A stretch of 64,000 bases of DNA from Pseudomonas sp. PDM16. Its GTDB lineage: Bacteria; Pseudomonadota; Gammaproteobacteria; Pseudomonadales; Pseudomonadaceae. The position numbers and the translations under genes were made by a program. Where the stretch lies: assembly GCF_014851865.1 (NCBI RefSeq), contig NZ_JACVAM010000001.1:868001-932000 (forward strand), read 5' to 3'. The notes under the pieces were generated by a model. The model was given only the letters and a program-made list of their open reading frames with translations, searched no databases and was not told where the DNA came from. Every line of letters begins with the position of its first letter. Position 1 is the first letter of the stretch. Of this stretch, positions 1 through 64,000 are shown in pieces.

Positions 1-22
1 GCGACTCCGGCAGACGACGGGT

Positions 23-38
23 GGGCCGCAGGCGGCCC
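23..38. repeat. Inverted repeat after DUF484 gene
   Basis: A perfect 7-base palindrome (GGGCCGC at 23-29, GCGGCCC at 32-38) lies just past the stop of the DUF484 gene on the minus strand. No T-run follows it in that direction, so it is not a convincing intrinsic terminator. It may be a transcript-stabilising hairpin before the next gene, which lies outside the window. Confidence 0.35.
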
Positions 39-43
39 CGGGA

Positions 44-736
44 TCAACGCACCGAACGCAGCGGGGCGGCGAAGCGTGGCAGCACGCGGGCCAGTACTTC
101 GGCCACGTAGCCGAGGAACAGGGTGCCAAGGCTGCTTTTGTAGTGTTGCGGGTCCGGGCTGCCGATAGACAGCACGCCATGCAGGCCTTGGTGGCTGAGG
201 CTGACCACGGCGGCCGAGCCGACTTGGCCATGCTCCTCGCCAAAGAGGAACTCCAGCTCGTTGGGGCGCAGCACGCCGCAGGTGGTCTTGCCACCGCCGA
301 GCAGGCCGCCGATGGCCTGGTGAGCCTCGGCTGAGCTGACCGAGCGGCCGACGCCGAGCGGCGTCTCGCTGAACAGGATCAGGCTAACGAAGGGCACCTG
401 GAACTCGTGGCGCAGGCTGTCTTCCACCGCGCCGATGACCTCTTCCAGGCTGGTGGCGTCGAGCAGATCGAGTACCAGGCGGCGGGTCTTGTCGAACAGG
501 CGGTCGTTGTCACGGGCCACGTCCATCAGCTGCGACAGGCGATGGCGCATCTCGATGTTGCGTTCGCGCAGCAGTTTGACCTGGCGCTCCACCAGCGACA
601 CGGCCTCGCCGGGCTGGTGCGGGATGCGCAACTCGGGGATCAGCTCTTCGTAGTCGACGAAGAATTCCGGGTGCTGTCGCAGGTACGCGGCGACGCTCTC
701 GGAGTCGAGTTGCACGAGCTGATCCTGATCACTCAT
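44..736 (-). CDS. DUF484 family protein (GAF-like)
   Basis: Cytosolic protein of 230 residues in the DUF484 family, whose fold resembles GAF domains; the biochemical role is not established. The start is the ATG at 736, which overlaps the dapF stop by four bases (ATGA); upstream in-frame codons lie inside dapF and read as an unlikely Arg-rich protein. The N-terminus begins [10 protein letters not shown] and is followed by the family-typical stretch around [10 protein letters not shown] helical linker near residues 50-80 precedes the GAF-like domain (about 85-225). In pseudomonads this gene follows dapF and precedes xerC; xerC would lie left of the window edge but cannot be seen here. Confidence 0.9.
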
Positions 737-1563
737 AGACGAACCTGTCCTTCGTACACGCGAACGGCGGGTCCGGTCATCATAACCGGCTGGTCGGGCC
801 CTGCCCACTCGATGGACAACTTGCCGCCCGGCAGCTCCAGCTGCACGGGCGAGTCCATCCAGCCCTGGCGGATGGCGGCCACGGCGGCGGCGCAGGCCCC
901 GGTGCCGCAGGCCTGCGTCTCGCCGGCACCGCGTTCCCACACGCGCAGGCGTGCCTGCTTACGATCGACGATCTGCAGGAAACCGACATTGACCCGCTGC
1001 GGGAAGCGCGGATGGTGTTCCAGTTTGGGGCCGAGCGTGTGTACCGGCGCGCTGTCGACGCTGTCGACGCGCAGCACCGCATGCGGGTTGCCCATGGACA
1101 CAGCCGCCAACTGATGGCTCTGGCCATCCACCTCAACCGGATAGCTGATCTCCTCGGCATCGGCCTGGAACGGAATCTGCTGTGGGACCAGGCGCGGTGC
1201 ACCCATGTCCACGGTGACCTGGCCGTCCGGGCGCAGGTCCAGCTCGATCACGCCGCTCTTGGTCTCCACACGAATCTGCTTCTTCACGGTCAGGCGTTTG
1301 TCCACCACGAAGCGGGCGAAGCAGCGCGCGCCGTTGCCGCACTGTTCTACTTCCGAGCCGTCGGAGTTGAAGATGCGGTAGCGGAAGTCCACGTCCGGGC
1401 TGGTCGGTGCTTCGACCAGCAGCAGCTGGTCGAAGCCGACGCCGGTGTGGCGGTCGCCCCACGCCTTGGCGTGCTTGGGCTGGATATGCGCGTGTTGGCT
1501 GATCAGGTCGAGGACCATGAAGTCGTTGCCGAGTCCGTGCATCTTGGTGAAGCGCAATAGCAT
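733..1563 (-). CDS. dapF: Diaminopimelate epimerase
   Basis: Interconverts LL- and meso-diaminopimelate in the cytosol, the step before LysA and the source of the peptidoglycan cross-linking residue. The protein has 276 residues, normal for the family. The two catalytic cysteines are visible: Cys75 in the EQCGNGAR motif and Cys219 in QACGTGA. The start is the ATG at 1563 ([10 protein letters not shown]); the open frame extends 30 codons further upstream but runs into lysA. It sits 10 bases after lysA and overlaps the DUF484 gene by four bases, so the genes are translationally coupled in one lysine/DAP operon. Confidence 0.97.
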
Positions 1564-1573
1564 GATCGCGCCC

Positions 1574-2821
1574 TCACTGCGGCAGCAGGCTTTCGCCGGC
1601 GTAGAGTTCGGCCAGGGTTTCGCGGCGACGCACTTCATGGGCCTGCTCGCCATCCACCAGCACCTCGGCGGCCCGGCCGCGGGTGTTGTAGTTGGAGCTC
1701 ATGACGAAGCCGTAGGCACCGGCCGAGCGCACGGCCAGCAGGTCGCCCTCGGCCAGCACCAGCTCGCGGCCTTTGGCCAGGAAGTCGCCGGTCTCGCAGA
1801 TCGGCCCGACCAGGTCGTAGTTGCGGGCCTCGCCGTTGCGCGGCTGCACCGGAGTCACGTCCATCCAGGCTTGGTACAGGGCCGGGCGGATCAGGTCGTT
1901 CATCGCCGCATCGATGATGGCGAAGTCCTTGTGCGTGGTGTGCTTGAGGTATTCCACGCGGGTCAGCAGCACGCCGGCGTTGGCCACGATGTAGCGGCCC
2001 GGCTCGAATACCAGGGCCAGGTCGCGACCGGCAATGCGCTCGCGCACGGCCTTGATGTAGTCGCCGGCCAGCGGTGGCTGCTCGTCGCGGTACTGCACGC
2101 CGAGGCCGCCGCCGAGGTCGAGATGCTTGATCTGGATGCCTTGGGTGGCCAGTTGGTCGATCAGCGCCAGCAGACGATCAAGGGCGTCGAGGAAGGGCGG
2201 CAGGGTGGTCAGCTGCGAACCGATGTGGCAGTCGACGCCGACCACCTGCAGGTTTGGCAGCGCGGCGGCGCGGGCGTACACGGCCGGCGCCTGCTCGATA
2301 TCGATGCCGAACTTGTTTTCTTTTAGGCCGGTGGAGATGTACGGGTGGGTACCGGCGTCCACGTCCGGGTTGACCCGCAGCGAGATGGCCGCGGTCTTGC
2401 CCAGCTCGGCAGCGACCACCTGCAGGCGCTCCAGCTCGTCCACCGATTCGACGTTGAAGCAGTGCACGCCTACTTCCAGGGCGCGACGCATATCGTCACG
2501 GGTTTTGCCGACGCCGGAGAATACGATCTTGGCGGGCTCGCCACCGGCGGCCAGCACGCGCTCCAGCTCACCGCGGGAGACGATGTCGAAGCCGGCGCCG
2601 AGGCGCGCCAGGACGTTCAGCACGCCCAGGTTGGAGTTGGCCTTGACGGCGAAACACACCAGGTGCGACATGCCGGCGAGGGCGTCGGCATAGGCACGGT
2701 ACTGGGCCTCGATATGGGCGCGGGAGTACACGTATGTGGGCGTGCCGAAGCGCTCGGCAATGGCGGACAGGGCCACGCCTTCCGCGAACAGTTGCCCGTC
2801 GCGGGTGGTAAAGGCTTGCAT
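1574..2821 (-). CDS. lysA: Diaminopimelate decarboxylase
   Basis: PLP enzyme of fold type III that decarboxylates meso-diaminopimelate to L-lysine, the last step of lysine biosynthesis. It has 415 residues, full length. The PLP lysine is Lys60 in the FAVKANSN motif; the [13 protein letters not shown] and CETGDFL motifs of the family are all present. The start ATG at 2821 lies nine bases after the lptM stop. The gene is second in the leftward lptM-lysA-dapF-DUF484 operon, the usual order in Pseudomonas. Confidence 0.97.
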
Positions 2822-2830
2822 GGAACCCCC

Positions 2831-2968
2831 TTAGAGGAAGACGTCTTTGTCGCGTTTTTCGGACGTTTTCTGATCGTCGGGTAGGTACAGCGGGCCTTTC
2901 TGGCCACAACCGGCGAGAGCGGTAGTGAGCACGGCGAGCGCGATGAAGGGCAGCAGCAGGCGCTTCAT
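2831..2968 (-). CDS. lptM: LptM (YifL/LppL-type) small lipoprotein
   Basis: A 45-residue lipoprotein. After a short basic N-terminus (MKRLL) and a hydrophobic segment there is a lipobox ending LAGCGQKGPLYLP; this CGxKGPLYLP motif is the hallmark of the LptM/YifL/LppL family. In Escherichia coli LptM binds the LptD translocon and helps its disulfide maturation; the same role is inferred here. The start is the ATG at 2968, because the frame upstream reads into the promoter region. It heads the lysA operon, as PA5276 lppL does in P. aeruginosa. Confidence 0.9.
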   Translation of the reverse strand: MKRLLLPFIALAVLTTALAGCGQKGPLYLPDDQKTSEKRDKDVFL

Positions 2969-3119
2969 GGTGGAATCCTTTGCGAAATCGAGAATGGTTC
3001 GGAGTATACCCACCCCCCGCCGCCTTGCCTATGTACGCCCGGCGGGCCCGCCAGGTGGCGCCCCGGGCTTGCCTGGAACGGGTCGTTTGCGGCTAGCATG
3101 AGCTAAAAACGGAGTCTCG

Positions 3120-4172
3120 ATGGAAGCCCCCGACACACTCGCCAGCTCGGTCTCGGTCGCCTACCTGCAAGGCCTGCTGGATTACCTCGCCCGCCAGGGC
3201 TTCGCCAGCGAAGCCTTGCTGGCCAAGGTGCACCTGAGCCCGGCGATTCTCGCCCAGCGCGACCAGCGCATCGCCGTCAGCACCTACCTCGAACTGCTGG
3301 GCGAGGGTGTGCGCCTGACCGGCGATGCCAACCTCGGCCTGCATCTGGGTGAGGCCATGCGCCCCGGCTACTACGGCGTGCTCGGTTACCTGATCATGAG
3401 TTGCGCGACGCTGGCCGACGCCCTGCATCGCCAGGCTCGCTACGCCGCTCTGGTGGGTAACCTGGGGCGCGTCGATCTGGACGAGGAGCCGGCGCGCGAG
3501 GGTCTGGAGCCGCAGGTGGCGCACAGCTGGGAGCCACTGGTGCGCGAGCAGCAGCGCCAGCACAGCGAGGAGACGCTGGCTGGCTGGCTGACGTTCGGCC
3601 GCTGGATCACCGGCCTGCAGATCCCGCCAACCGAGGTGCGCTTCCAGCATGCGGCGCCGGCCGATACCTCCGAACACGAGCGGATTTTCGGCTGCCCGGT
3701 GCTGTTCGGCCAGGCGGACAATGCATTGGTGTTCCCCAAGCGCCTGCTGGCCACGCCGCTGGGCCAGGCCGACGCGCAGCTGCGGCAACTGCTCGACGCC
3801 CACGCGGATCGTCTGCTCGGCCAGCTCAACCAGGGTCATAGCGTGCTGGATCGCGCTCGCCGCGAGCTGGCGCGCCAGCTACCGGAGCAGGGTGCCGATC
3901 TGGAGCGCCTGGCGCAGACGCTCGAGCTCAGTGCCCGTACCCTGCAGCGGCGTCTGCGCGAGGCGGGTCTATCGTTCAGTGGCCTGCTCGACGAGACGCG
4001 CCACCAACTGGTGCTGCACTACCTGCGCGATCCTGCGTTGGAACTGGCGGAGATCGCCTTCCTGGTCGGCTTCAGCGAGGCCGGCTCGCTGGCACGGGCG
4101 TTCCGCCGCTGGACCGGTCAGAGTCCGGGCGTCTACCGGCAAAGTCTGCTAGATTCCGCCGCTCATTCATGA
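3120..4172 (+). CDS. AraC family transcriptional regulator
   Basis: DNA-binding regulator of 350 residues. The N-terminal two-thirds resembles the arabinose-binding-like domain of OruR/ArgR-type pseudomonad regulators (about 20-210). The C-terminal third carries the double helix-turn-helix of AraC proteins, with LSARTLQRRLREAG as the first helix pair and IAFLVGFSEAGSLARAF then WTGQSPGVYR as the second. Its inducer is unknown. It lies between lptM (divergent) and cyaY (10 bases downstream, same strand). In many pseudomonads cyaY is directly divergent from lptM, so this gene looks like an addition to the ancestral layout. Confidence 0.88.
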   Translation: MEAPDTLASSVSVAYLQGLLDYLARQGFASEALLAKVHLSPAILAQRDQRIAVSTYLELLGEGVRLTGDANLGLHLGEAMRPGYYGVLGYLIMSCATLADALHRQARYAALVGNLGRVDLDEEPAREGLEPQVAHSWEPLVREQQRQHSEETLAGWLTFGRWITGLQIPPTEVRFQHAAPADTSEHERIFGCPVLFGQADNALVFPKRLLATPLGQADAQLRQLLDAHADRLLGQLNQGHSVLDRARRELARQLPEQGADLERLAQTLELSARTLQRRLREAGLSFSGLLDETRHQLVLHYLRDPALELAEIAFLVGFSEAGSLARAFRRWTGQSPGVYRQSLLDSAAHS

Positions 4173-4182
4173 GGATCCCGCG

Positions 4183-4515
4183 ATGAGTTTGAGCGAAGCC
4201 CGTTTCCACGATCTGGTCGATGCTGCCCAGCAAGCCGTGGAGGACATTTTCGATGACAGCGACCTGGACCTCGATCTGGAAAACTCCGCTGGCGTGCTCA
4301 CCGTACGCTTCGAGAACGGCAGCCAGCTGATCCTCAGCCGCCAGGAACCACTGCGTCAGCTATGGGTAGCAGCTCGTTCCGGTGGTTTTCACTTCGACTA
4401 CGACGAAGCCCAGGCGCTGTGGATCTGCGACACCAGCGAGGAGCCGCTGGGCGAGCTGCTGAACCGGGTGACCCGTGAGCAAGCCGGTGAAGACCTCGAG
4501 TTCGACGAGCTCTGA
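4183..4515 (+). CDS. cyaY: Iron-sulfur cluster assembly protein CyaY (frataxin)
   Basis: Bacterial frataxin homologue of 110 residues, normal length. It binds iron and modulates the IscS/IscU iron-sulfur assembly machine in the cytosol. The acidic ridge used for iron and IscS contact is visible near residues 20-32 (EDIFDDSDLDLD), followed by the beta-sheet signature LTVRFENGSQLILSRQ and LWVAAR. The start is the ATG at 4183, ten bases after the AraC gene. The 3' end overlaps the following DUF1289 gene by 41 bases in another frame. Confidence 0.95.
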   Translation: MSLSEARFHDLVDAAQQAVEDIFDDSDLDLDLENSAGVLTVRFENGSQLILSRQEPLRQLWVAARSGGFHFDYDEAQALWICDTSEEPLGELLNRVTREQAGEDLEFDEL

Positions 4516-4690
4516 GGTTGTCGATTCGCCCTGCCGTCGCCAGTGCTGCCTGGACGATCACGACCAGTGTCTGGGCTGCGGCCGCAGCCTTGCCGAGATA
4601 CTCGAGTGGGGCAAGGCGGATGGCGTTCGCCGACGTGAGATCTGCCAGGCCGCGCAGCGGCGTCTGAATCCACCGCCTGGCGATGCATGA
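4475..4690 (+). CDS. DUF1289 family small Cys-rich protein
   Basis: A 71-residue protein with the four-cysteine DUF1289 pattern (SPCRRQC, then CLGCGRSL) that probably binds a metal or a cluster; the function is not known. The GTG start at 4475 lies inside the end of cyaY. A later internal start would be hard to find before the conserved cysteines, so the overlap appears real and suggests coupling to cyaY. An intrinsic terminator follows at 4751. Confidence 0.8.
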   Translation: MSKPVKTSSSTSSEVVDSPCRRQCCLDDHDQCLGCGRSLAEILEWGKADGVRRREICQAAQRRLNPPPGDA

Positions 4691-4750
4691 CCTGCGGCCT
4701 TGCTTCTTGCCCTGCTTGTGGTAGCTTCATTCGAAGCTGACTAACCGTTC

Positions 4751-4776
4751 AAAACCCCGCCTTCGGGCGGGGTTTT
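4751..4776. terminator. Rho-independent terminator
   Basis: A perfect 11-base stem (AAAACCCCGCC at 4751-4761, GGCGGGGTTTT at 4766-4776) closes a TTCG tetraloop. It ends the AraC-cyaY-DUF1289 transcription unit and sits just before rnk. Confidence 0.92.
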
Positions 4777-4809
4777 GCTTTATCTGGCCCAAGGAGGAAG
4801 ACCCACGCC

Positions 4810-5217
4810 ATGAGCAGCACCCCCGCGATCATCATCACTCGCCTCGATCTGCAGCGCCTCGAGCGCCTGCTCGACAGCCTAGAGGACTTCGGCCCCACAG
4901 CCGAAGCTCTGGAAACGGAGCTGGCACGCGCCCAGGTGGTAAGCCATGACGAGGTGCCGGCCGGGGTGGTGACCATGAATTCGCGGGTGCACTGCCGTGA
5001 AGAGGGCAGCGGCAAGGATTACCACCTGACGCTGGTGTTCCCCGAAGACGCCGGCGGCGAAGGCCGGGTTTCGATCCTGGCGCCTGTGGGCTGTGCGCTG
5101 CTTGGCCTATCCGTTGGCCAGCAGATCGATTGGCCAGGTCCGGGCGGCAAAGCGCTCAAGCTGACCCTGCTGGCCGTCGAGTACCAGCCTGAGGCCGCTG
5201 GCGAGTACCAGCGCTAG
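4810..5217 (+). CDS. rnk: Nucleoside diphosphate kinase regulator Rnk
   Basis: Cytosolic protein of 135 residues related to the GreA/GreB transcript cleavage factors. It has a short N-terminal coiled coil (LDLQRLERLLDSL) and a GreA/B C-terminal domain (about 50-130, with LVFPEDA and ILAPVGCALLG). Family knowledge links Rnk to RNA polymerase binding and, in P. aeruginosa, to restoring Ndk and polyphosphate/alginate levels. The gene follows the cyaY unit as in P. aeruginosa, where rnk adjoins cyaA and cyaY. Its stop overlaps the stop of the convergent small gene at 5214. Confidence 0.93.
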   Translation: MSSTPAIIITRLDLQRLERLLDSLEDFGPTAEALETELARAQVVSHDEVPAGVVTMNSRVHCREEGSGKDYHLTLVFPEDAGGEGRVSILAPVGCALLGLSVGQQIDWPGPGGKALKLTLLAVEYQPEAAGEYQR

Positions 5218-5444
5218 GCGAGAATGAAGCGCCCCGCCATCGGCCGGGGCTCACGGCAAGGTGGCGTGTCGCTGCCGCGCCGCAGTTGCTCCTCCAGCTG
5301 TACGTTGCGCGCCATGCTCTGATTGCTCTCGATGGTGCGGGCGACACCACCACCGGACACTTTGCCGTTACCTGCGATGGCTGGGCCGTTGATCAATGCC
5401 AGTAACATTGCCAGGAGCATGGCCTTGGATGGGGACATCTGCAT
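5214..5444 (-). CDS. Small secreted protein, unknown
   Basis: A 76-residue protein with a plausible signal peptide: hydrophobic LLAMLLALIN leading to a PAIAGN cleavage site near residue 25. The mature part is short, Gln/Arg rich, with a single Cys (TPPCREP). I recognise no family. It starts two bases after the small membrane-protein gene at 5447-5635, so the two probably form one transcript. Its stop overlaps the rnk stop head-on. Coding is supported by the secretion signal and the tight spacing, not by homology. Confidence 0.55.
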   Translation of the reverse strand: MQMSPSKAMLLAMLLALINGPAIAGNGKVSGGGVARTIESNQSMARNVQLEEQLRRGSDTPPCREPRPMAGRFILA

Positions 5445-5446
5445 GT

Positions 5447-5635
5447 CTAGCTCCCTACCCGAACGGCAGAGAGAAGGTTCTGCAGCACTTCCGGCAGACT
5501 GGCCGTGTGGCTCTGCGCACGCAGGTCACCGCCCAGGCCCAGAACCAGACTCAGCAGCACGCTGGCGGCGATCGCGCACAGGCCGAAGCCGGCCAGAGCG
5601 CCGCTGTCTGCGTGTTTGCGAATGAGCCTGGCCAT
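5447..5635 (-). CDS. Small single-pass membrane protein, unknown
   Basis: A 62-residue protein with one clear transmembrane segment (about residues 14-36, AGFGLCAIAASVLLSLVLGL) after a basic N-terminus (MARLIRKH). The positive-inside rule predicts a cytosolic N-terminus and a periplasmic tail. No family is recognised. It lies two bases upstream of the secreted small protein and is likely co-transcribed with it. The upstream GGGAGAACGAC gives an acceptable ribosome binding site. Confidence 0.55.
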   Translation of the reverse strand: MARLIRKHADSGALAGFGLCAIAASVLLSLVLGLGGDLRAQSHTASLPEVLQNLLSAVRVGS

Positions 5636-5767
5636 GTCGTTCTCCCGATGGGGATGCTGGAATGGCGTCAGGTTCGCCTAGGGCGATTCGATTGAAAAAT
5701 GAGTGATCGGACTACCAACTATCAGCAGGATCGATGGGTGCCCTGCGTGTTGCCGGCCGGCAATGCC

Positions 5768-6217
5768 TTATCTGGCGAGACGGGTAAGGATGCGATCGAG
5801 GGCGTTGGCGAAGGACTGGCGATCCTTGTCCGAATAGGCCGACTGCCCGCCACCCATCTGTCCCTGGTCGCGCAGGTCGGTGAAGAGGTTGCGTACGGCT
5901 AGGCGCTCCCCCATGTTGCGCTCGTCGAACTCGCGACCTCGAGGATCGAGTGCGGCGATGCCCTTCTTCACCAGCCGATCGGCCAGTGGGACGTCGCTGC
6001 AGATGACCAGATCGCCGGGCTGGGCTTGCTCCACGAGGTGATCATCAGCGGCGTCCGGGCCGCTGGGGACCACCACCAGCTTCACGCAAGCGAAGTTTGG
6101 CCTGGCCACCGGCTGACCGGCCACCAGCACCACGTCGAAGCCACGCTTGAGGGCGAATTTCACCACCTGATCGCGGGCCAGGCGCGGACAGGCGTCCGCG
6201 TCTATCCATACGCGCAT
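5768..6217 (-). CDS. YaiI/YqxD family protein (DUF188)
   Basis: A 149-residue member of the UPF0178 (DUF188) family, distantly related to PIN-like nucleases; the exact function is unknown. The family signature MRVWIDADACP opens the protein, and CSDVPLADRL, ALDPRGREF and the Gly-Gln-rich GQMGGGQSAY near the C-terminus are all present. The start is the ATG at 6217, one base beyond the end of the upstream LysE gene; a longer in-frame start would lie inside that gene. The two are probably co-transcribed. Confidence 0.92.
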   Translation of the reverse strand: MRVWIDADACPRLARDQVVKFALKRGFDVVLVAGQPVARPNFACVKLVVVPSGPDAADDHLVEQAQPGDLVICSDVPLADRLVKKGIAALDPRGREFDERNMGERLAVRNLFTDLRDQGQMGGGQSAYSDKDRQSFANALDRILTRLAR

Positions 6218-6218
6218 T

Positions 6219-6851
6219 TCAGGCGGCGGCGCGGCGCACGGTGGCGAGCAGCGCAGCAGCACCGACGAACAATCCGGCGAAGGTGCGGTTCATCAGGCGC
6301 TGCTGGCGAGGCGTGTGCAGGGCGCGCAGCACACGGGAAGCCAGCCCCGTGTAACCTGCCATGACGATCATGTCGACGATGATCATGGTTGTGCCCATGA
6401 TCAGGTACTGCGCCAGCAGGGGCTGGTGCGGGTTGATGAATTGCGGCAGCACCGCAAGCATGAAAACGATCGCCTTGGGGTTACTGGCGTTCACCAGAAA
6501 ACCGCGTAGTACCAAGGTTAAGGGGCGGCCGATAGGGCGCTCGGCGGAGTCGCTAGCCATGTTGCTGGGCAGGGCTTGCCACTGCTTGATCGCGAGCCAG
6601 ACCAGGTAGGCCACGCCGAACCACTTGATGGCGGCGAAGGCAGTGGCCGATGCGGAGAGGATGGCGCCGACACCGGCGGCGACGACCGCGATCTGCAGTG
6701 CCAGGCCGACTTGCAGGCCTAGTGCGTTCCAGTATCCACGGGCGAAGCCATACTGCAGTCCACTGGACATGGAGGCGATGGCGCCCGCTCCCGGTGAAAG
6801 ACTGATCACCCAGCAGGCGACGAAGAAAGCGAGCCAGGTTTCCAGAGCCAT
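6219..6851 (-). CDS. LysE/RhtB family amino-acid exporter
   Basis: Inner-membrane transporter of 210 residues with about six hydrophobic segments. The N-terminal SLSPGAGAIASMSSGLQYG motif and the central NPKAIVFMLAVLPQF motif are typical of RhtB-type exporters of homoserine, threonine and other amino acids. The substrate cannot be assigned from sequence. A GAGG ribosome binding site lies eight bases before the ATG at 6851. It is immediately followed by the YaiI-family gene. Confidence 0.9.
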   Translation of the reverse strand: MALETWLAFFVACWVISLSPGAGAIASMSSGLQYGFARGYWNALGLQVGLALQIAVVAAGVGAILSASATAFAAIKWFGVAYLVWLAIKQWQALPSNMASDSAERPIGRPLTLVLRGFLVNASNPKAIVFMLAVLPQFINPHQPLLAQYLIMGTTMIIVDMIVMAGYTGLASRVLRALHTPRQQRLMNRTFAGLFVGAAALLATVRRAAA

Positions 6852-6925
6852 GGCGAATACCTCGGAGAGAGCGGATGAGACGGGCCGTACAGCCTACTCC
6901 GCCACCCTGCCCGCCACCAGCCCCG

Positions 6926-7464
6926 CTAGCGCCAGCGGCGCATGCTCTTCTGGAAGAACAGGCTGTTGGGGACCTGCAACAGTGCGCCACGAGCGTCCTC
7001 GCTCAAGTCTTCCAGCGTGGTGTAGAAGAGGTTGATGGCCAGAACGCGTCCCTTTACTCCCGGCTTGTCGGCGCTTTCGACCAGCTCCACCGTGTCGCCA
7101 AGGCGGAACGGCCCCATGCTGAAGATCAGCAGGGCGCAGAACATGTTGGAAAGCACGCTCCAGAGCGCGAAGAAGGCAACTGCAGCCACGGCGGCGAAGC
7201 CGGTAAGCGCGGTCCAGAGCACCTCGGCGGATACGCCCAGGCGCTCCAGCACCAGCATCAGTGCGCTGCCCATGATCAGCCAGCGCAGCAGTCCGCGCAG
7301 CGGCAGCAGCACTTCCTGGGGCAACATCGAGTAGCGTGTGCCGAGACGGGTGATGCCGCGGGTGACGATGCGTTGAGCGACCCACGACAGCATCAGGATC
7401 AGCAGTACCTGCGCCGCCACGATCAATGGCTCGCGCCAGGTAGTGAGCAGCTCCAGCTCTTCCA

Positions 7465-7465
<1 letters not shown>
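6926..7465 (-). CDS. Small MscS-family mechanosensitive channel
   Basis: A 179-residue MscS protein, shorter than canonical MscS (about 286). Two or three hydrophobic segments lead into the pore-lining helix (LTGFAAVAAVAFFALWSVLSN) and then a beta domain (FRLGDTVELVE, GRVLAINLFYTTL). It lacks most of the C-terminal alpha/beta cage. It probably forms a low-threshold osmotic release channel in the inner membrane. Its ATG overlaps the stop of the upstream ABC-F gene by one base (TGATG), so translation is coupled. Confidence 0.88.
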
Positions 7466-9378
<1,913 letters not shown>

Positions 9379-9428
9379 GATGGCGGCGGAGTCTACCAGC
9401 TTCGCCCCGCCATATCCCGGAGAGCAAC

Positions 9429-9872
9429 ATGTCGTCGGACCTATGGAGTTTTGCCATCCGCTGCTACGGACGCCCCGGTGTGGAACAGACCTGTCTGCGT
9501 TTGCAGGATGGCGGCAGCGATATCTGCTTGGTGCTTTGCGCGCTGTGGCTGGAGCAAAGGCGAGTTGCCTGTGACGAGCAACGCTTTGGGCAACTGCTGA
9601 GCATTGCCGAACCTTGGCAACTTCAGGTGGTGCAGCCGCTGCGCGAACTCAGGCGTGGCTGGCGGGAGAGAGGTGCACAGGATCCGGATCTGGCGCAGCT
9701 GCGCGAGCAGCTCAAGGTGATGGAGCTGAAGGCCGAGCGAGCTTTGCTCGAGCGGCTGGAGACTGTCGTGCAGAAATGGCAAGCCACGGACGATGCCGTG
9801 GCTTGGCTGGAGCGGTTGTCGATTCCCCGCGACGCCCAGGGGCTTCTGCGTGCCGCGGCGAGATCGGTTTAG
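9429..9872 (+). CDS. TIGR02444 family protein (DUF2390)
   Basis: A 147-residue cytosolic helical protein of the TIGR02444 family, found next to algP in Pseudomonas. The opening MSSDLWSFAIRCYGRPGVEQ and the DICLVLCALWLE segment match the family. Function unknown. It is divergent from the ABC-F ATPase, and its stop codon overlaps the end of algP by four bases on the opposite strand. Confidence 0.87.
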   Translation: MSSDLWSFAIRCYGRPGVEQTCLRLQDGGSDICLVLCALWLEQRRVACDEQRFGQLLSIAEPWQLQVVQPLRELRRGWRERGAQDPDLAQLREQLKVMELKAERALLERLETVVQKWQATDDAVAWLERLSIPRDAQGLLRAAARSV

Positions 9873-10888
9873 ACGCCAGGCGGTGTGGTGCCGTTGCCGG
9901 CGGGTGCTGCTGGAGTCGGCGTCGCTGTATTGGCCGGGGCAGCTGGTTTGGCTGCTGCTGGCTTGGCGGCAGCCTTCGCCACTGGTTTCGCCGCCGGCTT
10001 TGCAACAGCGGGTTTAGCCGCTGCCGGCTTCTTCACTGCAGGCTTGGTTGTCGGCGTGGCCGCAGGCTTCGCGGCGGCTTTCGCAGCTGCCGGCTTGGCC
10101 GCTGGTTTTGCGGCGGGCTTGGCGGTGGGTTTCACTGCTGCTTTGGCACCCGGTTTTGCGGCCGGCTTGCTCGCCGGCTTGACCGCGGCAGTCTTGACCG
10201 GCGCTTTGGCTGTAGCGGGTTTGGCCGCTGGTTTTGCAACTGCCTTGGCCGCCGGTTTTGCGGCAGGTTTGGCCGCGCTTTTCGCAGCTGGCTTAGCAGC
10301 GGGCTTGGCTGCAGCCTTGGCGACTGGTTTTGCGGCGGCCTTGCTGGCCGGTTTGGCAGCAGGCTTGGTTGCCGGTTTCGCAGCAGGTTTTGCCGCAGGC
10401 TTGGCGACGGCTTTGGCAGCAGGTTTCACTGCGGCTTTCTTGGCTGCTGGCTTGGCTGCTGCTTTGGCATCAGGCTTGGCAGGAGTGCGGCTATCCAGTG
10501 CCTTGGCCGCAGCCTCGCTCACCTTGCCGACGCCTTGGGCCAGTTTCAGGCTTTCCTGGGCATCGCGCTTGAGCTGCACGATGTAGCTGCGCGTTTCGGC
10601 CTGGCGAGTCTTCAGGCCGGAGAGCAGGTCTTCCAGCTCGGCCACCGCGGCCTTGGCTTTTTCCTGGGCCTTGGCTTTGCCGGCCTTGGCTGCGCCTTGC
10701 AGCTTGGCGCGGCTGTCATGCAGCTTTTCCTGCGCCTTGACGCGTTGTTTCTCCAGCTTGGTCAGCATGCCTTCGGCGTCGACCAGAGCTTGCGCGCAGG
10801 CCTTTTCCAAATGTTCGAGCAGGCTATGGGAGAGTTGCTGGAGCAGATGCAAAGGGGTGCTTACGGACTTCTTATTGTTGGTCGGCAT
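9869..10888 (-). CDS. algP: Histone H1-like regulator AlgP
   Basis: A 339-residue protein. The first roughly 135 residues are a charged helical domain (LHLLQQLSHSLLEHLEKAC, KLEKQRVKAQEKL), followed by about 200 residues of Ala-Lys-Pro repeats (KPAA, KPAAK) like a histone H1 tail. AlgP (AlgR3) was described as affecting alginate gene expression in P. aeruginosa and presumably binds DNA non-specifically. The start ATG at 10888 begins MPTNNKKSVS; further upstream codons are in the promoter region. Long open frames on the opposite strand are mirror images of the repeat, not genes. Confidence 0.92.
   Translation of the reverse strand: MPTNNKKSVSTPLHLLQQLSHSLLEHLEKACAQALVDAEGMLTKLEKQRVKAQEKLHDSRAKLQGAAKAGKAKAQEKAKAAVAELEDLLSGLKTRQAETRSYIVQLKRDAQESLKLAQGVGKVSEAAAKALDSRTPAKPDAKAAAKPAAKKAAVKPAAKAVAKPAAKPAAKPATKPAAKPASKAAAKPVAKAAAKPAAKPAAKSAAKPAAKPAAKAVAKPAAKPATAKAPVKTAAVKPASKPAAKPGAKAAVKPTAKPAAKPAAKPAAAKAAAKPAATPTTKPAVKKPAAAKPAVAKPAAKPVAKAAAKPAAAKPAAPANTATPTPAAPAGNGTTPPGV
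9890..10480. repeat. Degenerate tandem repeat coding for KPAA units
   Basis: A roughly 590-base low-complexity tract inside algP built of 12-base units that encode Lys-Pro-Ala-Ala. Units vary at synonymous positions, so it is an imperfect repeat. Such tracts change length by slippage and recombination and are prone to misassembly. Confidence 0.85.
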
Positions 10889-11004
10889 GGCGTGCCTCCT
10901 AACGGACGTTGGTGCTCCCCATACTAGACGGCTGACTCGCCGGTCGCTAGCACCCATGCGGGCAACAGGCATAATCACCGGCAAATTCCGCGGAGAGTTT
11001 CATC

Positions 11005-11643
11005 ATGCTGCGTCATGTGTTGTTGCTGTTGTGCCTGCTTCCCGTCTTGTCGCCCGCCGCGCCCCAGGACGAGGACCTTGCATACAGCCTGGGTGCGCGA
11101 CTCGGTGAAAGACTGCGCAGCGAGGTACCCGACCTGCCACTCGATGCCTTGCTCCAGGGCCTGCGCCAGGCATACCACGGTGATGAATTGAGGCTTCCTC
11201 CGGAGCGTATCGATGCGCTGCTCGATGCCCATGAACAGCACATGGCCAACAGTCGTGAAGAGCAGGCGCGCATGGCCGAAGGGCGCTTTCTCTCCAGGGA
11301 AAAATCCCGGTACGGTGTCCGCGAACTGGAGAGTGGTGTGCTGGTAAGCGAGCTGCGAGCGGGCAGTGGGCGCAAGCCGCATGCAGGTAGCCGGGTGAAG
11401 GTGCTCTACCGCGGAGAACTGGCCGATGGCACTCTCTTCGATCAGAGTGAGGGACCTCAGTGGTTTCGTCTTGGCGCCCTGATTCCAGGCTGGCAGGCGG
11501 CCTTGCGGCAGATGCCGGTCGGCGCCCGTTGGCGCATAGTGATCCCTGCGGCTCAGGGGTATGGCGAGGAGGGTGCTGGTGACCTGATTCCGCCGAACGC
11601 AACGCTCGTTTTCGAGGTCGAGCTGGTGGATGTGGCCGATTGA
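11005..11643 (+). CDS. FKBP-type peptidyl-prolyl isomerase
   Basis: A 212-residue FklB/Mip-like isomerase. A signal peptide (LLLLCLLPVLSPAAP, cleavage near residue 19) sends it to the periplasm. An N-terminal dimerisation region (about 25-95) precedes the FKBP domain (about 110-208), with VKVLYRGELADGTLFDQS, LIPGWQAALRQMPVG and the AQGYGEEG loop. It catalyses proline cis-trans isomerisation during folding of exported proteins. The position between algP and algQ matches PA5254. A terminator follows at 11664. Confidence 0.93.
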   Translation: MLRHVLLLLCLLPVLSPAAPQDEDLAYSLGARLGERLRSEVPDLPLDALLQGLRQAYHGDELRLPPERIDALLDAHEQHMANSREEQARMAEGRFLSREKSRYGVRELESGVLVSELRAGSGRKPHAGSRVKVLYRGELADGTLFDQSEGPQWFRLGALIPGWQAALRQMPVGARWRIVIPAAQGYGEEGAGDLIPPNATLVFEVELVDVAD

Positions 11644-11663
11644 ATCGCCAGTGATCGGCCATG

Positions 11664-11691
11664 AAAAAGCCGCCTGACGAGGCGGCTTTTT
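11664..11691. terminator. Bidirectional intrinsic terminator
   Basis: An 11-base stem (AAAAAGCCGCC at 11664-11674, GGCGGCTTTTT at 11681-11691) with a six-base loop lies between the convergent FKBP and algQ genes. The A-run and T-run flanks make it able to work in both directions. Confidence 0.92.
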
Positions 11692-11707
11692 CTATATCGC
11701 GAGATAC

Positions 11708-12184
11708 TCAGAGTGGGGCGGCAGTGGCCTGGTGTTGGTGCGCATTGTGCAATACCTCGATCAGGCAGTCTTCCAGCTCGAAGCGCTCATGCAGCAGCTG
11801 GCCTAGACGTTTCAATTCGCTATTGAGGGAGGCTGCATCGCGGCAGTCGCCGTTGTCGCAGCGATCATTGAATGCCAGCGCCACCTCGGTGATGGCTTCG
11901 ATGCGCGGGTAGATTTGCTTGGCCAATTCGAGTCCGCGCTGGTCGCCGAATGCCTTGGCCTCGACGGTGAGCTGTTCGTATACCTCGAAGTGCCCGGCAG
12001 ACACATAGTCGACCAGAATCTCGCAGAAGCGCTGCACGTCCTGGGTGTTGGCGACGATACCTTGTGGCTTGTCGCAGAGCGCACCGAAGGCGCTGACCAG
12101 CTCATGACGTTCCTGCAGCCAGCGGTCGATCAGCTGGTGTACACCGCCCCAGCGTTCCTGGGCGTTCTGGCAGCTCTCGAGCAT
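11708..12184 (-). CDS. algQ: Anti-sigma-70 factor AlgQ (Rsd family)
   Basis: A 158-residue helical protein of the Rsd/AlgQ family that binds the housekeeping sigma factor RpoD and shifts RNA polymerase toward alternative sigma factors; in P. aeruginosa it affects alginate and siderophore gene expression. Typical stretches are [23 protein letters not shown] at the start and [20 protein letters not shown] near the end. The gene sits in the conserved algP-FKBP-algQ-dsbB order and converges on the FKBP gene across a shared terminator. Confidence 0.95.
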
Positions 12185-12267
12185 GATGTCCTCACTTCCC
12201 TACTGGTGAATGCTGAATACGCCAGCCCCGAGACATTTTATTGTCAGCTCGCGGGTGCTCGGGGAGC

Positions 12268-12300
12268 GTCTCGCCGGAAACGGCGGATTAATGGCGAGAC
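12268..12300. repeat. Inverted repeat upstream of algQ
   Basis: GTCTCGCC at 12268-12275 pairs perfectly with GGCGAGAC at 12293-12300 across a 17-base spacer. It lies in the 179-base gap between dsbB and algQ, 84 bases upstream of the algQ start. It could be a dsbB 3' hairpin or an operator for algQ; no T-run supports a terminator. Confidence 0.5.
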
Positions 12301-12363
12301 TTGGGGCCAGAGTATGCCCACTCGGCGCAGGCATCAAGTCGTGGCTATCGGAAAGGCCACGCC

Positions 12364-12855
12364 TCAGCGACGGCGCAGCAACTGGAACAGTGCGAACACG
12401 ACCATGCCGATGAATGCCAACAGGCTCCATTCCGGTACGCTGAGGCCGAACAGCGTCCAGGTCACTTCCGCACAGTCGGCAGTACCGTGGAATACCAGGC
12501 GCACGATCTCCTGCAGCGGCAGGGCTTCCATCATGAACTCGAGACTGGGCAGACAGGCCTCCAGCTGGTCGGCCGGCACGCTCTGGAGCCATACCTGGCG
12601 TGCTGCAGTACCGGCGCCACCGGCAGCGAACAGCAGGGCGAGCACGGCATAGACCCGCTGGCCGGTGCGTGCCGGCCCATGGATGGCGGCGATCAGGCAG
12701 ACCAGCGCGAAGAGGATGACGAAGACGCGCTGGACTATGCACATCGGGCAAGGGTTGAGGCCGACCGCATGCTCCAGATAGAGGGCTCCGCCCATCAGGG
12801 CCAGGCAGCCAAGGAAGGCGAGCAGGAACAGGGTACGCGGGGTGGCCAGCGCCAT
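12364..12855 (-). CDS. dsbB: Disulfide bond formation protein DsbB
   Basis: Inner-membrane quinone-dependent oxidase of 163 residues that reoxidises periplasmic DsbA. Four transmembrane segments are visible. The first cysteine pair is Cys36/Cys39 in NPCPMC, followed by the conserved Gln-Arg (IVQR); the second pair is in LEACLPS and TADCAEV. The start chosen is the ATG at 12855 (MALATPRTL); a start seven codons upstream is possible. The position next to algQ matches dsbH/dsbB2 of P. aeruginosa. Confidence 0.92.
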   Translation of the reverse strand: MALATPRTLFLLAFLGCLALMGGALYLEHAVGLNPCPMCIVQRVFVILFALVCLIAAIHGPARTGQRVYAVLALLFAAGGAGTAARQVWLQSVPADQLEACLPSLEFMMEALPLQEIVRLVFHGTADCAEVTWTLFGLSVPEWSLLAFIGMVVFALFQLLRRR

Positions 12856-12976
12856 GGTAACTCCGATGCGGGGCAAGAAAGGCGCCTACGGTAGAGGAAA
12901 GCGGGGCGGGCTTTCAAGGCGCGGGTAGGCGCCCTGTCAGTGGCAGGGCGCCGCACGTCCGGCCGGCGGCTGTCCG

Positions 12977-14209
12977 CTAGTGCGATGGTTGAGGCAGTTG
13001 AGGCAGGCGCTGGCCCTGCAGCACCTGCATCTCCTGCATCAGGCGGTTACTACCCTCGATATCCCCCTGGCTGGCCAGCAGGCGGGCGAGCTCGGCGCAG
13101 GTTTCGGCGCTACGAGAAAACTCCAGGCTTACTTCGAAATACTCTCGAGCCTTGCCCCAGAGTTCATTCTGCAGGCAGAGCCGCCCAAGGCTGAGTAGCA
13201 AGATTGGGTCTTGCGGGTGCTGTTTGAGCAGGCCTTCGGCCGTCTGTAGCTGGCGAACCGGGTCACGTCCCCGCAGTTGCCCATACAAGCGAATCAGGCG
13301 TGCGTCGTAACCCTGCTTGAGTGCCTTGCGCAGTACCTCCTCGGCCTCCTCCTGAGCGCCGAGTGCACGCAGTTGTGCGGTATAGGCCAGCAGCAGGTCG
13401 ACGTCTTGACGCTGCGAAGAGGAGAGCGATTGCCAGGCAGCGGTAAGTGGCTGCAGGGAAAGCTCGCCCTGATCCATTCCGCTTTCTCCTGCATGCTGCA
13501 GGCGGGCGGTCCACACCTTGCGCTCCAGTTCGACCAGCGCCTCGCCATCCAATACCTTGGACTTTCTCAGCTCCGGTAGCAGATCGAGCAGGGCCGCCCA
13601 GTCACCGTGCTCGGCCAGCGTACGCTGCAGTTGCTCCAGCACTAGGTGGTGGCGGGGGTGGCGCTCGCGCATGGCCTGCAGGGTATCCAGCGCGCCATTC
13701 AAGTCGCCCCACTCACGCTGTAGCTCGGCGTGGGTCAGCGCGACGGCCAGTTCGGCCTGAGGCTGGCGCCGCAGGGCGCGCTCCAGCAATTCCTCGCTTT
13801 CCTCCCGACGCCCCAGCCTGCTGGCGGCTCGGGCGGCCCCGAGATAGAACATCAATGGTTGGCGCTCGCCTTCGGCAGCCAGACGCAGGTGGCGCACCGC
13901 ACGCTCCCAACGTCCCTCGATCAGGTCCATGAGCCCCTTGTCCGCAGCTAGCTGCAGGCGTCTTCCTCGTTGCCGGCGCGACCATGGGTTGAGCAATCCA
14001 CCGGATGCCAGTAGCAGTCTTACAAGCCAGCGCAATGTCCAGATCGCCAGCAGGACGAAGGCGATCAGGAACAGGAACACCCACAGACTGGACTCGTAAC
14101 GCAGGCCCTTCCAGGCGATCAGCACGTAGCCGCTGTGCTCTGCGATGGCCAGGCCCAGCGCGGTGGCAGCGGCCACCACCAGAACCAGAAGCAGGACGGC
14201 ACGAATCAT
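12977..14209 (-). CDS. hemY: Haem biosynthesis-associated TPR protein HemY
   Basis: A 410-residue membrane-anchored protein. Two N-terminal transmembrane helices (about residues 1-22 and 38-62) are followed by a long cytosolic or periplasmic TPR-like helical region (about 95-400). It belongs to the gamma-proteobacterial HemY family, which is unrelated to Gram-positive protoporphyrinogen oxidase; its precise task in tetrapyrrole synthesis is not settled. The ATG at 14209 overlaps the hemX stop by four bases. It is last in hemC-hemD-hemX-hemY. Confidence 0.93.
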   Translation of the reverse strand: MIRAVLLLVLVVAAATALGLAIAEHSGYVLIAWKGLRYESSLWVFLFLIAFVLLAIWTLRWLVRLLLASGGLLNPWSRRQRGRRLQLAADKGLMDLIEGRWERAVRHLRLAAEGERQPLMFYLGAARAASRLGRREESEELLERALRRQPQAELAVALTHAELQREWGDLNGALDTLQAMRERHPRHHLVLEQLQRTLAEHGDWAALLDLLPELRKSKVLDGEALVELERKVWTARLQHAGESGMDQGELSLQPLTAAWQSLSSSQRQDVDLLLAYTAQLRALGAQEEAEEVLRKALKQGYDARLIRLYGQLRGRDPVRQLQTAEGLLKQHPQDPILLLSLGRLCLQNELWGKAREYFEVSLEFSRSAETCAELARLLASQGDIEGSNRLMQEMQVLQGQRLPQLPQPSH

Positions 14210-15342
14210 TGCCCATCCTCCTCGATTGCCTCGATACCTGGCTCGTGTTCCGCCTCGGCATCAGGCAGCAGCTCGGCAGCCTCGCGGCGTTTTAGGTAGG
14301 CCTGCAGGCCGCTCAGGGCGTCGTCCAGCTTGGGCATGCTGGCGACGACCTTCTGCTCGCTCAGCTCGCCGATGCGCTTCTGCATGGCCTGCACAGCCTG
14401 ATTGTCGCGATCGAAATAGCTGTCCAGCACTTCGCTGGCCGAGGTCAGGGCCTGACGATAGACCGCCTGATCGCCGTTCAGCGCCCCCCACTGGGCCTGT
14501 TCCAGCGCCAGTGCCAGGGTCAGGCGCACCTGCGCCAGACTCTGTCCTGCCAGTTGTGGGCGCACATCCTGGTCGGCGTGGAGATCGATGCGCACGTAGC
14601 GTGACAGCTCCTGCCAGAGCTCATCCCAGCGACTGCTGTCGCTGGCGTTGGCGCTGCTCGGCACCTCGGCCGGCAGGATATATTCGGGGGCCAGCATCTG
14701 CAGTTGAGCAACCTGGCCACGCAGGGCGGCCAGTTGCAGGAACAGGCCGCTGCGATCCACCTGTGGCAGGCTGCGCAACGCCTCCAGCACCTTGATCAGC
14801 TCGCCGCGGGCTGCGAAGGCCTGTGGATCATTCTGAGCCCGAAGGATATCTTCGGCGCCCTGCACCAGTGCCACGGCACTGTCCACGTCCTGCAGGGCAG
14901 ACAGGCGCAGCATGGCCAGGCGCAGCAAGTGCTCGGCCTCGGCCAGGCGCCAGTCCTGGCGACTCTTGCCGAGTACGCCGGACAGGTCCTGTGCCAGCCG
15001 CTGCTGCTCGCCCTGCACGCTCACCAGCAGATCGCGCTGGGTCGCCAGCTCGCTCGCGGTGGGCAAGCCAGCCAGGCGTTTGGCGACATGTTCTTCGCTG
15101 GCCTTTATACGTGCCTGCGCCGCCTCACCGGCCTGCTGGAACTGCGCCAGCTGCTGAGTCGCCTGTTCCTGTTGCTGGTGCAATTGCCAGGCGCTCCAGC
15201 CGCCCGCCCCCAGTGCAGCCAGGCCGATCAGCAGTGCCAGCCAGGCCGGGCCATTACTCCGGGCCTTGGGGGCGGCGACCTGCGGCTGGTCGATCTGAGT
15301 TTGCGGGCTTTGTTCGCCGATCTGCGGGGCTGTTTCGCTCAC
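14206..15342 (-). CDS. hemX: HemX-family membrane protein
   Basis: A 378-residue protein annotated in relatives as uroporphyrinogen-III C-methyltransferase, though methyltransferase activity is doubtful for this family. A short Pro/Gln-rich cytosolic tail and one transmembrane helix (about residues 33-53) are followed by a coiled coil (about 60-100) and a helical periplasmic domain. The start is GTG at 15342, supported by the strong AAGGAAGGA ribosome binding site just upstream; the frame beyond it lies in hemD. It is translationally coupled to hemY. Confidence 0.9.
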   Translation of the reverse strand: MSETAPQIGEQSPQTQIDQPQVAAPKARSNGPAWLALLIGLAALGAGGWSAWQLHQQQEQATQQLAQFQQAGEAAQARIKASEEHVAKRLAGLPTASELATQRDLLVSVQGEQQRLAQDLSGVLGKSRQDWRLAEAEHLLRLAMLRLSALQDVDSAVALVQGAEDILRAQNDPQAFAARGELIKVLEALRSLPQVDRSGLFLQLAALRGQVAQLQMLAPEYILPAEVPSSANASDSSRWDELWQELSRYVRIDLHADQDVRPQLAGQSLAQVRLTLALALEQAQWGALNGDQAVYRQALTSASEVLDSYFDRDNQAVQAMQKRIGELSEQKVVASMPKLDDALSGLQAYLKRREAAELLPDAEAEHEPGIEAIEEDGQ

Positions 15343-15356
15343 GTGTCCTTCCTTTG

Positions 15357-16139
15357 CTAGTGGGCCGGCGCCGGGTGGGCGCGCAGGGCCTCCAGAACAG
15401 CCGCAGCACTGGCGCCGCGACAATCGATGACCTGCCGTGCACCCGCCGCACGGGCCATGTCGGCCACTCGCGGGCTGGGTACCAGCAAGGGTAGCCGAGA
15501 CAGCTCTTCCCAGGCGCTGGCAGCCAGTTGGCGGAGGTTGTCCAGGCCTTGTGCGCTGCTGACCAGCAATGCATTGAGGTGCGACTCTTCAACTACCCGT
15601 GCCAGCGTACCGGCAGGGTATTGAGGCCGTACACGGCGATAGAGTTCCAGATAGTCTACTGCTACGCCACGTTGGCGCAGGGTATCAGCGATCAGCTCGC
15701 GACCACCCTCGCCACGCATGATCAGCACTCGAGGGTTCGGGACCAGCAATGCGCTGGTCAACTGTGGCAACGCCAGCAGCGCCTCGCTGTCATCACCCTC
15801 GCTCGGGCAACAGGCGCGCAGACCGTGTGGTTGCAGGAACTGGTCGAGTACCCGGGCGGTGGCAGTGCCGACGCTGAACCAGGCCAGATTGGCTGGTGGC
15901 TGCTGGCGGTGGCGCATGAGCAGTTCGAGGCCCAGGCGTGCCGCAGTCTTGCTCACCACGACCAAGGCGCTGTAGTGCTCGAGGTCGAGGATAGCGGCGC
16001 GTTGCTCAGGTATTTCTGCCAGCGCCTCGGTCGCCAGCAAAGGGAGGCTGCGGCTGAACACTCCTGCCTCGGCCAGCGTGGCGGCCAGAACCTCGCACTC
16101 GGCAGCGGGGCGGGTCAGCAGCAGGCGCCAACCCGTCAC
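15357..16139 (-). CDS. hemD: Uroporphyrinogen-III synthase
   Basis: A 260-residue cytosolic enzyme that closes and inverts ring D of hydroxymethylbilane to give uroporphyrinogen III. It is a poorly conserved family; recognisable parts are [11 protein letters not shown] at the start, the [11 protein letters not shown] segment, [17 protein letters not shown] and YRRVRP in the middle. Its ATG at 16139 overlaps the hemC stop by four bases, so the two sequential enzymes are coupled. Confidence 0.93.
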
Positions 16140-17068
16140 TCGGCAGCGGCCTCGCCGTAGACCGCCTTGAGGATGGTTTCCGCACCCTGGGCCAACAGTT
16201 GCTCGGCCACCTGCACGCCGAGCACTTCGGCATCGCCGCCACGACCTTCAGCGCGCAGCAGCAGCTCGCCATCGGGCTGTCCGACCAGGCCGCGCAGCCA
16301 CAACTGGTCGCCTTCGAGCAGCGCATAGCATGCAATCGGTACTTGGCAGCCGCCATTGAGGCGCTTGTTCAGCGCGCGTTCGGCAGTGACGCGGATGGCT
16401 GTCTCGGCATGGTGCAGTGGCGCCAGCAGGGCGTGAATCTCGCTATCCGCACTTCGGCACTCGATACCGACGGCGCCCTGGCCGCCTGCCGGCAGACTGT
16501 CGTCGACGCTGATGGAGGAGCGGATGCGTTCCGAGAAGCCCAGGCGGATCAGGCCGGCGGCGGCGAGGATGATGGCGTCGTACTCGCCGGCGTCCAGCTT
16601 GGCCAGGCGGGTGTTCACGTTGCCACGCAGGAACTGGATCTTCAGGTCCGGGCGGCGCGCCAGCAGCTGAGCCTGGCGGCGCAGACTTGAAGTGCCGACC
16701 ACGCTGCCGGCCGGCAGGGCATCTAGGCTGTCGTAGGTATTGGAGACGAAGGCGTCGCGCGGGTCTTCGCGCTCGCAGATGCAGAACAGGCCGAGGCCTT
16801 CGGGGAAGTCCATCGGCACGTCCTTCATGGAATGCACGGCGATGTCGGCCTCGTTCTCCAACAGAGCGGTTTCCAGCTCCTTGACGAACAGTCCCTTGCC
16901 ACCGATTTTCGCCAGGGGTGCATCGAGCAGCTTGTCACCGCGACTGACCATGGGAACCAGGCTGACTTTCAGCCCGGGATGGGACTCTTCCAAGCGGGCT
17001 TTGACATATTCGGCCTGCCACAGGGCCAGGGCGCTCTTACGGGTGGCGATGCGAATTTCGCGGGGCAT
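16136..17068 (-). CDS. hemC: Porphobilinogen deaminase (hydroxymethylbilane synthase)
   Basis: A 310-residue cytosolic enzyme that condenses four porphobilinogens into hydroxymethylbilane. The dipyrromethane cofactor is attached at Cys241 in the [11 protein letters not shown] motif; the catalytic Asp lies in the HSMKDVP segment. The start is the ATG at 17068 ([10 protein letters not shown]); codons upstream belong to the intergenic region. It leads the hemCDXY operon and lies 95 bases after algR, where a TATCAT hexamer on the minus strand near 17099-17104 could be a promoter -10. Confidence 0.97.
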
Positions 17069-17163
17069 GGGCAATTCCAGAAAAACGGACTGCCAGGGAT
17101 GATAACAGGATGGCCAGCACACGCCCGCAGGCACAATCGCCGCAGGGAGTGCCGGCCTCCACG

Positions 17164-17913
17164 TTACAGGCTATGCATCAGCTTGCGCACGCCGGCGACA
17201 TGGCGCCGGCTGACGGTCAGGGCGTCCGGGCCGAGGCCCTTGAGATAGAGCTGGAAATGCCCCAGTGGTGTGCGCTGCAGGCGCTCGATGCGCTCGCGAG
17301 CCACCAGGGCATTGCGGTGGATGCGCACGAAGCGATCACCGAACTCGTCCTCCAGCGCCTTCAGCGGCTCGTCCAGCAGCACCTCGCCACCTTCGTGGCG
17401 CAGGGTCACGTACTTGTGATCGGCGATGAAGAAGATCACCTGCTCCAGCGGAATCAGCTCGATGCCCTTGCGGGTGCGCGCGCTGATATGGCTGCGCGGG
17501 CCGGCGCCATTATCACCGCCGGAGGGGCGCGTAAGAGCGGCGAGCTGCACCCGGTTGGGCCGCTCGGCCTTCTTCAGCGCGGCAGCCAGAGCCTCCGGCC
17601 GAACCGGCTTGACCAGATAACCGACGGCGCTGACGTCGAAGGCCTCCAAGGCGAATTCATCATGCGCGGTGCAGAAGATCACCGCCGGCGGCGCCTCGCG
17701 CTCGCACAGCTTGGCCGCTACCTGCAGGCCATCGAGGCCGGGCATGCGGATATCCAGCAGGACCACGTCCGGCCGCAAGCTGTCGATCAGCGTCAGAGCC
17801 TCTTCACCATTGCTGGCCGAGGGCTCGAGGATACGGTAGCCATCGAGTTCACCGACCATGCGGGCCAGTCGCTCGCGGGCAAGGGGTTCGTCATCGACGA
17901 TCAGCACATTCAT
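17164..17913 (-). CDS. algR: Response regulator AlgR (LytTR type)
   Basis: A 249-residue two-component regulator. The receiver domain (1-120) has the phospho-acceptor Asp54 (LLDIRMPG) and the acidic pair in LIVDDEP. The C-terminal LytTR DNA-binding domain (about 140-245) includes [14 protein letters not shown] and [18 protein letters not shown]. In P. aeruginosa AlgR controls alginate, type IV pili (fimU-pilVWXY), rhamnolipid and other virulence traits. The ATG at 17913 overlaps the algZ stop by four bases. Confidence 0.97.
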
Positions 17914-18992
17914 ATTGCTCGGGCTTCCTGCATGAGTCTCGAACAAGGATAGCGTAGACAGGTGAAGTGGCGCCCGTCACGGCGGTCCACGCTGAGACTC
18001 GCGCCGGGGCCGAAAAGTGCCGCCAGTCGCGCGTCGATATTCACCAGGGCCTGTTGGGTCCCGCGTGACGGTTGCTTTTCGTGGCCTTCCTGAAAGGGGT
18101 TGCTCACACAGAGCTGGAACACCCCGTCGCGGTAGTCCGCCTCGATCCGTACCAGCCCGCCCTCGATGCGCGGCTGGATGCCATAAATGAGGGCGTTCTC
18201 CAGCAGCGGCTGCAGGGTCAGCTGGGGGATCGGCAAGTCCGTCGGCACGTTTTCCACCTGCCAATCCAACTGTAGCCGTTCGCCGAGCCGATAGTGTTCG
18301 ATCGACAGATATCGTTTGGCCAACTCCAGCTCATCGCCCCAGCTCACCAGGGTGCCAGGCTTGGCGAGGCTGGCGCGAAACAGGTCGGACAGGTCGAGCA
18401 CCGCCTGCTCGGCCTTGTGCGGATCGATTGCTACCAGACTGGCGATGCTGTTCAGGCTGTTGAACAGGAAGTGCGGCCTGATGCGCGCCTGCAGTGATTC
18501 GATGCGTGCCTTGAGCTCGGCCTGTTGCTGGCGACGCCACTGACTCTGCAGATAGAAGTAGCGCAGTAGCAGCGCTGACATGATCAGTGCGATCAGTGCG
18601 TGGCGCAGATACAGATTGACCTCGCCGTCGCGCGGGAGTGGGCCGCCTAGCTCGAACTGGTCGGCCACCGCCGTACAGCCGAGCGTCAATGCAACCACCA
18701 GCACGCAGCACAGCCCGCCAGCCACTGCAGCCCGCAGCCGTGCCAGTAGTGGACGCAGGCTGCACAGCAGGGCGGCTGAGAGCAGCACGATCCACTGCAC
18801 GAACAGCGAGGTCAGCGCCAGGCGCACCCAGTTGAAGCCTGGCTGCATGGGCTCGGACAACACCAATACCATGACCAGCAGCTCGGCCAGCAGCACCAGG
18901 CTGAGCAATGCCTCGGGCTCGCACAGCTCTGGCAGGAAGAAATCGTCATTCGGGGCGAGTCGACGCCCCTTGGTGAGCCTGGTGATTTTCAT
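17910..18992 (-). CDS. algZ: Atypical sensor histidine kinase AlgZ/FimS
   Basis: Membrane sensor of 360 residues and partner of AlgR. About four hydrophobic segments occupy residues 28-150. The His_kinase (LytS-like) domain carries the phospho-acceptor candidate His174 in RPHFLFNSLNS, followed by LTLQPLLENALIYG. As in other FimS proteins the usual G-box motifs are weak. The start is the ATG at 18992. The gene is divergent from argH across 207 bases, the arrangement known from P. aeruginosa. Confidence 0.95.
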   Translation of the reverse strand: MKITRLTKGRRLAPNDDFFLPELCEPEALLSLVLLAELLVMVLVLSEPMQPGFNWVRLALTSLFVQWIVLLSAALLCSLRPLLARLRAAVAGGLCCVLVVALTLGCTAVADQFELGGPLPRDGEVNLYLRHALIALIMSALLLRYFYLQSQWRRQQQAELKARIESLQARIRPHFLFNSLNSIASLVAIDPHKAEQAVLDLSDLFRASLAKPGTLVSWGDELELAKRYLSIEHYRLGERLQLDWQVENVPTDLPIPQLTLQPLLENALIYGIQPRIEGGLVRIEADYRDGVFQLCVSNPFQEGHEKQPSRGTQQALVNIDARLAALFGPGASLSVDRRDGRHFTCLRYPCSRLMQEARAI

Positions 18993-19199
18993 CCGCGCAG
19001 TTTCCTTGTGTGCGCCCTCGGGCGGCAAGCCAGAGCTCTCCAGCCGGGCCAAAACGGGGGCCCAAATGCCACCTTCCGCTGAAAACTGTGACGGGCGCGA
19101 CAGATCGGCTCAGCGTCGGTTTTCCCGGCAAGGCTGTTATTATCGGCGCACTTCGTCCGTTTCGCAGGCGCCGTGCCTGCCTTGTCCGCGAGTTCTGCC

Positions 19200-20594
19200 A
19201 TGAGCCTTGAGAAGACCAACCAGTCCTGGGGCGGCCGCTTCAGCGAGCCAGTCGACGCCTTCGTCGCCCGCTTCACCGCCTCCGTCGACTTCGACAAGCG
19301 CCTCTACCGTCATGACATCATGGGCTCCATTGCCCACGCCACCATGTTGTCCAAGGTCGGCGTGCTGACTGCGGACGAGCGGGACGCCATTGAGGCAGGC
19401 CTGAAGCAGATTCAGGCAGAGATCGAGGCCGGCAGCTTCGACTGGCGCGTCGATCTGGAAGACGTGCACATGAACATTGAGGCACGTCTGACCGACCGCA
19501 TTGGCGTCACCGGCAAGAAGCTGCACACCGGCCGTAGCCGCAACGACCAGGTGGCCACCGACATCCGCCTGTGGCTGCGCGACGAGATCGACCTGATCAT
19601 CAAAGAAATCACCCGCCTGCAGCAGGGCCTGCTCGGTCTGGCCGAGGCCGAAGCCGACACCATCATGCCCGGCTTCACCCACCTGCAGACCGCCCAGCCG
19701 GTGACCTTCGGCCATCACCTCCTGGCCTGGTTCGAAATGCTGTCGCGCGACTACGAACGTTTGATCGACTGCCGCAAGCGGGTCAACCGCATGCCGCTGG
19801 GCTCGGCCGCGCTGGCCGGCACCACCTACCCAATTGCCCGCGAGATCACTGCCGAGTTGCTCGGTTTCGACGCCGTTGGCGGCAACTCGCTGGACGGTGT
19901 GTCGGATCGCGATTTCGCCATCGAATTCTGCGCCACCGCCTCACTGGCGATGATGCACCTGTCGCGCTTCTCTGAAGAACTGGTGCTGTGGACCTCCGCG
20001 CAGTTCCAGTTCATCGACCTGCCCGACCGCTTCTGCACTGGCTCCTCGATCATGCCGCAGAAGAAGAATCCGGACGTGCCGGAGCTGGTGCGCGGCAAAT
20101 CCGGCCGTGTGTTCGGCGCGCTGATGGGCCTGCTGACCCTGATGAAGGGCCAGCCGCTGGCCTACAACAAGGACAACCAGGAAGACAAAGAGCCGCTGTT
20201 CGACGCCGCCGACACCCTGCGCGACAGCCTGCGCGCCTTCGCCGACATGGTTCCGGCGATCAAGCCCAAGCGCGAGATCATGCGCGAGGCGGCCCGTCGT
20301 GGCTTCTCCACCGCCACTGACCTGGCCGACTACCTGGTGCGCAAGGGCCTGCCCTTCCGCGATTGCCACGAGATCGTCGGTCACGCGGTGAAGTACGGTG
20401 TGGACAGCGGCAAGGATCTGGCCGAGATGAGCCTCGACGAACTGCGCCAGTTCAGCTATCAGATCGGCGACGACGTATTCGCCGTGCTGACCCTGGAAGG
20501 CTCGGTCAACGCCCGCGACCATATCGGCGGCACCGCGCCGAATCAGGTGCGCGCCGCCGTGGTTCGCGGCAAGGAACTGCTGGCGACGCGCTGA
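19200..20594 (+). CDS. argH: Argininosuccinate lyase
   Basis: A 464-residue cytosolic enzyme of the fumarase/aspartase superfamily that splits argininosuccinate into arginine and fumarate. The signature loop [12 protein letters not shown] is present near residue 280, with [13 protein letters not shown] near residue 105. The start is the ATG at 19200 ([10 protein letters not shown]); a nine-codon longer frame is possible but its start is in the promoter region. Divergent from algZ. A TATTAT hexamer at 19138-19143 could be its -10. Confidence 0.97.
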
Positions 20595-20595
20595 G

Positions 20596-21150
20596 ATGAG
20601 CGAGGTGGTGGCGCCGGGTCGGTGCATCTCGGTGGTTGGCTGCTCGGGCTCGGGCAAGACCACCCTGTCGCGCCAGTTGGCCCGGCTCCTGGGCTACCGC
20701 CATGTAGAGCTGGACGCCCTATACCACCAGCCCGACTGGCAGCCGCTGCCCACCGAGCAGTTCAAGCAGGCGGTCGGTGAGGCCCTAGAGGGCGAAGGCT
20801 GGGTAGTGGAAGGCAGCTATTCCGCGGTGCGCCCGCAGGTGTTGGAGAAAGCGGACATGGTGATCTGGCTGGATCTGCCGCGAGCGGCGGTGATGCGCCA
20901 GCTGATACCGCGCACGCTCAAGCGCCTGGTGCTGCGCCAGACCTTATGGAACGGCAACCGCGAGCGCTGGGCCAACCTGTTCAGCCTCACCCCCGAACAG
21001 TCCATCCTGGCCTGGGCCTGGACCCGCCACCCGATCTATCGGCAGCGCTACGACGAGGAAATGCGCACGTCACCGCAGTCCCGGCGCTACGTACGGCTGG
21101 ATTCTCGCCGGGCCGTCGAGCGCTTCCTGGCGAGCCTGCCGAGCCGTTAG
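20596..21150 (+). CDS. P-loop kinase-like protein (FlaR/topology-modulation type)
   Basis: A 184-residue P-loop protein related to adenylate-kinase-like FlaR/DNA topology modulation proteins. The Walker A motif GCSGSGKTT lies near residue 15, and VIWLDLP acts as a Walker B-like strand. The Arg-rich helix RTLKRLVLRQTLWNGNRERW is a family hallmark. The phosphoryl acceptor is unknown. The start is one base after the argH stop, so it is likely co-transcribed with argH. Confidence 0.82.
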   Translation: MSEVVAPGRCISVVGCSGSGKTTLSRQLARLLGYRHVELDALYHQPDWQPLPTEQFKQAVGEALEGEGWVVEGSYSAVRPQVLEKADMVIWLDLPRAAVMRQLIPRTLKRLVLRQTLWNGNRERWANLFSLTPEQSILAWAWTRHPIYRQRYDEEMRTSPQSRRYVRLDSRRAVERFLASLPSR

Positions 21151-21182
21151 CGCCACCTACATCCATCTTCGGGAGACCCCGC

Positions 21183-21662
21183 ATGCCCCTGCACATCCGT
21201 CCTGCCACCGCCGATGATTCCGCACTGATCCTGCGCCTCATCACTGACCTGGCCATCTACGAGAAGGCCGAGCACGAGGTGAAGACCGATGTCGCCGGCC
21301 TGCGCGATAGCCTGTTTGGTGCCGACAGCAGCAGCCACGCGCTGATCTGCGAGCAGGACGGCGTGCCTATCGGCTACGCCGTGTACTTCTTCAACTACTC
21401 CACCTGGCTGGGTAAGCACGGCCTGTACCTGGAAGACCTCTACGTCAGCCCTGAGGCCCGTGGCTGTGGTGCAGGCAAGGCGCTGCTGCAACACCTGGCG
21501 CGTATCGCCGTGCAGCGCGGCTGCGGCCGTTTCGAGTGGTCGGTACTGGACTGGAATACGCCTGCCATCGACTTCTACCAGTCCTTCGGCGCCCGCCCGC
21601 AGGACGAGTGGACTACCTATCGTCTGGCCGGTCAGGCGCTTATCGACTTCGCAGCAGACTAA
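21183..21662 (+). CDS. GNAT family N-acetyltransferase
   Basis: A 159-residue GNAT enzyme resembling the diamine/thialysine acetyltransferase group. Seen motifs: RPATADDSALILRLI at the start, LYLEDLYVSPEARGCGAGKALL (the acetyl-CoA binding motif A), and WSVLDWNTPAIDFYQSFGA. A polyamine or amino acid substrate is plausible by similarity to SSAT-type proteins but unproven. The start is the ATG at 21183 with GGGAGACC upstream; a longer frame overlaps the kinase gene. Confidence 0.88.
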   Translation: MPLHIRPATADDSALILRLITDLAIYEKAEHEVKTDVAGLRDSLFGADSSSHALICEQDGVPIGYAVYFFNYSTWLGKHGLYLEDLYVSPEARGCGAGKALLQHLARIAVQRGCGRFEWSVLDWNTPAIDFYQSFGARPQDEWTTYRLAGQALIDFAAD

Positions 21663-21747
21663 AGCCATCCGGCGCCAGGCGCTTGGGTGGGGGAGTGGGG
21701 CTCACGTATGTTGGCTACGACACTCGGTTGTAGTCAGGTTGCCCGCC

Positions 21748-22500
21748 GTGCGCTCGCTATTCACTTCCCTCGTCCTGCTTTACCCGGGCCTCGCCTCGGC
21801 TGCCCCTCTGGCCATTCCCGCAGACGCCAGCTGGCATCTGCAACTCAATGGCGCGCTGCAGACGCCTGATCGCCAGGTCTACGACATCGACTTGTACGAT
21901 ACATCGACGCAGACCATCTCCAATCTCAAGACGCAAGGTCGCATCGTCATCTGTTATTTCAGCGCCGGAACCTGGGAAGACTGGCGCAGCGACGCCAAGC
22001 TCTATCCCAAGGCGGCCATCGGCAGGCCTCTGCCGGATTGGCCTGGCGAGCGCTGGCTGGACTACCGTCGCAGCGAGGTGCGCATGCTGCTGGCCAAGCG
22101 CCTGGACCTGGCGCGTAGCAAAGGCTGCAGCGGTGTCGACCCAGATAACGTGGATGGCTATGCCAACGATAACGGCCTCGGGCTGACCAAGGCGCAGCAG
22201 ATCAACTTCAACCGCTGGCTGGCTGACGAGGCGCATAAGCGCAACCTCAGCGTCGGCCTGAAGAATGCCGTCGAGCTGCTGCCACAGCTGGTCGGACATG
22301 TCGACTTCGCGGTCAACGAGAGCTGCTATCGGTACGAGGAGTGCAGCGGGTACGCGGCCATGCGCCAGGAGGGCACGCCGATCTTCATCGCCGAGTATCG
22401 AGCCTACAACGCCAAGCTGTGCACCAGCGCCAAGGCTTCAGGATTTCGCCTGCAGTTCTTCAACCTGGACCTGACGGGAACCGGCAAGCCCTGTCCCTGA
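21748..22500 (+). CDS. Secreted GH114-family glycoside hydrolase
   Basis: A 250-residue exported protein with a signal peptide (FTSLVLLYPGLASAAP, cleavage near residue 19). The rest is one glycoside hydrolase family 114 domain, typed by endo-alpha-1,4-polygalactosaminidase, a TIM-barrel fold. Characteristic pieces are ICYFSAGTWEDWR, GCSGVDPDNVDGY (acidic active-site strand) and DFAVNESCYRYEEC. The start is taken as GTG at 21748; TTG at 21739 is an alternative. The likely target is a galactosamine polymer. It stands alone, without pel genes. Confidence 0.82.
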   Translation: MRSLFTSLVLLYPGLASAAPLAIPADASWHLQLNGALQTPDRQVYDIDLYDTSTQTISNLKTQGRIVICYFSAGTWEDWRSDAKLYPKAAIGRPLPDWPGERWLDYRRSEVRMLLAKRLDLARSKGCSGVDPDNVDGYANDNGLGLTKAQQINFNRWLADEAHKRNLSVGLKNAVELLPQLVGHVDFAVNESCYRYEECSGYAAMRQEGTPIFIAEYRAYNAKLCTSAKASGFRLQFFNLDLTGTGKPCP

Positions 22501-22503
22501 GCC

Positions 22504-23163
22504 TCAGGCCTTGCTCTTGAGGAAGGTCATGAAACCGGCCATGCCAGCCTCCTTCTGTGTGGCGATCATCTGCACGTGCGGGTTCTGTCGCAGCCGTTCG
22601 AGCAGTTCACGGGCGGCGGGGAAGTCTTCCAGCAGGTCGAGACCGAACACCTTCTGCGCTACCACTTCGGCCAAGTCGATGCTGTAGAGGAAATAAAGGT
22701 CGGCCAGGCTGAACTGCTCGCCTGCCACGTAGGGTGTGAAGCGACCGTGGCGCTTGAGTGTGGCGACACCGGCCAGCAGTTCACTGCGCGCCTTGTCCTT
22801 GATCGCGACGTCCACCGGATTGCGGAAGAATGCTTCCGGGTAGCAGCTACGCGCGGGCAGCTCGATGTACAGCTCGATTTCCTTGACCAGCGCGCGTACT
22901 TGCGCGCGGGCGAACGGCTCGGCAGGCAGCAGCGGCCGCCCCTCGCCGAGGTCCTCCAGATAGTCGAGGATGGCGCTGGTCTCGCTGATGTAGCCATGCT
23001 CGGTCTGCAGTACCGGCACCTTGCCGCGAGGGCTGATGGCGAGGAAGGCTTCGTCCTGGCAGCCGTAGACTGTAGCGGTGTCGAAGGCCAGTCCCTTCTC
23101 CAGCAGGGCCAGATGCACCATGTTGTAGTAGTTGCTGACGGCAAAGCCATGAAGTCTGAGCAT
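22504..23163 (-). CDS. Glutathione S-transferase family protein
   Basis: A 219-residue GST. The N-terminal thioredoxin-like domain begins MLRLHGFAVSNYYNMV, with SPRGKVPVLQ (cis-Pro) and SETSAILDYLED (glutathione gamma-Glu binding). An all-helical C-terminal domain follows (FSLADLYFLYSID). Substrate unknown. The start is the ATG at 23163; the longer frame upstream would run into the start of the divergent gene. It converges on the GH114 gene with only three bases between the stops. Confidence 0.9.
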   Translation of the reverse strand: MLRLHGFAVSNYYNMVHLALLEKGLAFDTATVYGCQDEAFLAISPRGKVPVLQTEHGYISETSAILDYLEDLGEGRPLLPAEPFARAQVRALVKEIELYIELPARSCYPEAFFRNPVDVAIKDKARSELLAGVATLKRHGRFTPYVAGEQFSLADLYFLYSIDLAEVVAQKVFGLDLLEDFPAARELLERLRQNPHVQMIATQKEAGMAGFMTFLKSKA

Positions 23164-23293
23164 GAGTTCGTACCAGGCTGGGAAATATCCCTTATAGCCC
23201 TCCCGGCTGTGGGGTGGTGCTCCATCAGACGGCTGAATGGCACGACCACCGCATGGCCGTGGCACACTGCAGGCCTTTAATCGAGGAGTTGCC

Positions 23294-23569
23294 ATGAGCG
23301 AGCACGACGACAACGATGAAGAGGCCTTCGCTGAAGAGACTCTGGTCCGGGCCATCGAGAATCAGCTGGAGGCGGATAGCCCGCCAGCTGCCAAGGCCGT
23401 CTACAACAAACTGACTCTGGTGGGCTACGAGCGCGAGGAAATACTCGAGCTGATGGCTCTGGTGCTGGCCTATGAGATCGACGCCATGCTACGCGATGAT
23501 CGGCCTTTCGACGGTGCCTGGTACGAGCAGGCGCTGCGTGCGTTACCGACCCTGCCGGGAGAAGAATGA
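23294..23569 (+). CDS. Small acidic protein, unknown
   Basis: A 91-residue, strongly acidic protein (DDNDEEAFAEET near the start). The rest is predicted helical, with YNKLTLVGYEREEILELMALVLAYEID as its most conserved-looking stretch. I recognise no named domain. The start is the ATG at 23294, preceded by GAGGAG. It is divergent from the GST gene and stands alone before the periplasmic binding protein. Confidence 0.75.
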   Translation: MSEHDDNDEEAFAEETLVRAIENQLEADSPPAAKAVYNKLTLVGYEREEILELMALVLAYEIDAMLRDDRPFDGAWYEQALRALPTLPGEE

Positions 23570-23647
23570 CCTGCCTTTGACCAAGGTCTATTCCGCTGCT
23601 GCCGGGTGGGCTGTTAAGTTGGCCGCACTCGCTCCGACGGAGGCACC

Positions 23648-24421
23648 TTGGACGTACGCGCACGCAGTCTGTCGCTGACCATCTGCCTGTTGGCCACTTG
23701 CTGGTTGCTGGCTCCGCTGGTCCAGGCCGACACCGTCTATGGCATCGGCGCCGAGAACGACTGGTACCCATTCACCGCCTATAGGGATGGCAAGGTGGAG
23801 GGGCTGTCGGTCGACATCGTCCGAGCTGCCTTCGCAGCCAGCGATACCCGCATCGAGCTGCTGCCCTATCCCTATTCACGTTGCATGGAGCTGACCCGCA
23901 CGGGCCAGCTCGCCGGCTGTTTCAATACCTCGCCCGATGCCCGCATTGCCGCCGCGTTCAAACTGCCCAAGGAGGCTCTGTTCAGTGACGACATTCTGCT
24001 ATGGGCCCGTAGCGACCAGGCAAAGACCGTTGACTCTCTCGATGCTCTGGCCGGCCGTCGGGTGGCGGTGACCATCGGCTACGAATACGGCAGCCGCTTC
24101 GACGGCGATCCGCGCCCCGTGCGTGTGCCGGTACGGCGTGATCTCAACGGTTTCCTCATGCTCCAGCGCGGCCGGGTCGACTACACCGTGGCTTTTCGTG
24201 CCACCGCCCAGGCGTTGTTCCATGAGCGCCCCGAGCTGCAAGGCCATTTCACCCCCGTGGCCACCATTCACCAGCCGCAGCTGTACCTGAGCTTCTCCCG
24301 CTACCACCCGCAGTCCGACCTGCTGTTGCAACGCTTCGATGAGGGTATGCGCAAGATCAGGGCGGATGGCAGCTACCAGCGTATTCTCGATCACTGGCGG
24401 CACGTGGAGGTAACGAATTGA
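23648..24421 (+). CDS. Periplasmic solute-binding protein (amino-acid ABC type)
   Basis: A 257-residue protein of bacterial extracellular solute-binding family 3. The signal peptide is TICLLATCWLLAPLVQADT, cleavage near residue 28. The binding lobe begins YGIGAENDWYPFTAYRDGKVEGLSVDIVRAAF. No permease or ATPase is nearby, so it may sense rather than transport, as do many orphan Pseudomonas members. The start is TTG at 23648, four bases after CGGAGG; no ATG or GTG offers a full signal peptide. Confidence 0.82.
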   Translation: MDVRARSLSLTICLLATCWLLAPLVQADTVYGIGAENDWYPFTAYRDGKVEGLSVDIVRAAFAASDTRIELLPYPYSRCMELTRTGQLAGCFNTSPDARIAAAFKLPKEALFSDDILLWARSDQAKTVDSLDALAGRRVAVTIGYEYGSRFDGDPRPVRVPVRRDLNGFLMLQRGRVDYTVAFRATAQALFHERPELQGHFTPVATIHQPQLYLSFSRYHPQSDLLLQRFDEGMRKIRADGSYQRILDHWRHVEVTN

Positions 24422-24474
24422 GCTCCGACCGCTACACTCGACAGCATCCATCCCAACAAGAAGACGGAATAGAC

Positions 24475-24717
24475 ATGGCCTACACACCGGAACTGATTGC
24501 CGAGCTGGAAATCCTCGCCCTGTACAACCTGGACAACCATCAGGAGGGCCTCAAGGTGCACAACAACGCTTCCAGTCGTGCCCAGCATGCCATCACCCGC
24601 CTGCACGAGAAGGGCCTGGTGACCCAGGCCGACGGCGGCTACCTGACCAGCCTGGGACTGGACGCCGCCGAGCATGCCCAGGCGCTATTGACCATCCTCT
24701 GCCCGCAACCCGCTTGA
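24475..24717 (+). CDS. TIGR02647 family protein
   Basis: An 80-residue protein of the TIGR02647 family, a short helical protein found almost only in pseudomonads and relatives; its function is unknown. The sequence MAYTPELIAELEILALYNLD and the later winged-helix-like RAQHAITRLHEKGLVTQADGG suggest a small DNA-binding-like fold. The start is the ATG at 24475 with AAGACGG upstream. It precedes cyaA by 135 bases. Confidence 0.82.
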   Translation: MAYTPELIAELEILALYNLDNHQEGLKVHNNASSRAQHAITRLHEKGLVTQADGGYLTSLGLDAAEHAQALLTILCPQPA

Positions 24718-24852
24718 CCCCACCTCGGGCGCGACCGGTCCTGACCGCGCCCTACAGCCATGGCTGGAAGCCGCCGATACAGTGAGCAGGAATGACTGCC
24801 AGCCGCCCCTCGGCGCTGGTAGTCTTGCTGCCACCATCGCTGCGAGCAGTAA

Positions 24853-27714
24853 ATGACGCGCACCCACGAAATCCGCCCGGATATCAACGACGGCATTGAT
24901 CGCAAGGTCATGGCGCAGTTGCGCGCGCGCTTCCTGAAAATCAACGGCGGTCGTCTTGGGCGAGCCATGCAGGCGCTGTCGACGCGCCAGCAACTGGTAC
25001 TCAAGCTGTTGCCGCTGTTGTTCCACGTGAACCACCCGCTGCTGCCGGGCTATGTCTCGACCAGTACACCGGCGGGGCTCTCCGGCTTCGAGCCGGACGA
25101 TGACCTTCTCGCCGAGGCTCAGCGTCTGACCCGCTCGTTCACCTATAAGACCCGTCGGGGTGTGGCGGGCGGCAAGGCGCCCACGCCGATTCACGGCCTG
25201 TTCCTGATGGGCAGCCTTGGCACCGTGGCCCAGGCCGAGCAGAGCGATATGGACCTGTGGGTGTGCCACGACCCGGCGCTGGATGCGCGCACCCTGGCCG
25301 AGCTGCGCCGCAAGTGCGATCAACTGGAAGGCTGGGCCGCTACCCAGGGCGCCGAGGTGCACTGTTTCCTGATCGACCCGGCGCGCTTCACCGAGGGGGA
25401 TCGCGAGGCGCAGCTGACCTCCGACGATTGCGGCACCACCCAGCATTACCTGCTGCTTGACGAGTTCTACCGCACCGCCATCTGGCTAGGCGGGCGCACA
25501 CCGTTGTGGTGGCTGGTGCCTGTGTACGAAGAGGCCAACTACCGTGCTTATACCCACGCGCTCTTGAGCAAGCGTTTCATTCGTGCCGAGGAGGTTCTCG
25601 ACCTAGGCCACCTGGCTCGTATTCCGCCAGGTGAGTTCATCGGTGCCGGCATGTGGCAGCTGTTCAAGGGTATCGACTCGCCCTACAAGTCCGTACTCAA
25701 GCTGCTGCTCACCGAGGTCTATGCGAGCGAGCATCCACGGGTGGAGTGCCTGAGCCTGCGCTTCAAGCAGGCGGTGTATGCCAACCGGCTGGACCTGGAT
25801 GAGCTCGACCCATATATCGTGGTGTACCGCCGCCTGGAGGAATACCTCACCGCCCGTGGCGAACTGGAGCGTCTGGAGCTGATCCGGCGTTGCCTCTACC
25901 TCAAGGTCGGCAAGAAGCTTAGCGTTCCGCCACGGCAGCGTGCCAAGAGCTGGCAGCGGCTGCTGTTCGAACGCCTCACTGGTGAATGGCATTGGAGTCA
26001 GCGAGAGCTGGCCATGCTCGATAGCCGCAGCCAGTGGAAAGTGCGCCAGGTCAGCGCGGAGAGGCGCGCGCTGGTCAACGAGCTGACCTACAGCTACCGC
26101 TTCCTGTCGCAGTTCGCCCGCAACGAGCAGGCCGCCAGTCCGCTCAACAATCGTGACCTTGGCGTACTTGGTCGCCGCCTGTACGCCGCGTTCGAGCGCA
26201 AGGCCGGCAAGATCGAGTTCATCAACCCGGGCATCGCCCCGGACCTGGCCGAGGATACCCTTACCCTGGTGCAGACACCTGCGCCGGAGGCGCAAGGGGA
26301 AAGCCTCTGGGCCCTCTATCATGGCAGCCTGAACAATCAGGAGTGGCCGGATTTCGCACCGCTCAAGCGGAGTCGCCATCTCATCGACCTGCTTGCCTGG
26401 TGCCACCGCAACGGAGTGATCGACCCCAGCACCCGTCTGTCACTGCATCCGGGAACCAGCGACCTGACCGAGTTCGAGCTGTCCAGCCTGCTCACCAGTC
26501 TGCAGCAGAGCATTCCGTTGCCATTGCCTCCGGTAGGTGAGGAGTCGCTCCTGCAAGCCTCTGAGCCGGCCCAGGTGCTGTTGCTGGTGAATGTGGGAAT
26601 GGATCCGCTGAAAGCCCACAGCCAGCTCAATGTGCATCTGACTACAGGCCGTACCGACTCGCTGGGATACGCCGGTGTACGCGAGAACCTGGTATTGACC
26701 CTGGACCAGGTTAGCCTGAACAGCTGGAACGAGCTGATGGTCAGCCGTTACGACGGTCCTCATGCGCTGCTCGAATGCCTGCGGGATTACCTCAATGCAT
26801 TGCCCTCGGGCGAGCGTCGGCCGGAGTTCAAGGTGCGCTGCTTCTGCCGCAACCGAGCCCAGGCCATCGCTCAGAGGGTGGAGGAATTGTTCCGCGATGC
26901 CCAGGCCAGCCTTGGCGAAGAAGGTAGTAGTCGCTACCTGCTGCAGGTTCAGCAGCAGTATCACGTGCTGGAGCTGCTGCCCGGTCAGGTCAGCCATGCT
27001 GCTTTGAGCGATCTGCCCGGTTTGGTCGAGCATCTGGGGGAGGAGCAGTCCGCCTATAGCCCTCTGCATCTGGATCGCCATGCTCTGGAAGGGGAGGATC
27101 TGGCTCTTATCCTGCCCATGGGGCGCCCGCAGTGCATTCAGGTGTTCTACAGGGTCGATGGCGCCCTGGCCGAACTCTCGGTGCTGGACGAATACAACGC
27201 ATTGTGGCGCCAGCGCCTGCCATTTCGTGACGAGCAGAGCCTGCTGACCCCGTTGCAACGTTTCCTGCAGTCGGTGCTGTATCGGCGCAATGCCTTGTTG
27301 CCTCTGGACAGCCCCCTGCCGCCGGCTGCGCTGGAGGTGCTGTATTACGAGGTGCTGCCGGCGCCGCCTCATCGTGCTCGCAATCTGGAGCGCCGAGCGC
27401 CGCCCCAGGCACCGGTGAGCCACTCCTTTTACGATGTACAGGCCATCGTCGAGCCGGCCGAACACGGGCAGGTTCATGTCACCCTGTACTGCAATCACCG
27501 CGAATTCTCGGAGCTGGAGTTCGGGGCCGACCTGTTTGGTGCGGTTGCCCGACATATCCTGGCTCAGCGCCGGGGGGCGGAGCGCTATCCGTGCTACATC
27601 ACCGATCTCGACCTGTCTCGCATCGTCGGTGACGGCCATGCGCAGACCATCCATTACCTGCGCTACAAGGCTGAGCTGGAAGGGGCTTTGAACAGAGCTT
27701 TGCAGAGCGCCTGA
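24853..27714 (+). CDS. cyaA: Class I adenylate cyclase
   Basis: A 953-residue class I adenylate cyclase, similar in size to the P. aeruginosa and enteric enzymes. It makes cAMP for Vfr/CRP-type regulation. The N-terminal catalytic half (about 1-550) includes the nucleotidyltransferase motif LFLMGSLGTVAQAEQSDMDLWVCHD near residue 118, with the Asp pair for metal binding. The C-terminal half is a regulatory region. The start is the ATG at 24853. In P. aeruginosa the gene also lies in the neighbourhood of rnk and argH. Confidence 0.96.
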   Translation: MTRTHEIRPDINDGIDRKVMAQLRARFLKINGGRLGRAMQALSTRQQLVLKLLPLLFHVNHPLLPGYVSTSTPAGLSGFEPDDDLLAEAQRLTRSFTYKTRRGVAGGKAPTPIHGLFLMGSLGTVAQAEQSDMDLWVCHDPALDARTLAELRRKCDQLEGWAATQGAEVHCFLIDPARFTEGDREAQLTSDDCGTTQHYLLLDEFYRTAIWLGGRTPLWWLVPVYEEANYRAYTHALLSKRFIRAEEVLDLGHLARIPPGEFIGAGMWQLFKGIDSPYKSVLKLLLTEVYASEHPRVECLSLRFKQAVYANRLDLDELDPYIVVYRRLEEYLTARGELERLELIRRCLYLKVGKKLSVPPRQRAKSWQRLLFERLTGEWHWSQRELAMLDSRSQWKVRQVSAERRALVNELTYSYRFLSQFARNEQAASPLNNRDLGVLGRRLYAAFERKAGKIEFINPGIAPDLAEDTLTLVQTPAPEAQGESLWALYHGSLNNQEWPDFAPLKRSRHLIDLLAWCHRNGVIDPSTRLSLHPGTSDLTEFELSSLLTSLQQSIPLPLPPVGEESLLQASEPAQVLLLVNVGMDPLKAHSQLNVHLTTGRTDSLGYAGVRENLVLTLDQVSLNSWNELMVSRYDGPHALLECLRDYLNALPSGERRPEFKVRCFCRNRAQAIAQRVEELFRDAQASLGEEGSSRYLLQVQQQYHVLELLPGQVSHAALSDLPGLVEHLGEEQSAYSPLHLDRHALEGEDLALILPMGRPQCIQVFYRVDGALAELSVLDEYNALWRQRLPFRDEQSLLTPLQRFLQSVLYRRNALLPLDSPLPPAALEVLYYEVLPAPPHRARNLERRAPPQAPVSHSFYDVQAIVEPAEHGQVHVTLYCNHREFSELEFGADLFGAVARHILAQRRGAERYPCYITDLDLSRIVGDGHAQTIHYLRYKAELEGALNRALQSA

Positions 27715-27756
27715 GCATGAAGCCATGCCCTCTCAGGGAGAACATGGCTGCGGCGG

Positions 27757-28428
27757 TTACTGCGGCTGTGGCTGGGCCAGCTCCAGCACGCGGTCGACCA
27801 GCTTGTTGATGCCGGCGGCGGCCTGGGCGATGGACTCGGCCAGCATGTAGGCGGGGGTGCTGACCAGCTTGCGCTCGGGGTCTTCGACTATATCTTCCAC
27901 CACGCACTCGGCGTGGCGCCCGCCCATGGCGGTCAGGCCCTCCACGGCCGGATCGTCTTCCGCGCCAAGGGTGCAGACTACGCCTTCACCATAGATCTTC
28001 GCGGCGAGGGCCGGGGCAATGCAGATCAGGCCGACCGGTTTGCCGGCCTGAGCAAAGGCCTGGGCCGCAGCAAGTACGTCCGGCTGCACGCTGCAACTGG
28101 CACCCTCCACGGCGAAGTTGGAGAGGTTCTTGGCCACGCCAAAGCCACCCGGCAGGATCAGGGCATCGAATTGCTCGGCCTTCAGCTCGCGGACATCCAT
28201 CACATCGCCACGGGCGATGCGTGCCGCCTCGGTGAGCACGTTGCGGGTCTCCGGCATTTCCTCGCCAGTAAGGTGGTTGATCACATGCATCTGCGCAACG
28301 TTGGGGGCGAAGCACTGGACCTGGGCGCCACGCTGATCCAGGCGCAGCAGGGTGATCACGCTTTCGTGGATTTCCGCGCCGTCATAGACGCCACAGCCGG
28401 AAAGGATGACCGCGACTCGTTTATGCAT
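27757..28428 (-). CDS. elbB: ElbB glyoxalase / isoprenoid biosynthesis protein
   Basis: A 223-residue protein of the DJ-1/PfpI superfamily, ElbB (YhbL) group, reported as a glyoxalase and linked to isoprenoid synthesis. It opens MHKRVAVILSGCGVYDGAEIHES, contains FDALILPGGFGVAKNL, and has the nucleophile-elbow segment PVGLICIAPAL. The start is the ATG at 28428 because a GGAG sits six bases before it; an upstream TTG four codons earlier would lie on that site. Confidence 0.92.
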   Translation of the reverse strand: MHKRVAVILSGCGVYDGAEIHESVITLLRLDQRGAQVQCFAPNVAQMHVINHLTGEEMPETRNVLTEAARIARGDVMDVRELKAEQFDALILPGGFGVAKNLSNFAVEGASCSVQPDVLAAAQAFAQAGKPVGLICIAPALAAKIYGEGVVCTLGAEDDPAVEGLTAMGGRHAECVVEDIVEDPERKLVSTPAYMLAESIAQAAAGINKLVDRVLELAQPQPQ

Positions 28429-28498
28429 GCTGTTCTCCAAAGGACAACCAAATAAGACGATGCTTCAGTTTCGCCGATACCTCGTACGAGCGTCGAGT

Positions 28499-28541
28499 GA
28501 CGGCATGTCGTCAAATGCCACATTCGCTGGCATTTGCCGTC
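28499..28541. repeat. Nested palindrome in elbB / desaturase intergenic region
   Basis: AAATGCCA (28513-28520) and TGGCATTT (28528-28535) form a perfect 8-base inverted repeat with a 7-base spacer. It is flanked by a second pair, GACGGC (28499-28504) and GCCGTC (28536-28541). It sits between two divergent genes, so it may be a shared operator. Confidence 0.6.
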
Positions 28542-28600
28542 GCGAGTGCCAGGGCGCGTGGGTCTAGGATCAGCTTAGGTCAACTGTGCCGTGCCCAACC

Positions 28601-29830
28601 ATGAACCTGATCCTGCTCGCCGTACCCTTCTTCTTCCTGCTCATCGCCGCTGAGCTGATCGCCGATCGTCTGCGCGGTATCAGCACCTATCGCCTGGCCG
28701 ACTCGCTGAATAGTCTCAGCGCCGGCGTTCTGTCCCAGGCCAGCGGCCTGTTGAGCAAGGCTATCGCCGTGCTCGGTTATGCCTTCGCCTATGAACACCT
28801 GCACCTGACAGAGCTGCCCAACGAGCCCTGGGTCTGGGTGCTGGCGTTCGTGTTCTATGACTTCTGTTACTACTGGAACCACCGCTTCGGCCATGAACGC
28901 AACGTATTCTGGGCATCCCACGTGGTGCATCACCAGAGCGAGGACTACAACCTCTCCACCGCGTTGCGACAGACTAGTACGGGCTTCCTGCTGAGCTGGA
29001 TCTTCTTCCTGCCGATGGCAGTGGCCGGTGTGCCACCGCTGGTGTTCGTCACCGTCGGCGCACTCAACCTGCTTTATCAGTTCTGGGTGCATACCCGCCA
29101 CGTGCCCAAGCTGGGCTGGTTCGAGTGGTTCTTCATCACCCCCTCCAACCACCGCGTCCATCATGCGCAGAACGCTATCTACATGGACCGTAACTACGGT
29201 GGCGTGTTCATCCTTTGGGATCGCCTGTTCGGCACCTTTCAGGAGGAGCTGGACGAACATCCGGTAGTGTTCGGCGTGACCGTGCCGCTGCGCAGCTGGA
29301 ACCCGCTGTGGGCCAACCTGCAGTTCTACGTGCAGCTGTGGCGCGACGCCGCTCGTGCCGGATCTTGGTGGGACAAGCTGCGCATCTGGTTTATGCCTAC
29401 TGGCTGGCGCCCGGCCGACGTGGCGGCACGCTATCCGATGGAGAAACCGGACCTGGCCGAGTTTCGCAAGTTCGAGGTGCCGCTGGCGCGTGGGCAGAAG
29501 CTGTATGCCGGACTGCAGTTCGCCACCTATGTGCTGGGCACCAGTGGCCTGCTGGCTATAGCGGCGCAGCAGAGCATCGGTGTGCTGGCTGGTGCCTGGC
29601 TGTGGGTGGCTTTCGGGCTGTACTGCGTCGGCGTCTGGCTGGAGAACCGGCCATTCGCTCGTTCGCTGGAGGCGCTGCGTCTGGGGCTCAACTTGCCGGC
29701 TCTGGTCTGGGCCCAGCAAGTGGGCCTGATCGACGCTGGCAGCCTGCCCTGGGTGATACTGACGGTTTGGAGTCTGTTCAGCCTTGTCTGGCTGTTCTGG
29801 CCACGGAGGATGCACGTGCAGCCGGCCTGA
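28601..29830 (+). CDS. Fatty acid hydroxylase / sterol desaturase family membrane protein
   Basis: A 409-residue integral membrane di-iron protein. The histidine clusters of the family are clear: HRFGHE, HVVHHQ and HRVHHAQ, plus HTRHVP between them. About seven hydrophobic segments surround them, and the C-terminal third adds several more helices. Such enzymes hydroxylate or desaturate lipids; the substrate here is unknown, and bacterial members also include ether lipid and carotenoid enzymes. The start is the ATG at 28601; an upstream GTG at 28586 adds five residues. Confidence 0.87.
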   Translation: MNLILLAVPFFFLLIAAELIADRLRGISTYRLADSLNSLSAGVLSQASGLLSKAIAVLGYAFAYEHLHLTELPNEPWVWVLAFVFYDFCYYWNHRFGHERNVFWASHVVHHQSEDYNLSTALRQTSTGFLLSWIFFLPMAVAGVPPLVFVTVGALNLLYQFWVHTRHVPKLGWFEWFFITPSNHRVHHAQNAIYMDRNYGGVFILWDRLFGTFQEELDEHPVVFGVTVPLRSWNPLWANLQFYVQLWRDAARAGSWWDKLRIWFMPTGWRPADVAARYPMEKPDLAEFRKFEVPLARGQKLYAGLQFATYVLGTSGLLAIAAQQSIGVLAGAWLWVAFGLYCVGVWLENRPFARSLEALRLGLNLPALVWAQQVGLIDAGSLPWVILTVWSLFSLVWLFWPRRMHVQPA

Positions 29831-30970
<1,140 letters not shown>

Positions 30971-30991
30971 GCCGCCCCAGGGAAGCAAGGC

Positions 30992-33199
30992 ATGAATACC
31001 GAGGGACTCAGCAAGATCCAGATCGCCGATGCGCAGCTCGAGGTCGAGCCGCAGGAGGCGCCGGCCGAGGTCATCGCCGAGGTCGCGCCGGAACCGGAGC
31101 CGGCCCCCGCGCCGGCGCCGCCGATCCCCGGCGTGGATGACAGCAGCCTGTACATCCATCGCGAGCTGTCGCAGCTGCAGTTCAACATCCGCGTGCTGGA
31201 GCAGGCGCTGGACGAGTCCTACCCGCTGCTCGAGCGGCTCAAATTCCTGCTGATCTTCTCCAGCAACCTCGACGAGTTCTTCGAGATCCGCGTCGCCGGC
31301 CTGAAGAAGCAGATCAACTTCGCCCGCGAACAGGCCGGTGCCGACGGCCTGCTGCCGAGCCAGGTGCTGGCCCGCATCTCGGAAATCGCCCACGAGCAGG
31401 TCGACCGCCAGTACGCGCTGCTCAACGACGTGCTGCTGCCGGAGCTGGCCAAGCACCAGGTCAACTTCATCCGCCGCCGTCACTGGACGACCAAGATCAA
31501 GACCTGGGTGCGTCGCTACTTCCGCGACGAGATCGCGCCGATCATCACGCCGATCGGCCTCGACCCGACGCACCCGTTCCCGCTGCTGGTGAACAAAAGC
31601 CTCAACTTCATCGTCGAGCTGGAGGGCATCGATGCCTTCGGCCGCGACTCCGGTCTGGCCATCATCCCGGCGCCGCGCCTGCTGCCGCGGATCATCCGCG
31701 TGCCGGAGGAAGTGGGCGGGGCAGGGGACAACTATGTGTTCCTCTCATCGATGATCCACGCCCACGCCGACGACCTGTTCCCCGGCATGAAAGTGAAGGG
31801 CTGCTACCAGTTCCGCCTGACCCGTAACGCCGACCTCTCGGTGGACACCGAGGACGTAGAAGATCTGGCGCGTGCTCTGCGTGGCGAACTGTTCAGCCGC
31901 CGCTATGGTGATGCCGTGCGCCTGGAGGTGGCCGAGACCTGCCCGGCGCAGCTGTCCGACTACCTGCTCAAGCAGTTCAACTTGGCCGAGAGCGAGCTGT
32001 ACCGCGTCAACGGCCCGGTCAACCTGACCCGCCTGTTCAGCATCACCGGTCTCGACAGCCACCCCGAGTTGCAGCACCCGAGCTTCACCCCGGTGATTCC
32101 CAAGCTGCTGCAGAACGCCGAGAACATCTTCAGCGTGGTGGGCAAGCAGGACATCCTGCTGATGCACCCGTTCGAGTCCTTCACCCCGGTGATCGACCTG
32201 CTGCGTCAGGCCGCCAAGGACCCCAACGTCCTGGCGATCAAGCAGACCCTGTACCGCTCCGGCGCCAACTCGGAGATCGTCGACGCGCTGGTGGAAGCGG
32301 CGCGCAGCGGCAAGGAGGTCACGGCGGTGATCGAGTTGCGCGCGCGCTTCGACGAGGAGTCCAACCTGCAGTTGGCCAGCCGCCTGCAGGCTGCCGGTGC
32401 GGTGGTGATCTACGGTGTGGTCGGCTTCAAGACCCACGCCAAGATGATGCTGATTCTGCGCCGCGAAAACGGCGAGCTGCGCCGCTACGCTCACCTCGGC
32501 ACCGGTAACTACCACGCCGGCAATGCCCGGCTGTATACCGACTACAGCTTGTTGACCGCCGACGAGGCGCTGGGCGAGGACGTGTCCAAGCTGTTCAACC
32601 AGCTGATCGGCATGGGCAAGACCCTGCGCATGAAGAAGCTGCTGCACGCGCCCTTCACTCTGAAGAAGACCCTGCTCGACATGATCGCCCGCGAGGCGCA
32701 GTTCGCCAGCGAGGGCAAGCCGGCGCACGTCATGGCCAAGGTCAACTCGCTGACTGATCCGAAGATCATCCGCGCGCTGTACAAAGCCAGCCAGATGGGC
32801 GTGCGTGTCGACCTGGTGGTGCGTGGCATGTGCTGCCTGCGGCCGGGTGTGCATGGCGTGTCACACAATATCCATGTGCGTTCGATCGTCGGTCGCTTCC
32901 TCGAACACAGCCGGATCTACTACTTCCTCAACGGCGGCGACGAGCAGTTGTTCCTCTCCAGTGCCGACTGGATGGAGCGCAACCTCGACAAGCGGGTGGA
33001 GACCTGCTTCCCGGTGGAGGGCAAGAAGCTGATTACCCGGGTCAAGAAGGAGCTGGAGAGCTATCTGTCCGACAACACCCAGGCCTGGGTGCTGCAGCCG
33101 GACGGGCGCTACCTGCGCACCAGCCCGAGCGGCAACGCCAACCCACGCAATGCCCAGGCGGCACTGCTGGAGAAGCTGACGGCGCCACAGGTGCGCTGA
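30992..33199 (+). CDS. ppk: Polyphosphate kinase 1
   Basis: A 735-residue PPK1 enzyme that makes long-chain polyphosphate from ATP. Domain order: N (about 50-150), H (about 155-360), C1 and C2 (about 365-735). Active-site strings [19 protein letters not shown] (catalytic His), [11 protein letters not shown] and [16 protein letters not shown] are visible. The first about 45 residues are an acidic, Pro/Ala-rich tail not needed for the fold. The start is the ATG at 30992. The usual convergent ppx gene is missing next to it. A terminator lies at 33212. Confidence 0.96.
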
Positions 33200-33211
33200 G
33201 TTCGGTGGATA

Positions 33212-33238
33212 AAAAGGGGAGGCAGATGCCTCCCTTTT
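33212..33238. terminator. Intrinsic terminator after ppk
   Basis: GGGAGGCA (33217-33224) and TGCCTCCC (33227-33234) form an 8-base stem, flanked by an A-run and a T-run, just after the ppk stop. Confidence 0.85.
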
Positions 33239-33331
33239 CATTGGGCCGAAAGACTGCAACGGACGGGCGTCGGATGCCAGCACATGATCGTTGTCTGGAG
33301 GGCGGTGCAGCCAGTGACTGCCGAGCAGGGG

Positions 33332-33823
33332 CTACTCGGCCTCCAGCCTGGCCAGCTCGGCGGCGGCCTCGCTCAACTGGGTCTCGTTGAACACCCTTAC
33401 GCCATGGCGCTTGAGCAGGGCGGCGGTGACTCCCTCGCCTTCGACCAGCTGACCGCCGAAGCTGCCGTCGTAGGTGTGGGTATTGCCGCAGGACGGGCTG
33501 CGCGCCTTGAGCACGGCCACGCGCAGACCATGCTGGCTGACCAGGCGCAGGGCGATCTTGGCTCCGGCAACGAAGGCGGCGGTAACGTCAGCACCATCGT
33601 CGGTGAGCACCGGCAGGCGGCCATCCAGCACGCCGCCACCCTGGCCACCGGGAATCTCCGCCGGTGGTCGTGGAGTGGGCAGGCCGCCAGCTACTTCCGG
33701 GCACAGGGCAACGATGCGGCCTTCGTCCTGCCAGTGTTGCAGCAAGTCGTAGGGGCCATGGGCGCCGCCGTCATAGCGCACCCTGTGGCCGAGCAGGCAG
33801 CGGCTGACCAGCAACTTCTCCAT
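33332..33823 (-). CDS. DUF523 family protein
   Basis: A 163-residue protein of the DUF523 family. It has the conserved cysteines of the family: SRCLLGHRVRYDG near the start, ALCPEVAGG and SPSCGNTHTYDGSF. The cysteine pattern suggests a metal or iron-sulfur site. In other bacteria the domain is often joined to a DUF1722 domain; here it stands alone. Function unknown. It is 21 bases downstream of the 2OG oxygenase gene on the same strand and may be co-transcribed with it. Confidence 0.9.
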   Translation of the reverse strand: MEKLLVSRCLLGHRVRYDGGAHGPYDLLQHWQDEGRIVALCPEVAGGLPTPRPPAEIPGGQGGGVLDGRLPVLTDDGADVTAAFVAGAKIALRLVSQHGLRVAVLKARSPSCGNTHTYDGSFGGQLVEGEGVTAALLKRHGVRVFNETQLSEAAAELARLEAE

Positions 33824-33844
33824 CCTTCCTCTCCCGCCTACTGC

Positions 33845-34453
33845 TCAGCGCCGGCGGAACCAGCCGGTGAGCGACAGGCGTTCGCGTGTGGCCGGCAGCA
33901 CTTCGTGCGGCAGCTCGGCAGACATGAACAGGATCAGGGTGCCGGCGGCCGGCAGCACATCCAGCTCGGTTTCGTCCGGTAGATACATGCGCAGGGCGCC
34001 GCCTTCGTCGGCCTGCCAGTCGTCGTTGAGGTAGTACACGGCGGTGACGGTACGGCGGTCGTCATCGCGGAAACGGTCGAGGTGCTTCTGGTAGAAGGCG
34101 CCGGGCGGGTAACTGGCGAAGTGGCATTCGAAGTCTTCCAGGCCGAGGAAGAAGGCCTGGTTGAGTGCCTGGCGCACTTCGTCCATGGCCTGCAGGTAGC
34201 CATCGCTGGGCGGGCTCTGGCCGCTCTCCAGCCACTGGATGCTGTCGCCGCGGATGCCTTCGCGCACCGCCAGGCCCTGGCCGCGGCCGACGCCGGCAGG
34301 GCTCAGCGCGCCGTCGCGAGCGCGCTTGCGGCACTCGATGGCCAATTCGCGGGTCAGAGTTTCCGGCAGGATGTGAGTCTGCCGCGACCAGCCTTGTCCG
34401 GCGAGGTCGTCGATGATTTGCGGCAGGAGCCGCTGCAGGTGCTGATCGGTCAT
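33845..34453 (-). CDS. 2-Oxoglutarate/Fe(II)-dependent oxygenase
   Basis: A 202-residue prolyl 4-hydroxylase-like dioxygenase. The Fe(II) ligands are in KHLDRFRD (His-x-Asp) and ELPHEV (second His), with RERLSLTGWF supplying the Arg for 2-oxoglutarate. ECRKRARDG and GIRGDSIQWL are also family features. The substrate is unknown; related proteins act on prolyl or other protein residues. It is divergent from the DUF2059 gene. Confidence 0.9.
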   Translation of the reverse strand: MTDQHLQRLLPQIIDDLAGQGWSRQTHILPETLTRELAIECRKRARDGALSPAGVGRGQGLAVREGIRGDSIQWLESGQSPPSDGYLQAMDEVRQALNQAFFLGLEDFECHFASYPPGAFYQKHLDRFRDDDRRTVTAVYYLNDDWQADEGGALRMYLPDETELDVLPAAGTLILFMSAELPHEVLPATRERLSLTGWFRRR

Positions 34454-34517
34454 GCGCCGATTCTACCAGCGCAGCCTGCGGGCCCCTACAATAGCCGCCG
34501 CCAGACAGGAGTTATTC

Positions 34518-35285
34518 ATGCGCGCCGTTTTTGCTCTGTTCATGCTGCTGTGCAGCTTCACCGTTGCCGCCGACGACCACGCCAGGCTCTACCAGAGCGC
34601 GGGCTGGCCGGAGCAGCGCGACCATTTCGGTGAGGCCCTCAAGGCCGCCCAGCAGCGTTACCAGTCGACCCTGCCGCCGGCGGTGTTCCAGGCCCTGGTG
34701 CAGAACAGCAATCGCCGCTTCGAACCCGCAGCGATGGATCAGCGCGCCCAGTCGGCATTCCGTACGGAATTGGCTGACCCGCAGCCGGCGTTGCAGTTCT
34801 TCGAGTCCCCGCTGGGGCGGCGCATCGTCGCCGCCGAGACTCGCGCCACCACCCGTGACCAGTTGGCGGCCCACGCCGATGGCCTGCCGCCGATCGAGGC
34901 TGACATCAGTCGGCGCCTGCTGATTCGCCACCTGGCCCAGGCCTTGCCGGTCACTGAAGCCGGTGCCGAGGTCAGCCTGGCCCTGGCGGGCGTTGCCGCC
35001 GACAGCCTGAGCTCGATGGTGCCAGGCCTGTTTGGCGGTGATCAGACGCAGATGCTGGTGCAGAGCCAGCGTGAGCGGCTGATGCAGCAGATCGAGGCGG
35101 ATATCGACAACACTCTGATGCACGTCTACCGGGATCTGTCCGATCCGGAGCTGGACGAGTTCGCCACTTTCGCCGAGTCCCCGGGTGGCAAGGCCTACTA
35201 CCAGGCTGCCGTGGCGGCGCTACGGGCGGCACTGGCGGCGCAGCAGAGCGGGCAGAGCATTCAGCCCGCCCAGCAGGGCATCTGA
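34518..35285 (+). CDS. DUF2059 family periplasmic protein
   Basis: A 255-residue exported protein with signal peptide MRAVFALFMLLCSFTVAADD, cleavage near residue 18. The DUF2059 motif lies at the C-terminus (DPELDEFATFAESPGGKAYYQA), and helices cover the remainder. No catalytic residues are known for the family. The start is the ATG at 34518 with CAGGAG upstream. Its end is 10 bases from the stop of the convergent hydrolase gene. Confidence 0.83.
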   Translation: MRAVFALFMLLCSFTVAADDHARLYQSAGWPEQRDHFGEALKAAQQRYQSTLPPAVFQALVQNSNRRFEPAAMDQRAQSAFRTELADPQPALQFFESPLGRRIVAAETRATTRDQLAAHADGLPPIEADISRRLLIRHLAQALPVTEAGAEVSLALAGVAADSLSSMVPGLFGGDQTQMLVQSQRERLMQQIEADIDNTLMHVYRDLSDPELDEFATFAESPGGKAYYQAAVAALRAALAAQQSGQSIQPAQQGI

Positions 35286-35295
35286 CGCAGGTTCG

Positions 35296-36258
35296 CTAGC
35301 GCAGGTGCTCGCTGAGGAAGTCGAAGTACTCGCGGCGAATGCCTTCGCTCTCGTTGACCAGATGGTGGCGGGCGCCGGGTATGCGCAGGATCTCCGGCTG
35401 GTCGAACTTGGCCTGCAGCACCGGCAGGTTGTGCCGCCAGTCCACGGTCATGTCCGCTTCGCCCTGGATCACAAGCGGCCGCAACGGTTTGCGCGGCGCC
35501 TTCTCGATGCGCGGAATCCACCTGGCCAGGGCACCGACCCAGGCGGTCGGCAGGTTGCGCGGTTGCAGCGGGTCGCGGTTCTGCAGGAAGTCGAGGAACT
35601 CGGCATCGCTGGAGTTCTCCGAGAAACGCCGTGGGATCTCGCGGCGGAACGGGCCGATCAGGTGATAGCTGAGCCGGGACAGGCCCCACGCCCGTGGCCG
35701 TATCAGGGGGGCCAGGAGGATGGTGGCGCCAGGCTCCGAGCGCGGTTCGCCGAGTAGCAGGAAGTCCAGCAGGATGGCGCCTCCGGTGCTCTGCCCGCAC
35801 AGATGCCAGGGTTGTGGCAGGTCGAGGCTGGTGGCTTCGGCGAACAGGCACTGCAGGGTGCGCTGGTAGGCGGAGAAGTCGTCGATGCTGGCCCGGGCGC
35901 CCTCGGACAGGCCATGGCCGGGCAGGTCGCAGGCCAGCACGGCGAGGTTCTGCCCCAATGCCCAATCCACCACATGGCGGTACAGGCCCATGTGGTCGTA
36001 GTAGCCGTGCAGCAGAATCAGCGTTGCCTTGGGCTCCGGCGGCAACCATAGCTGCGCCACCAGGCCAAGCCCGTCGCACTCGAAGCGGCCCAGGCGGCTG
36101 TGCACCCCGGCGTGCTGTGGCAGGTCCAGGCCGTAGTAGCGCTGGTAGGTCAGGATTTCGGCATCCGCCGGGGTGGTGGCCGCGACCAAGGGTCGCAGGG
36201 CGGCGCGCAGGCGCTCGGGCTGGAAAGGCTCTGGCAGGGGCTGAGGCATCGCGGTCAT
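35296..36258 (-). CDS. Alpha/beta hydrolase (monoacylglycerol-lipase-like)
   Basis: A 320-residue serine hydrolase. The catalytic triad can be placed: Ser157 in GQSTGG, Asp in QGEADMTVDW and His in GARHHLVNES; the oxyanion motif is LLHGYYDHMGLY. It has a cap domain between about 185 and 250. Lipase or esterase activity on mono-acylglycerol or similar esters is inferred. The start chosen is the ATG at 36258; an ATG three codons later is equally possible. Confidence 0.88.
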   Translation of the reverse strand: MTAMPQPLPEPFQPERLRAALRPLVAATTPADAEILTYQRYYGLDLPQHAGVHSRLGRFECDGLGLVAQLWLPPEPKATLILLHGYYDHMGLYRHVVDWALGQNLAVLACDLPGHGLSEGARASIDDFSAYQRTLQCLFAEATSLDLPQPWHLCGQSTGGAILLDFLLLGEPRSEPGATILLAPLIRPRAWGLSRLSYHLIGPFRREIPRRFSENSSDAEFLDFLQNRDPLQPRNLPTAWVGALARWIPRIEKAPRKPLRPLVIQGEADMTVDWRHNLPVLQAKFDQPEILRIPGARHHLVNESEGIRREYFDFLSEHLR

Positions 36259-36347
36259 GGCATTCCAGCCGGCGGTGAGGGACAGCCGATATTCTGCTGT
36301 CGGGCGTGGCGTGGCAAGCTAGGCGTCTTTCCCCTGTGCCGTCGATC

Positions 36348-36914
36348 ATGTCAGCCCGTCGCAAAACCATTCTCGTCAGCTTGCTCGTCGTTCTCTGGCT
36401 AGGCGCCATGGCTGCTGCCCTGTGGTGGTTCCAGACGCGCTATATCCGTCCGTTTGAATCGCGTACCGAACTGTTCGTTGGCGCCGAGCTGCGCCTGCCG
36501 GATGAGTTGGCCGGGCCGGGGCCGATTCGCCTGGTGCATTTCTGGGACCCGGGCTGCCCTTGCAACGTGGGCAACCAGCAGCACCTTGGTGAGCTGGTGC
36601 AGACCTATGTGCCGCGCGGTGTGCAGTTCTATGCGCTGCAGAAGGTCGGCAGCCACGGTCGCCTGCCGGACAACCTGCAGGCGTTGCAGCCACTGGAGAG
36701 TGTTCCCGGCAGCGAGCATCTGCCGGCCAGCCCGGCAGTGGCGATCTGGGACCAGGAGGGGCGCCTGGCCTACTTCGGGCCTTACAGCGAGGGGGCGCTG
36801 TGTACCTCCAGCAACAGCTTCATCGAGCCGATCATCGAGGCGTTGGTTGCCGGTCGGCCGGTGCGGGCCGACAGCAACTTGGCGGTGGGCTGTTTCTGCG
36901 ACTGGCAGGATTAA
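36348..36914 (+). CDS. Thioredoxin-like DUF6436 protein
   Basis: A 188-residue membrane-anchored protein. After the basic start (MSARRK) a transmembrane helix spans about 8-27. The remainder looks like a thioredoxin fold: HFWDPGCPCN (residues about 64-73) in the active-site position, but with a C-P-C arrangement rather than C-x-x-C, and SPAVAIWDQEGRLAYFGPYSEG as the cis-Pro region. A second Cys pair (VGCFCDW) lies at the C-terminus. Redox work in the periplasm is plausible, not shown. Confidence 0.75.
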   Translation: MSARRKTILVSLLVVLWLGAMAAALWWFQTRYIRPFESRTELFVGAELRLPDELAGPGPIRLVHFWDPGCPCNVGNQQHLGELVQTYVPRGVQFYALQKVGSHGRLPDNLQALQPLESVPGSEHLPASPAVAIWDQEGRLAYFGPYSEGALCTSSNSFIEPIIEALVAGRPVRADSNLAVGCFCDWQD

Positions 36915-37068
36915 GGGGCTGCTCACGCCCTGTTGATCGCTGGCCCTGTGACGCTGAAATGAGGTCGGGACTGCGCATCTGGCGCTTGTAGAACGTGTTC
37001 TGTTTGTTGGTCGGGCAAGCTCATGGCTGGGCCCTCCCCAGCTCAAAAGATCGTCAGCAGGGTCGAGC

Positions 37069-37827
37069 TTACTGCTGTGGTCCCAGCCGCAGATCCACCT
37101 CACCGATCACCTCGCCGCCGCCGCCGAAGCTGCGCTCCGTCAGGCGTATGCCGCCATTGCCCTGTAGCACCAGCGCGGTGCTGGCACGGGTACCGTAGCC
37201 GGGGCCGACGATGAACACGGTGGCCAGCAGCATTTCCCAGTCGATACCGACGCCAGTGTCCGGCAGCAGCACCCGTGGTGGTTGCTGACAATCGCCGAGC
37301 AATTCCAGCAAGTTATCCGGCTGCGGATCGTTCAGGGTTTTGGCGAGTGCCGCGGTGGCGCGCAGTACTTTGGGCCAGGGTGTGTCCAGGTCTGCGTTGG
37401 ACAGGCCATAGAGTCCGGGCATCAGGCGGCGGATCTCGCCCTGCTCGGAGTTGAAGAAGTACAGGGCACGGCGGTCGCCAAGCAGCAGGTTGAAGCCGCT
37501 GTAGTCATCGACCCGTGGTGCCAGTTCGGCGAGGAAGGCCTCGGCATCCAGGTTGCCCTGCAGGAAGGCGGTCGTCAGCTCTCCGCGCGAGTTTCCGCCG
37601 CGCGGCTGGCGCGGATCGCGAATATTGGTCAGGGCGGCGAAACGGCCCTCGTCCGTCACCCCCAGCCAGGTACCACCGGCCAGCAGATCGCGGCCGGCGT
37701 AGAGCCCCGGCGACTCTTGCCATTCGCCCAGCGGTAGGGTGGCACGCTCATAGAACTCGTCGCGGTTGGCTGCCAGTACCAGCGGTTGCGGGTGTCCGGG
37801 GCGCCAGGCGAAGACGATCAGGCACAT
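37069..37827 (-). CDS. NRDE (TANGO2) family protein
   Basis: A 252-residue member of the NRDE/TANGO2 family, which has an Ntn-hydrolase-like fold with the N-terminal Cys2 (MCLIVFAW). The name-giving NRDE motif is in LAANRDEFYERA, with GGTWLGVTDEGRFAALTN after it. In other organisms the family has been linked to haem and lipid handling; no activity can be assigned here. The start at 37827 is set by MC; a frame extended upstream reads into the promoter. A 154-base spacer without recognisable genes separates it from the DUF6436 gene. Confidence 0.88.
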   Translation of the reverse strand: MCLIVFAWRPGHPQPLVLAANRDEFYERATLPLGEWQESPGLYAGRDLLAGGTWLGVTDEGRFAALTNIRDPRQPRGGNSRGELTTAFLQGNLDAEAFLAELAPRVDDYSGFNLLLGDRRALYFFNSEQGEIRRLMPGLYGLSNADLDTPWPKVLRATAALAKTLNDPQPDNLLELLGDCQQPPRVLLPDTGVGIDWEMLLATVFIVGPGYGTRASTALVLQGNGGIRLTERSFGGGGEVIGEVDLRLGPQQ

Positions 37828-37949
37828 ACCACCTCCAAGGGGCCTGTGGTCAGGTGCCTGGAGTCTAACAAAGCCATGGGCATCCATCGCCTCGGCTGGA
37901 GGGCAGGATGGCCATCCGTTACCATGCCGCTTCGTTTTCGGGGGACTGC

Positions 37950-38732
37950 ATGGAATTCCTGCTCTATCTGCTGCTGGGTGCGGCGGCCGGTGTGCTGGCC
38001 GGGCTGTTCGGCGTGGGCGGCGGCATCATCATCGTGCCGGTGCTGGTGTTCAGCTTCACCGCCCAGGGCTTCGATCAGGCGATCCTGACCCACCTGGCGG
38101 TGGGCACCTCGCTGGCCACCATCATCTTCACCTCGATCAACTCGGTGCTTGAACACCAGCGCAAGGGCGCCGTGCTGTGGCCGGTGTTCGCCTGGATGGC
38201 GCTGGGCATCCTGCTCGGCGCGGCGGTTGGCGCGACGACCGCGGCGGCCATCCAGGGGCCGATGCTGCAGAAGATCATCGGCGTGTTCGCCATCGTCATC
38301 GCCATCCAGATGGGTATGGGTTTGAAACCCAAGGCCAGTCGCACTGTCCCAGGCAAGCCCGGGCTGACCCTGGCCGGCGTGGTGATTGGCTGGGCCTCGG
38401 CGATCTTCGGTATCGGCGGCGGCTCGCTGACCGTGCCGTTCCTGACCTGGCGCAGCGTGCCCATGCAGCAGGCGGTGGCGACCTCCTCGGCGTGCGGTTT
38501 GCCGATCGCTGTGGCCAGCGCCCTGAGCTTCATGCTGCTGGGCTGGAACGAGGCGCACCTGCCGGCGTGGAGCCTGGGCTACGTGTACCTGCCGGCGCTG
38601 GCCGGTATCGCCATCACCAGCATGTTTTTCGCCCGCATCGGCGCGCGCCTGGCGCACCGTTTGCCGGCAACCGTACTGAAACGACTGTTCGCCCTGCTGC
38701 TGTTGTGCGTGGGCGTGAGCTTCCTGATCTAA
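37950..38732 (+). CDS. TauE/SafE family sulfite exporter-like permease
   Basis: A 260-residue inner-membrane protein with about eight hydrophobic segments. Two related halves each hold the family motif: LAGLFGVGGGIIIVPVLV near residue 16 and SAIFGIGGGSLTVPFLTW near 150. Substrate unknown; the family exports sulfite, sulfoacetate or similar anions. It is the first gene of the TauE-lgt-thyA run, matching PA0340-PA0342. The start is the ATG at 37950, after GGGGGA. Confidence 0.9.
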   Translation: MEFLLYLLLGAAAGVLAGLFGVGGGIIIVPVLVFSFTAQGFDQAILTHLAVGTSLATIIFTSINSVLEHQRKGAVLWPVFAWMALGILLGAAVGATTAAAIQGPMLQKIIGVFAIVIAIQMGMGLKPKASRTVPGKPGLTLAGVVIGWASAIFGIGGGSLTVPFLTWRSVPMQQAVATSSACGLPIAVASALSFMLLGWNEAHLPAWSLGYVYLPALAGIAITSMFFARIGARLAHRLPATVLKRLFALLLLCVGVSFLI

Positions 38733-38741
38733 GGAGTCGCA

Positions 38742-39542
38742 ATGCTGACTTATCCGCAGATAAACCCGGTGGCACTGGACCTCGGTGTCATCAAGATCCA
38801 CTGGTACGGCCTGATGTACTTGGTCGGCATCGGCGGCGCCTGGTTCCTCGCCAGCCGCCGGCTGAAGGGCTTCGACCCCAGTTGGAGCAAGGAGAAACTC
38901 TCCGACCTGGTGTTCTGGGTGGCCATGGGCGTGATCCTCGGCGGTCGCCTGGGCTATGCGCTGTTCTATGACCTGTCCGCCTACGTGGCCGACCCGCTGA
39001 AGATCGTCCGCGTCTGGGAAGGCGGCATGTCCTTCCACGGCGGCCTGATCGGCGTGATGCTGGCCACCTGGCTGTTCGGCCGGCGCAACGGCAAGAGCTT
39101 CTTCGAGCTGATGGACTTCATCGCGCCGCTGGTGCCGATCGGCCTGGGCGCCGGGCGCATCGGCAACTTCATCAACTCCGAGCTGTGGGGCAAGGCCACC
39201 GACGTGCCCTGGGCCATGGTCTTCCCCAACGGTGGGCCGGACCCACGCCACCCGTCGCAGCTGTACCAGTTCGCCCTCGAAGGGGTGGCCCTGTTCCTGA
39301 TCCTCTGGGCATATTCGCGCAAGCCGCGCCCGACCATGGCGGTGTCCGGCCTGTTCGCCATCTGCTATGGCGTGTTCCGCTTTATCGTCGAGTTCGTCCG
39401 CGTGCCGGATGCCCAGCTCGGCTATCTGGCTGGCGGCTGGCTGACCATGGGCCAGGTGCTGTGCCTGCCGATGATTCTCGGCGGCCTCGGCCTGATGATC
39501 TGGGCCTACCGCCGCCAGGCCGTTCAAGGAGCCGCGCAATGA
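38742..39542 (+). CDS. lgt: Prolipoprotein diacylglyceryl transferase
   Basis: A 266-residue inner-membrane enzyme that adds diacylglycerol from phosphatidylglycerol to the lipobox Cys of prolipoproteins. About seven transmembrane helices; the family signature [17 protein letters not shown] is at residues about 135-151, and [11 protein letters not shown] carries the essential His. The start is the ATG at 38742. Its stop overlaps the thyA start by four bases (ATGA). Confidence 0.96.
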
Positions 39543-40333
39543 AACAGTACCTCGACCTGATGCGCCTGGTGCGCGAGACCGGCACCTTCAAGAGCGACCG
39601 CACCGGCACCGGCACCTACTCGGTATTCGGCCACCAGATGCGCTTCAACCTGGCCGACGGCTTCCCGCTGGTGACCACCAAGAAGTGCCACCTGAAATCC
39701 ATCATTCACGAGCTGCTGTGGTTCCTCCAGGGCGACACCAACATCAAGTACCTGAAGGACAACGGCGTGCGCATCTGGGACGAGTGGGCCGACGAGAACG
39801 GCGACCTCGGCCCGGTGTACGGCTACCAGTGGCGCAGCTGGCCGGCACCGAACGGCGAGTCGATCGACCAGATCAGCAAGCTGATCGCGATGATCAAGAA
39901 GAATCCGGACTCGCGCCGCCTGATCGTCTCCGCCTGGAACCCGGCGCTGGTCGACGAGATGGCCCTGCCGCCGTGCCACACCATGTTCCAGTTCTACGTC
40001 GCCGAAGGCCGCCTGAGCTGCCAGCTGTACCAGCGCTCGGCCGACATCTTCCTCGGCGTGCCCTTCAACATTGCCAGCTATGCATTGCTCACGCTGATGA
40101 TCGCCCAGGTCTGCGACCTGCAGCCGGGTGATTTCGTCTGGACCGGCGGCGACTGCCACCTGTACGCCAACCACATCGAGCAGACCGACCTGCAGCTGAC
40201 CCGCGAGCCGCTGCCGCTGCCGACCATGAAGCTGAATCCCGAAGTGAAGGACCTGTTCGCCTTCAAGTTCGAGGACTTCGAGCTGCAGAACTACCAGGCC
40301 CACCCGCACATCGCCGCGCCGGTCGCGGTGTAA
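39539..40333 (+). CDS. thyA: Thymidylate synthase
   Basis: A 264-residue enzyme making dTMP from dUMP with methylene-tetrahydrofolate. The nucleophile is Cys146 in the [13 protein letters not shown] motif; [18 protein letters not shown] follows. Length and residue numbering match the E. coli enzyme. It is coupled to lgt by a four-base overlap. The folate product is recycled by FolA, encoded 14 kb to the right, separated by the AEP cluster. Confidence 0.97.
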
Positions 40334-40336
40334 GCC

Positions 40337-41197
40337 ATGCTGGCGGCCGAGCTCAAGGCCTTTCACATGGTCGCCCGCCTGGGCAGCATCACCCAGGCGG
40401 CGAAGAAGCTCGGCCTCAGCCAGCCCACGGTCACCACGCAGATCCGCAGCCTGGAGGCGCAGTACGGCGTCGAACTGTTCTACCGTGGCGGCCGCCGCCT
40501 GACCCTGAGCGAGGAGGGCGCACGGCTGCTGCCGATGGTGCAGCAGTTGCTGCAGCAGGAGGCCGATATCGAGTTCTTCCTGCGCAACTGCGGCCAGTTG
40601 CAGGGCAGCCTGCGTATCGCCGCCACCGCGCCCTACTACGTGCTCGACCTGGTCAAACGCTTCCGCGAACGACTGCCGCAGATCCAGGTGACCCTGGAGA
40701 TCGGCAACTCGCAGCAGGTGATCGAGGCGCTGGAGGAATACCGCGTCGACCTTGCCGCCTCCTCGCAGCTGGAACAGGACGCCCGCTTCACCCGACTCGT
40801 GCTGGGCCAGGACCCGCTGGTGCTGGCCGTGCACAGCAGCCACCCGCTGGCCGCGCACAAGCGCCTGCACGCCTCGGCGCTGGCCGGCCACTGCCTGCTG
40901 ATGCGCGAAGCCGGCTCGACCACGCGCCTGCTCACCGAACAGATGCTGCGCGATGCCGGCGTCGCCCCCGGCCCGTTGCTGGAGATCGGCAGCCGCGAGT
41001 CGATCCGCGAGGCGGTGCTGCGCAATATCGGCGTCAGCGTGATCGCCCGCCACGAGGTGCCGGACAATCCCGAGCTGCGGGTGATCGAGTTGGACGATGC
41101 GCCGCTGATCCCGGAATACCTCTACTGCCTCAAGGAGCGCCGCGGCGCGCGCCTGCCGGCGGCCTTCCTGGCCCTGGCCCGCGAGCAGGCTGAGTAA
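40337..41197 (+). CDS. LysR regulator of AEP catabolism
   Basis: A 286-residue LysR regulator. The N-terminal helix-turn-helix is at about 15-50 (GSITQAAKKLGLSQPTVTTQIR) and the effector domain at about 85-280. It fits the group of LysR proteins linked to aminoethylphosphonate catabolism (TIGR03339 type). It lies three bases after thyA but is closed by its own terminator (41212), so transcription may come from thyA. The AEP transport and degradation genes follow in the same direction. Confidence 0.87.
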   Translation: MLAAELKAFHMVARLGSITQAAKKLGLSQPTVTTQIRSLEAQYGVELFYRGGRRLTLSEEGARLLPMVQQLLQQEADIEFFLRNCGQLQGSLRIAATAPYYVLDLVKRFRERLPQIQVTLEIGNSQQVIEALEEYRVDLAASSQLEQDARFTRLVLGQDPLVLAVHSSHPLAAHKRLHASALAGHCLLMREAGSTTRLLTEQMLRDAGVAPGPLLEIGSRESIREAVLRNIGVSVIARHEVPDNPELRVIELDDAPLIPEYLYCLKERRGARLPAAFLALAREQAE

Positions 41198-41211
41198 TTT
41201 CATACCCAAAT

Positions 41212-41238
41212 CCGCCGATGCCACTATCGGCGGCTTTT
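41212..41238 (+). terminator. Intrinsic terminator after the LysR gene
   Basis: CCGCCGAT (41212-41219) and ATCGGCGG (41226-41233) form an 8-base stem with a six-base loop, followed by CTTTT. It separates the regulator transcript from the transporter operon. Confidence 0.85.
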
Positions 41239-41281
41239 GCCCAACTGCCATAAAGCTTTAGCACTGCGCGCGCAGCATGAG

Positions 41282-41303
41282 CCTCGTTCGATTCACAACG
41301 AGG
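41282..41303 (+). promoter_or_regulatory. Leader hairpin over the ribosome binding site
   Basis: CCTCGTT (41282-41288) is a perfect complement of AACGAGG (41297-41303). The second arm includes GAGG, the likely Shine-Dalgarno of the ATPase gene (ATG at 41311). If formed in RNA, the hairpin would block ribosome entry; as DNA, it could be a LysR-type binding site. Confidence 0.5.
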
Positions 41304-41310
41304 TTCTGTC

Positions 41311-42351
41311 ATGGCCACCGTCGACCTGCAGCTGCGCGATATCCACAAGGGCTTCGGCGCCTTCAAGGCGCTGGATGGCGTGTCGCTGGACATCGCCGCC
41401 GGCGAGCTGGTCTGCCTGCTCGGCCCGTCCGGCTGCGGCAAGACCACCCTGCTGCGCTGCATCGCCGGTCTGGAACGCCAAGACGGCGGCGCCATCCGCT
41501 TCGCCGGGCGCGACGTCTCCGAGCTGCCGCCGCAGGCGCGCGACTACGGCATCCTGTTCCAGTCCTACGCGCTGTTCCCCAACCTGACGGTGGCGCAGAA
41601 CGTCGCCTATGGCCTGGCCGGCCAGGGCGGCGAGGCGATCCGCGCACGGGTCAACGAAATGCTCGAACTGGTCGGCCTGGCCGGCAGCGAGCAGAAGTAC
41701 CCGGCGCAGCTCTCCGGCGGCCAGCAGCAGCGCGTGGCGCTGGCCCGCGCCCTGGCGCCGAGCCCGTCGCTGCTACTGCTCGACGAGCCGATGTCGGCCC
41801 TCGACGCCCGCGTGCGTGAGCATCTGTGTGGCGAGCTGCGCGCCCTGCAGCGCCAGCTCGGCATCACCACCCTGATGGTCACACACAACCAGGACGAGGC
41901 CATGCTGATGGCCGACCGCATCGCCGTGATGAACCACGGCCGCGTCGAGCAGTACGCCTCGCCCCAGGACATCTACCGCGCGCCGGCCACGCCCTTCGTC
42001 GCCGAGTTCGTCGGCCAGGGCAACTGGCTGCCGTTCGAGCGCGACGGCGAGCATGCCCGCGTCGGCGACCTCAGCCTGCGCCTGCAGAACGCCCAACCGG
42101 CCGAGCGCGGTCGCCTGTTCTGCCGTCCCGAGGCGGTGGTGATCAACCCGCCGGTACACGAGGACAACCTGTTCCCGGCGCAGATGCGCGAGATCACCTT
42201 CCTCGGCAACCGCTGCCGCCTGAGCTTCGAGCTGGACGCGCTGCCGGGCCACGCCCTGCTCGCCGAGCTGGCGCCCGAGTCCATGCCGCGCCTGAGCGGC
42301 GCCGAGATCTGGGTGGCACTGCCGCCGCGCAGCCTGCAGGTGTTCGCCTGA
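41311..42351 (+). CDS. AEP ABC transporter, ATP-binding protein
   Basis: A 346-residue ATPase of the spermidine/iron/phosphonate import class (TIGR03265-like). Walker [10 protein letters not shown] near residue 38, ABC signature [15 protein letters not shown], Walker [13 protein letters not shown] and a C-terminal regulatory (TOBE-like) domain after about 240. It energises import of 2-aminoethylphosphonate together with the permease and binding protein encoded downstream. Its stop overlaps the permease start (TGATG). Confidence 0.92.
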
Positions 42352-44060
42352 TGCAGCAGGTCGCCATCCTCAAAGCGCTGCCCACGGCCAGGCGCTGGCC
42401 GGCCGACCTGGCCGACCGCCTGTTCGTGCGCGGCGGCCAGTGGCTGCTGCTGGTTCTGCTGCTGCTCGCCGTGCTGCTGCCGCTGGCGGCCATGCTCTGG
42501 CGCGGCCTGGCCGGCGATCCGGGGCAGGGCGGCGGGCTGGCTGCTGCGCGTGAGCTGGTGGCCAGCGCCAACTTCCGCTGGCTGCTCGGCAACAGCCTGA
42601 AGAGCGCCCTGGCCGTGGTGCTGATCGTGGTGCCGCTGGCCTACGCCTTCGCCTATGCGCTGCAGCGCACCTGCGTGCCGGGCAAGGGCCTGTGGCGCGG
42701 CATCTCGCTGCTGCCGTTGCTGGCGCCGTCGATGCTGCCGGGCATCGCGCTGATCTATCTGTTCGGCAACCAGGGCGTGCTGCGCCACCTGCTGACGGAC
42801 AACGTCTACGGCTTCTGGGGAATTGTCCTCGGCCAGGTCATCTACACCTTCCCGCACGCGCTGATGGTGCTGCTCAGCGCCCTGGCCCTGGCCGATGCGC
42901 GGCTGTTCGACGCCGCCTCGAGCATGGGCGCATCCAGGTGGCGCGCGTTCCGCAGCATCACCTGGCCGGGCAGCCGCCAGGGCGTGTTCGCCGCGGCCTG
43001 CCTGGTGTTCACCCTGTGCGTCACCGACTTCGGCGTGCCGGTGGTGGTGGGTGGCGACTACCAGGTGCTGGCGCTGGAGGCCTACAAGGCGGTGGTCGGC
43101 CAGCAGCAGTTCGGCCGTGGTGCGCTGATCGGCCTGTTCCTCCTGCTGCCGGCACTGTTCAGCTTCACCGTCGACCTCTGGCTGCGCCGCCGCCAGCGCG
43201 ACGCCATGGGCGGCCGTGCCCAGGTCTACCACCCGCAGCCCAGCCGCGGCCGCGATGGCACCTTCCTGCTGCTGGTGCTGCTGGTCAGCGCCTGCCTGCT
43301 CGGCGTGTTCGGCATGGCGGTGTACTCGTCGCTGGTCAAGTTCTGGCCGTATGACCTGTCGCTGTCGCTGCACAACTACGCCTTCTCCGAGCTGCCCGGC
43401 GGCTGGCTGGCCTACCGCAACAGCCTGCTGCTGGCGACCTGCTGCGCGCTGTTCGGCGGTGTGCTGATCTTCCTCGGCAGCTACCTGCTGGAGAAGACCC
43501 GGCAGAGCCCGTTGACCCAGCTGCTGCGCCTGCTCTGCTTCATTCCGATGGCGGTGCCCGGCCTGGTGCTCGGCCTCGGCTACGTCTTCTTCTTCAACCT
43601 GCCGGCCAACCCGCTGCACGGCCTGTACGGCAGCCTGGCCCTGCTGGTGATCTGCACCGTGGCGCACTTCCTGACCACCGCGCAGATGACCGCCAGCGCC
43701 GCCCTGCGCCAGCTCGATGGCGAATTCGAGGCCGCCGCGCTGTCGCTGAAGGTGCCGCTGCTGCGCCACTTCTTCCGCGTGACCCTGCCGATCTGCCTGC
43801 CGGCGCTGCTCGACATCGTCCGCTACCTGTTCGTCTCGGCGATGACCACGGTGTCGGCGGTGATCTTCCTCTACAGCCCGGACAGCCTGCTGGCCGCCAT
43901 CGCCGTGCTGAACATGGACGACGCCGGCAACGTCGGCGGAGCCGCCGCCATGTCCACCTTGATCCTGCTCACTTCCGCCGGCGTCTCGCTGCTGCTGGCC
44001 GGGGCCTCGCGCGGCTTGCTGCGCCGGTCCCAGGCCTGGCGCGCGGCGCCCGGTCATTGA
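42351..44060 (+). CDS. AEP ABC transporter, fused permease
   Basis: A 569-residue permease built from two binding-protein-dependent transport domains in one chain (about 12 transmembrane helices), typical of the PhnU2-like AEP and ferric-iron systems. Each half has an EAA-like loop: [21 protein letters not shown] at about 190 and [21 protein letters not shown] near 465. It forms the membrane channel. The start ATG at 42351 shares its A with the ATPase stop. A long antisense open frame over it is not a gene. Confidence 0.92.
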
Positions 44061-44077
44061 TCCCTTCGGAGACTGCC

Positions 44078-44905
44078 ATGCACTACCAAGCCCCCACCCG
44101 CCTCAGCGCCGCCATCCTCGACTGGGCCGGCACCGTGGTCGACTTCGGCTCCTTCGCGCCGACGCGCATCTTCGTCGAGGCCTTCGCCCAGTTCGACATC
44201 GAGCTGAGCCTGGACGAGGCGCGCGGGCCGATGGGCATGGGCAAGTGGGACCACATCCGCACCCTGTGCGATCAGCCGGCTGTGGCCGAGCGCTACCAGC
44301 GCCGCTTCGGTCGCCTGCCGAGCGACGCCGACGTCACCGCCATCTACGAACGCTTCATGCCGCTGCAGATCGCCAAGGTCGGCGAGCACTCGGCGCTGAT
44401 CCCCGGCGCGCTTGAGGCCATCGCCGCCCTGCGCGAGCGCGGCCTGCGCATCGGCAGCTGCTCCGGCTACCCGCTGGCGGTGATGGGCACGGTGGTCGAG
44501 CTGGCCGCCGCCAAGGGCTACAGCCCCGATCACGTGGTCGCCACCGACGAGGTGCCCAAGGGCCGGCCGAGCCCGGCGCAGGCGCTGGCCAACGTCATCG
44601 CCCTGGGCCTCGACGACGTCGCCGCCTGCGTCAAGGTCGACGATACCGAGCCGGGCATCCTCGAAGGCCGCGCCGCCGGCATGTGGACCGTGGCCCTGCG
44701 CTTCTCCGGCAACTTCTTGGGCCTTTCCTGGGACGAGTACCAGGCGCTACCGGCCGAGCGCCGCGCCGCCGAGCGCACGCGCATCGACGACCTGTTCGCC
44801 GGCAGTCGCCCGCACTACCTGATCGACACCATCGCCGAACTGCCCGCCGTGATCGATCACATCAACGCGCGCCTGGCCCGTGGCGAGAGCCCGCAGGCCG
44901 CATAA
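44078..44905 (+). CDS. phnX: Phosphonoacetaldehyde hydrolase (phosphonatase)
   Basis: A 275-residue HAD-superfamily enzyme that splits phosphonoacetaldehyde into acetaldehyde and phosphate. The HAD nucleophile is Asp15 (ILDWAGT) and the Schiff-base Lys56 lies in [18 protein letters not shown] and [13 protein letters not shown] complete the site. The start is the ATG at 44078 after CGGAG; a TTG at 44057 would overlap the permease. It needs phosphonoacetaldehyde made upstream, normally by PhnW, which is not encoded here. Confidence 0.95.
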
Positions 44906-44949
44906 ACAAATGAGCGATTGAGCGAGCTAGAGCCAGGCAAGGAGGAGCT

Positions 44950-44996
44950 GGCCGAGGGAGCGCAGTTTACGAACGGTAAATGAGCATCCCGAGGCC
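44950..44996. repeat. Imperfect palindromic element
   Basis: A 47-base imperfect palindrome centred near 44973. The core TTTAC-GAACG-GTAAA is perfect and the ends GGCCGAGGGA / TCCCGAGGCC pair at eight of ten places. It fills the 177-base gap between phnX and the binding protein gene. It resembles REP/MITE-like elements dispersed in pseudomonads. I saw no second copy in this window. Confidence 0.5.
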
Positions 44997-45082
44997 TGTT
45001 CCGACACAGCCTGGCCGACGCGCAGCCAATCGCGACCGGACAACCAACGCCAACCGCTAGCCACACCACTAGGAGCTCCACC

Positions 45083-46102
45083 ATGTTCAAACGCACCGCC
45101 CTGGCCGCCGGCCTGCTCGCCGCCTGCGCCCTGCAGGCCCAGGCCAACACCGAGCTGACCGTCTACACCGCGCTGGAAGTCGAGCAGCTCAAGCCCTACC
45201 AGGAAGCGTTCGAGAAGCAGAACCCGGACATCAGCATCAAGTGGGTGCGCGACTCCACCGGCATCGTCACCGCCAAGCTGCTGGCCGAGAAAGATCGCCC
45301 GCAGGCCGACGTGGTCTGGGGCCTGGCCGGTTCCAGCCTGGCGATCCTGAAACAGCAGGACATGCTGGTGCCCTACGCCCCGGCCAACCTGGACAAGATC
45401 GGCGCCAACTACCGCGACGCCGCCAACCCGCCGGCCTGGGTCGGCATGGACGTGTGGGCCGCGACCATCTGCTTCAACACCATCGAGGCCGAGAAGCAGG
45501 GCCTGCCCAAGCCGACCAAGTGGGAAGACCTGACCAACCCGGTGTACAAGGACAAGATCGTCATGCCCAACCCGGCGTCCTCCGGCACCGGCTACCTGGA
45601 CGTCAGCGCCTGGCTGCAGACCTTCGGCGAGGACGGCGGCTGGGCCTACATGGACAAGCTGCACGCCAACATCGGCCAGTACACCCACTCCGGCTCCAAG
45701 CCGTGCAAGCTGGCCGCCGCCGGCGAATTCCCGATCGGTATCTCCTTCGAATACCCGGCCGTGCAGCTCAAGCGCAAGGGCGCGCCGCTGGACATCGTGC
45801 TGCCCAAGGAAGGCCTGGGCTGGGAGATCGAGGCCACCGGCATCGTCAAGGGCACCGACCAGCTGGAAGCGGCGCAGAAGCTCGCCGACTTTGCCGCCAG
45901 CCGCGAGGCCATGGACCTGTACAAGGCCAACTTCGCCGTACTGGCCCAGCCGGGCATCGCCGAGCCGTTCCAGGAGCTGCCGGCTGACTACGAGCAGCGC
46001 CTGATCAAGAACGACTTCGCCTGGGCCTCGGAGAACCGCGACAAGATCCTCGCCGAGTGGCGCAAGCGCTACGACGGCAAGTCCGAGCCGGTGGCTCAGT
46101 AA
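45083..46102 (+). CDS. AEP ABC transporter, substrate-binding protein
   Basis: A 339-residue periplasmic protein with signal peptide MFKRTALAAGLLAACALQAQA (cleavage near 21). Its iron-type binding fold (ELTVYTALEVEQLKPY, STGIVTAKLLAEKDRPQADVVW) fits the PhnS2-like AEP-binding family (TIGR03261). It delivers 2-aminoethylphosphonate to the fused permease. Placed after phnX rather than next to the permease, behind its own leader with a palindrome, so its level may be set separately. The ribosome site is AGGAG. Confidence 0.92.
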   Translation: MFKRTALAAGLLAACALQAQANTELTVYTALEVEQLKPYQEAFEKQNPDISIKWVRDSTGIVTAKLLAEKDRPQADVVWGLAGSSLAILKQQDMLVPYAPANLDKIGANYRDAANPPAWVGMDVWAATICFNTIEAEKQGLPKPTKWEDLTNPVYKDKIVMPNPASSGTGYLDVSAWLQTFGEDGGWAYMDKLHANIGQYTHSGSKPCKLAAAGEFPIGISFEYPAVQLKRKGAPLDIVLPKEGLGWEIEATGIVKGTDQLEAAQKLADFAASREAMDLYKANFAVLAQPGIAEPFQELPADYEQRLIKNDFAWASENRDKILAEWRKRYDGKSEPVAQ

Positions 46103-46114
46103 GTCTGCGCAGGC

Positions 46115-46176
46115 CCCTTCGCCCACATGGGCGGAGGGCGCCTGAGCTTTACCCGGCCATGACCGGGACAGTTTTT
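46115..46176 (+). terminator. Tandem hairpins with T-run
   Basis: A first stem covers 46115-46138 (CCCTTCGCCCA against TGGGCGGAGGG, with one G-T pair). A second is CCCGG (46152-46156) with CCGGG (46163-46167), followed by TTTTT at 46172-46176. Together they look like a partial terminator between the binding protein gene and the FAD enzyme gene. Confidence 0.5.
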
Positions 46177-46179
46177 CGT

Positions 46180-46199
46180 TCGGCCGCGCTGGCGGCCGA
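46180..46199. repeat. 8-base inverted repeat before FAD gene
   Basis: TCGGCCGC (46180-46187) and GCGGCCGA (46192-46199) form a perfect stem with a GCTG loop, 25 bases before the FAD enzyme start. No T-run follows. Confidence 0.5.
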
Positions 46200-46223
46200 C
46201 CTTCTCGTTTCAGGAGTTTCCCC

Positions 46224-47381
46224 ATGAGTCAGCACGACTGCGACCTGCTGGTCGTCGGCGCCGGCATGCTCGGCCTCGCCCATGCCTGGGCCGGCGCCAA
46301 GCGCGGCCTCAAGGTCAAGGTCTTCGAGCGCACTGCCACGCCGCTCGGCGCCTCCATCCGCAACTTCGGCCAGGCCCTGGTCACCGGCCAGGCGCCGGGG
46401 CCGATGCTCGACCTGGCGCGCCAGGCCCATGGCCTGTGGGCCGAGCTGGGCAAGGCCGCCGGTCTGGCGCTGAAGCAGCAGGGCTCGCTGGTATTCGCCC
46501 GCACCGAGGCCGAGGAGGCCATGCTCGAAGCCTTCTGCGCCGGCCGTGCGCGTGAGCTCGGCTACCGCGTCGAACTACTGCGCGGCGCGGCTCTGGACGG
46601 CCTCTACGCCGGCCGCTTCGCTCACCACCGCGCTGCCCTGCATGGGCTGGACGACCAGCAGCTGTACTCGCGCGAGGCGCTGCCGCAAATCGTCGACTAC
46701 CTGCGTGGCCTCGGCGTCGAGTTTCACTTCTCCACCCTGGTCCGTGATGTCGAGTCCGGCAGCGCGCTGACCACCGCCGGACGCTTCACCGCGCGGCACA
46801 TCCTGGTCTGCTCCGGCCATGACTACCAGACCCTGCTGGCCGAACCCATGGCCGCGCTGAAGCCTTCGGTGTGCCGCCTGCAGATGCTGCGCGCGCGCCT
46901 GGAACGCCCGCTGGACCTGCAGCACGCGGTGCTCACCGGCCTCAGCTGCGTGCACTACGGCGCTTTCGCCGACCTGCCCGAAGCCGAAGCGATCCAGGCC
47001 GAGATCCGCCGTGATTACCCGCTGCTGGAGCAGTACGGCATCCACCTGCTGGTCAGCCCGACGCCCTATGGCGAGCTGATCATCGGCGACTCCCACGACT
47101 ACGGCAGCGACGCCGCGCCGTTCAACGCCGAGGACGTCGACCAGCTGCTGATCGAGCTGGCCGAGCACACCCTGGGTGGCCGCCTGCAGGTGGTTGAGCG
47201 CTGGCAGGGCGTGTACGGCTCCCGTGGCCCCGGCCCGTTCAGCGTGCTGCGCGCCGCCGAAGGCGTGACCGCGGTGCTGATGCACACCGGCCTGGGCATG
47301 AGCGTCGGCCTCGGTCTGGGCGAGCGCACCATCGCCGCGCTGCTCGGCGAGGGCGACTGGCCCGTGGCGCTGCCGACGTGA
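46224..47381 (+). CDS. FAD-dependent aminophosphonate oxidoreductase (TIGR03364)
   Basis: A 385-residue DadA/glycine-oxidase-like flavoprotein. The dinucleotide-binding motif is LLVVGAGMLGLAHAWAGAKRG near residue 7; the C-terminal FAD loop is HTGLGMSVGLGLGERTI. TIGR03364 enzymes are found in phosphonate clusters; published work describes them oxidising N-methyl-AEP, and in some cases AEP, directly to phosphonoacetaldehyde, replacing PhnW. With phnX present and phnW absent, that role fits here. The stop overlaps the next gene (GTGA). Confidence 0.88.
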   Translation: MSQHDCDLLVVGAGMLGLAHAWAGAKRGLKVKVFERTATPLGASIRNFGQALVTGQAPGPMLDLARQAHGLWAELGKAAGLALKQQGSLVFARTEAEEAMLEAFCAGRARELGYRVELLRGAALDGLYAGRFAHHRAALHGLDDQQLYSREALPQIVDYLRGLGVEFHFSTLVRDVESGSALTTAGRFTARHILVCSGHDYQTLLAEPMAALKPSVCRLQMLRARLERPLDLQHAVLTGLSCVHYGAFADLPEAEAIQAEIRRDYPLLEQYGIHLLVSPTPYGELIIGDSHDYGSDAAPFNAEDVDQLLIELAEHTLGGRLQVVERWQGVYGSRGPGPFSVLRAAEGVTAVLMHTGLGMSVGLGLGERTIAALLGEGDWPVALPT

Positions 47382-47941
47382 GTGCCGTGCTGGCGGTGGC
47401 CGAGCTGTTCGCCCTGTGCCGCCAGCAGGCCCAGGCCGACTACATCGGCGAAGCGGTCAGCCAGCTCGAACACATGGTCCAGGCCGCTGAGCTGGCGCGC
47501 GACGAGGGCGCCGACGAGGAGCTGATCCTCGCCGCCTTCTGTCACGACGTCGGTCACTTCTGTGTGCCACCGGCAGCGCACAACAGCATGGCCGGCCTCG
47601 GCCGTCAGGGCCACGAGCGGGTCGGTGCGCGCTGGCTGCGCGGCCTGGGTTTCTCCGCGCGGCTCAGCGGCCTGGTGGCCCGGCATGTCGAGGCCAAGCG
47701 CTATCTGTGCCGGCGCGAGCCGGGTTATCTGGCGGCGCTCAGCCCGGCCAGCCTGCAGACACTGAGCTGGCAGGGCGGGCCGATGAGCGAGGCGCAGGCC
47801 GATGCCTTCGAGCGCGATCCGCTGTTCGCCGACAGCCTGCGCCTACGCCACTGGGACGAGGCGGCCAAGGTGCCCGGCCGGCCAGCGGCCGAACTGGCCT
47901 GGCTGGAGGCGCTGGCCCTGCGCGTGCTGCACAGCGCCTAG
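47378..47941 (+). CDS. PhnZ-like HD-domain phosphonate oxygenase (TIGR03276)
   Basis: A 187-residue HD-domain protein. Metal ligands can be placed by comparison with PhnZ: His32, His56-Asp57 (FCHDVGHF), His79, His103 and Asp160; the substrate-gating Tyr22 and Glu25 (DYIGEAV) are also present. PhnZ is a mixed-valent di-iron oxygenase that cleaves (R)-2-amino-1-hydroxyethylphosphonate to glycine and phosphate. No PhnY hydroxylase is beside it. The start is GTG at 47378, overlapping the FAD gene. Confidence 0.87.
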   Translation: MSAVLAVAELFALCRQQAQADYIGEAVSQLEHMVQAAELARDEGADEELILAAFCHDVGHFCVPPAAHNSMAGLGRQGHERVGARWLRGLGFSARLSGLVARHVEAKRYLCRREPGYLAALSPASLQTLSWQGGPMSEAQADAFERDPLFADSLRLRHWDEAAKVPGRPAAELAWLEALALRVLHSA

Positions 47942-48840
47942 CCGGCCAGCCCGGCCGCCAGGTGGTCGATCAGCGCGCGCAGCTTGGGTGGCAGGTGGCG
48001 GTTGGACGGGTATAGCGCCCAGGCGGTGCCGTGGTAGTAGCCGGTGTAGCGCCAGTCGCCGAGCACCTGCACCAGCCTGCCATCTGTCAGCGCCTCGGCG
48101 GCGGTGAAGCTCGGCAGGCAGGCGATGCCCAGGTGATTGAGCGCGCCGTTGAGGCGCACTTCGCTGTGGTTGCTGGCGAAGCGTCCGCGCACGGCCACCG
48201 TGCATTGCTCGCCGTCCTTGGCGAAGTGCCAGCGGTGGTCGTCGGCGCGCTCGTCCAGGTACAGGCAGCGATGGCGTACCAGGTCCTGCGGATGTTGCGG
48301 CGTGCCCTGGTCGGCCAGGTACTGCGGTGTGGCGCACAGCAGGTGTTCGACCTGGCACAAGGGCCGGCCGGCCATCTGCTCCGGCGGCTGCTCGGTGATG
48401 CGGATGATCAGGTCGAAGCCCTCGGCGATCGGGTCGGGGCTGCGGTCGCTGAGGTTGAGGCTGACGTCGACCTCCGGGTGCCTGGCCAGAAAATCCGCCA
48501 TCAGCGGCGCCACCAGGTACTTGCCGAAGGCCTTGGGTACCGACAGGCGCACCTGGCCACGGGCATCGCTCATCAGCCGCTCGCCCACCGCCACGGCGGC
48601 TTCGGCGGCGCCGAGCATCTCCCGGCACCGCTCGAACACCTCACTGCCGGCCTCGGTCAGGCGCAGGCGTCTGGTGGTGCGTTCCAGCAGGCGCAGGCCC
48701 AGGGCCGCCTCCAGCTGGGCCAATTGGCGGCTTAGCGCCGAGCCGCTGGTATGCAGCTGGCGTGCGGCGGCGGAGAAGCTGCCGCACTCCACCACGCGGA
48801 CGAAGCTGGCCATCAGCGGTAGCAGGTTATTCATGCTCAT
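47938..48840 (-). CDS. LysR family transcriptional regulator
   Basis: A 300-residue LysR protein with helix-turn-helix near residues 20-45 (GSFSAAARQLHTSGSALSRQLAQLE) and an effector domain of the CrgA/YafC type (about 90-295). It converges on the HD oxygenase gene with a four-base overlap, and is divergent from the EamA transporter, which it probably regulates. The start ATG at 48840 has no strong ribosome site; an ATG two codons later is possible. Confidence 0.88.
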   Translation of the reverse strand: MSMNNLLPLMASFVRVVECGSFSAAARQLHTSGSALSRQLAQLEAALGLRLLERTTRRLRLTEAGSEVFERCREMLGAAEAAVAVGERLMSDARGQVRLSVPKAFGKYLVAPLMADFLARHPEVDVSLNLSDRSPDPIAEGFDLIIRITEQPPEQMAGRPLCQVEHLLCATPQYLADQGTPQHPQDLVRHRCLYLDERADDHRWHFAKDGEQCTVAVRGRFASNHSEVRLNGALNHLGIACLPSFTAAEALTDGRLVQVLGDWRYTGYYHGTAWALYPSNRHLPPKLRALIDHLAAGLAG

Positions 48841-48927
48841 GGGGAACGAGTCTCGTGCGGAATGACCTGATTATCGCGATGAGGTTGGCAATGGACAATC
48901 GCCCCATTGCCACTGCGAGCCACCGTC

Positions 48928-49809
48928 ATGACCAGCCTGACCGCCACCCATCGTTCCCGACTGCTGCACGGCAGTGACCTGCTCCTGCTGCTGGTGGCGC
49001 TGGTGTGGGGCACCAGCTACGGCGTGGCCAAGCAGGCGCTGGTGTTCTATCCGGTGCTGGGCTTCCTCGCCGTGCGCTTCTGCATCACCTTCCTGCTGCT
49101 GGCGCCGCAGCTGCGCGGCGCAGGCCGGCGTGCCTGGGCACCCGGCCTGCCGCTGGGCCTGGCCCTGCTGGCGATCTTCCTCTGCGAGACCTACGGCGTG
49201 CAGCTGACCACGGCGAGCAACGCCGCCTTCCTGATCAGCCTGTGCGTAGTGCTGACGCCCTTCGTCGAGTGGCTGATGCTCGGCCAGCGCCCGGACGCGC
49301 GCCTGCTGCCGGCAGTGGTGTTGTCGCTGCTCGGCACCTGGCTGCTCAGCGGTGGCGTCGACCTCGACTTCGGCCTGGGCGATGGCCTGATGCTGGCCGC
49401 CGCGCTGCTGCGTGCCTTCCAGGTGTGCCTGACACGGCGCCTTACCGCCGACCGCGAAGTGCCACCGCTGGCGCTGACCGCCGTGCAGTCCGGGGTGATC
49501 GGCTTCGGCTGCCTGCTGCTCGGCGCGCTGCTGTTGCCCGGCGGCTTGCCGCCGCTGCCAAGCGCGCCGGCGTTCTGGGTCGGCAGCCTGTATCTGGTGC
49601 TGTTTGCCACCCTGTTCGCCTTCTACGTGCAGAACTGGGCGCTGAGCCGCAGCAGCCCGACCCGGGTCAGCCTGCTGATGGGCAGCGAGCCGCTGTTCGG
49701 CGCGCTGTTCGCCGTGCTCTGGCTGAGCGAGGAGCTGAGCCTGCAGGCCTGGATCGGCGGCCTGCTGATCGTCGCCGCCACCTTGTGGACCAGCCTCAGC
49801 CGGCGCTGA
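48928..49809 (+). CDS. EamA/DMT family exporter
   Basis: A 293-residue inner-membrane protein with ten hydrophobic segments in two EamA repeats (LLLLLVALVWGTSYGVAKQAL at the start; a second repeat after about 150). Family members export amino acids or other metabolites. The start is the ATG at 48928, seven codons inside the longest frame. It is 87 bases from the divergent LysR gene, a regulator-transporter pair common in pseudomonads. Confidence 0.9.
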   Translation: MTSLTATHRSRLLHGSDLLLLLVALVWGTSYGVAKQALVFYPVLGFLAVRFCITFLLLAPQLRGAGRRAWAPGLPLGLALLAIFLCETYGVQLTTASNAAFLISLCVVLTPFVEWLMLGQRPDARLLPAVVLSLLGTWLLSGGVDLDFGLGDGLMLAAALLRAFQVCLTRRLTADREVPPLALTAVQSGVIGFGCLLLGALLLPGGLPPLPSAPAFWVGSLYLVLFATLFAFYVQNWALSRSSPTRVSLLMGSEPLFGALFAVLWLSEELSLQAWIGGLLIVAATLWTSLSRR

Positions 49810-49825
49810 TCAGGCCATCGCGTAC

Positions 49826-50365
49826 TCAGGAGAAGAGCGTCGTCTGCTCTTCGCTGGCAGCTTCAGTGGCTGGGATGCCATTAGTCTTCTCCTCCTGCTC
49901 CTTGGCCGCCTGCAGTTCGGCGCGTTGCTGCATGCGCTCGGCGATCTGCTTCTCGATTGCCTCCTGCTTCTCCGGTGGTAGCGCGTCGATCTCCTCTTCG
50001 GTCAGGCCCATTTCCTTGAGGATGGCGTCGCGCATCTTCTCGGCCGGGGTCATGGCCATGTATTCGCGGAAGGCTTTGACGGCCGGGTCTTCGTCGCCAA
50101 GGGGCTCGCTGAGCTGGCCCTGGTTGACGCTAGTGGCCACGCCATCGGCCTCGGCGCGGTTCTGCAGGTTGACGCGCAGCTTGGCGAAGGACTCCTCGTA
50201 GGCCTGCTCCGCCTGGTGGTTGTAGCCCGCGTCGGCCTTGAAGGCGGCGGGAGGTGCGACCGGCGGAGTCAGCGCCAGTTGTTCCTCCTCGCGAAAGGCC
50301 TCTTTGCTGCGCAGGCCGCTGATGGGCAGCGAATACTGCCCAGCGATGCCGCTGATGCTGTTCAT
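49826..50365 (-). CDS. Helical charged protein, unknown
   Basis: A 179-residue soluble protein. A Pro-rich middle (PPVAPPAAFKAD) is followed by a long charged helical segment (AVKAFREYMAMTPAEKMRDA, then EEIDALPPEKQEAIEKQIAERM) and a Glu-rich tail. The MTPAEKMRDAILKEMGLTEE stretch recurs as a conserved block in other Pseudomonas hypothetical proteins. No signal peptide, no known function. Confidence 0.75.
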   Translation of the reverse strand: MNSISGIAGQYSLPISGLRSKEAFREEEQLALTPPVAPPAAFKADAGYNHQAEQAYEESFAKLRVNLQNRAEADGVATSVNQGQLSEPLGDEDPAVKAFREYMAMTPAEKMRDAILKEMGLTEEEIDALPPEKQEAIEKQIAERMQQRAELQAAKEQEEKTNGIPATEAASEEQTTLFS

Positions 50366-50494
50366 GGCTCCTCCTGGATCCGCATGAGCGCGGACTGTGC
50401 CAGGAGCAAGGTCGATGCCAGGCCGGCTATTTTTTGCTCAAGGCCTCTCGAATCAGCGACTTGCCGGCGGGGCGAGGAGAACCGCCGGGGGATG

Positions 50495-50516
50495 CGGCGG
50501 CAAGCGGCTGCCGCCG
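50495..50516. repeat. GC-rich hairpin after GTPase gene
   Basis: CGGCGGCA (50495-50502) pairs perfectly with TGCCGCCG (50509-50516) across a six-base loop, just past the GTPase stop on the minus strand. No T-run, so a weak terminator at best. Confidence 0.45.
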
Positions 50517-50524
50517 GCGACGCC

Positions 50525-51898
50525 TCAGTTGCCGCTCAATTCCTCGCTCAGGCGCTCGACCTGTTCGCGCCGTTCGGCCTGTTCCAGGCGCGCATTGGCG
50601 TTGAGCGACGACCATTCGGGGTGAGCGCGGGCGCGGCGCAGTGCCTCGGGTAATTTGCCCTCGCGCCAGCTGTCGTCACGCGGGGCATCGAGCTGGATGG
50701 TGCCGGTCGCCGCATGGCCACGGGCGAGCAGGGCGGCCAGCAGCTGGCGTTGGCGCAGGGCGAGCAGGCGCAGCACGTTGTCGTCCACGCTCAGCTCGCG
50801 CTGGCCCTTGAGCTTGCCGAGCAGGCGCCCGCCATAGTTGCGCGCGGTCTGCAGGCCGCCGCCGGCCAATGCGCCGAGTAGCGCGGCGGCGCCCAGGGTG
50901 AGGCCACCGACCAGCAGGTCGACACCGGCGCCGGCAGCTGCGCCGGCGGCCATGCCGCCACCGACCTTCACACCGAGCTGGCGCAAGGTTTCGGGGTTGA
51001 ACAGATCGTCACCCCAGCGCCCGTCGGCCAGCGGCAGGTCGCCGGCCTGGGCGTCGCCGGTACGGAAGGCGTACAGGCGCAGCAGGGCCTCGACGCACTG
51101 CTGCTCGCGCTGGCGCACGGCCTGGTGCAGCGCGGCGATCTCGCCCTGTTCGATCTGCGGCTGAGCGGCGACGCTACGGCGGCAGGCGGCGCAGTCCACC
51201 AGCAGCTCGGCGATCAGCCGTACGCCAGCCTGGCGCCGTGTCTCGGCCTGGGCCTCGTGGTCGGCGATCAGCCGGTCCAGCTGCGGCCGGGCCGACTCGA
51301 TCAGCAGGGCCAGGCTCTCGTACAGGCGGCGTTCGCCATCCAGCGGCGGCGCCACGGTGTCGAAGCGCACCAGCGCATGCAGGCCGAGGCGGGCTAGGGC
51401 CTCGCGCCATTCGTTCTCGCGCTGGCGTTCGCTGGCGCTGAAATTGAGGATCGGCAGCAGCGGCTTGCCGCAACCGGCGAGCACCGCCAGCTCGTCCTTG
51501 TACTTGGCCAGCACCGGCTCGCGGGCGTCGATCACGTACAGGCCGGCGTCGCTGGCCATGAGCTGGCGCAGCACCTTGGCCTCCTGCTCGAAGCGCTGGC
51601 GCGCCTCGGCGCCGTCGAGGAAGCGCAGTGTGCGCGCCGGACCGTCCAGGCGTTCGCCCGGGCGGTCGAGACGTTCCAGGTAGTCGAGCAGGGCGATGGC
51701 GTCTTCCAGGCCAGGGGTGTCGTACAGCTCCAGCAGAGCCTCGCCGTTTATCGACAGGCGCGCGCCCTCGACATGGCGGGTGGTGCTGGGCCGGTGCGAG
51801 ACCTCGCCGAAGCCGGCGTCGCGCAGCAGGGTGCGCAGTAGCGAAGTTTTGCCGACGTTGGTGTGGCCGACCACGGCCAGGCGCAATGCCTTAGTCAT
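50525..51898 (-). CDS. GTPase with DUF3482 domain
   Basis: A 457-residue protein. The N-terminal G domain has GHTNVGKTS (G1, residue about 10), TTRHVEG (G2) and LYDTPGLED (G3); the NFSA segment stands where G4 is expected but is not canonical. The DUF3482 C-terminal part (about 200-457) holds a Gly/Ala-rich stretch (GGGMAAGAAAGAGVDLLVGG) that could insert in a membrane. It overlaps the DUF2868 gene by eight bases, so the two products probably act together. Confidence 0.88.
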   Translation of the reverse strand: MTKALRLAVVGHTNVGKTSLLRTLLRDAGFGEVSHRPSTTRHVEGARLSINGEALLELYDTPGLEDAIALLDYLERLDRPGERLDGPARTLRFLDGAEARQRFEQEAKVLRQLMASDAGLYVIDAREPVLAKYKDELAVLAGCGKPLLPILNFSASERQRENEWREALARLGLHALVRFDTVAPPLDGERRLYESLALLIESARPQLDRLIADHEAQAETRRQAGVRLIAELLVDCAACRRSVAAQPQIEQGEIAALHQAVRQREQQCVEALLRLYAFRTGDAQAGDLPLADGRWGDDLFNPETLRQLGVKVGGGMAAGAAAGAGVDLLVGGLTLGAAALLGALAGGGLQTARNYGGRLLGKLKGQRELSVDDNVLRLLALRQRQLLAALLARGHAATGTIQLDAPRDDSWREGKLPEALRRARAHPEWSSLNANARLEQAERREQVERLSEELSGN

Positions 51899-53276
51899 GG
51901 CCGCTCTCCAGCCAGCCCAGGGGGGAGGTATCGGCGCAGGCCAGGCCGAGGTGCTGCAGGGCCTCGTGCCAGTCGCCCAGGCGCTGGCTGTCGAGGGCCT
52001 CGCCCGGTGGTGGCGTGAGCAGCCAGATGCGCGTGGCGGCGGCCGTGCGCGACAGCTCACCGAGCAGCGCCAGGGTGCCACGGTCCGGCGAGCGGCGCGG
52101 GTCGACGGCCACCGCCAGGCGCGCCGGCGGGAAACGGGTCAGCTGCTCTAGCAGGTGGCGACGTTGTTCACGACTGTCGAGTACGCCGGCATCGGCCACG
52201 CCCTTGCCCAGTGGCGGCGGCCAGGGGCGGCTGTCGTCCAGCTCCACCGCCACCAGCAAGGCGCCGGCACTGGCCTGCACGGCGGCACCGGCCTGGGCTT
52301 CGGGCAGTGCGGCCGGGGCCGGGTCGATCACGCCCAGGCGTTCGGCCGGCGGTTGCAGGTGTTCGGCCAGCAAGCGGTAGGCGGGCAGGTTGAGGTCGAG
52401 GCTCAGGCGCCTGTGGCCGTGCTGCCAGCGCCACAGGCACAGCAGCAGGCACAGCGCGCGTGGCAGCAGGCCGAACACCAGCAGCACGCCGAGCAGCCAG
52501 CCGGCCCAGGCGTGGCGGGCGGCTTCCGCGGTCAGCGCGGCATCGCCGCTGGCGCGGATGGTGTCGACGTCTGGCAGGGGGAAGCCGAGCAGGGCGGGCA
52601 GGCCGCCGAGCAGGTGGGTGAGGGCGACGAAGGCGTCGCTGGAGAGCAGCGTGGTCTCCCAGACGAAGCCGTAGCGCCGGGTGCTGAGCAGGAGCAGTAG
52701 CATCACCGCCGCACAGCCCAGTGCCAGCAGCCACAGGCCGTGGACCAGGGCGCCGAGCAGCCAGCGGTTGAGGCGCCGGCGTTGCAGCAACAGGACCAGC
52801 GCCGGGCCGAGCTGGGCGGCTGCGGCGTCGCGCGCCAGCTTCTCGCTGAGCCACAGCCACAGGCGGCCGAGGGCGGCCTGGTGCTCGCCGGCCAGGAGCA
52901 GGCCGAGCAGCCAGCCGAACAAGGTCAGCAGGTGCAGGCCGAGCAGGCTGCCCAGGGCCCAGAACACATTGACCGGGCGCGAACCGTCGCCCAGGGCGGA
53001 GAAGGCCAGGCCGGCGCCGCTGAGCAGGGCCAGCAGGCTCAGCACCAGCAGGGCCAGGCGGGCGCCCTGCAGCCAGTGGCGCAGAGCGCGGGCCTGGCCG
53101 TCGCGGCCGGCGAGGAACAGGGCGCGGGTCTGGATGCGGGTAGCCAGGTCGCTACCGGCCTGGCGTGCCAGGCGGTTGGCTTCGGCGTCCTCCAGCGGGC
53201 CGGCGTGCTCCTCGCGCAGGCGGATGGCTTCGCACAGCCAGAGGCATTGCAGGTGGTTCGATCGGGCTTCGCTCAC
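51891..53276 (-). CDS. DUF2868 family membrane protein
   Basis: A 461-residue inner-membrane protein with about five transmembrane helices (near residues 70-95, 104-130, 170-198, 257-280). The C-terminal part (about 330-461) is soluble and alpha/beta-like. DUF2868 proteins are regularly paired with DUF3482 GTPases; their function is unknown. The start is the ATG at 53276. Its end overlaps the GTPase start. Confidence 0.87.
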   Translation of the reverse strand: MSEARSNHLQCLWLCEAIRLREEHAGPLEDAEANRLARQAGSDLATRIQTRALFLAGRDGQARALRHWLQGARLALLVLSLLALLSGAGLAFSALGDGSRPVNVFWALGSLLGLHLLTLFGWLLGLLLAGEHQAALGRLWLWLSEKLARDAAAAQLGPALVLLLQRRRLNRWLLGALVHGLWLLALGCAAVMLLLLLSTRRYGFVWETTLLSSDAFVALTHLLGGLPALLGFPLPDVDTIRASGDAALTAEAARHAWAGWLLGVLLVFGLLPRALCLLLCLWRWQHGHRRLSLDLNLPAYRLLAEHLQPPAERLGVIDPAPAALPEAQAGAAVQASAGALLVAVELDDSRPWPPPLGKGVADAGVLDSREQRRHLLEQLTRFPPARLAVAVDPRRSPDRGTLALLGELSRTAAATRIWLLTPPPGEALDSQRLGDWHEALQHLGLACADTSPLGWLESGHD

Positions 53277-53356
53277 GCGGCGTCTCTTTCACCGGAATGA
53301 GGCCGCAGCATAACCGCACAACCGCCGTCGTGGCACGGCGGCGGCCATTTGCCCGC

Positions 53357-54448
53357 TCAGCGCTGCTGGCGCAGGCGCACGGCGATGTCCGGCTGGTCGG
53401 TGAACAGCCCGTCGATGCCGGCATCGAGGTAGGCGCGCATTTCCGCCGCGCTGTCGCCGCGTTGCTCGGGGCGCTCGCTGCTGCGCAGGCTGGTCGGCAG
53501 GAAGGCGTTCTCGGCGCGGAAGGTGTAGGGATGCACTTTGAGCCCGGCGGCGTGGGCGTCGGCGACGAAGCGGGTCGGCTGGCCGAGGTTGCCGGCGGCG
53601 TCGCGTGGGATCACGTAGCTCTTCTCCGGGCCGACGCCGGCGGCGTAGCGGGCGATGCGCCGCAGGCCTTCGGCCGTGGCCATCTGCGCGTAGCTCAGGG
53701 TCGAGCCCTGCGCCTGTTGATCGTAGGGCTGGCCGCTGCCGAACAGCTGGACCAGGCGCAGGCGGCTGCGCTGCGCCATCTGCCGCAGGTTGTCGACCTC
53801 GAACGACTGTATATACACAGGGTCGCGCTTGTCCTGGTAGCCGTTGCGCGCCAGGGTACGCAGCAGTGGACCTTCCATGGCCAGGCCGAGCTGCTGGAAG
53901 TGGGTGGGGTGCTTGGTCTCGATATACAGGCCGATGCGCCGCCGCTCGCTGCGCTCCAGGGTTTTCACCAGGTCGATGATCTCCTGCAGGGTTGGCACCG
54001 CGAAGGCACCGTCCAGGCGGGCGTTGCCGGGGCGGATGGTGGGGATGCGCTCGATGGCGTGCAGGCTCTTCAGTTCGGCCAGGGTGAAGTCCTCGCTGAA
54101 CCAACCGGTGAGGCTGATGCCGTCGACCGTCTGGGTGCGCTTGCGCTCGGCGAACTCGGCGCGCGCGGCGACGTCGGTGGTCAGCCCCAGTTCGTTGTCG
54201 TGACGCGCCACCAGCTGGCCGTCACGGGTCATCACCAGGTCCGGCTCGATGTAGTCGGCGCCCTGCAGCACGGCCAGGGCGTAGGCGGCCAGGGTGTGTT
54301 CCGGCACATAGCCGCTGGCGCCGCGATGGCCGATGACCAGGGGCGTCGGTTCGGCGCGGGCAGTGGGCGCGGCATCGCCGGCGTGGGCGAACAGGGGCAA
54401 CGTCAGGCTGGCGGCGACCAGCCAATGCCGCAGGGATTGGATCTGCAT
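53357..54448 (-). CDS. glpQ: Periplasmic glycerophosphodiester phosphodiesterase
   Basis: A 363-residue exported GDPD. The signal peptide is LRHWLVAASLTLPLFAHAGD, cleavage near residue 23. The GDPD active site is clear: VIGHRGASGYVPEHTL (catalytic His and Glu-Asn region), YIEPDLVMTRDGQLVARHDNEL (metal ligands and second His). It hydrolyses glycerophosphodiesters to glycerol-3-phosphate. Matches PA0347 glpQ, in the stretch between thyA and folA. The start is the ATG at 54448. Confidence 0.94.
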   Translation of the reverse strand: MQIQSLRHWLVAASLTLPLFAHAGDAAPTARAEPTPLVIGHRGASGYVPEHTLAAYALAVLQGADYIEPDLVMTRDGQLVARHDNELGLTTDVAARAEFAERKRTQTVDGISLTGWFSEDFTLAELKSLHAIERIPTIRPGNARLDGAFAVPTLQEIIDLVKTLERSERRRIGLYIETKHPTHFQQLGLAMEGPLLRTLARNGYQDKRDPVYIQSFEVDNLRQMAQRSRLRLVQLFGSGQPYDQQAQGSTLSYAQMATAEGLRRIARYAAGVGPEKSYVIPRDAAGNLGQPTRFVADAHAAGLKVHPYTFRAENAFLPTSLRSSERPEQRGDSAAEMRAYLDAGIDGLFTDQPDIAVRLRQQR

Positions 54449-54599
54449 GGCAACGCTCCTTGCGGGGTGGGGAGAGGGTAACAGCGCATCCACCCTGACC
54501 GCCCGCGATGACCGTTTACCGAACATGTCATGGCAGGACGATGACCGCGCCGCGTGCTGCGCACTGCTTCACGCCGGGGCCTCTGGTATCCTCGCCGGC

Positions 54600-55118
54600 A
54601 TGAACCAGACCCTGCCCCTCTGCCTGATCGCCGCCCTCGCGGAAAACCGCGTGATCGGCCGCGACAACCAACTGCCCTGGCACCTGCCGGCGGACCTCAA
54701 GCACTTCAAGGCCAAGACGCTCGGCAAGCCGATCATCATGGGCCGCAAGACCTGGGATTCGCTCGGCCGGCCGCTGCCGGGCCGCCTCAATCTGGTGGTC
54801 AGCCGCCAGGCCGGGCTGCAGCTGGAAGGGGCCGAGGTGTTTGCCTCGCTGGAGCAGGCCATCGTGCGTGCCGACCAGTGGGCGCATGAGCAGGGCGTGG
54901 ACGAGCTGATGCTGATCGGCGGCGCCCAGCTCTACGAGCAGGGTCTGGCCCAGGCCGCGCGCCTGTACCTGACCCGCGTGGCCCTGCAGCCCAAGGGCGA
55001 TGCCTGGTTCCCGGCCTTCGACGAGGCCGCCTGGCATTGTGGCGAGAGTGAGGCGCATGGAGCGACGGAAAACACACCGGCCTATCGTTTCGAAACATGG
55101 TGTCGAGCACTAACCTGA
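54600..55118 (+). CDS. folA: Dihydrofolate reductase
   Basis: A 172-residue NADPH-dependent enzyme that regenerates tetrahydrofolate after thymidylate synthesis. Visible: LIAALAENRVIGRDNQLPWHLP with the substrate-binding Asp near residue 30 (ADLKHFK), IIMGRKTWDSLG (NADPH loop) and LMLIGGAQLYEQGL. The start is the ATG at 54600; upstream codons belong to the glpQ promoter side. It is divergent from glpQ. Confidence 0.96.
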   Translation: MNQTLPLCLIAALAENRVIGRDNQLPWHLPADLKHFKAKTLGKPIIMGRKTWDSLGRPLPGRLNLVVSRQAGLQLEGAEVFASLEQAIVRADQWAHEQGVDELMLIGGAQLYEQGLAQAARLYLTRVALQPKGDAWFPAFDEAAWHCGESEAHGATENTPAYRFETWCRALT

Positions 55119-55131
55119 CGGGAGATCGCGT

Positions 55132-55851
55132 GTGTTGAGTACCCTGGAAAAAGTCCGGCTCGCCTACTGGAAGCTGCGGGTGCGCTGGCACCTGCAGCGG
55201 AATGATGCTCACGGGGCGTTGGCGCGGGCCTGGCAATACGCTTCCGCCACGCAGTTGAGTGGTGACTACTACGAGTTTGGCGTTTATCGCGGCGATAGCC
55301 TGGCCAGCGCATGGCTGGCCTATCGGCATTCCCGGCGTTTCTTCGCGCGAACCGATCTGCCCTTCGAGCAGATTGGCGGGGTTACCGAGTTCGTGCTCAA
55401 CTCCCCGACCTTCTATGGCTTCGACACCTTTGCCGGTATGCCTGACAACCATGAGGGGCAGGACAGTCTCGCCTCAGGCACCTTTTTTGCCCCTATGGAA
55501 GTGACCGAGGCACGTTGCAGTGCCGTAGGCCTCAAGGCGCCAGACCTGCGTCTGGTGAAGGGACTGTTCGCCGATAATGCCGACGCCATCGGCGATCGTC
55601 CGGCTGCCATCGTACATTTGGATTGCGATCTCTACGCCTCGTCGCGGGATGCACTCAACCTGATTCATCCTCATCTGGTGCAGGGCACGGTAGTGCTGTG
55701 CGATGACTACGACCTGTTCCTGGCCGACAACGCGAAAGGCCAGCGTCGGGCCTTGCGCGAGTTCAGTGAGGCCACTGGCATCACGTTTGAAACCTGGTTC
55801 GCCTATGGTGCGGCATCGCGGGCGTTTCTCTGCCATGTACCTAGCGTATAG
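55132..55851 (+). CDS. TylF/macrocin-O-methyltransferase-like protein
   Basis: A 239-residue Rossmann-fold methyltransferase related to TylF/MycF. The SAM-binding motif is in YYEFGVYRGDSL near residue 46; AAIVHLDCDLYASSRDAL has the metal-binding acidic pair, and VVLCDDYDLF follows. The usual acceptor in this family is a sugar hydroxyl. The start is GTG at 55132, after GGAG. GC content is modestly lower than that of folA and the YitT gene, so it may be acquired. Confidence 0.78.
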   Translation: MLSTLEKVRLAYWKLRVRWHLQRNDAHGALARAWQYASATQLSGDYYEFGVYRGDSLASAWLAYRHSRRFFARTDLPFEQIGGVTEFVLNSPTFYGFDTFAGMPDNHEGQDSLASGTFFAPMEVTEARCSAVGLKAPDLRLVKGLFADNADAIGDRPAAIVHLDCDLYASSRDALNLIHPHLVQGTVVLCDDYDLFLADNAKGQRRALREFSEATGITFETWFAYGAASRAFLCHVPSV

Positions 55852-55874
55852 CCGGTACTCTGAGTGCGATTGGC

Positions 55875-56522
55875 ATGAGTGAGTCGGAAGCGCCTCTGGA
55901 GGCCTCGGACAGCATGTCGGCCCTCTTCGTCCGCCACCCGCTGTGGGAGGATGCCCTGGCCCTGCTGTTCGGCACCGCCCTGGTGGCATTGGGTATCGCC
56001 TTCTATACCCACGCCGGGTTGCTCACCGGCGGCACGGTGGGCGTGGCTTTCCTGGCCAAGTACCTGGCCGGCTGGCCATTCGGCCTGGTGTTCTGCCTGG
56101 TCAACCTGCCGTTCTACCTGCTCGGCATCTGGCGCTTGGGCTGGGGCTTCACCCTGCGTACCGGCTGCGCGGTGCTGCTGGTGTCGCTGCTGGCCGAGCT
56201 GACACCGGGCTGGGTCGCCTTCACCCACCTCAACGTGCTGTACGCCGCGTTGTTCGGCGGCGCGGCCATGGGCTTGGGGCTGCTGATGCTGTTCCGCCAC
56301 CGTGCCAGCCTGGGTGGGGTGAATATCCTCGCGCTGTTTCTCCAGGAGCGCTTCGGCCTGCGCGCCGGCGCGGTGCAGATGGGTATCGACGCCGTCATCG
56401 TGCTGGGGGCGATCTTCGTGGTGACGCCGGACAAGGTCGCGCTGTCGGTGCTCGGCGCGGTGATGCTCAACCTGGTGCTGGCGCTCAATCACCGCTCCGA
56501 CCGCTATGTCGGGGTGAGCTGA
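55875..56522 (+). CDS. YitT family membrane protein
   Basis: A 215-residue inner-membrane protein with about six hydrophobic segments and the YitT-type opening repeat (FYTHAGLLTGGTVGVAFLAKYL). MGLGLLMLFRHRASLGGVNILALFLQ matches the second conserved block. The C-terminal DUF2179 domain of longer relatives is absent. Transport substrate unknown. The start is the ATG at 55875, 23 bases after the methyltransferase gene. Confidence 0.86.
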   Translation: MSESEAPLEASDSMSALFVRHPLWEDALALLFGTALVALGIAFYTHAGLLTGGTVGVAFLAKYLAGWPFGLVFCLVNLPFYLLGIWRLGWGFTLRTGCAVLLVSLLAELTPGWVAFTHLNVLYAALFGGAAMGLGLLMLFRHRASLGGVNILALFLQERFGLRAGAVQMGIDAVIVLGAIFVVTPDKVALSVLGAVMLNLVLALNHRSDRYVGVS

Positions 56523-56651
56523 TGGTGTTCCGAGACGTGCAAGTGCTCGAAGGCTCCCGTGCTTTAGGACGCTGAGTTCGAGTGCCGGCGAGGTAGGCGT
56601 GGTCGGCCACATACGTTTATCCCGTTGGATGATCGTGAGGCTGTGTGGCTA

Positions 56652-56669
56652 CGCCAACAATAGTTGGCG
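56652..56669. repeat. Inverted repeat before ECF sigma gene
   Basis: CGCCAAC (56652-56658), AATA, GTTGGCG (56663-56669): perfect 7-base arms. It sits in the 259-base gap between the YitT and sigma factor genes; the rest of this gap (56523-56781) shows only the possible Fur site below. Confidence 0.5.
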
Positions 56670-56716
56670 AGGCTCTAGCGAGTGGCCATAGCCGCTACTC
56701 GTGCGGCTCATGTTCT

Positions 56717-56735
56717 ATTGCGATTGCTTCTCATC
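56717..56735. promoter_or_regulatory. Possible Fur box before ECF sigma gene
   Basis: The stretch around ATTGCGATTGCTTCTCATC partly resembles the AATGATTCTCATT-like Fur sites of Pseudomonas iron-starvation sigma genes. The match is loose; the position, about 50 bases before the sigma factor start, is right for iron control. Confidence 0.4.
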
Positions 56736-56781
56736 TTCTGCTAGCGTGCGCGCTCTCTTTGTCACGCCTCAGGGTGCTGTC

Positions 56782-57327
56782 TTGTCGTCCTGGAATGCAC
56801 AGCTCGCTCGCCTGTTTCTCGAACAGAGAAAGGCTCTGGAGGCTTTCGTGGCCCGGCGTACAGGGAATCGACAGGTCGCAGCGGACCTGACTCAGGAAGC
56901 ATTCCTGCGTCTGGCGCGCCTGCCGGGCGATGAGCGCATCGACAATCTGCGCGCCTTCCTTTTCACGGTGGCCGGCAATCTGGTGCTCGATCATCAGCGT
57001 CAGGCCGCACGTCGTGGTTTGGTGGAGGGTGAGTTGCCGGATGACGAGCCGGCATGCGCCACTCCCGGGCTGCCAGAGCGACTGGCGGCCGAGCAGGAGC
57101 AAAACCTGCTGCGTGAGGCCATCGCTGCGCTGCCCGAGCCGCGGCGACGGATCTTCCTGCTCTATCACGTCGAAGGGCTGGCATATCGCGAGATCGCCGA
57201 GCGCGAGGCGACGACCGCGCGCAGCGTGGAATATCATCTGCGCCAGGCTTTGATCGATTGCCGCAGCTTCGTCAAGGCACGTATGCACCCGACACTCTCC
57301 CAAGGACTCCTCAGCAATGACCGATGA
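56782..57327 (+). CDS. ECF sigma factor (FecI-like)
   Basis: A 181-residue extracytoplasmic-function sigma factor of the iron-starvation group. Region 2 spans about 15-80 (RQVAADLTQEAFLRLARLPG, LRAFLFTVAGNLVLDHQRQ) and region 4 about 110-165 (LPEPRRRIFLLYHVEGLAYREIA). The start is taken as TTG at 56782 with AGGG seven bases upstream; GTG 56701 or ATG 56710 would place the possible Fur box inside the gene. It directs transcription of the TonB receptor gene downstream. Confidence 0.87.
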   Translation: MSSWNAQLARLFLEQRKALEAFVARRTGNRQVAADLTQEAFLRLARLPGDERIDNLRAFLFTVAGNLVLDHQRQAARRGLVEGELPDDEPACATPGLPERLAAEQEQNLLREAIAALPEPRRRIFLLYHVEGLAYREIAEREATTARSVEYHLRQALIDCRSFVKARMHPTLSQGLLSNDR

Positions 57328-58243
57328 CGAGCTGTTTGCTCAGGCCAGTGCCTGGCACTTTCGTCTGCGTGCCGAGGATGCTAGCGAGCAGGATCGCCTC
57401 GGTTTCGAAGCCTGGCTGGCGCAGGGTGATGCTCAGGTGCGTGCCTGGGAAGAGGCGCAGCTGTTGCTCGCGGCTATGCGGCCTGCTGCGCTCAGCATGC
57501 AGCCGGTGGTGCCGGTGCGTCGCCGCCGTAAGTTGCCCTGGGCTGCCGCTGCGCTGCTGGTGCTGGCCTTGGGCGCGGCCTGGCAAACGCCCTGGCCGGA
57601 TCGCCTGCGTGCCGATCACTACACTGCTGTCGGTGAGCGCGAAGCCATAGAGCTGGCCGATGGCTCGCGTATCGAACTCAACACCGACGCTGCGGTGAGG
57701 CTTGAACTCACGGCGAACGAGCGGCGGGTGCAACTGTTGCGTGGCGAGGCCTGGTTCGACGTTGCACACGATGCGAGCAGACCATTCGTGGTGGAGGGCG
57801 GACGCGCCCGCGTGCAGGTACTGGGTACGCGCTTTGGTGTGTCACGTCAGGGTGAGCGCACGCGTGTGCAGCTGGCCGAAGGCCGCGTTGAAGCGTCGGT
57901 GGAGGGTGCCGGCAAGGTGATCCTGGCGCCGGGGGAGACTGTCGAGGCAGGACCGGGCTACTTGAGCAAGGTGCAACGCTTTGATCCGGCTGCCGCGTTC
58001 GCCTGGCGCCAGCGGCAACTGGTCTTCCGCCAGCAGCCGCTGGGCGAGGTGGTTGCCGAGCTCAATCGCTACTGGCCGGGGCACGTACTGATCTCCGACT
58101 CGGCACTCGAGCGCAAGGCGGTTTCCGGGGTGTTCGAGATCGACAAGCCGCAAGCGGTGATGCGGGCGTTGCAACTGACGCTTGGCCTGCGCGTGGATCA
58201 CTATTCGCCCTATCTGACAGTGCTGCGCAAGGGCGAGCCTTGA
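57317..58243 (+). CDS. FecR-like anti-sigma factor
   Basis: A 308-residue inner-membrane signal relay. The N-terminal DUF4880 domain (about 6-50, ASAWHFRLRAEDASEQDRLGF) holds the sigma factor; one transmembrane helix lies at about 73-91; the FecR domain (about 100-205) has VLGTRFGVSRQG; a C-terminal region (about 225-300) receives the receptor signal. Overlaps the sigma gene by 11 bases, so the two are coupled. Confidence 0.92.
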   Translation: MTDDELFAQASAWHFRLRAEDASEQDRLGFEAWLAQGDAQVRAWEEAQLLLAAMRPAALSMQPVVPVRRRRKLPWAAAALLVLALGAAWQTPWPDRLRADHYTAVGEREAIELADGSRIELNTDAAVRLELTANERRVQLLRGEAWFDVAHDASRPFVVEGGRARVQVLGTRFGVSRQGERTRVQLAEGRVEASVEGAGKVILAPGETVEAGPGYLSKVQRFDPAAAFAWRQRQLVFRQQPLGEVVAELNRYWPGHVLISDSALERKAVSGVFEIDKPQAVMRALQLTLGLRVDHYSPYLTVLRKGEP

Positions 58244-58270
58244 GTCGCGGCTCATCTTCGCGAGGCCGGC

Positions 58271-58310
58271 AAAAAATTATTTTCAGGGTTTTCTACTGGA
58301 TTGGCGTCCT
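58271..58310 (+). promoter_or_regulatory. Possible ECF-dependent promoter
   Basis: The A/T-rich run followed by TTTCAGGGTTTTC and, further on, GGCGTCC resembles the promoter region seen before FecI-controlled receptor genes in Pseudomonas. It lies 84-123 bases before the receptor start. Spacing was judged by eye only. Confidence 0.4.
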
Positions 58311-58393
58311 TGGTTACTGAGGCGAAATAAAAAGCACTCGCAACAAGACGGGTGCGGCGCCGAATTCTAAGTTCGATCATTGGGGAACCCACC

Positions 58394-60835
58394 ATGCATC
58401 ACGCCACCGCCGTCTGCAGTCGCGGTCTGCCGACTCTGCTGTCTCTTGCCATCGCCATGGCCTTTTCTGCGCCTCTGATTGTCCAGGCTGCCGAACCGGC
58501 ACAGACGCAGAGCAGCATTTACCGTTTCGACATTCCTGCGCAGGCGCTCGATGGTGCCCTGGCGGGGTTCTCGGCGGTAACGCGCATCCAGGTGCTGGTG
58601 CCGGCCGAGCTGACCCAGGGCATGAGTTCACCAGGCCTGGCAGGTGACCATGCGGCGAGCGAGGCATTGGCGCGTCTGCTGGCGGGGACTGGTCTGGTGG
58701 CCCGTTTCGTCGATGGCGATACGGTGACCTTGGAGCGCTCCACAGCCACCGACGGGACGTTGGAGTTGGGAGAAACCACCATCATCACCAACCAGTTGGG
58801 GGCGATCACCGAGGGTTCGCAGAGCTATACGCCAGGCTCCATCGCCACGGCCACGCGACTGGTGCTGACGCCTCGGGAAACCCCGCAGTCGATCAGCGTC
58901 GTCACCCGGCAGAAAATGGATGACTTCGGTCTCAACAACATCGATGACGTCATGCGTCAAACGCCCGGCATCACGGTTTCTGCCTACGATACCGACCGCA
59001 ACAATTACTTTGCCCGCGGCTTCTCGATCAACAACTTCCAATATGACGGGATTCCCTCGACGGCCCGCAACGTCGGCTATTCCGCCGGCAATACGCTCAG
59101 CGACATGGCCATCTACGACCGTGTGGAAGTGCTCAAGGGCGCTACCGGCCTGCTCACCGGGGCCGGCTCGCTCGGCGCCACGATCAACCTGATCCGCAAG
59201 AAGCCCACCCGTGAATTCAAGGGCCATGTCGAACTGGGAGCCGGCAGCTGGGATAACTACCGCTCCGAGCTGGACCTCAGCGGGCCGCTGACCGAAGCGG
59301 GCAATGTCCGTGGTCGGGCGGTCGCCGCCTACCAGGACCGGCACTCGTTCATGGATCACTACGAGCGCAAGACCAACGTCTACTACGGCATTCTCGAAAT
59401 CGACCTGAGCCCCGACACCCTGCTCAGCGTCGGCGCCGACTACCAGGACAACGACCCCAAGGGCTCGGGCTGGTCGGGTAGCTTCCCGCTGTTCGACAGT
59501 CAGGGTAATCGCAACGACGTCTCCCGCTCCTTCAACAACGGCACAACGTGGAGCAGCTGGGAGCAATACACCCGCACCGTCTTCGCCAACCTCGAGCACG
59601 ACTTCGCCAACGGCTGGGTCGGCAAGGTGCAGCTCGACCACAAGATCAACGGTTACCATGCTCCCCTCGGCGCGATCATGGGCGACTGGCCCGCTGCGGA
59701 TAACAGCGCCATGGTCGTTGCACAGAAATACACCGGCGAAACCAAGAGCAATTCGCTGGACATGTACCTGAGCGGCCCTTTCCAGCTTCTTGGCCGCGAG
59801 CATGAGCTGGTGCTCGGTACCTCGGCGTCCTTCTCCCGCTGGCAGGGCAAGAGCTACTGGAACCTGATCGGCTACGACAACACCACCGACGATTTCGCCA
59901 ACTGGGATGGCGAGATCGGCATCCCGGACTGGGGTGCGCCTTCTCAGTACATCGACGACAAGACGCGCCAGTTGGGCAGCTACATGACGGCCCGTTTCAA
60001 CGTGACTGACGACCTGGACCTGTTTCTGGGTGGGCGTGTGGCCGATTACCGTGTGACCGGGTTGAACCCGACCATTCGCGAGTCAGGACGCTTCATCCCC
60101 TATGTCGGCGCCGTCTACGACCTGGACGACACCTACTCGGTGTATGCCAGCTACACCGATATCTTCATGACGCAGGACAGCTGGTACCGCGACAGTGACG
60201 ACCAACTGCTCGAACCCAACGAAGGCCAGAACTACGAGTTGGGCCTCAAGGCCGAGTACTTCGAGGGCCGTCTGAACGCCAGCCTCGCCTACTTCGAGAT
60301 CCACGAAGACAACCGTGCCGAGGAAGACGCCTTCTACAACAGCAACCCGACCAACCCCGGGGTGTTCTTCGCGTACAAGGCCACCAGCAGCAAGACCAAG
60401 GGCTACGAGGCGGAAATTTCGGGTGAGCTGGCGCCGGGCTGGCAAGTCCAGGCGGGTTATACCCACAAGATCATCCGTGACGACGGCGGCAACAAGGTGT
60501 CCACCTGGGAGCCGCAGGACCAGTTGAGCCTCTACACCAGCTACCGGTTCCAAGGCGCCTTGGACAGGCTTACCGTTGGCGGCGGTGCCCGCTGGCAGGG
60601 CAATAGCTGGCAAAGGGTCTACAACAACCCCCGCAGTGAGTGGGAGAAGTTCTCTCAGGAGGACTACTGGCTGGTGGACCTGATGGCGCGCTACCAGATC
60701 ACCGATGACCTGTCGGCCAGCGTCAACGTCAACAACCTGTTCGACAAGACCTACTACACCAACATCGGTTTCTACACATCGGCGTCCTATGGCGATCCGC
60801 GGAATCTGATGTTCAGTACCCGCTGGAACTTCTGA
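58394..60835 (+). CDS. TonB-dependent siderophore receptor with signalling domain
   Basis: An 813-residue outer-membrane receptor of the FpvA/FoxA/FiuA transducer type. Signal peptide 1-32 (MAFSAPLIVQAAEP); STN signalling domain about 43-115 (FDIPAQALDGALAGFSAVT); TonB box region near 125; plug about 155-270 (PQSISVVTRQKMDDFGL); 22-strand barrel to the final WNF. Its ligand binding should release the FecR-like anti-sigma hold on the ECF factor. The exact siderophore cannot be told. The start is the ATG at 58394. Confidence 0.94.
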   Translation: MHHATAVCSRGLPTLLSLAIAMAFSAPLIVQAAEPAQTQSSIYRFDIPAQALDGALAGFSAVTRIQVLVPAELTQGMSSPGLAGDHAASEALARLLAGTGLVARFVDGDTVTLERSTATDGTLELGETTIITNQLGAITEGSQSYTPGSIATATRLVLTPRETPQSISVVTRQKMDDFGLNNIDDVMRQTPGITVSAYDTDRNNYFARGFSINNFQYDGIPSTARNVGYSAGNTLSDMAIYDRVEVLKGATGLLTGAGSLGATINLIRKKPTREFKGHVELGAGSWDNYRSELDLSGPLTEAGNVRGRAVAAYQDRHSFMDHYERKTNVYYGILEIDLSPDTLLSVGADYQDNDPKGSGWSGSFPLFDSQGNRNDVSRSFNNGTTWSSWEQYTRTVFANLEHDFANGWVGKVQLDHKINGYHAPLGAIMGDWPAADNSAMVVAQKYTGETKSNSLDMYLSGPFQLLGREHELVLGTSASFSRWQGKSYWNLIGYDNTTDDFANWDGEIGIPDWGAPSQYIDDKTRQLGSYMTARFNVTDDLDLFLGGRVADYRVTGLNPTIRESGRFIPYVGAVYDLDDTYSVYASYTDIFMTQDSWYRDSDDQLLEPNEGQNYELGLKAEYFEGRLNASLAYFEIHEDNRAEEDAFYNSNPTNPGVFFAYKATSSKTKGYEAEISGELAPGWQVQAGYTHKIIRDDGGNKVSTWEPQDQLSLYTSYRFQGALDRLTVGGGARWQGNSWQRVYNNPRSEWEKFSQEDYWLVDLMARYQITDDLSASVNVNNLFDKTYYTNIGFYTSASYGDPRNLMFSTRWNF

Positions 60836-60852
60836 ATCCGGCCAGCAAAGAA

Positions 60853-60877
60853 AACGCCCCGCATTGTGCGGGGCGTT
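60853..60877. terminator. Intrinsic terminator after receptor gene
   Basis: AACGCCCCGCA (60853-60863) and TGCGGGGCGTT (60867-60877) form a perfect 11-base stem around TTG, between the convergent receptor and gloA genes. Confidence 0.88.
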
Positions 60878-60928
60878 CTGCGTTTACACCGTGGCGCATA
60901 GTCGCGTGGCGGGTGCTTGCGGCAAATC

Positions 60929-61456
60929 TCAATCCACTTCGGTGAACTGGATGATCTCGACCCAATAGCCGTCCGGGTCCTTGATGAAGGCGATGTCGCG
61001 CATGCGGCCGTCGGTCAGGCGCTTCTGGAAGTCCACGCCCAGCTCTTCGAAGCGCTGGCAGGCGGCCTTGATATCCGGTACCGAGACGCACAGGTGGCCG
61101 AAGCCGCGTGGGTCGCTGTTGCCGCTGTGGTAGGAGAACTCCGGGTCTTTCTCGGTCCCGTAGTTGTAGGTCAGCTCCAGCACACCGGGGATGGATTTGC
61201 GCCACTGGTGGCGAGCGGCCGGGTCGGCCGGGATCTGCGACTTGTCAGTGATCAGGGCGAGGAAGTACAGGCTGAACTCGGCCTCGGGGAATTCCTTTTT
61301 CTCCAGCAGGGTGAAGCCCAGTACGCGGGTGTAGAAATCCAGCGACTTCTGCAGATCCTTCACGCGGATCATGGTGTGGTTGTAGACGAAGTCGGCGGTG
61401 GCGACGTCGGGCTTGGCGGTCACGCCGGGGATGGCGTTGAGCTCGTCGAGGGTCAT
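60929..61456 (-). CDS. gloA: Lactoylglutathione lyase (glyoxalase I)
   Basis: A 175-residue metalloenzyme that converts the methylglyoxal-glutathione hemithioacetal to lactoylglutathione. Metal ligands: His in YNHTMIRVKD, Glu in VLELTYNYG, His in GFGHLCVSV and Glu in YWVEIIQ. It is the long (human-like, Zn-type) form. The start is the ATG at 61456 because GGAG precedes it; an ATG four codons upstream has no such site. Confidence 0.95.
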   Translation of the reverse strand: MTLDELNAIPGVTAKPDVATADFVYNHTMIRVKDLQKSLDFYTRVLGFTLLEKKEFPEAEFSLYFLALITDKSQIPADPAARHQWRKSIPGVLELTYNYGTEKDPEFSYHSGNSDPRGFGHLCVSVPDIKAACQRFEELGVDFQKRLTDGRMRDIAFIKDPDGYWVEIIQFTEVD

Positions 61457-61586
61457 GGAGTTCTCCATCAGGCGTTAAAAAGGCTGTGCCTGCTTAGATG
61501 GCCTCTGCGCAGGCGTTTTCAAGGGTGGGGCACGTTTCAGTCGCGACTGGACGGGCGCTGGATTGCTCCTGACAACGCCGCGGGGG

Positions 61587-62045
61587 CTACACCGCCAGCA
61601 TGACCAGTTCGGCGTGAGCGCTGCTTTCCTCTATATGCAGCCTGGCCACGCTGATCGGCAGCTTGAAGCGCCGCGGTCCGGCACTGCCGGGGTTGATCCA
61701 CAGGTGACCGTCGCGCTCCTCGATCAGCGGTTTGTGCGAATGGCCGGTGACCACCACGCGTATGCCTTCCGGCAGTTGCGCCGGCACATGGGCCAGCTCG
61801 TGCACCACGTAAAGGCCGACACTGCCCAGCTGCAGCGTGGCTTGGTGTGGCAGCTCGGTGGCCCAGTCCAGGCCTTCGTCATTGTTGCCGCGCACGACGG
61901 TCAGCGGCGCCAGCGAGCGCAACGCATCGAGAATCTCTGGCTTGCCAATATCGCCGGCATGCACGATATGTTCGCAACCCTGCAGCGCCGCCAGGGCCTC
62001 GGGGCGTAGCAGCCCGTGGGTGTCGCTGATCAGGCCGATTTTCAT
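61587..62045 (-). CDS. YfcE/MJ0936-type phosphodiesterase
   Basis: A 152-residue calcineurin-like phosphoesterase. All metal-binding motifs are there: GLISDTHG, IVHAGDIG, VVRGNNDE, VVTGHSHKP, and the NPGSAGPRRF C-terminal block. Members hydrolyse phosphodiesters in vitro; the natural substrate is not known. The start is the ATG at 62045 (MKIGLISD). It lies 25 bases after the end of the atypical gene on its right. Confidence 0.9.
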   Translation of the reverse strand: MKIGLISDTHGLLRPEALAALQGCEHIVHAGDIGKPEILDALRSLAPLTVVRGNNDEGLDWATELPHQATLQLGSVGLYVVHELAHVPAQLPEGIRVVVTGHSHKPLIEERDGHLWINPGSAGPRRFKLPISVARLHIEESSAHAELVMLAV

Positions 62046-62070
62046 GGGGCAGGTTTGGAAGGCAACGTTT

Positions 62071-64000
62071 CTAGGGCCAACTGACATTTAATACTCTTAC
62101 GAACACTCTTTGACGCTCCTCCTCCGTTAACTGAGCTTCCAGCATTGTCTTCAGCTCATCAGGTGTCGCTGGCTTGGGCTTCCGGCTTGGTGGGCTTTTC
62201 AATCTCTTGTTATCGCCAAACCAGAGCACAAGGTAGACCCCGTGCCCCATAGACTTCGGCGCATGCACATATTGGGCAATCATCTGATTGCGCAATGCTG
62301 TCCATAACTTGTCGTGATCATCACGCTTGATCTCAATCGGCAGGGCCAACTGGTTGCGGTAGTCAAGTTGAAGATCGGCGCGCTTGTCTCCTGCATGGTC
62401 ATATTCCGGGGCAACGCCAATGCCGTGAGCATCCAGGCGAGAGCGCAAGCGGGCCAATAGAACATCGCGGCATAGGTTTTCTCCGCGCCGGCTGGGGGGC
62501 TGCCCATTGGGAATATTCCAGAACATCCGATAACCGTCGTCATTGGCATGGCGTAGTTCATGGGCGATGTCGTCTAGGTGACTCAAGGTAAGGTGCATTA
62601 GATCAGCGATATTCGCTGGCGCCTTGTTGGCCAGCACATCGGCGACTGCTTCCAAGCCCAGGAAACGAAATTCAGCTTCCCTTCTGCGCGCTAGCTGCTG
62701 CTCCAATGTGCTCCGAATCCTGTAGTGCTGAGACGCCATGGCCGGGATATCAAGTAGGCGTTGAAGTTCATTGTGGGTCTCTACCGTAGTTTGCGTACCC
62801 AGCCAGTCGATCATTCCGCGAAGTTCGTCGCCAAGATCCATCGCTGCAGTGACAAAGCCGCCTTGTCCCCGCTCTAGGTCGGCATGAGGGATAAGTACCT
62901 CGATCAAGCGGCCCAGAATAAGTTCTGGTTGGGAGGGGCACAGGGCCTGCAGTTGAATGCCTTGCATCAGGGTTTCAACCGCTAGCTGCATGGCTACATC
63001 GGCTTCTTCTGCTTCGCTGATGCGCTGCCAGAACTCTTCACTGTCGTCAGAGCTACCAGTCAGTACCTGTAGCGCTAGCCACAGAAGGCGCTGTTCAGCA
63101 TTGAGCTGTGGCGACTTCAACTTTTGTAGAGCCAGCGTAGCAAGACACTCCGGAGCGAACGCTAGAGCTGCCTTCAGCAACTGTCGCAGGTCATGGAGTT
63201 GCTGCGCAGTGGCCGCTTCGGGAAATTGCTGCAGCAATTCTGGAATTGCTAGCTGGGCGACCTTTGCATAGGAGCTATCCCCGCTCAGCAAGTACCCCAT
63301 GCCGGCCGAGGAGTTGCCTGTAGCAAAAGCACTGGCAGCGTGGAGCAACAGTACGCGACTAAAAAGTTCGGGGCGCTGCTGTGCGATTTGTGCGCACCAA
63401 GCGTTCAGCTCATCCAGTCCAAAGTGTGGTGTACAGAGATAAATAGCTACCAGTATTTCGACCCTGTCATCTGGTAACTCATCTACTTGTTCGGGAGTAT
63501 CGATCCAGTTCAGTTGCAGGCCAAGCAGGCAAGGCAGGCTGATGTAAAAGCGCTGCCCAGCCTGGTTCAGGTCAATGATCTCGGCAGCAGAGGGAAGGTC
63601 AGAGCGCTGCAGGCTTTTACGGAAACCAGATTCGGCAGCGCGCATAAGTTCATCGCCTAGATCGCTGTAGTTGGCGAAACGCTCGCTTGCTGTTTCCCCA
63701 TGGATATCCAAAAATCCGAACAGCCAAACTGTTGCCAGCTCATCAAGACGGCCAGTTGCGGCTTTAGCAGTAGTAATTGCGGGAAGTTCGGGGCGAATGC
63801 TCTGGGTTCTTTGGTACCTTTCCTCGGCTTTTTGCTTCTTGTAGGTGAGGGTTTGTGCTGCAGTTTCTAAGCGCCAGCTATTTTGTGCCAGATCGCAAGT
63901 CAGCCATTCATTCAGCCAGTCAGCCCTATCTGGGAACCTTTGCCCCCATTCATTCAGTACCTCCAGCGATAGCCCACTGGCTCCTCGATCTTGCAAAAGT
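62071..64000 (-). CDS. Large helical protein with C-terminal PD-(D/E)XK motif (5' end missing)
   Basis: At least 641 residues are encoded before the window edge; no start is seen (the first in-frame TTG, 63996, is not convincing), so the N-terminus lies outside. Most of it looks all-helical, like a repeat or scaffold region. The last 140 residues hold KRADLQL, then PIEIKRDDH (Glu555/Lys557 counted from 63996; codons near 62326-62337), then Gln in NQMIAQY and GVYLVLWF: the pattern of a PD-(D/E)XK nuclease fold. GC content is visibly lower (about 42 percent in one 60-base line) than that of its neighbours. No family name can be given. Confidence 0.78.
   Translation of the reverse strand, partial: LLQDRGASGLSLEVLNEWGQRFPDRADWLNEWLTCDLAQNSWRLETAAQTLTYKKQKAEERYQRTQSIRPELPAITTAKAATGRLDELATVWLFGFLDIHGETASERFANYSDLGDELMRAAESGFRKSLQRSDLPSAAEIIDLNQAGQRFYISLPCLLGLQLNWIDTPEQVDELPDDRVEILVAIYLCTPHFGLDELNAWCAQIAQQRPELFSRVLLLHAASAFATGNSSAGMGYLLSGDSSYAKVAQLAIPELLQQFPEAATAQQLHDLRQLLKAALAFAPECLATLALQKLKSPQLNAEQRLLWLALQVLTGSSDDSEEFWQRISEAEEADVAMQLAVETLMQGIQLQALCPSQPELILGRLIEVLIPHADLERGQGGFVTAAMDLGDELRGMIDWLGTQTTVETHNELQRLLDIPAMASQHYRIRSTLEQQLARRREAEFRFLGLEAVADVLANKAPANIADLMHLTLSHLDDIAHELRHANDDGYRMFWNIPNGQPPSRRGENLCRDVLLARLRSRLDAHGIGVAPEYDHAGDKRADLQLDYRNQLALPIEIKRDDHDKLWTALRNQMIAQYVHAPKSMGHGVYLVLWFGDNKRLKSPPSRKPKPATPDELKTMLEAQLTEEERQRVFVRVLNVSWP

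Follow-up and report, generated by a model that had tools for sequence, protein, structure and literature searches.

The NCBIfam profile NF058535 carries the name 'NACHT domain-containing antiphage protein EruA' and a curated cut-off of 1000 bits, set for the whole protein. A NACHT ATPase and a PD-(D/E)XK DNase are also combined in one polypeptide in bNACHT25 and bNACHT32 (clade 6); as described in the accessible portion of the source, their own nuclease is N-terminal and their sensor C-terminal, the reverse of the order predicted for EruA (PMC12169576). PDC-S01 (PADLOC model PDLC04791) is a single-gene defence candidate, and validation is pending for most such candidates according to the portion of PMC12988326 that was accessible. 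A literature search outside most subscription journals found no paper that treats EruA as an anti-phage protein, explains the names EruA and HyoA or reports a PDC-S01/EruA pair, and the pair's absence there does not imply that it is unpublished, since most subscription papers lay beyond the search. The sole gene called EruA among the literature matches listed is a SlyA-type regulator of E. coli, and the accessible part of the DefensePredictor paper (PMC13092281) gave no match for Eru or Hyo. The label 'antiphage' is used here because it is NCBI's family name; protective activity is a prediction.

The window (the whole 64 000-nucleotide stretch of Pseudomonas sp. PDM16 DNA that was analysed) ends inside an eruA homologue on the minus strand, the remainder of which was read in locus L002 (window position = L002 position + 59999). 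The features are as follows.

61587..62045, minus strand: calcineurin-like phosphoesterase gene, the downstream neighbour, outside the system (Pfam Metallophos_2, E 1.1e-37)
62071..64000, minus strand: eruA homologue, C-terminal part (NF058535 positions 689-1318, 499 bits, E 3.5e-149)
62074..62616, minus strand: PD-(D/E)XK (restriction-endonuclease fold) effector domain, predicted, 181 residues (AlphaFold2 pLDDT 92.3)
62284..62376, minus strand: catalytic codons, assigned by conservation: D 62374-62376, E 62332-62334, K 62326-62328 and Q 62284-62286
62617..64000, minus strand: helical (solenoid-like) region, visible part, proposed sensor (model of the ML96 orthologue; identity profiles)
L002:2072-5119, reaching window-equivalent 65118, minus strand: C-terminal frame (NF058535 positions 323-1318, 771 bits)
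L002:4830-6158, with an ATG start at window-equivalent 66091 (L002:6092), minus strand: N-terminal frame (NF058535 positions 5-329, 380 bits)

The whole gene has about 1340 codons, counting the sequence past the window edge. The part inside the window (62071-63999) is an open frame of 642 codons with an open 5' end and a stop that ends at 62071, as the initial annotation had anticipated in reporting a frame of over 641 residues running off the edge. The drop in GC that it described is confirmed for the whole gene, at 55.2% compared with a mean of 65.2% for the surroundings (s.d. 2.4, minimum 59.7; 184 overlapping 4 kb windows over the other ~96 kb), and so is its 25-base gap between the eruA stop and the phosphodiesterase start, provided that the methionine of MKIGLISDTHG (62045) is taken as the start. 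The GC content at third codon positions is 57% in the eruA C-terminal frame, 91% in ilvD and 78% in the phosphodiesterase gene. The gene is compositionally foreign within its surroundings.

The two frames jointly cover nearly the whole of NF058535 (5-329 and 323-1318). With the gene split in two, their scores of 771 and 380 bits each fall below the cut-off, which uninterrupted orthologues exceed (1145.7 bits for ML96, genome G279, and 1175 bits for P. mendocina). PADLOC and Pfam searches of the window protein returned no useful match. The HyoA profile (NF058534) is detectable over most of the length, with 141 bits for the C-terminal and 55 bits for the N-terminal frame, far under its cut-off of 1200. 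We therefore assign the window gene with good confidence to the EruA family, with an N-terminal NACHT module, a helical sensor and a C-terminal PD-(D/E)XK DNase; the assignment concerns family, domains and kind of mechanism. The window copy differs from the family in being split by a frame change, and its lineage stems from a branch in which an ATPase gene is usually found upstream. The five top-scoring uninterrupted EruA proteins in the genus sample (1433-1495 bits) form a distant branch from the window lineage; identity to the ML96 orthologue is 20-22% for the four that are included in alignment A1.

Walker A lies at residues 38-44 of the uninterrupted orthologue, placing the NACHT module at the very N-terminus, and Walker A G41xGK44, D83 and D86-E87 (ML96 numbering) are identical in all 77 aligned rows. 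These rows comprise 76 loci from the named scan described below plus the query, which is the ML96 protein itself, so that ML96 is counted twice. Residues 1-1175 of the ML96 protein were modelled with a pLDDT of 86. The model from residue 1 to about 480 resembles NLRC4 (Z 20.5, r.m.s.d. 4.4, 404 residues aligned), NOD2 (Z 18.9, r.m.s.d. 4.3, 379 aligned) and NLRP3 (Z 18.6, r.m.s.d. 3.5, 361 aligned); Walker motifs and structural matches together identify an N-terminal NACHT-type NTPase. EruA thus shares the predicted NBD-HD1-WHD-HD2 arrangement of these proteins (Z 18-20), but differs from them in carrying a C-terminal nuclease. No CARD, PYD or LRR is present among the Pfam matches of the two eruA frames at E up to 1, and because EruA has no N-terminal effector the usual NLR order is not directly transferable to it. 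Nor does EruA have the order of bNACHT clade 6 or the AVAST type, in which the effector is N-terminal to the NTPase. Past residue ~480 the ML96 model is helical, and the predicted domain order of EruA is NACHT, helical region and, last, nuclease.

The nuclease was modelled with AlphaFold2 from the window residues and an alignment of 64 sequences. The model contains the alpha-beta-beta-beta-alpha-beta core with the D...ExK signature of the PD-(D/E)XK superfamily (helices 46-64 and 104-116; strands 66-70, 82-86, 90-98 and 126-132). The closest structural matches are Can2 (Z 8.2, r.m.s.d. 2.8, 115 aligned), PaqCI (Z 7.9, r.m.s.d. 3.6, 121 aligned), EcoT38I (Z 7.8, r.m.s.d. 3.5, 123 aligned) and EcoRV (Z 7.2, r.m.s.d. 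4.4, 135 aligned), and a chain of the Hachiman HamAB complex is found at Z 6.2. The best Z of 8.2 is close to the 7 to 8 that models without a clear match reach, according to the tool's own note; most of the 50 structure matches listed are restriction or related nucleases. Foldseek gave no E under 0.001 for this model (best 6.9e-3), and sequence-profile searches yielded no relative of known structure for the nuclease and, for the remainder of the protein, nothing beyond weak P-loop matches. The catalytic D, E, K and Q are identical in 77 of 77 rows and invariant also in the 64 rows of alignment A2; E1234, R1242, D1244, E1258, K1260, Q1274 and Y1279 (ML96 numbering) do not vary in the 77 rows. 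The C-terminal segment is predicted with high confidence to adopt a restriction-nuclease fold. The initial annotation, which had proposed the structure prediction and search reported here for this segment, was accordingly right about a C-terminal PD-(D/E)XK nuclease with these four residues; the helical scaffold that it described is seen in the model of the ML96 orthologue, and the NTPase that it placed in the unseen N-terminus is the NACHT module beyond the window edge.

The middle of EruA is the least conserved part family-wide. Averaged over 600 random family pairs, identity is 37-53% for residues 1-384, 24-36% for residues 385-1152 and 47-48% for residues 1153-1344. In blocks of 96 residues, the window C-terminal frame is 82-96% identical to ML96 outside residues ~480-960 and 63-73% inside, while its identity to P. 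sediminis is 77-93% throughout. Over ML96 residues 577-672 the closest of the three is P. linyingensis (72% identical), followed by the window (63%) and P. sediminis (57%), unlike the whole ML96 sequence, which groups with P. sediminis and the window. We infer that the middle helical segment is the sensor, and its divergence between close relatives would fit an exchange of this segment by recombination.

The two eruA frames meet within a homopolymer run of eight G residues (L002:5077-5084; C on the plus strand), near codon 337 and about 1.1 kb past the window edge. The interruption follows the NACHT core, and no full-length protein arises from the assembly as read. No second G/C run of this length or longer occurs in 100 kb, and at this site the window differs in length by one base from all four relatives aligned as DNA. 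No other frame-breaking difference was found in the DNA alignment with three relatives of the P. mendocina group; the alignment with ML96 shows an additional cluster of indels of 14, 3 and 2 bases. Six relatives, including the uninterrupted ML96 orthologue, read GGNGGNG at the site, with no G run longer than two in four of them and a run of five in the other two. Against five relatives, dN/dS is 0.12-0.13 for the N-terminal part and 0.15-0.17 for the C-terminal part of the window gene, and because both parts keep these values the break is either recent or an error. Most likely the window copy has been recently inactivated, unless the G run is a sequencing error.

That the gene is intact in the living strain, the eight-G run being a sequencing or assembly artefact, is an alternative to which we give appreciable weight, short of even odds. 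The genome is a draft in 44 contigs, homopolymers are the usual site of sequencing error, and both the low dN/dS of the two parts and the lack of any further frame-breaking difference from the three relatives speak for it. However, long G runs are real mutation hot spots too, the short runs of the relatives indicate that substitutions had already lengthened the run, and three other high-scoring EruA-family genes in the genus are interrupted as well. An improbable alternative is that the run is a phase-variable switch, in which slippage turns a defence gene on and off: the frame changes exactly within the one long G/C run of the region and purifying selection acts on both sides of it, but the run is not conserved among the six relatives, for which one genome per species was compared. 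Recent inactivation, with the proviso of a sequencing error, is retained as our reading of the window copy.

In the genus as a whole, four of 13 high-scoring EruA genes are interrupted (L009, L011, L012 and the window), two by TAG and two by a frame change, compared with none of 15 lower-scoring relatives from the same search; the numbers are small. Either a cost imposed by the gene or errors in the assemblies may account for such interruptions.

The gene stands alone between ilvD, directly upstream, and the phosphoesterase gene downstream. It adjoins ilvD also in ML96, P. mendocina FFL34, P. sediminis PI11, P. linyingensis LMG 25967, P. guguanensis JCM 18416 and the Pseudomonas MAG C17 bin 54, and in four of these six records a phosphodiesterase gene lies within 8 kb on the other side of eruA. 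An empty site is seen in two of 24 other congeners (G008 and G001), where ilvD is directly followed by phosphodiesterase and glyoxalase genes with no eruA; the other 22 have neither eruA nor the phosphodiesterase gene within ilvD flanks of ~1.5 kb. No tRNA was found in the 40 kb rightwards from window position 60000. A PADLOC search of 12 neighbouring proteins left 11 without a match at E 1e-5, and the twelfth, a methyltransferase (L002:8661-9854) that matches MADS mad2 over its methyltransferase region (E 1.2e-26), is read as an rRNA-methyltransferase-like housekeeping gene. From the shared position beside ilvD in six Pseudomonas records and the lack of a tRNA, we read eruA as an old one-gene insertion, stable in its Pseudomonas group, rather than an island acquired recently by mobility. 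The setting suggested by the initial annotation, a defence island that is mobile or has several genes, is very unlikely: the GC contrast of four standard deviations and the presence of family members on plasmids (22 records with one query and 7 with another) and viral contigs (eight loci) would suit it, but the gene is single, its site is shared by the six records and its neighbours look like housekeeping genes. The same annotation was sound in proposing a defence-type gene with a nuclease and an NTPase; its suggestion of further island genes to the right, where ilvD comes next, is unsupported, and its candidate for an undescribed system belongs to the named family EruA.

Two observations concern the downstream neighbours. 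The phosphodiesterase at 61587-62045 is 58-61% identical to its counterpart in five relatives (L035, L054, L066, L067 and L069), in which the adjacent glyoxalase is 90-97% identical. In ML96, a frame of 484 codons (L064:12300-14030) lies between eruA and the phosphodiesterase gene; it is permease-like and, judged by eye, possibly of the NCS2 type.

EruA-family matches (E 1e-30) occur in only 28 of 298 genomes in the genus sample, including that of the window, and 12 pass the cut-off; the locus is thus not the housekeeping gene present here in all pseudomonads that the initial annotation had set against its own proposal. In the named scan, at least 531 relatives of the ML96-type protein were confirmed, of which 79 distinct loci were kept. 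The phyla of their records include Pseudomonadota, Acidobacteriota, Nitrospirota, Nitrospinota, Latescibacterota, Binatota, Gemmatimonadota, Thermodesulfobacteriota and Ignavibacteriota. The gene is a single frame in 76 of the 79, and the other three (L108, L124 and L135) are cut by contig or locus ends. That the two window frames are translated as two cooperating proteins, a NACHT piece and a helical-nuclease piece, is hardly credible: an ATG of the C-terminal frame lies 35 bases ahead of the run and both parts look selected, but none of these 79 relatives is split at this place and the N-terminal frame continues for about 80 out-of-frame codons.

A gene encoding an AAA_14 and DUF4143 protein, an ATPase-nuclease, lies directly upstream of eruA in 64 of the 76 intact named loci, as determined by neighbour clustering and direct search, and both domains are present in the three partner proteins tested. 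This proportion describes the ML96-type clade and not all EruA, the 79 loci having been kept from the larger set of confirmed relatives. The three cut loci were dropped before counting; among the 12 loci without a partner match, a contig end lies no more than 600 bases from the start of L112, L140 and L077, and among the 64, L083 and L128 are truncated and L110 and L113 retain weak or short remnants only. Two partners were tested further: both match PDLC04791 (E about 4e-168), and neither reached the cut-off of any NCBIfam model. The usual partner in the wider clade hence belongs to PDC-S01, from the description of which (in the accessible part of PMC12988326) it differs in standing next to a second gene, the candidate being described as a single gene; no PDC-S01 was found in the window genome. 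The association of an AAA_14-DUF4143 gene with EruA in its wider clade is new here.

The arrangement is that of an operon. In 58 cases a full-length partner frame (>300 residues) ends next to eruA, with a distance from partner stop to eruA start of -8 to 29 bases (median -2; n = 58, starts chosen by script) and an overlap of exactly four bases in 28 of the 58. Pairwise distances of partner and EruA correlate with r = 0.884, a value not reached in any of 1000 permutations, and shared species descent contributes to it. In a tree that includes nine PDC-S01 proteins not beside eruA, all 59 eruA-linked partners form one group (support 100/99), into which the independently found partner of G469 also falls; the tree was built with a careful method and has long outgroup branches. 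Of the 58 partners, 57 have the Walker A G and K, the other having a gap; D352 and K367 occur in 58 of 58 and E365 in 57 of 58.

Counting against a two-gene reading is an even class sample of 369 genomes, in which the EruA family was found in seven and PDC-S01 (PDLC04791) in 13, both at E 1e-60, and the two stand side by side only in G469. The six further EruA matches include the window itself, a remnant in G574 and a weak match of 246 bits in G375; in G351 and G511 no partner was seen upstream, and in G311 the contig ends at the point at which a partner would be expected. As for the 13 PDC-S01 loci, a contig end truncates three (L154-L156), and in nine none of the downstream frames matches EruA. 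The partner was not found in the 30 genus loci L004-L033, most of which have flanks of about 1.5 kb; these include the top-scoring genus EruA genes (L004-L010).

Upstream of the window eruA there is ilvD and no AAA_14-DUF4143 gene, and the window genome has no match to the partner protein (E up to 10) or to PDLC04791 (E 1e-60, at which 13 other genomes match). The window falls together with ML96, P. mendocina, P. sediminis, P. linyingensis and P. guguanensis in a single clade that lacks the partner, and the sister of this clade, MAG C17 bin 54, has the order ilvD, partner, eruA. The simplest reading is a single loss; the EruA tree was made with a quick method and has several long branches, with the placement of L014, L015, L118 and L140 unsure. 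Between ML96 and P. linyingensis the solo eruA shows dS 1.32 and dN/dS 0.135, indicative of purifying selection after the loss, and the partner is therefore not indispensable in that lineage.

Taken together, we consider it probable that EruA of the wider clade is a two-gene immune system, in which a dedicated branch of PDC-S01 with a D...ExK site is co-translated with, and has co-evolved across records of eight phyla with, an NLR-type receptor-nuclease, and that the Pseudomonas lineage of the window lost the partner, kept the receptor under selection and exchanged its sensor segment between close species. In the proposed mechanism, the winged-helix and helical parts would hold the NACHT module closed in an ADP-bound resting state, as in NLRC4 and NOD2. 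Recognition of a phage product by the variable helical region would open the module, and the opened NACHT modules would swap nucleotide and assemble. Assembly would bring the C-terminal nucleases together, so that DNA is cut and the phage or the cell is stopped. EruA would be produced from the two-gene operon with its dedicated ATPase-nuclease in much of the wider clade, while the lineage of the window would work, or have worked, without it. If this is correct, a receptor partner and a role open to testing can be assigned to PDC-S01, a defence candidate that is very common but has lacked an explanation. That EruA-type NLR proteins of this clade mostly travel with an ATPase-nuclease matters more than the broken window copy, and solo and paired EruA with swapped sensors at the same site offer a ready comparison for the role of the partner and the target of the sensor.

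Some mobile copies were also noted. One of the eight loci on viral contigs, L157, carries the partner ATPase and EruA together. The plasmid-borne EruA of Vibrio campbellii ATCC BAA-1116 is 56% identical to L004. Of the two records of nearly equal length for this plasmid, NC_009777.1 and NC_022271.1, one has the EruA match in one piece and the other has it in two pieces under two annotated genes.
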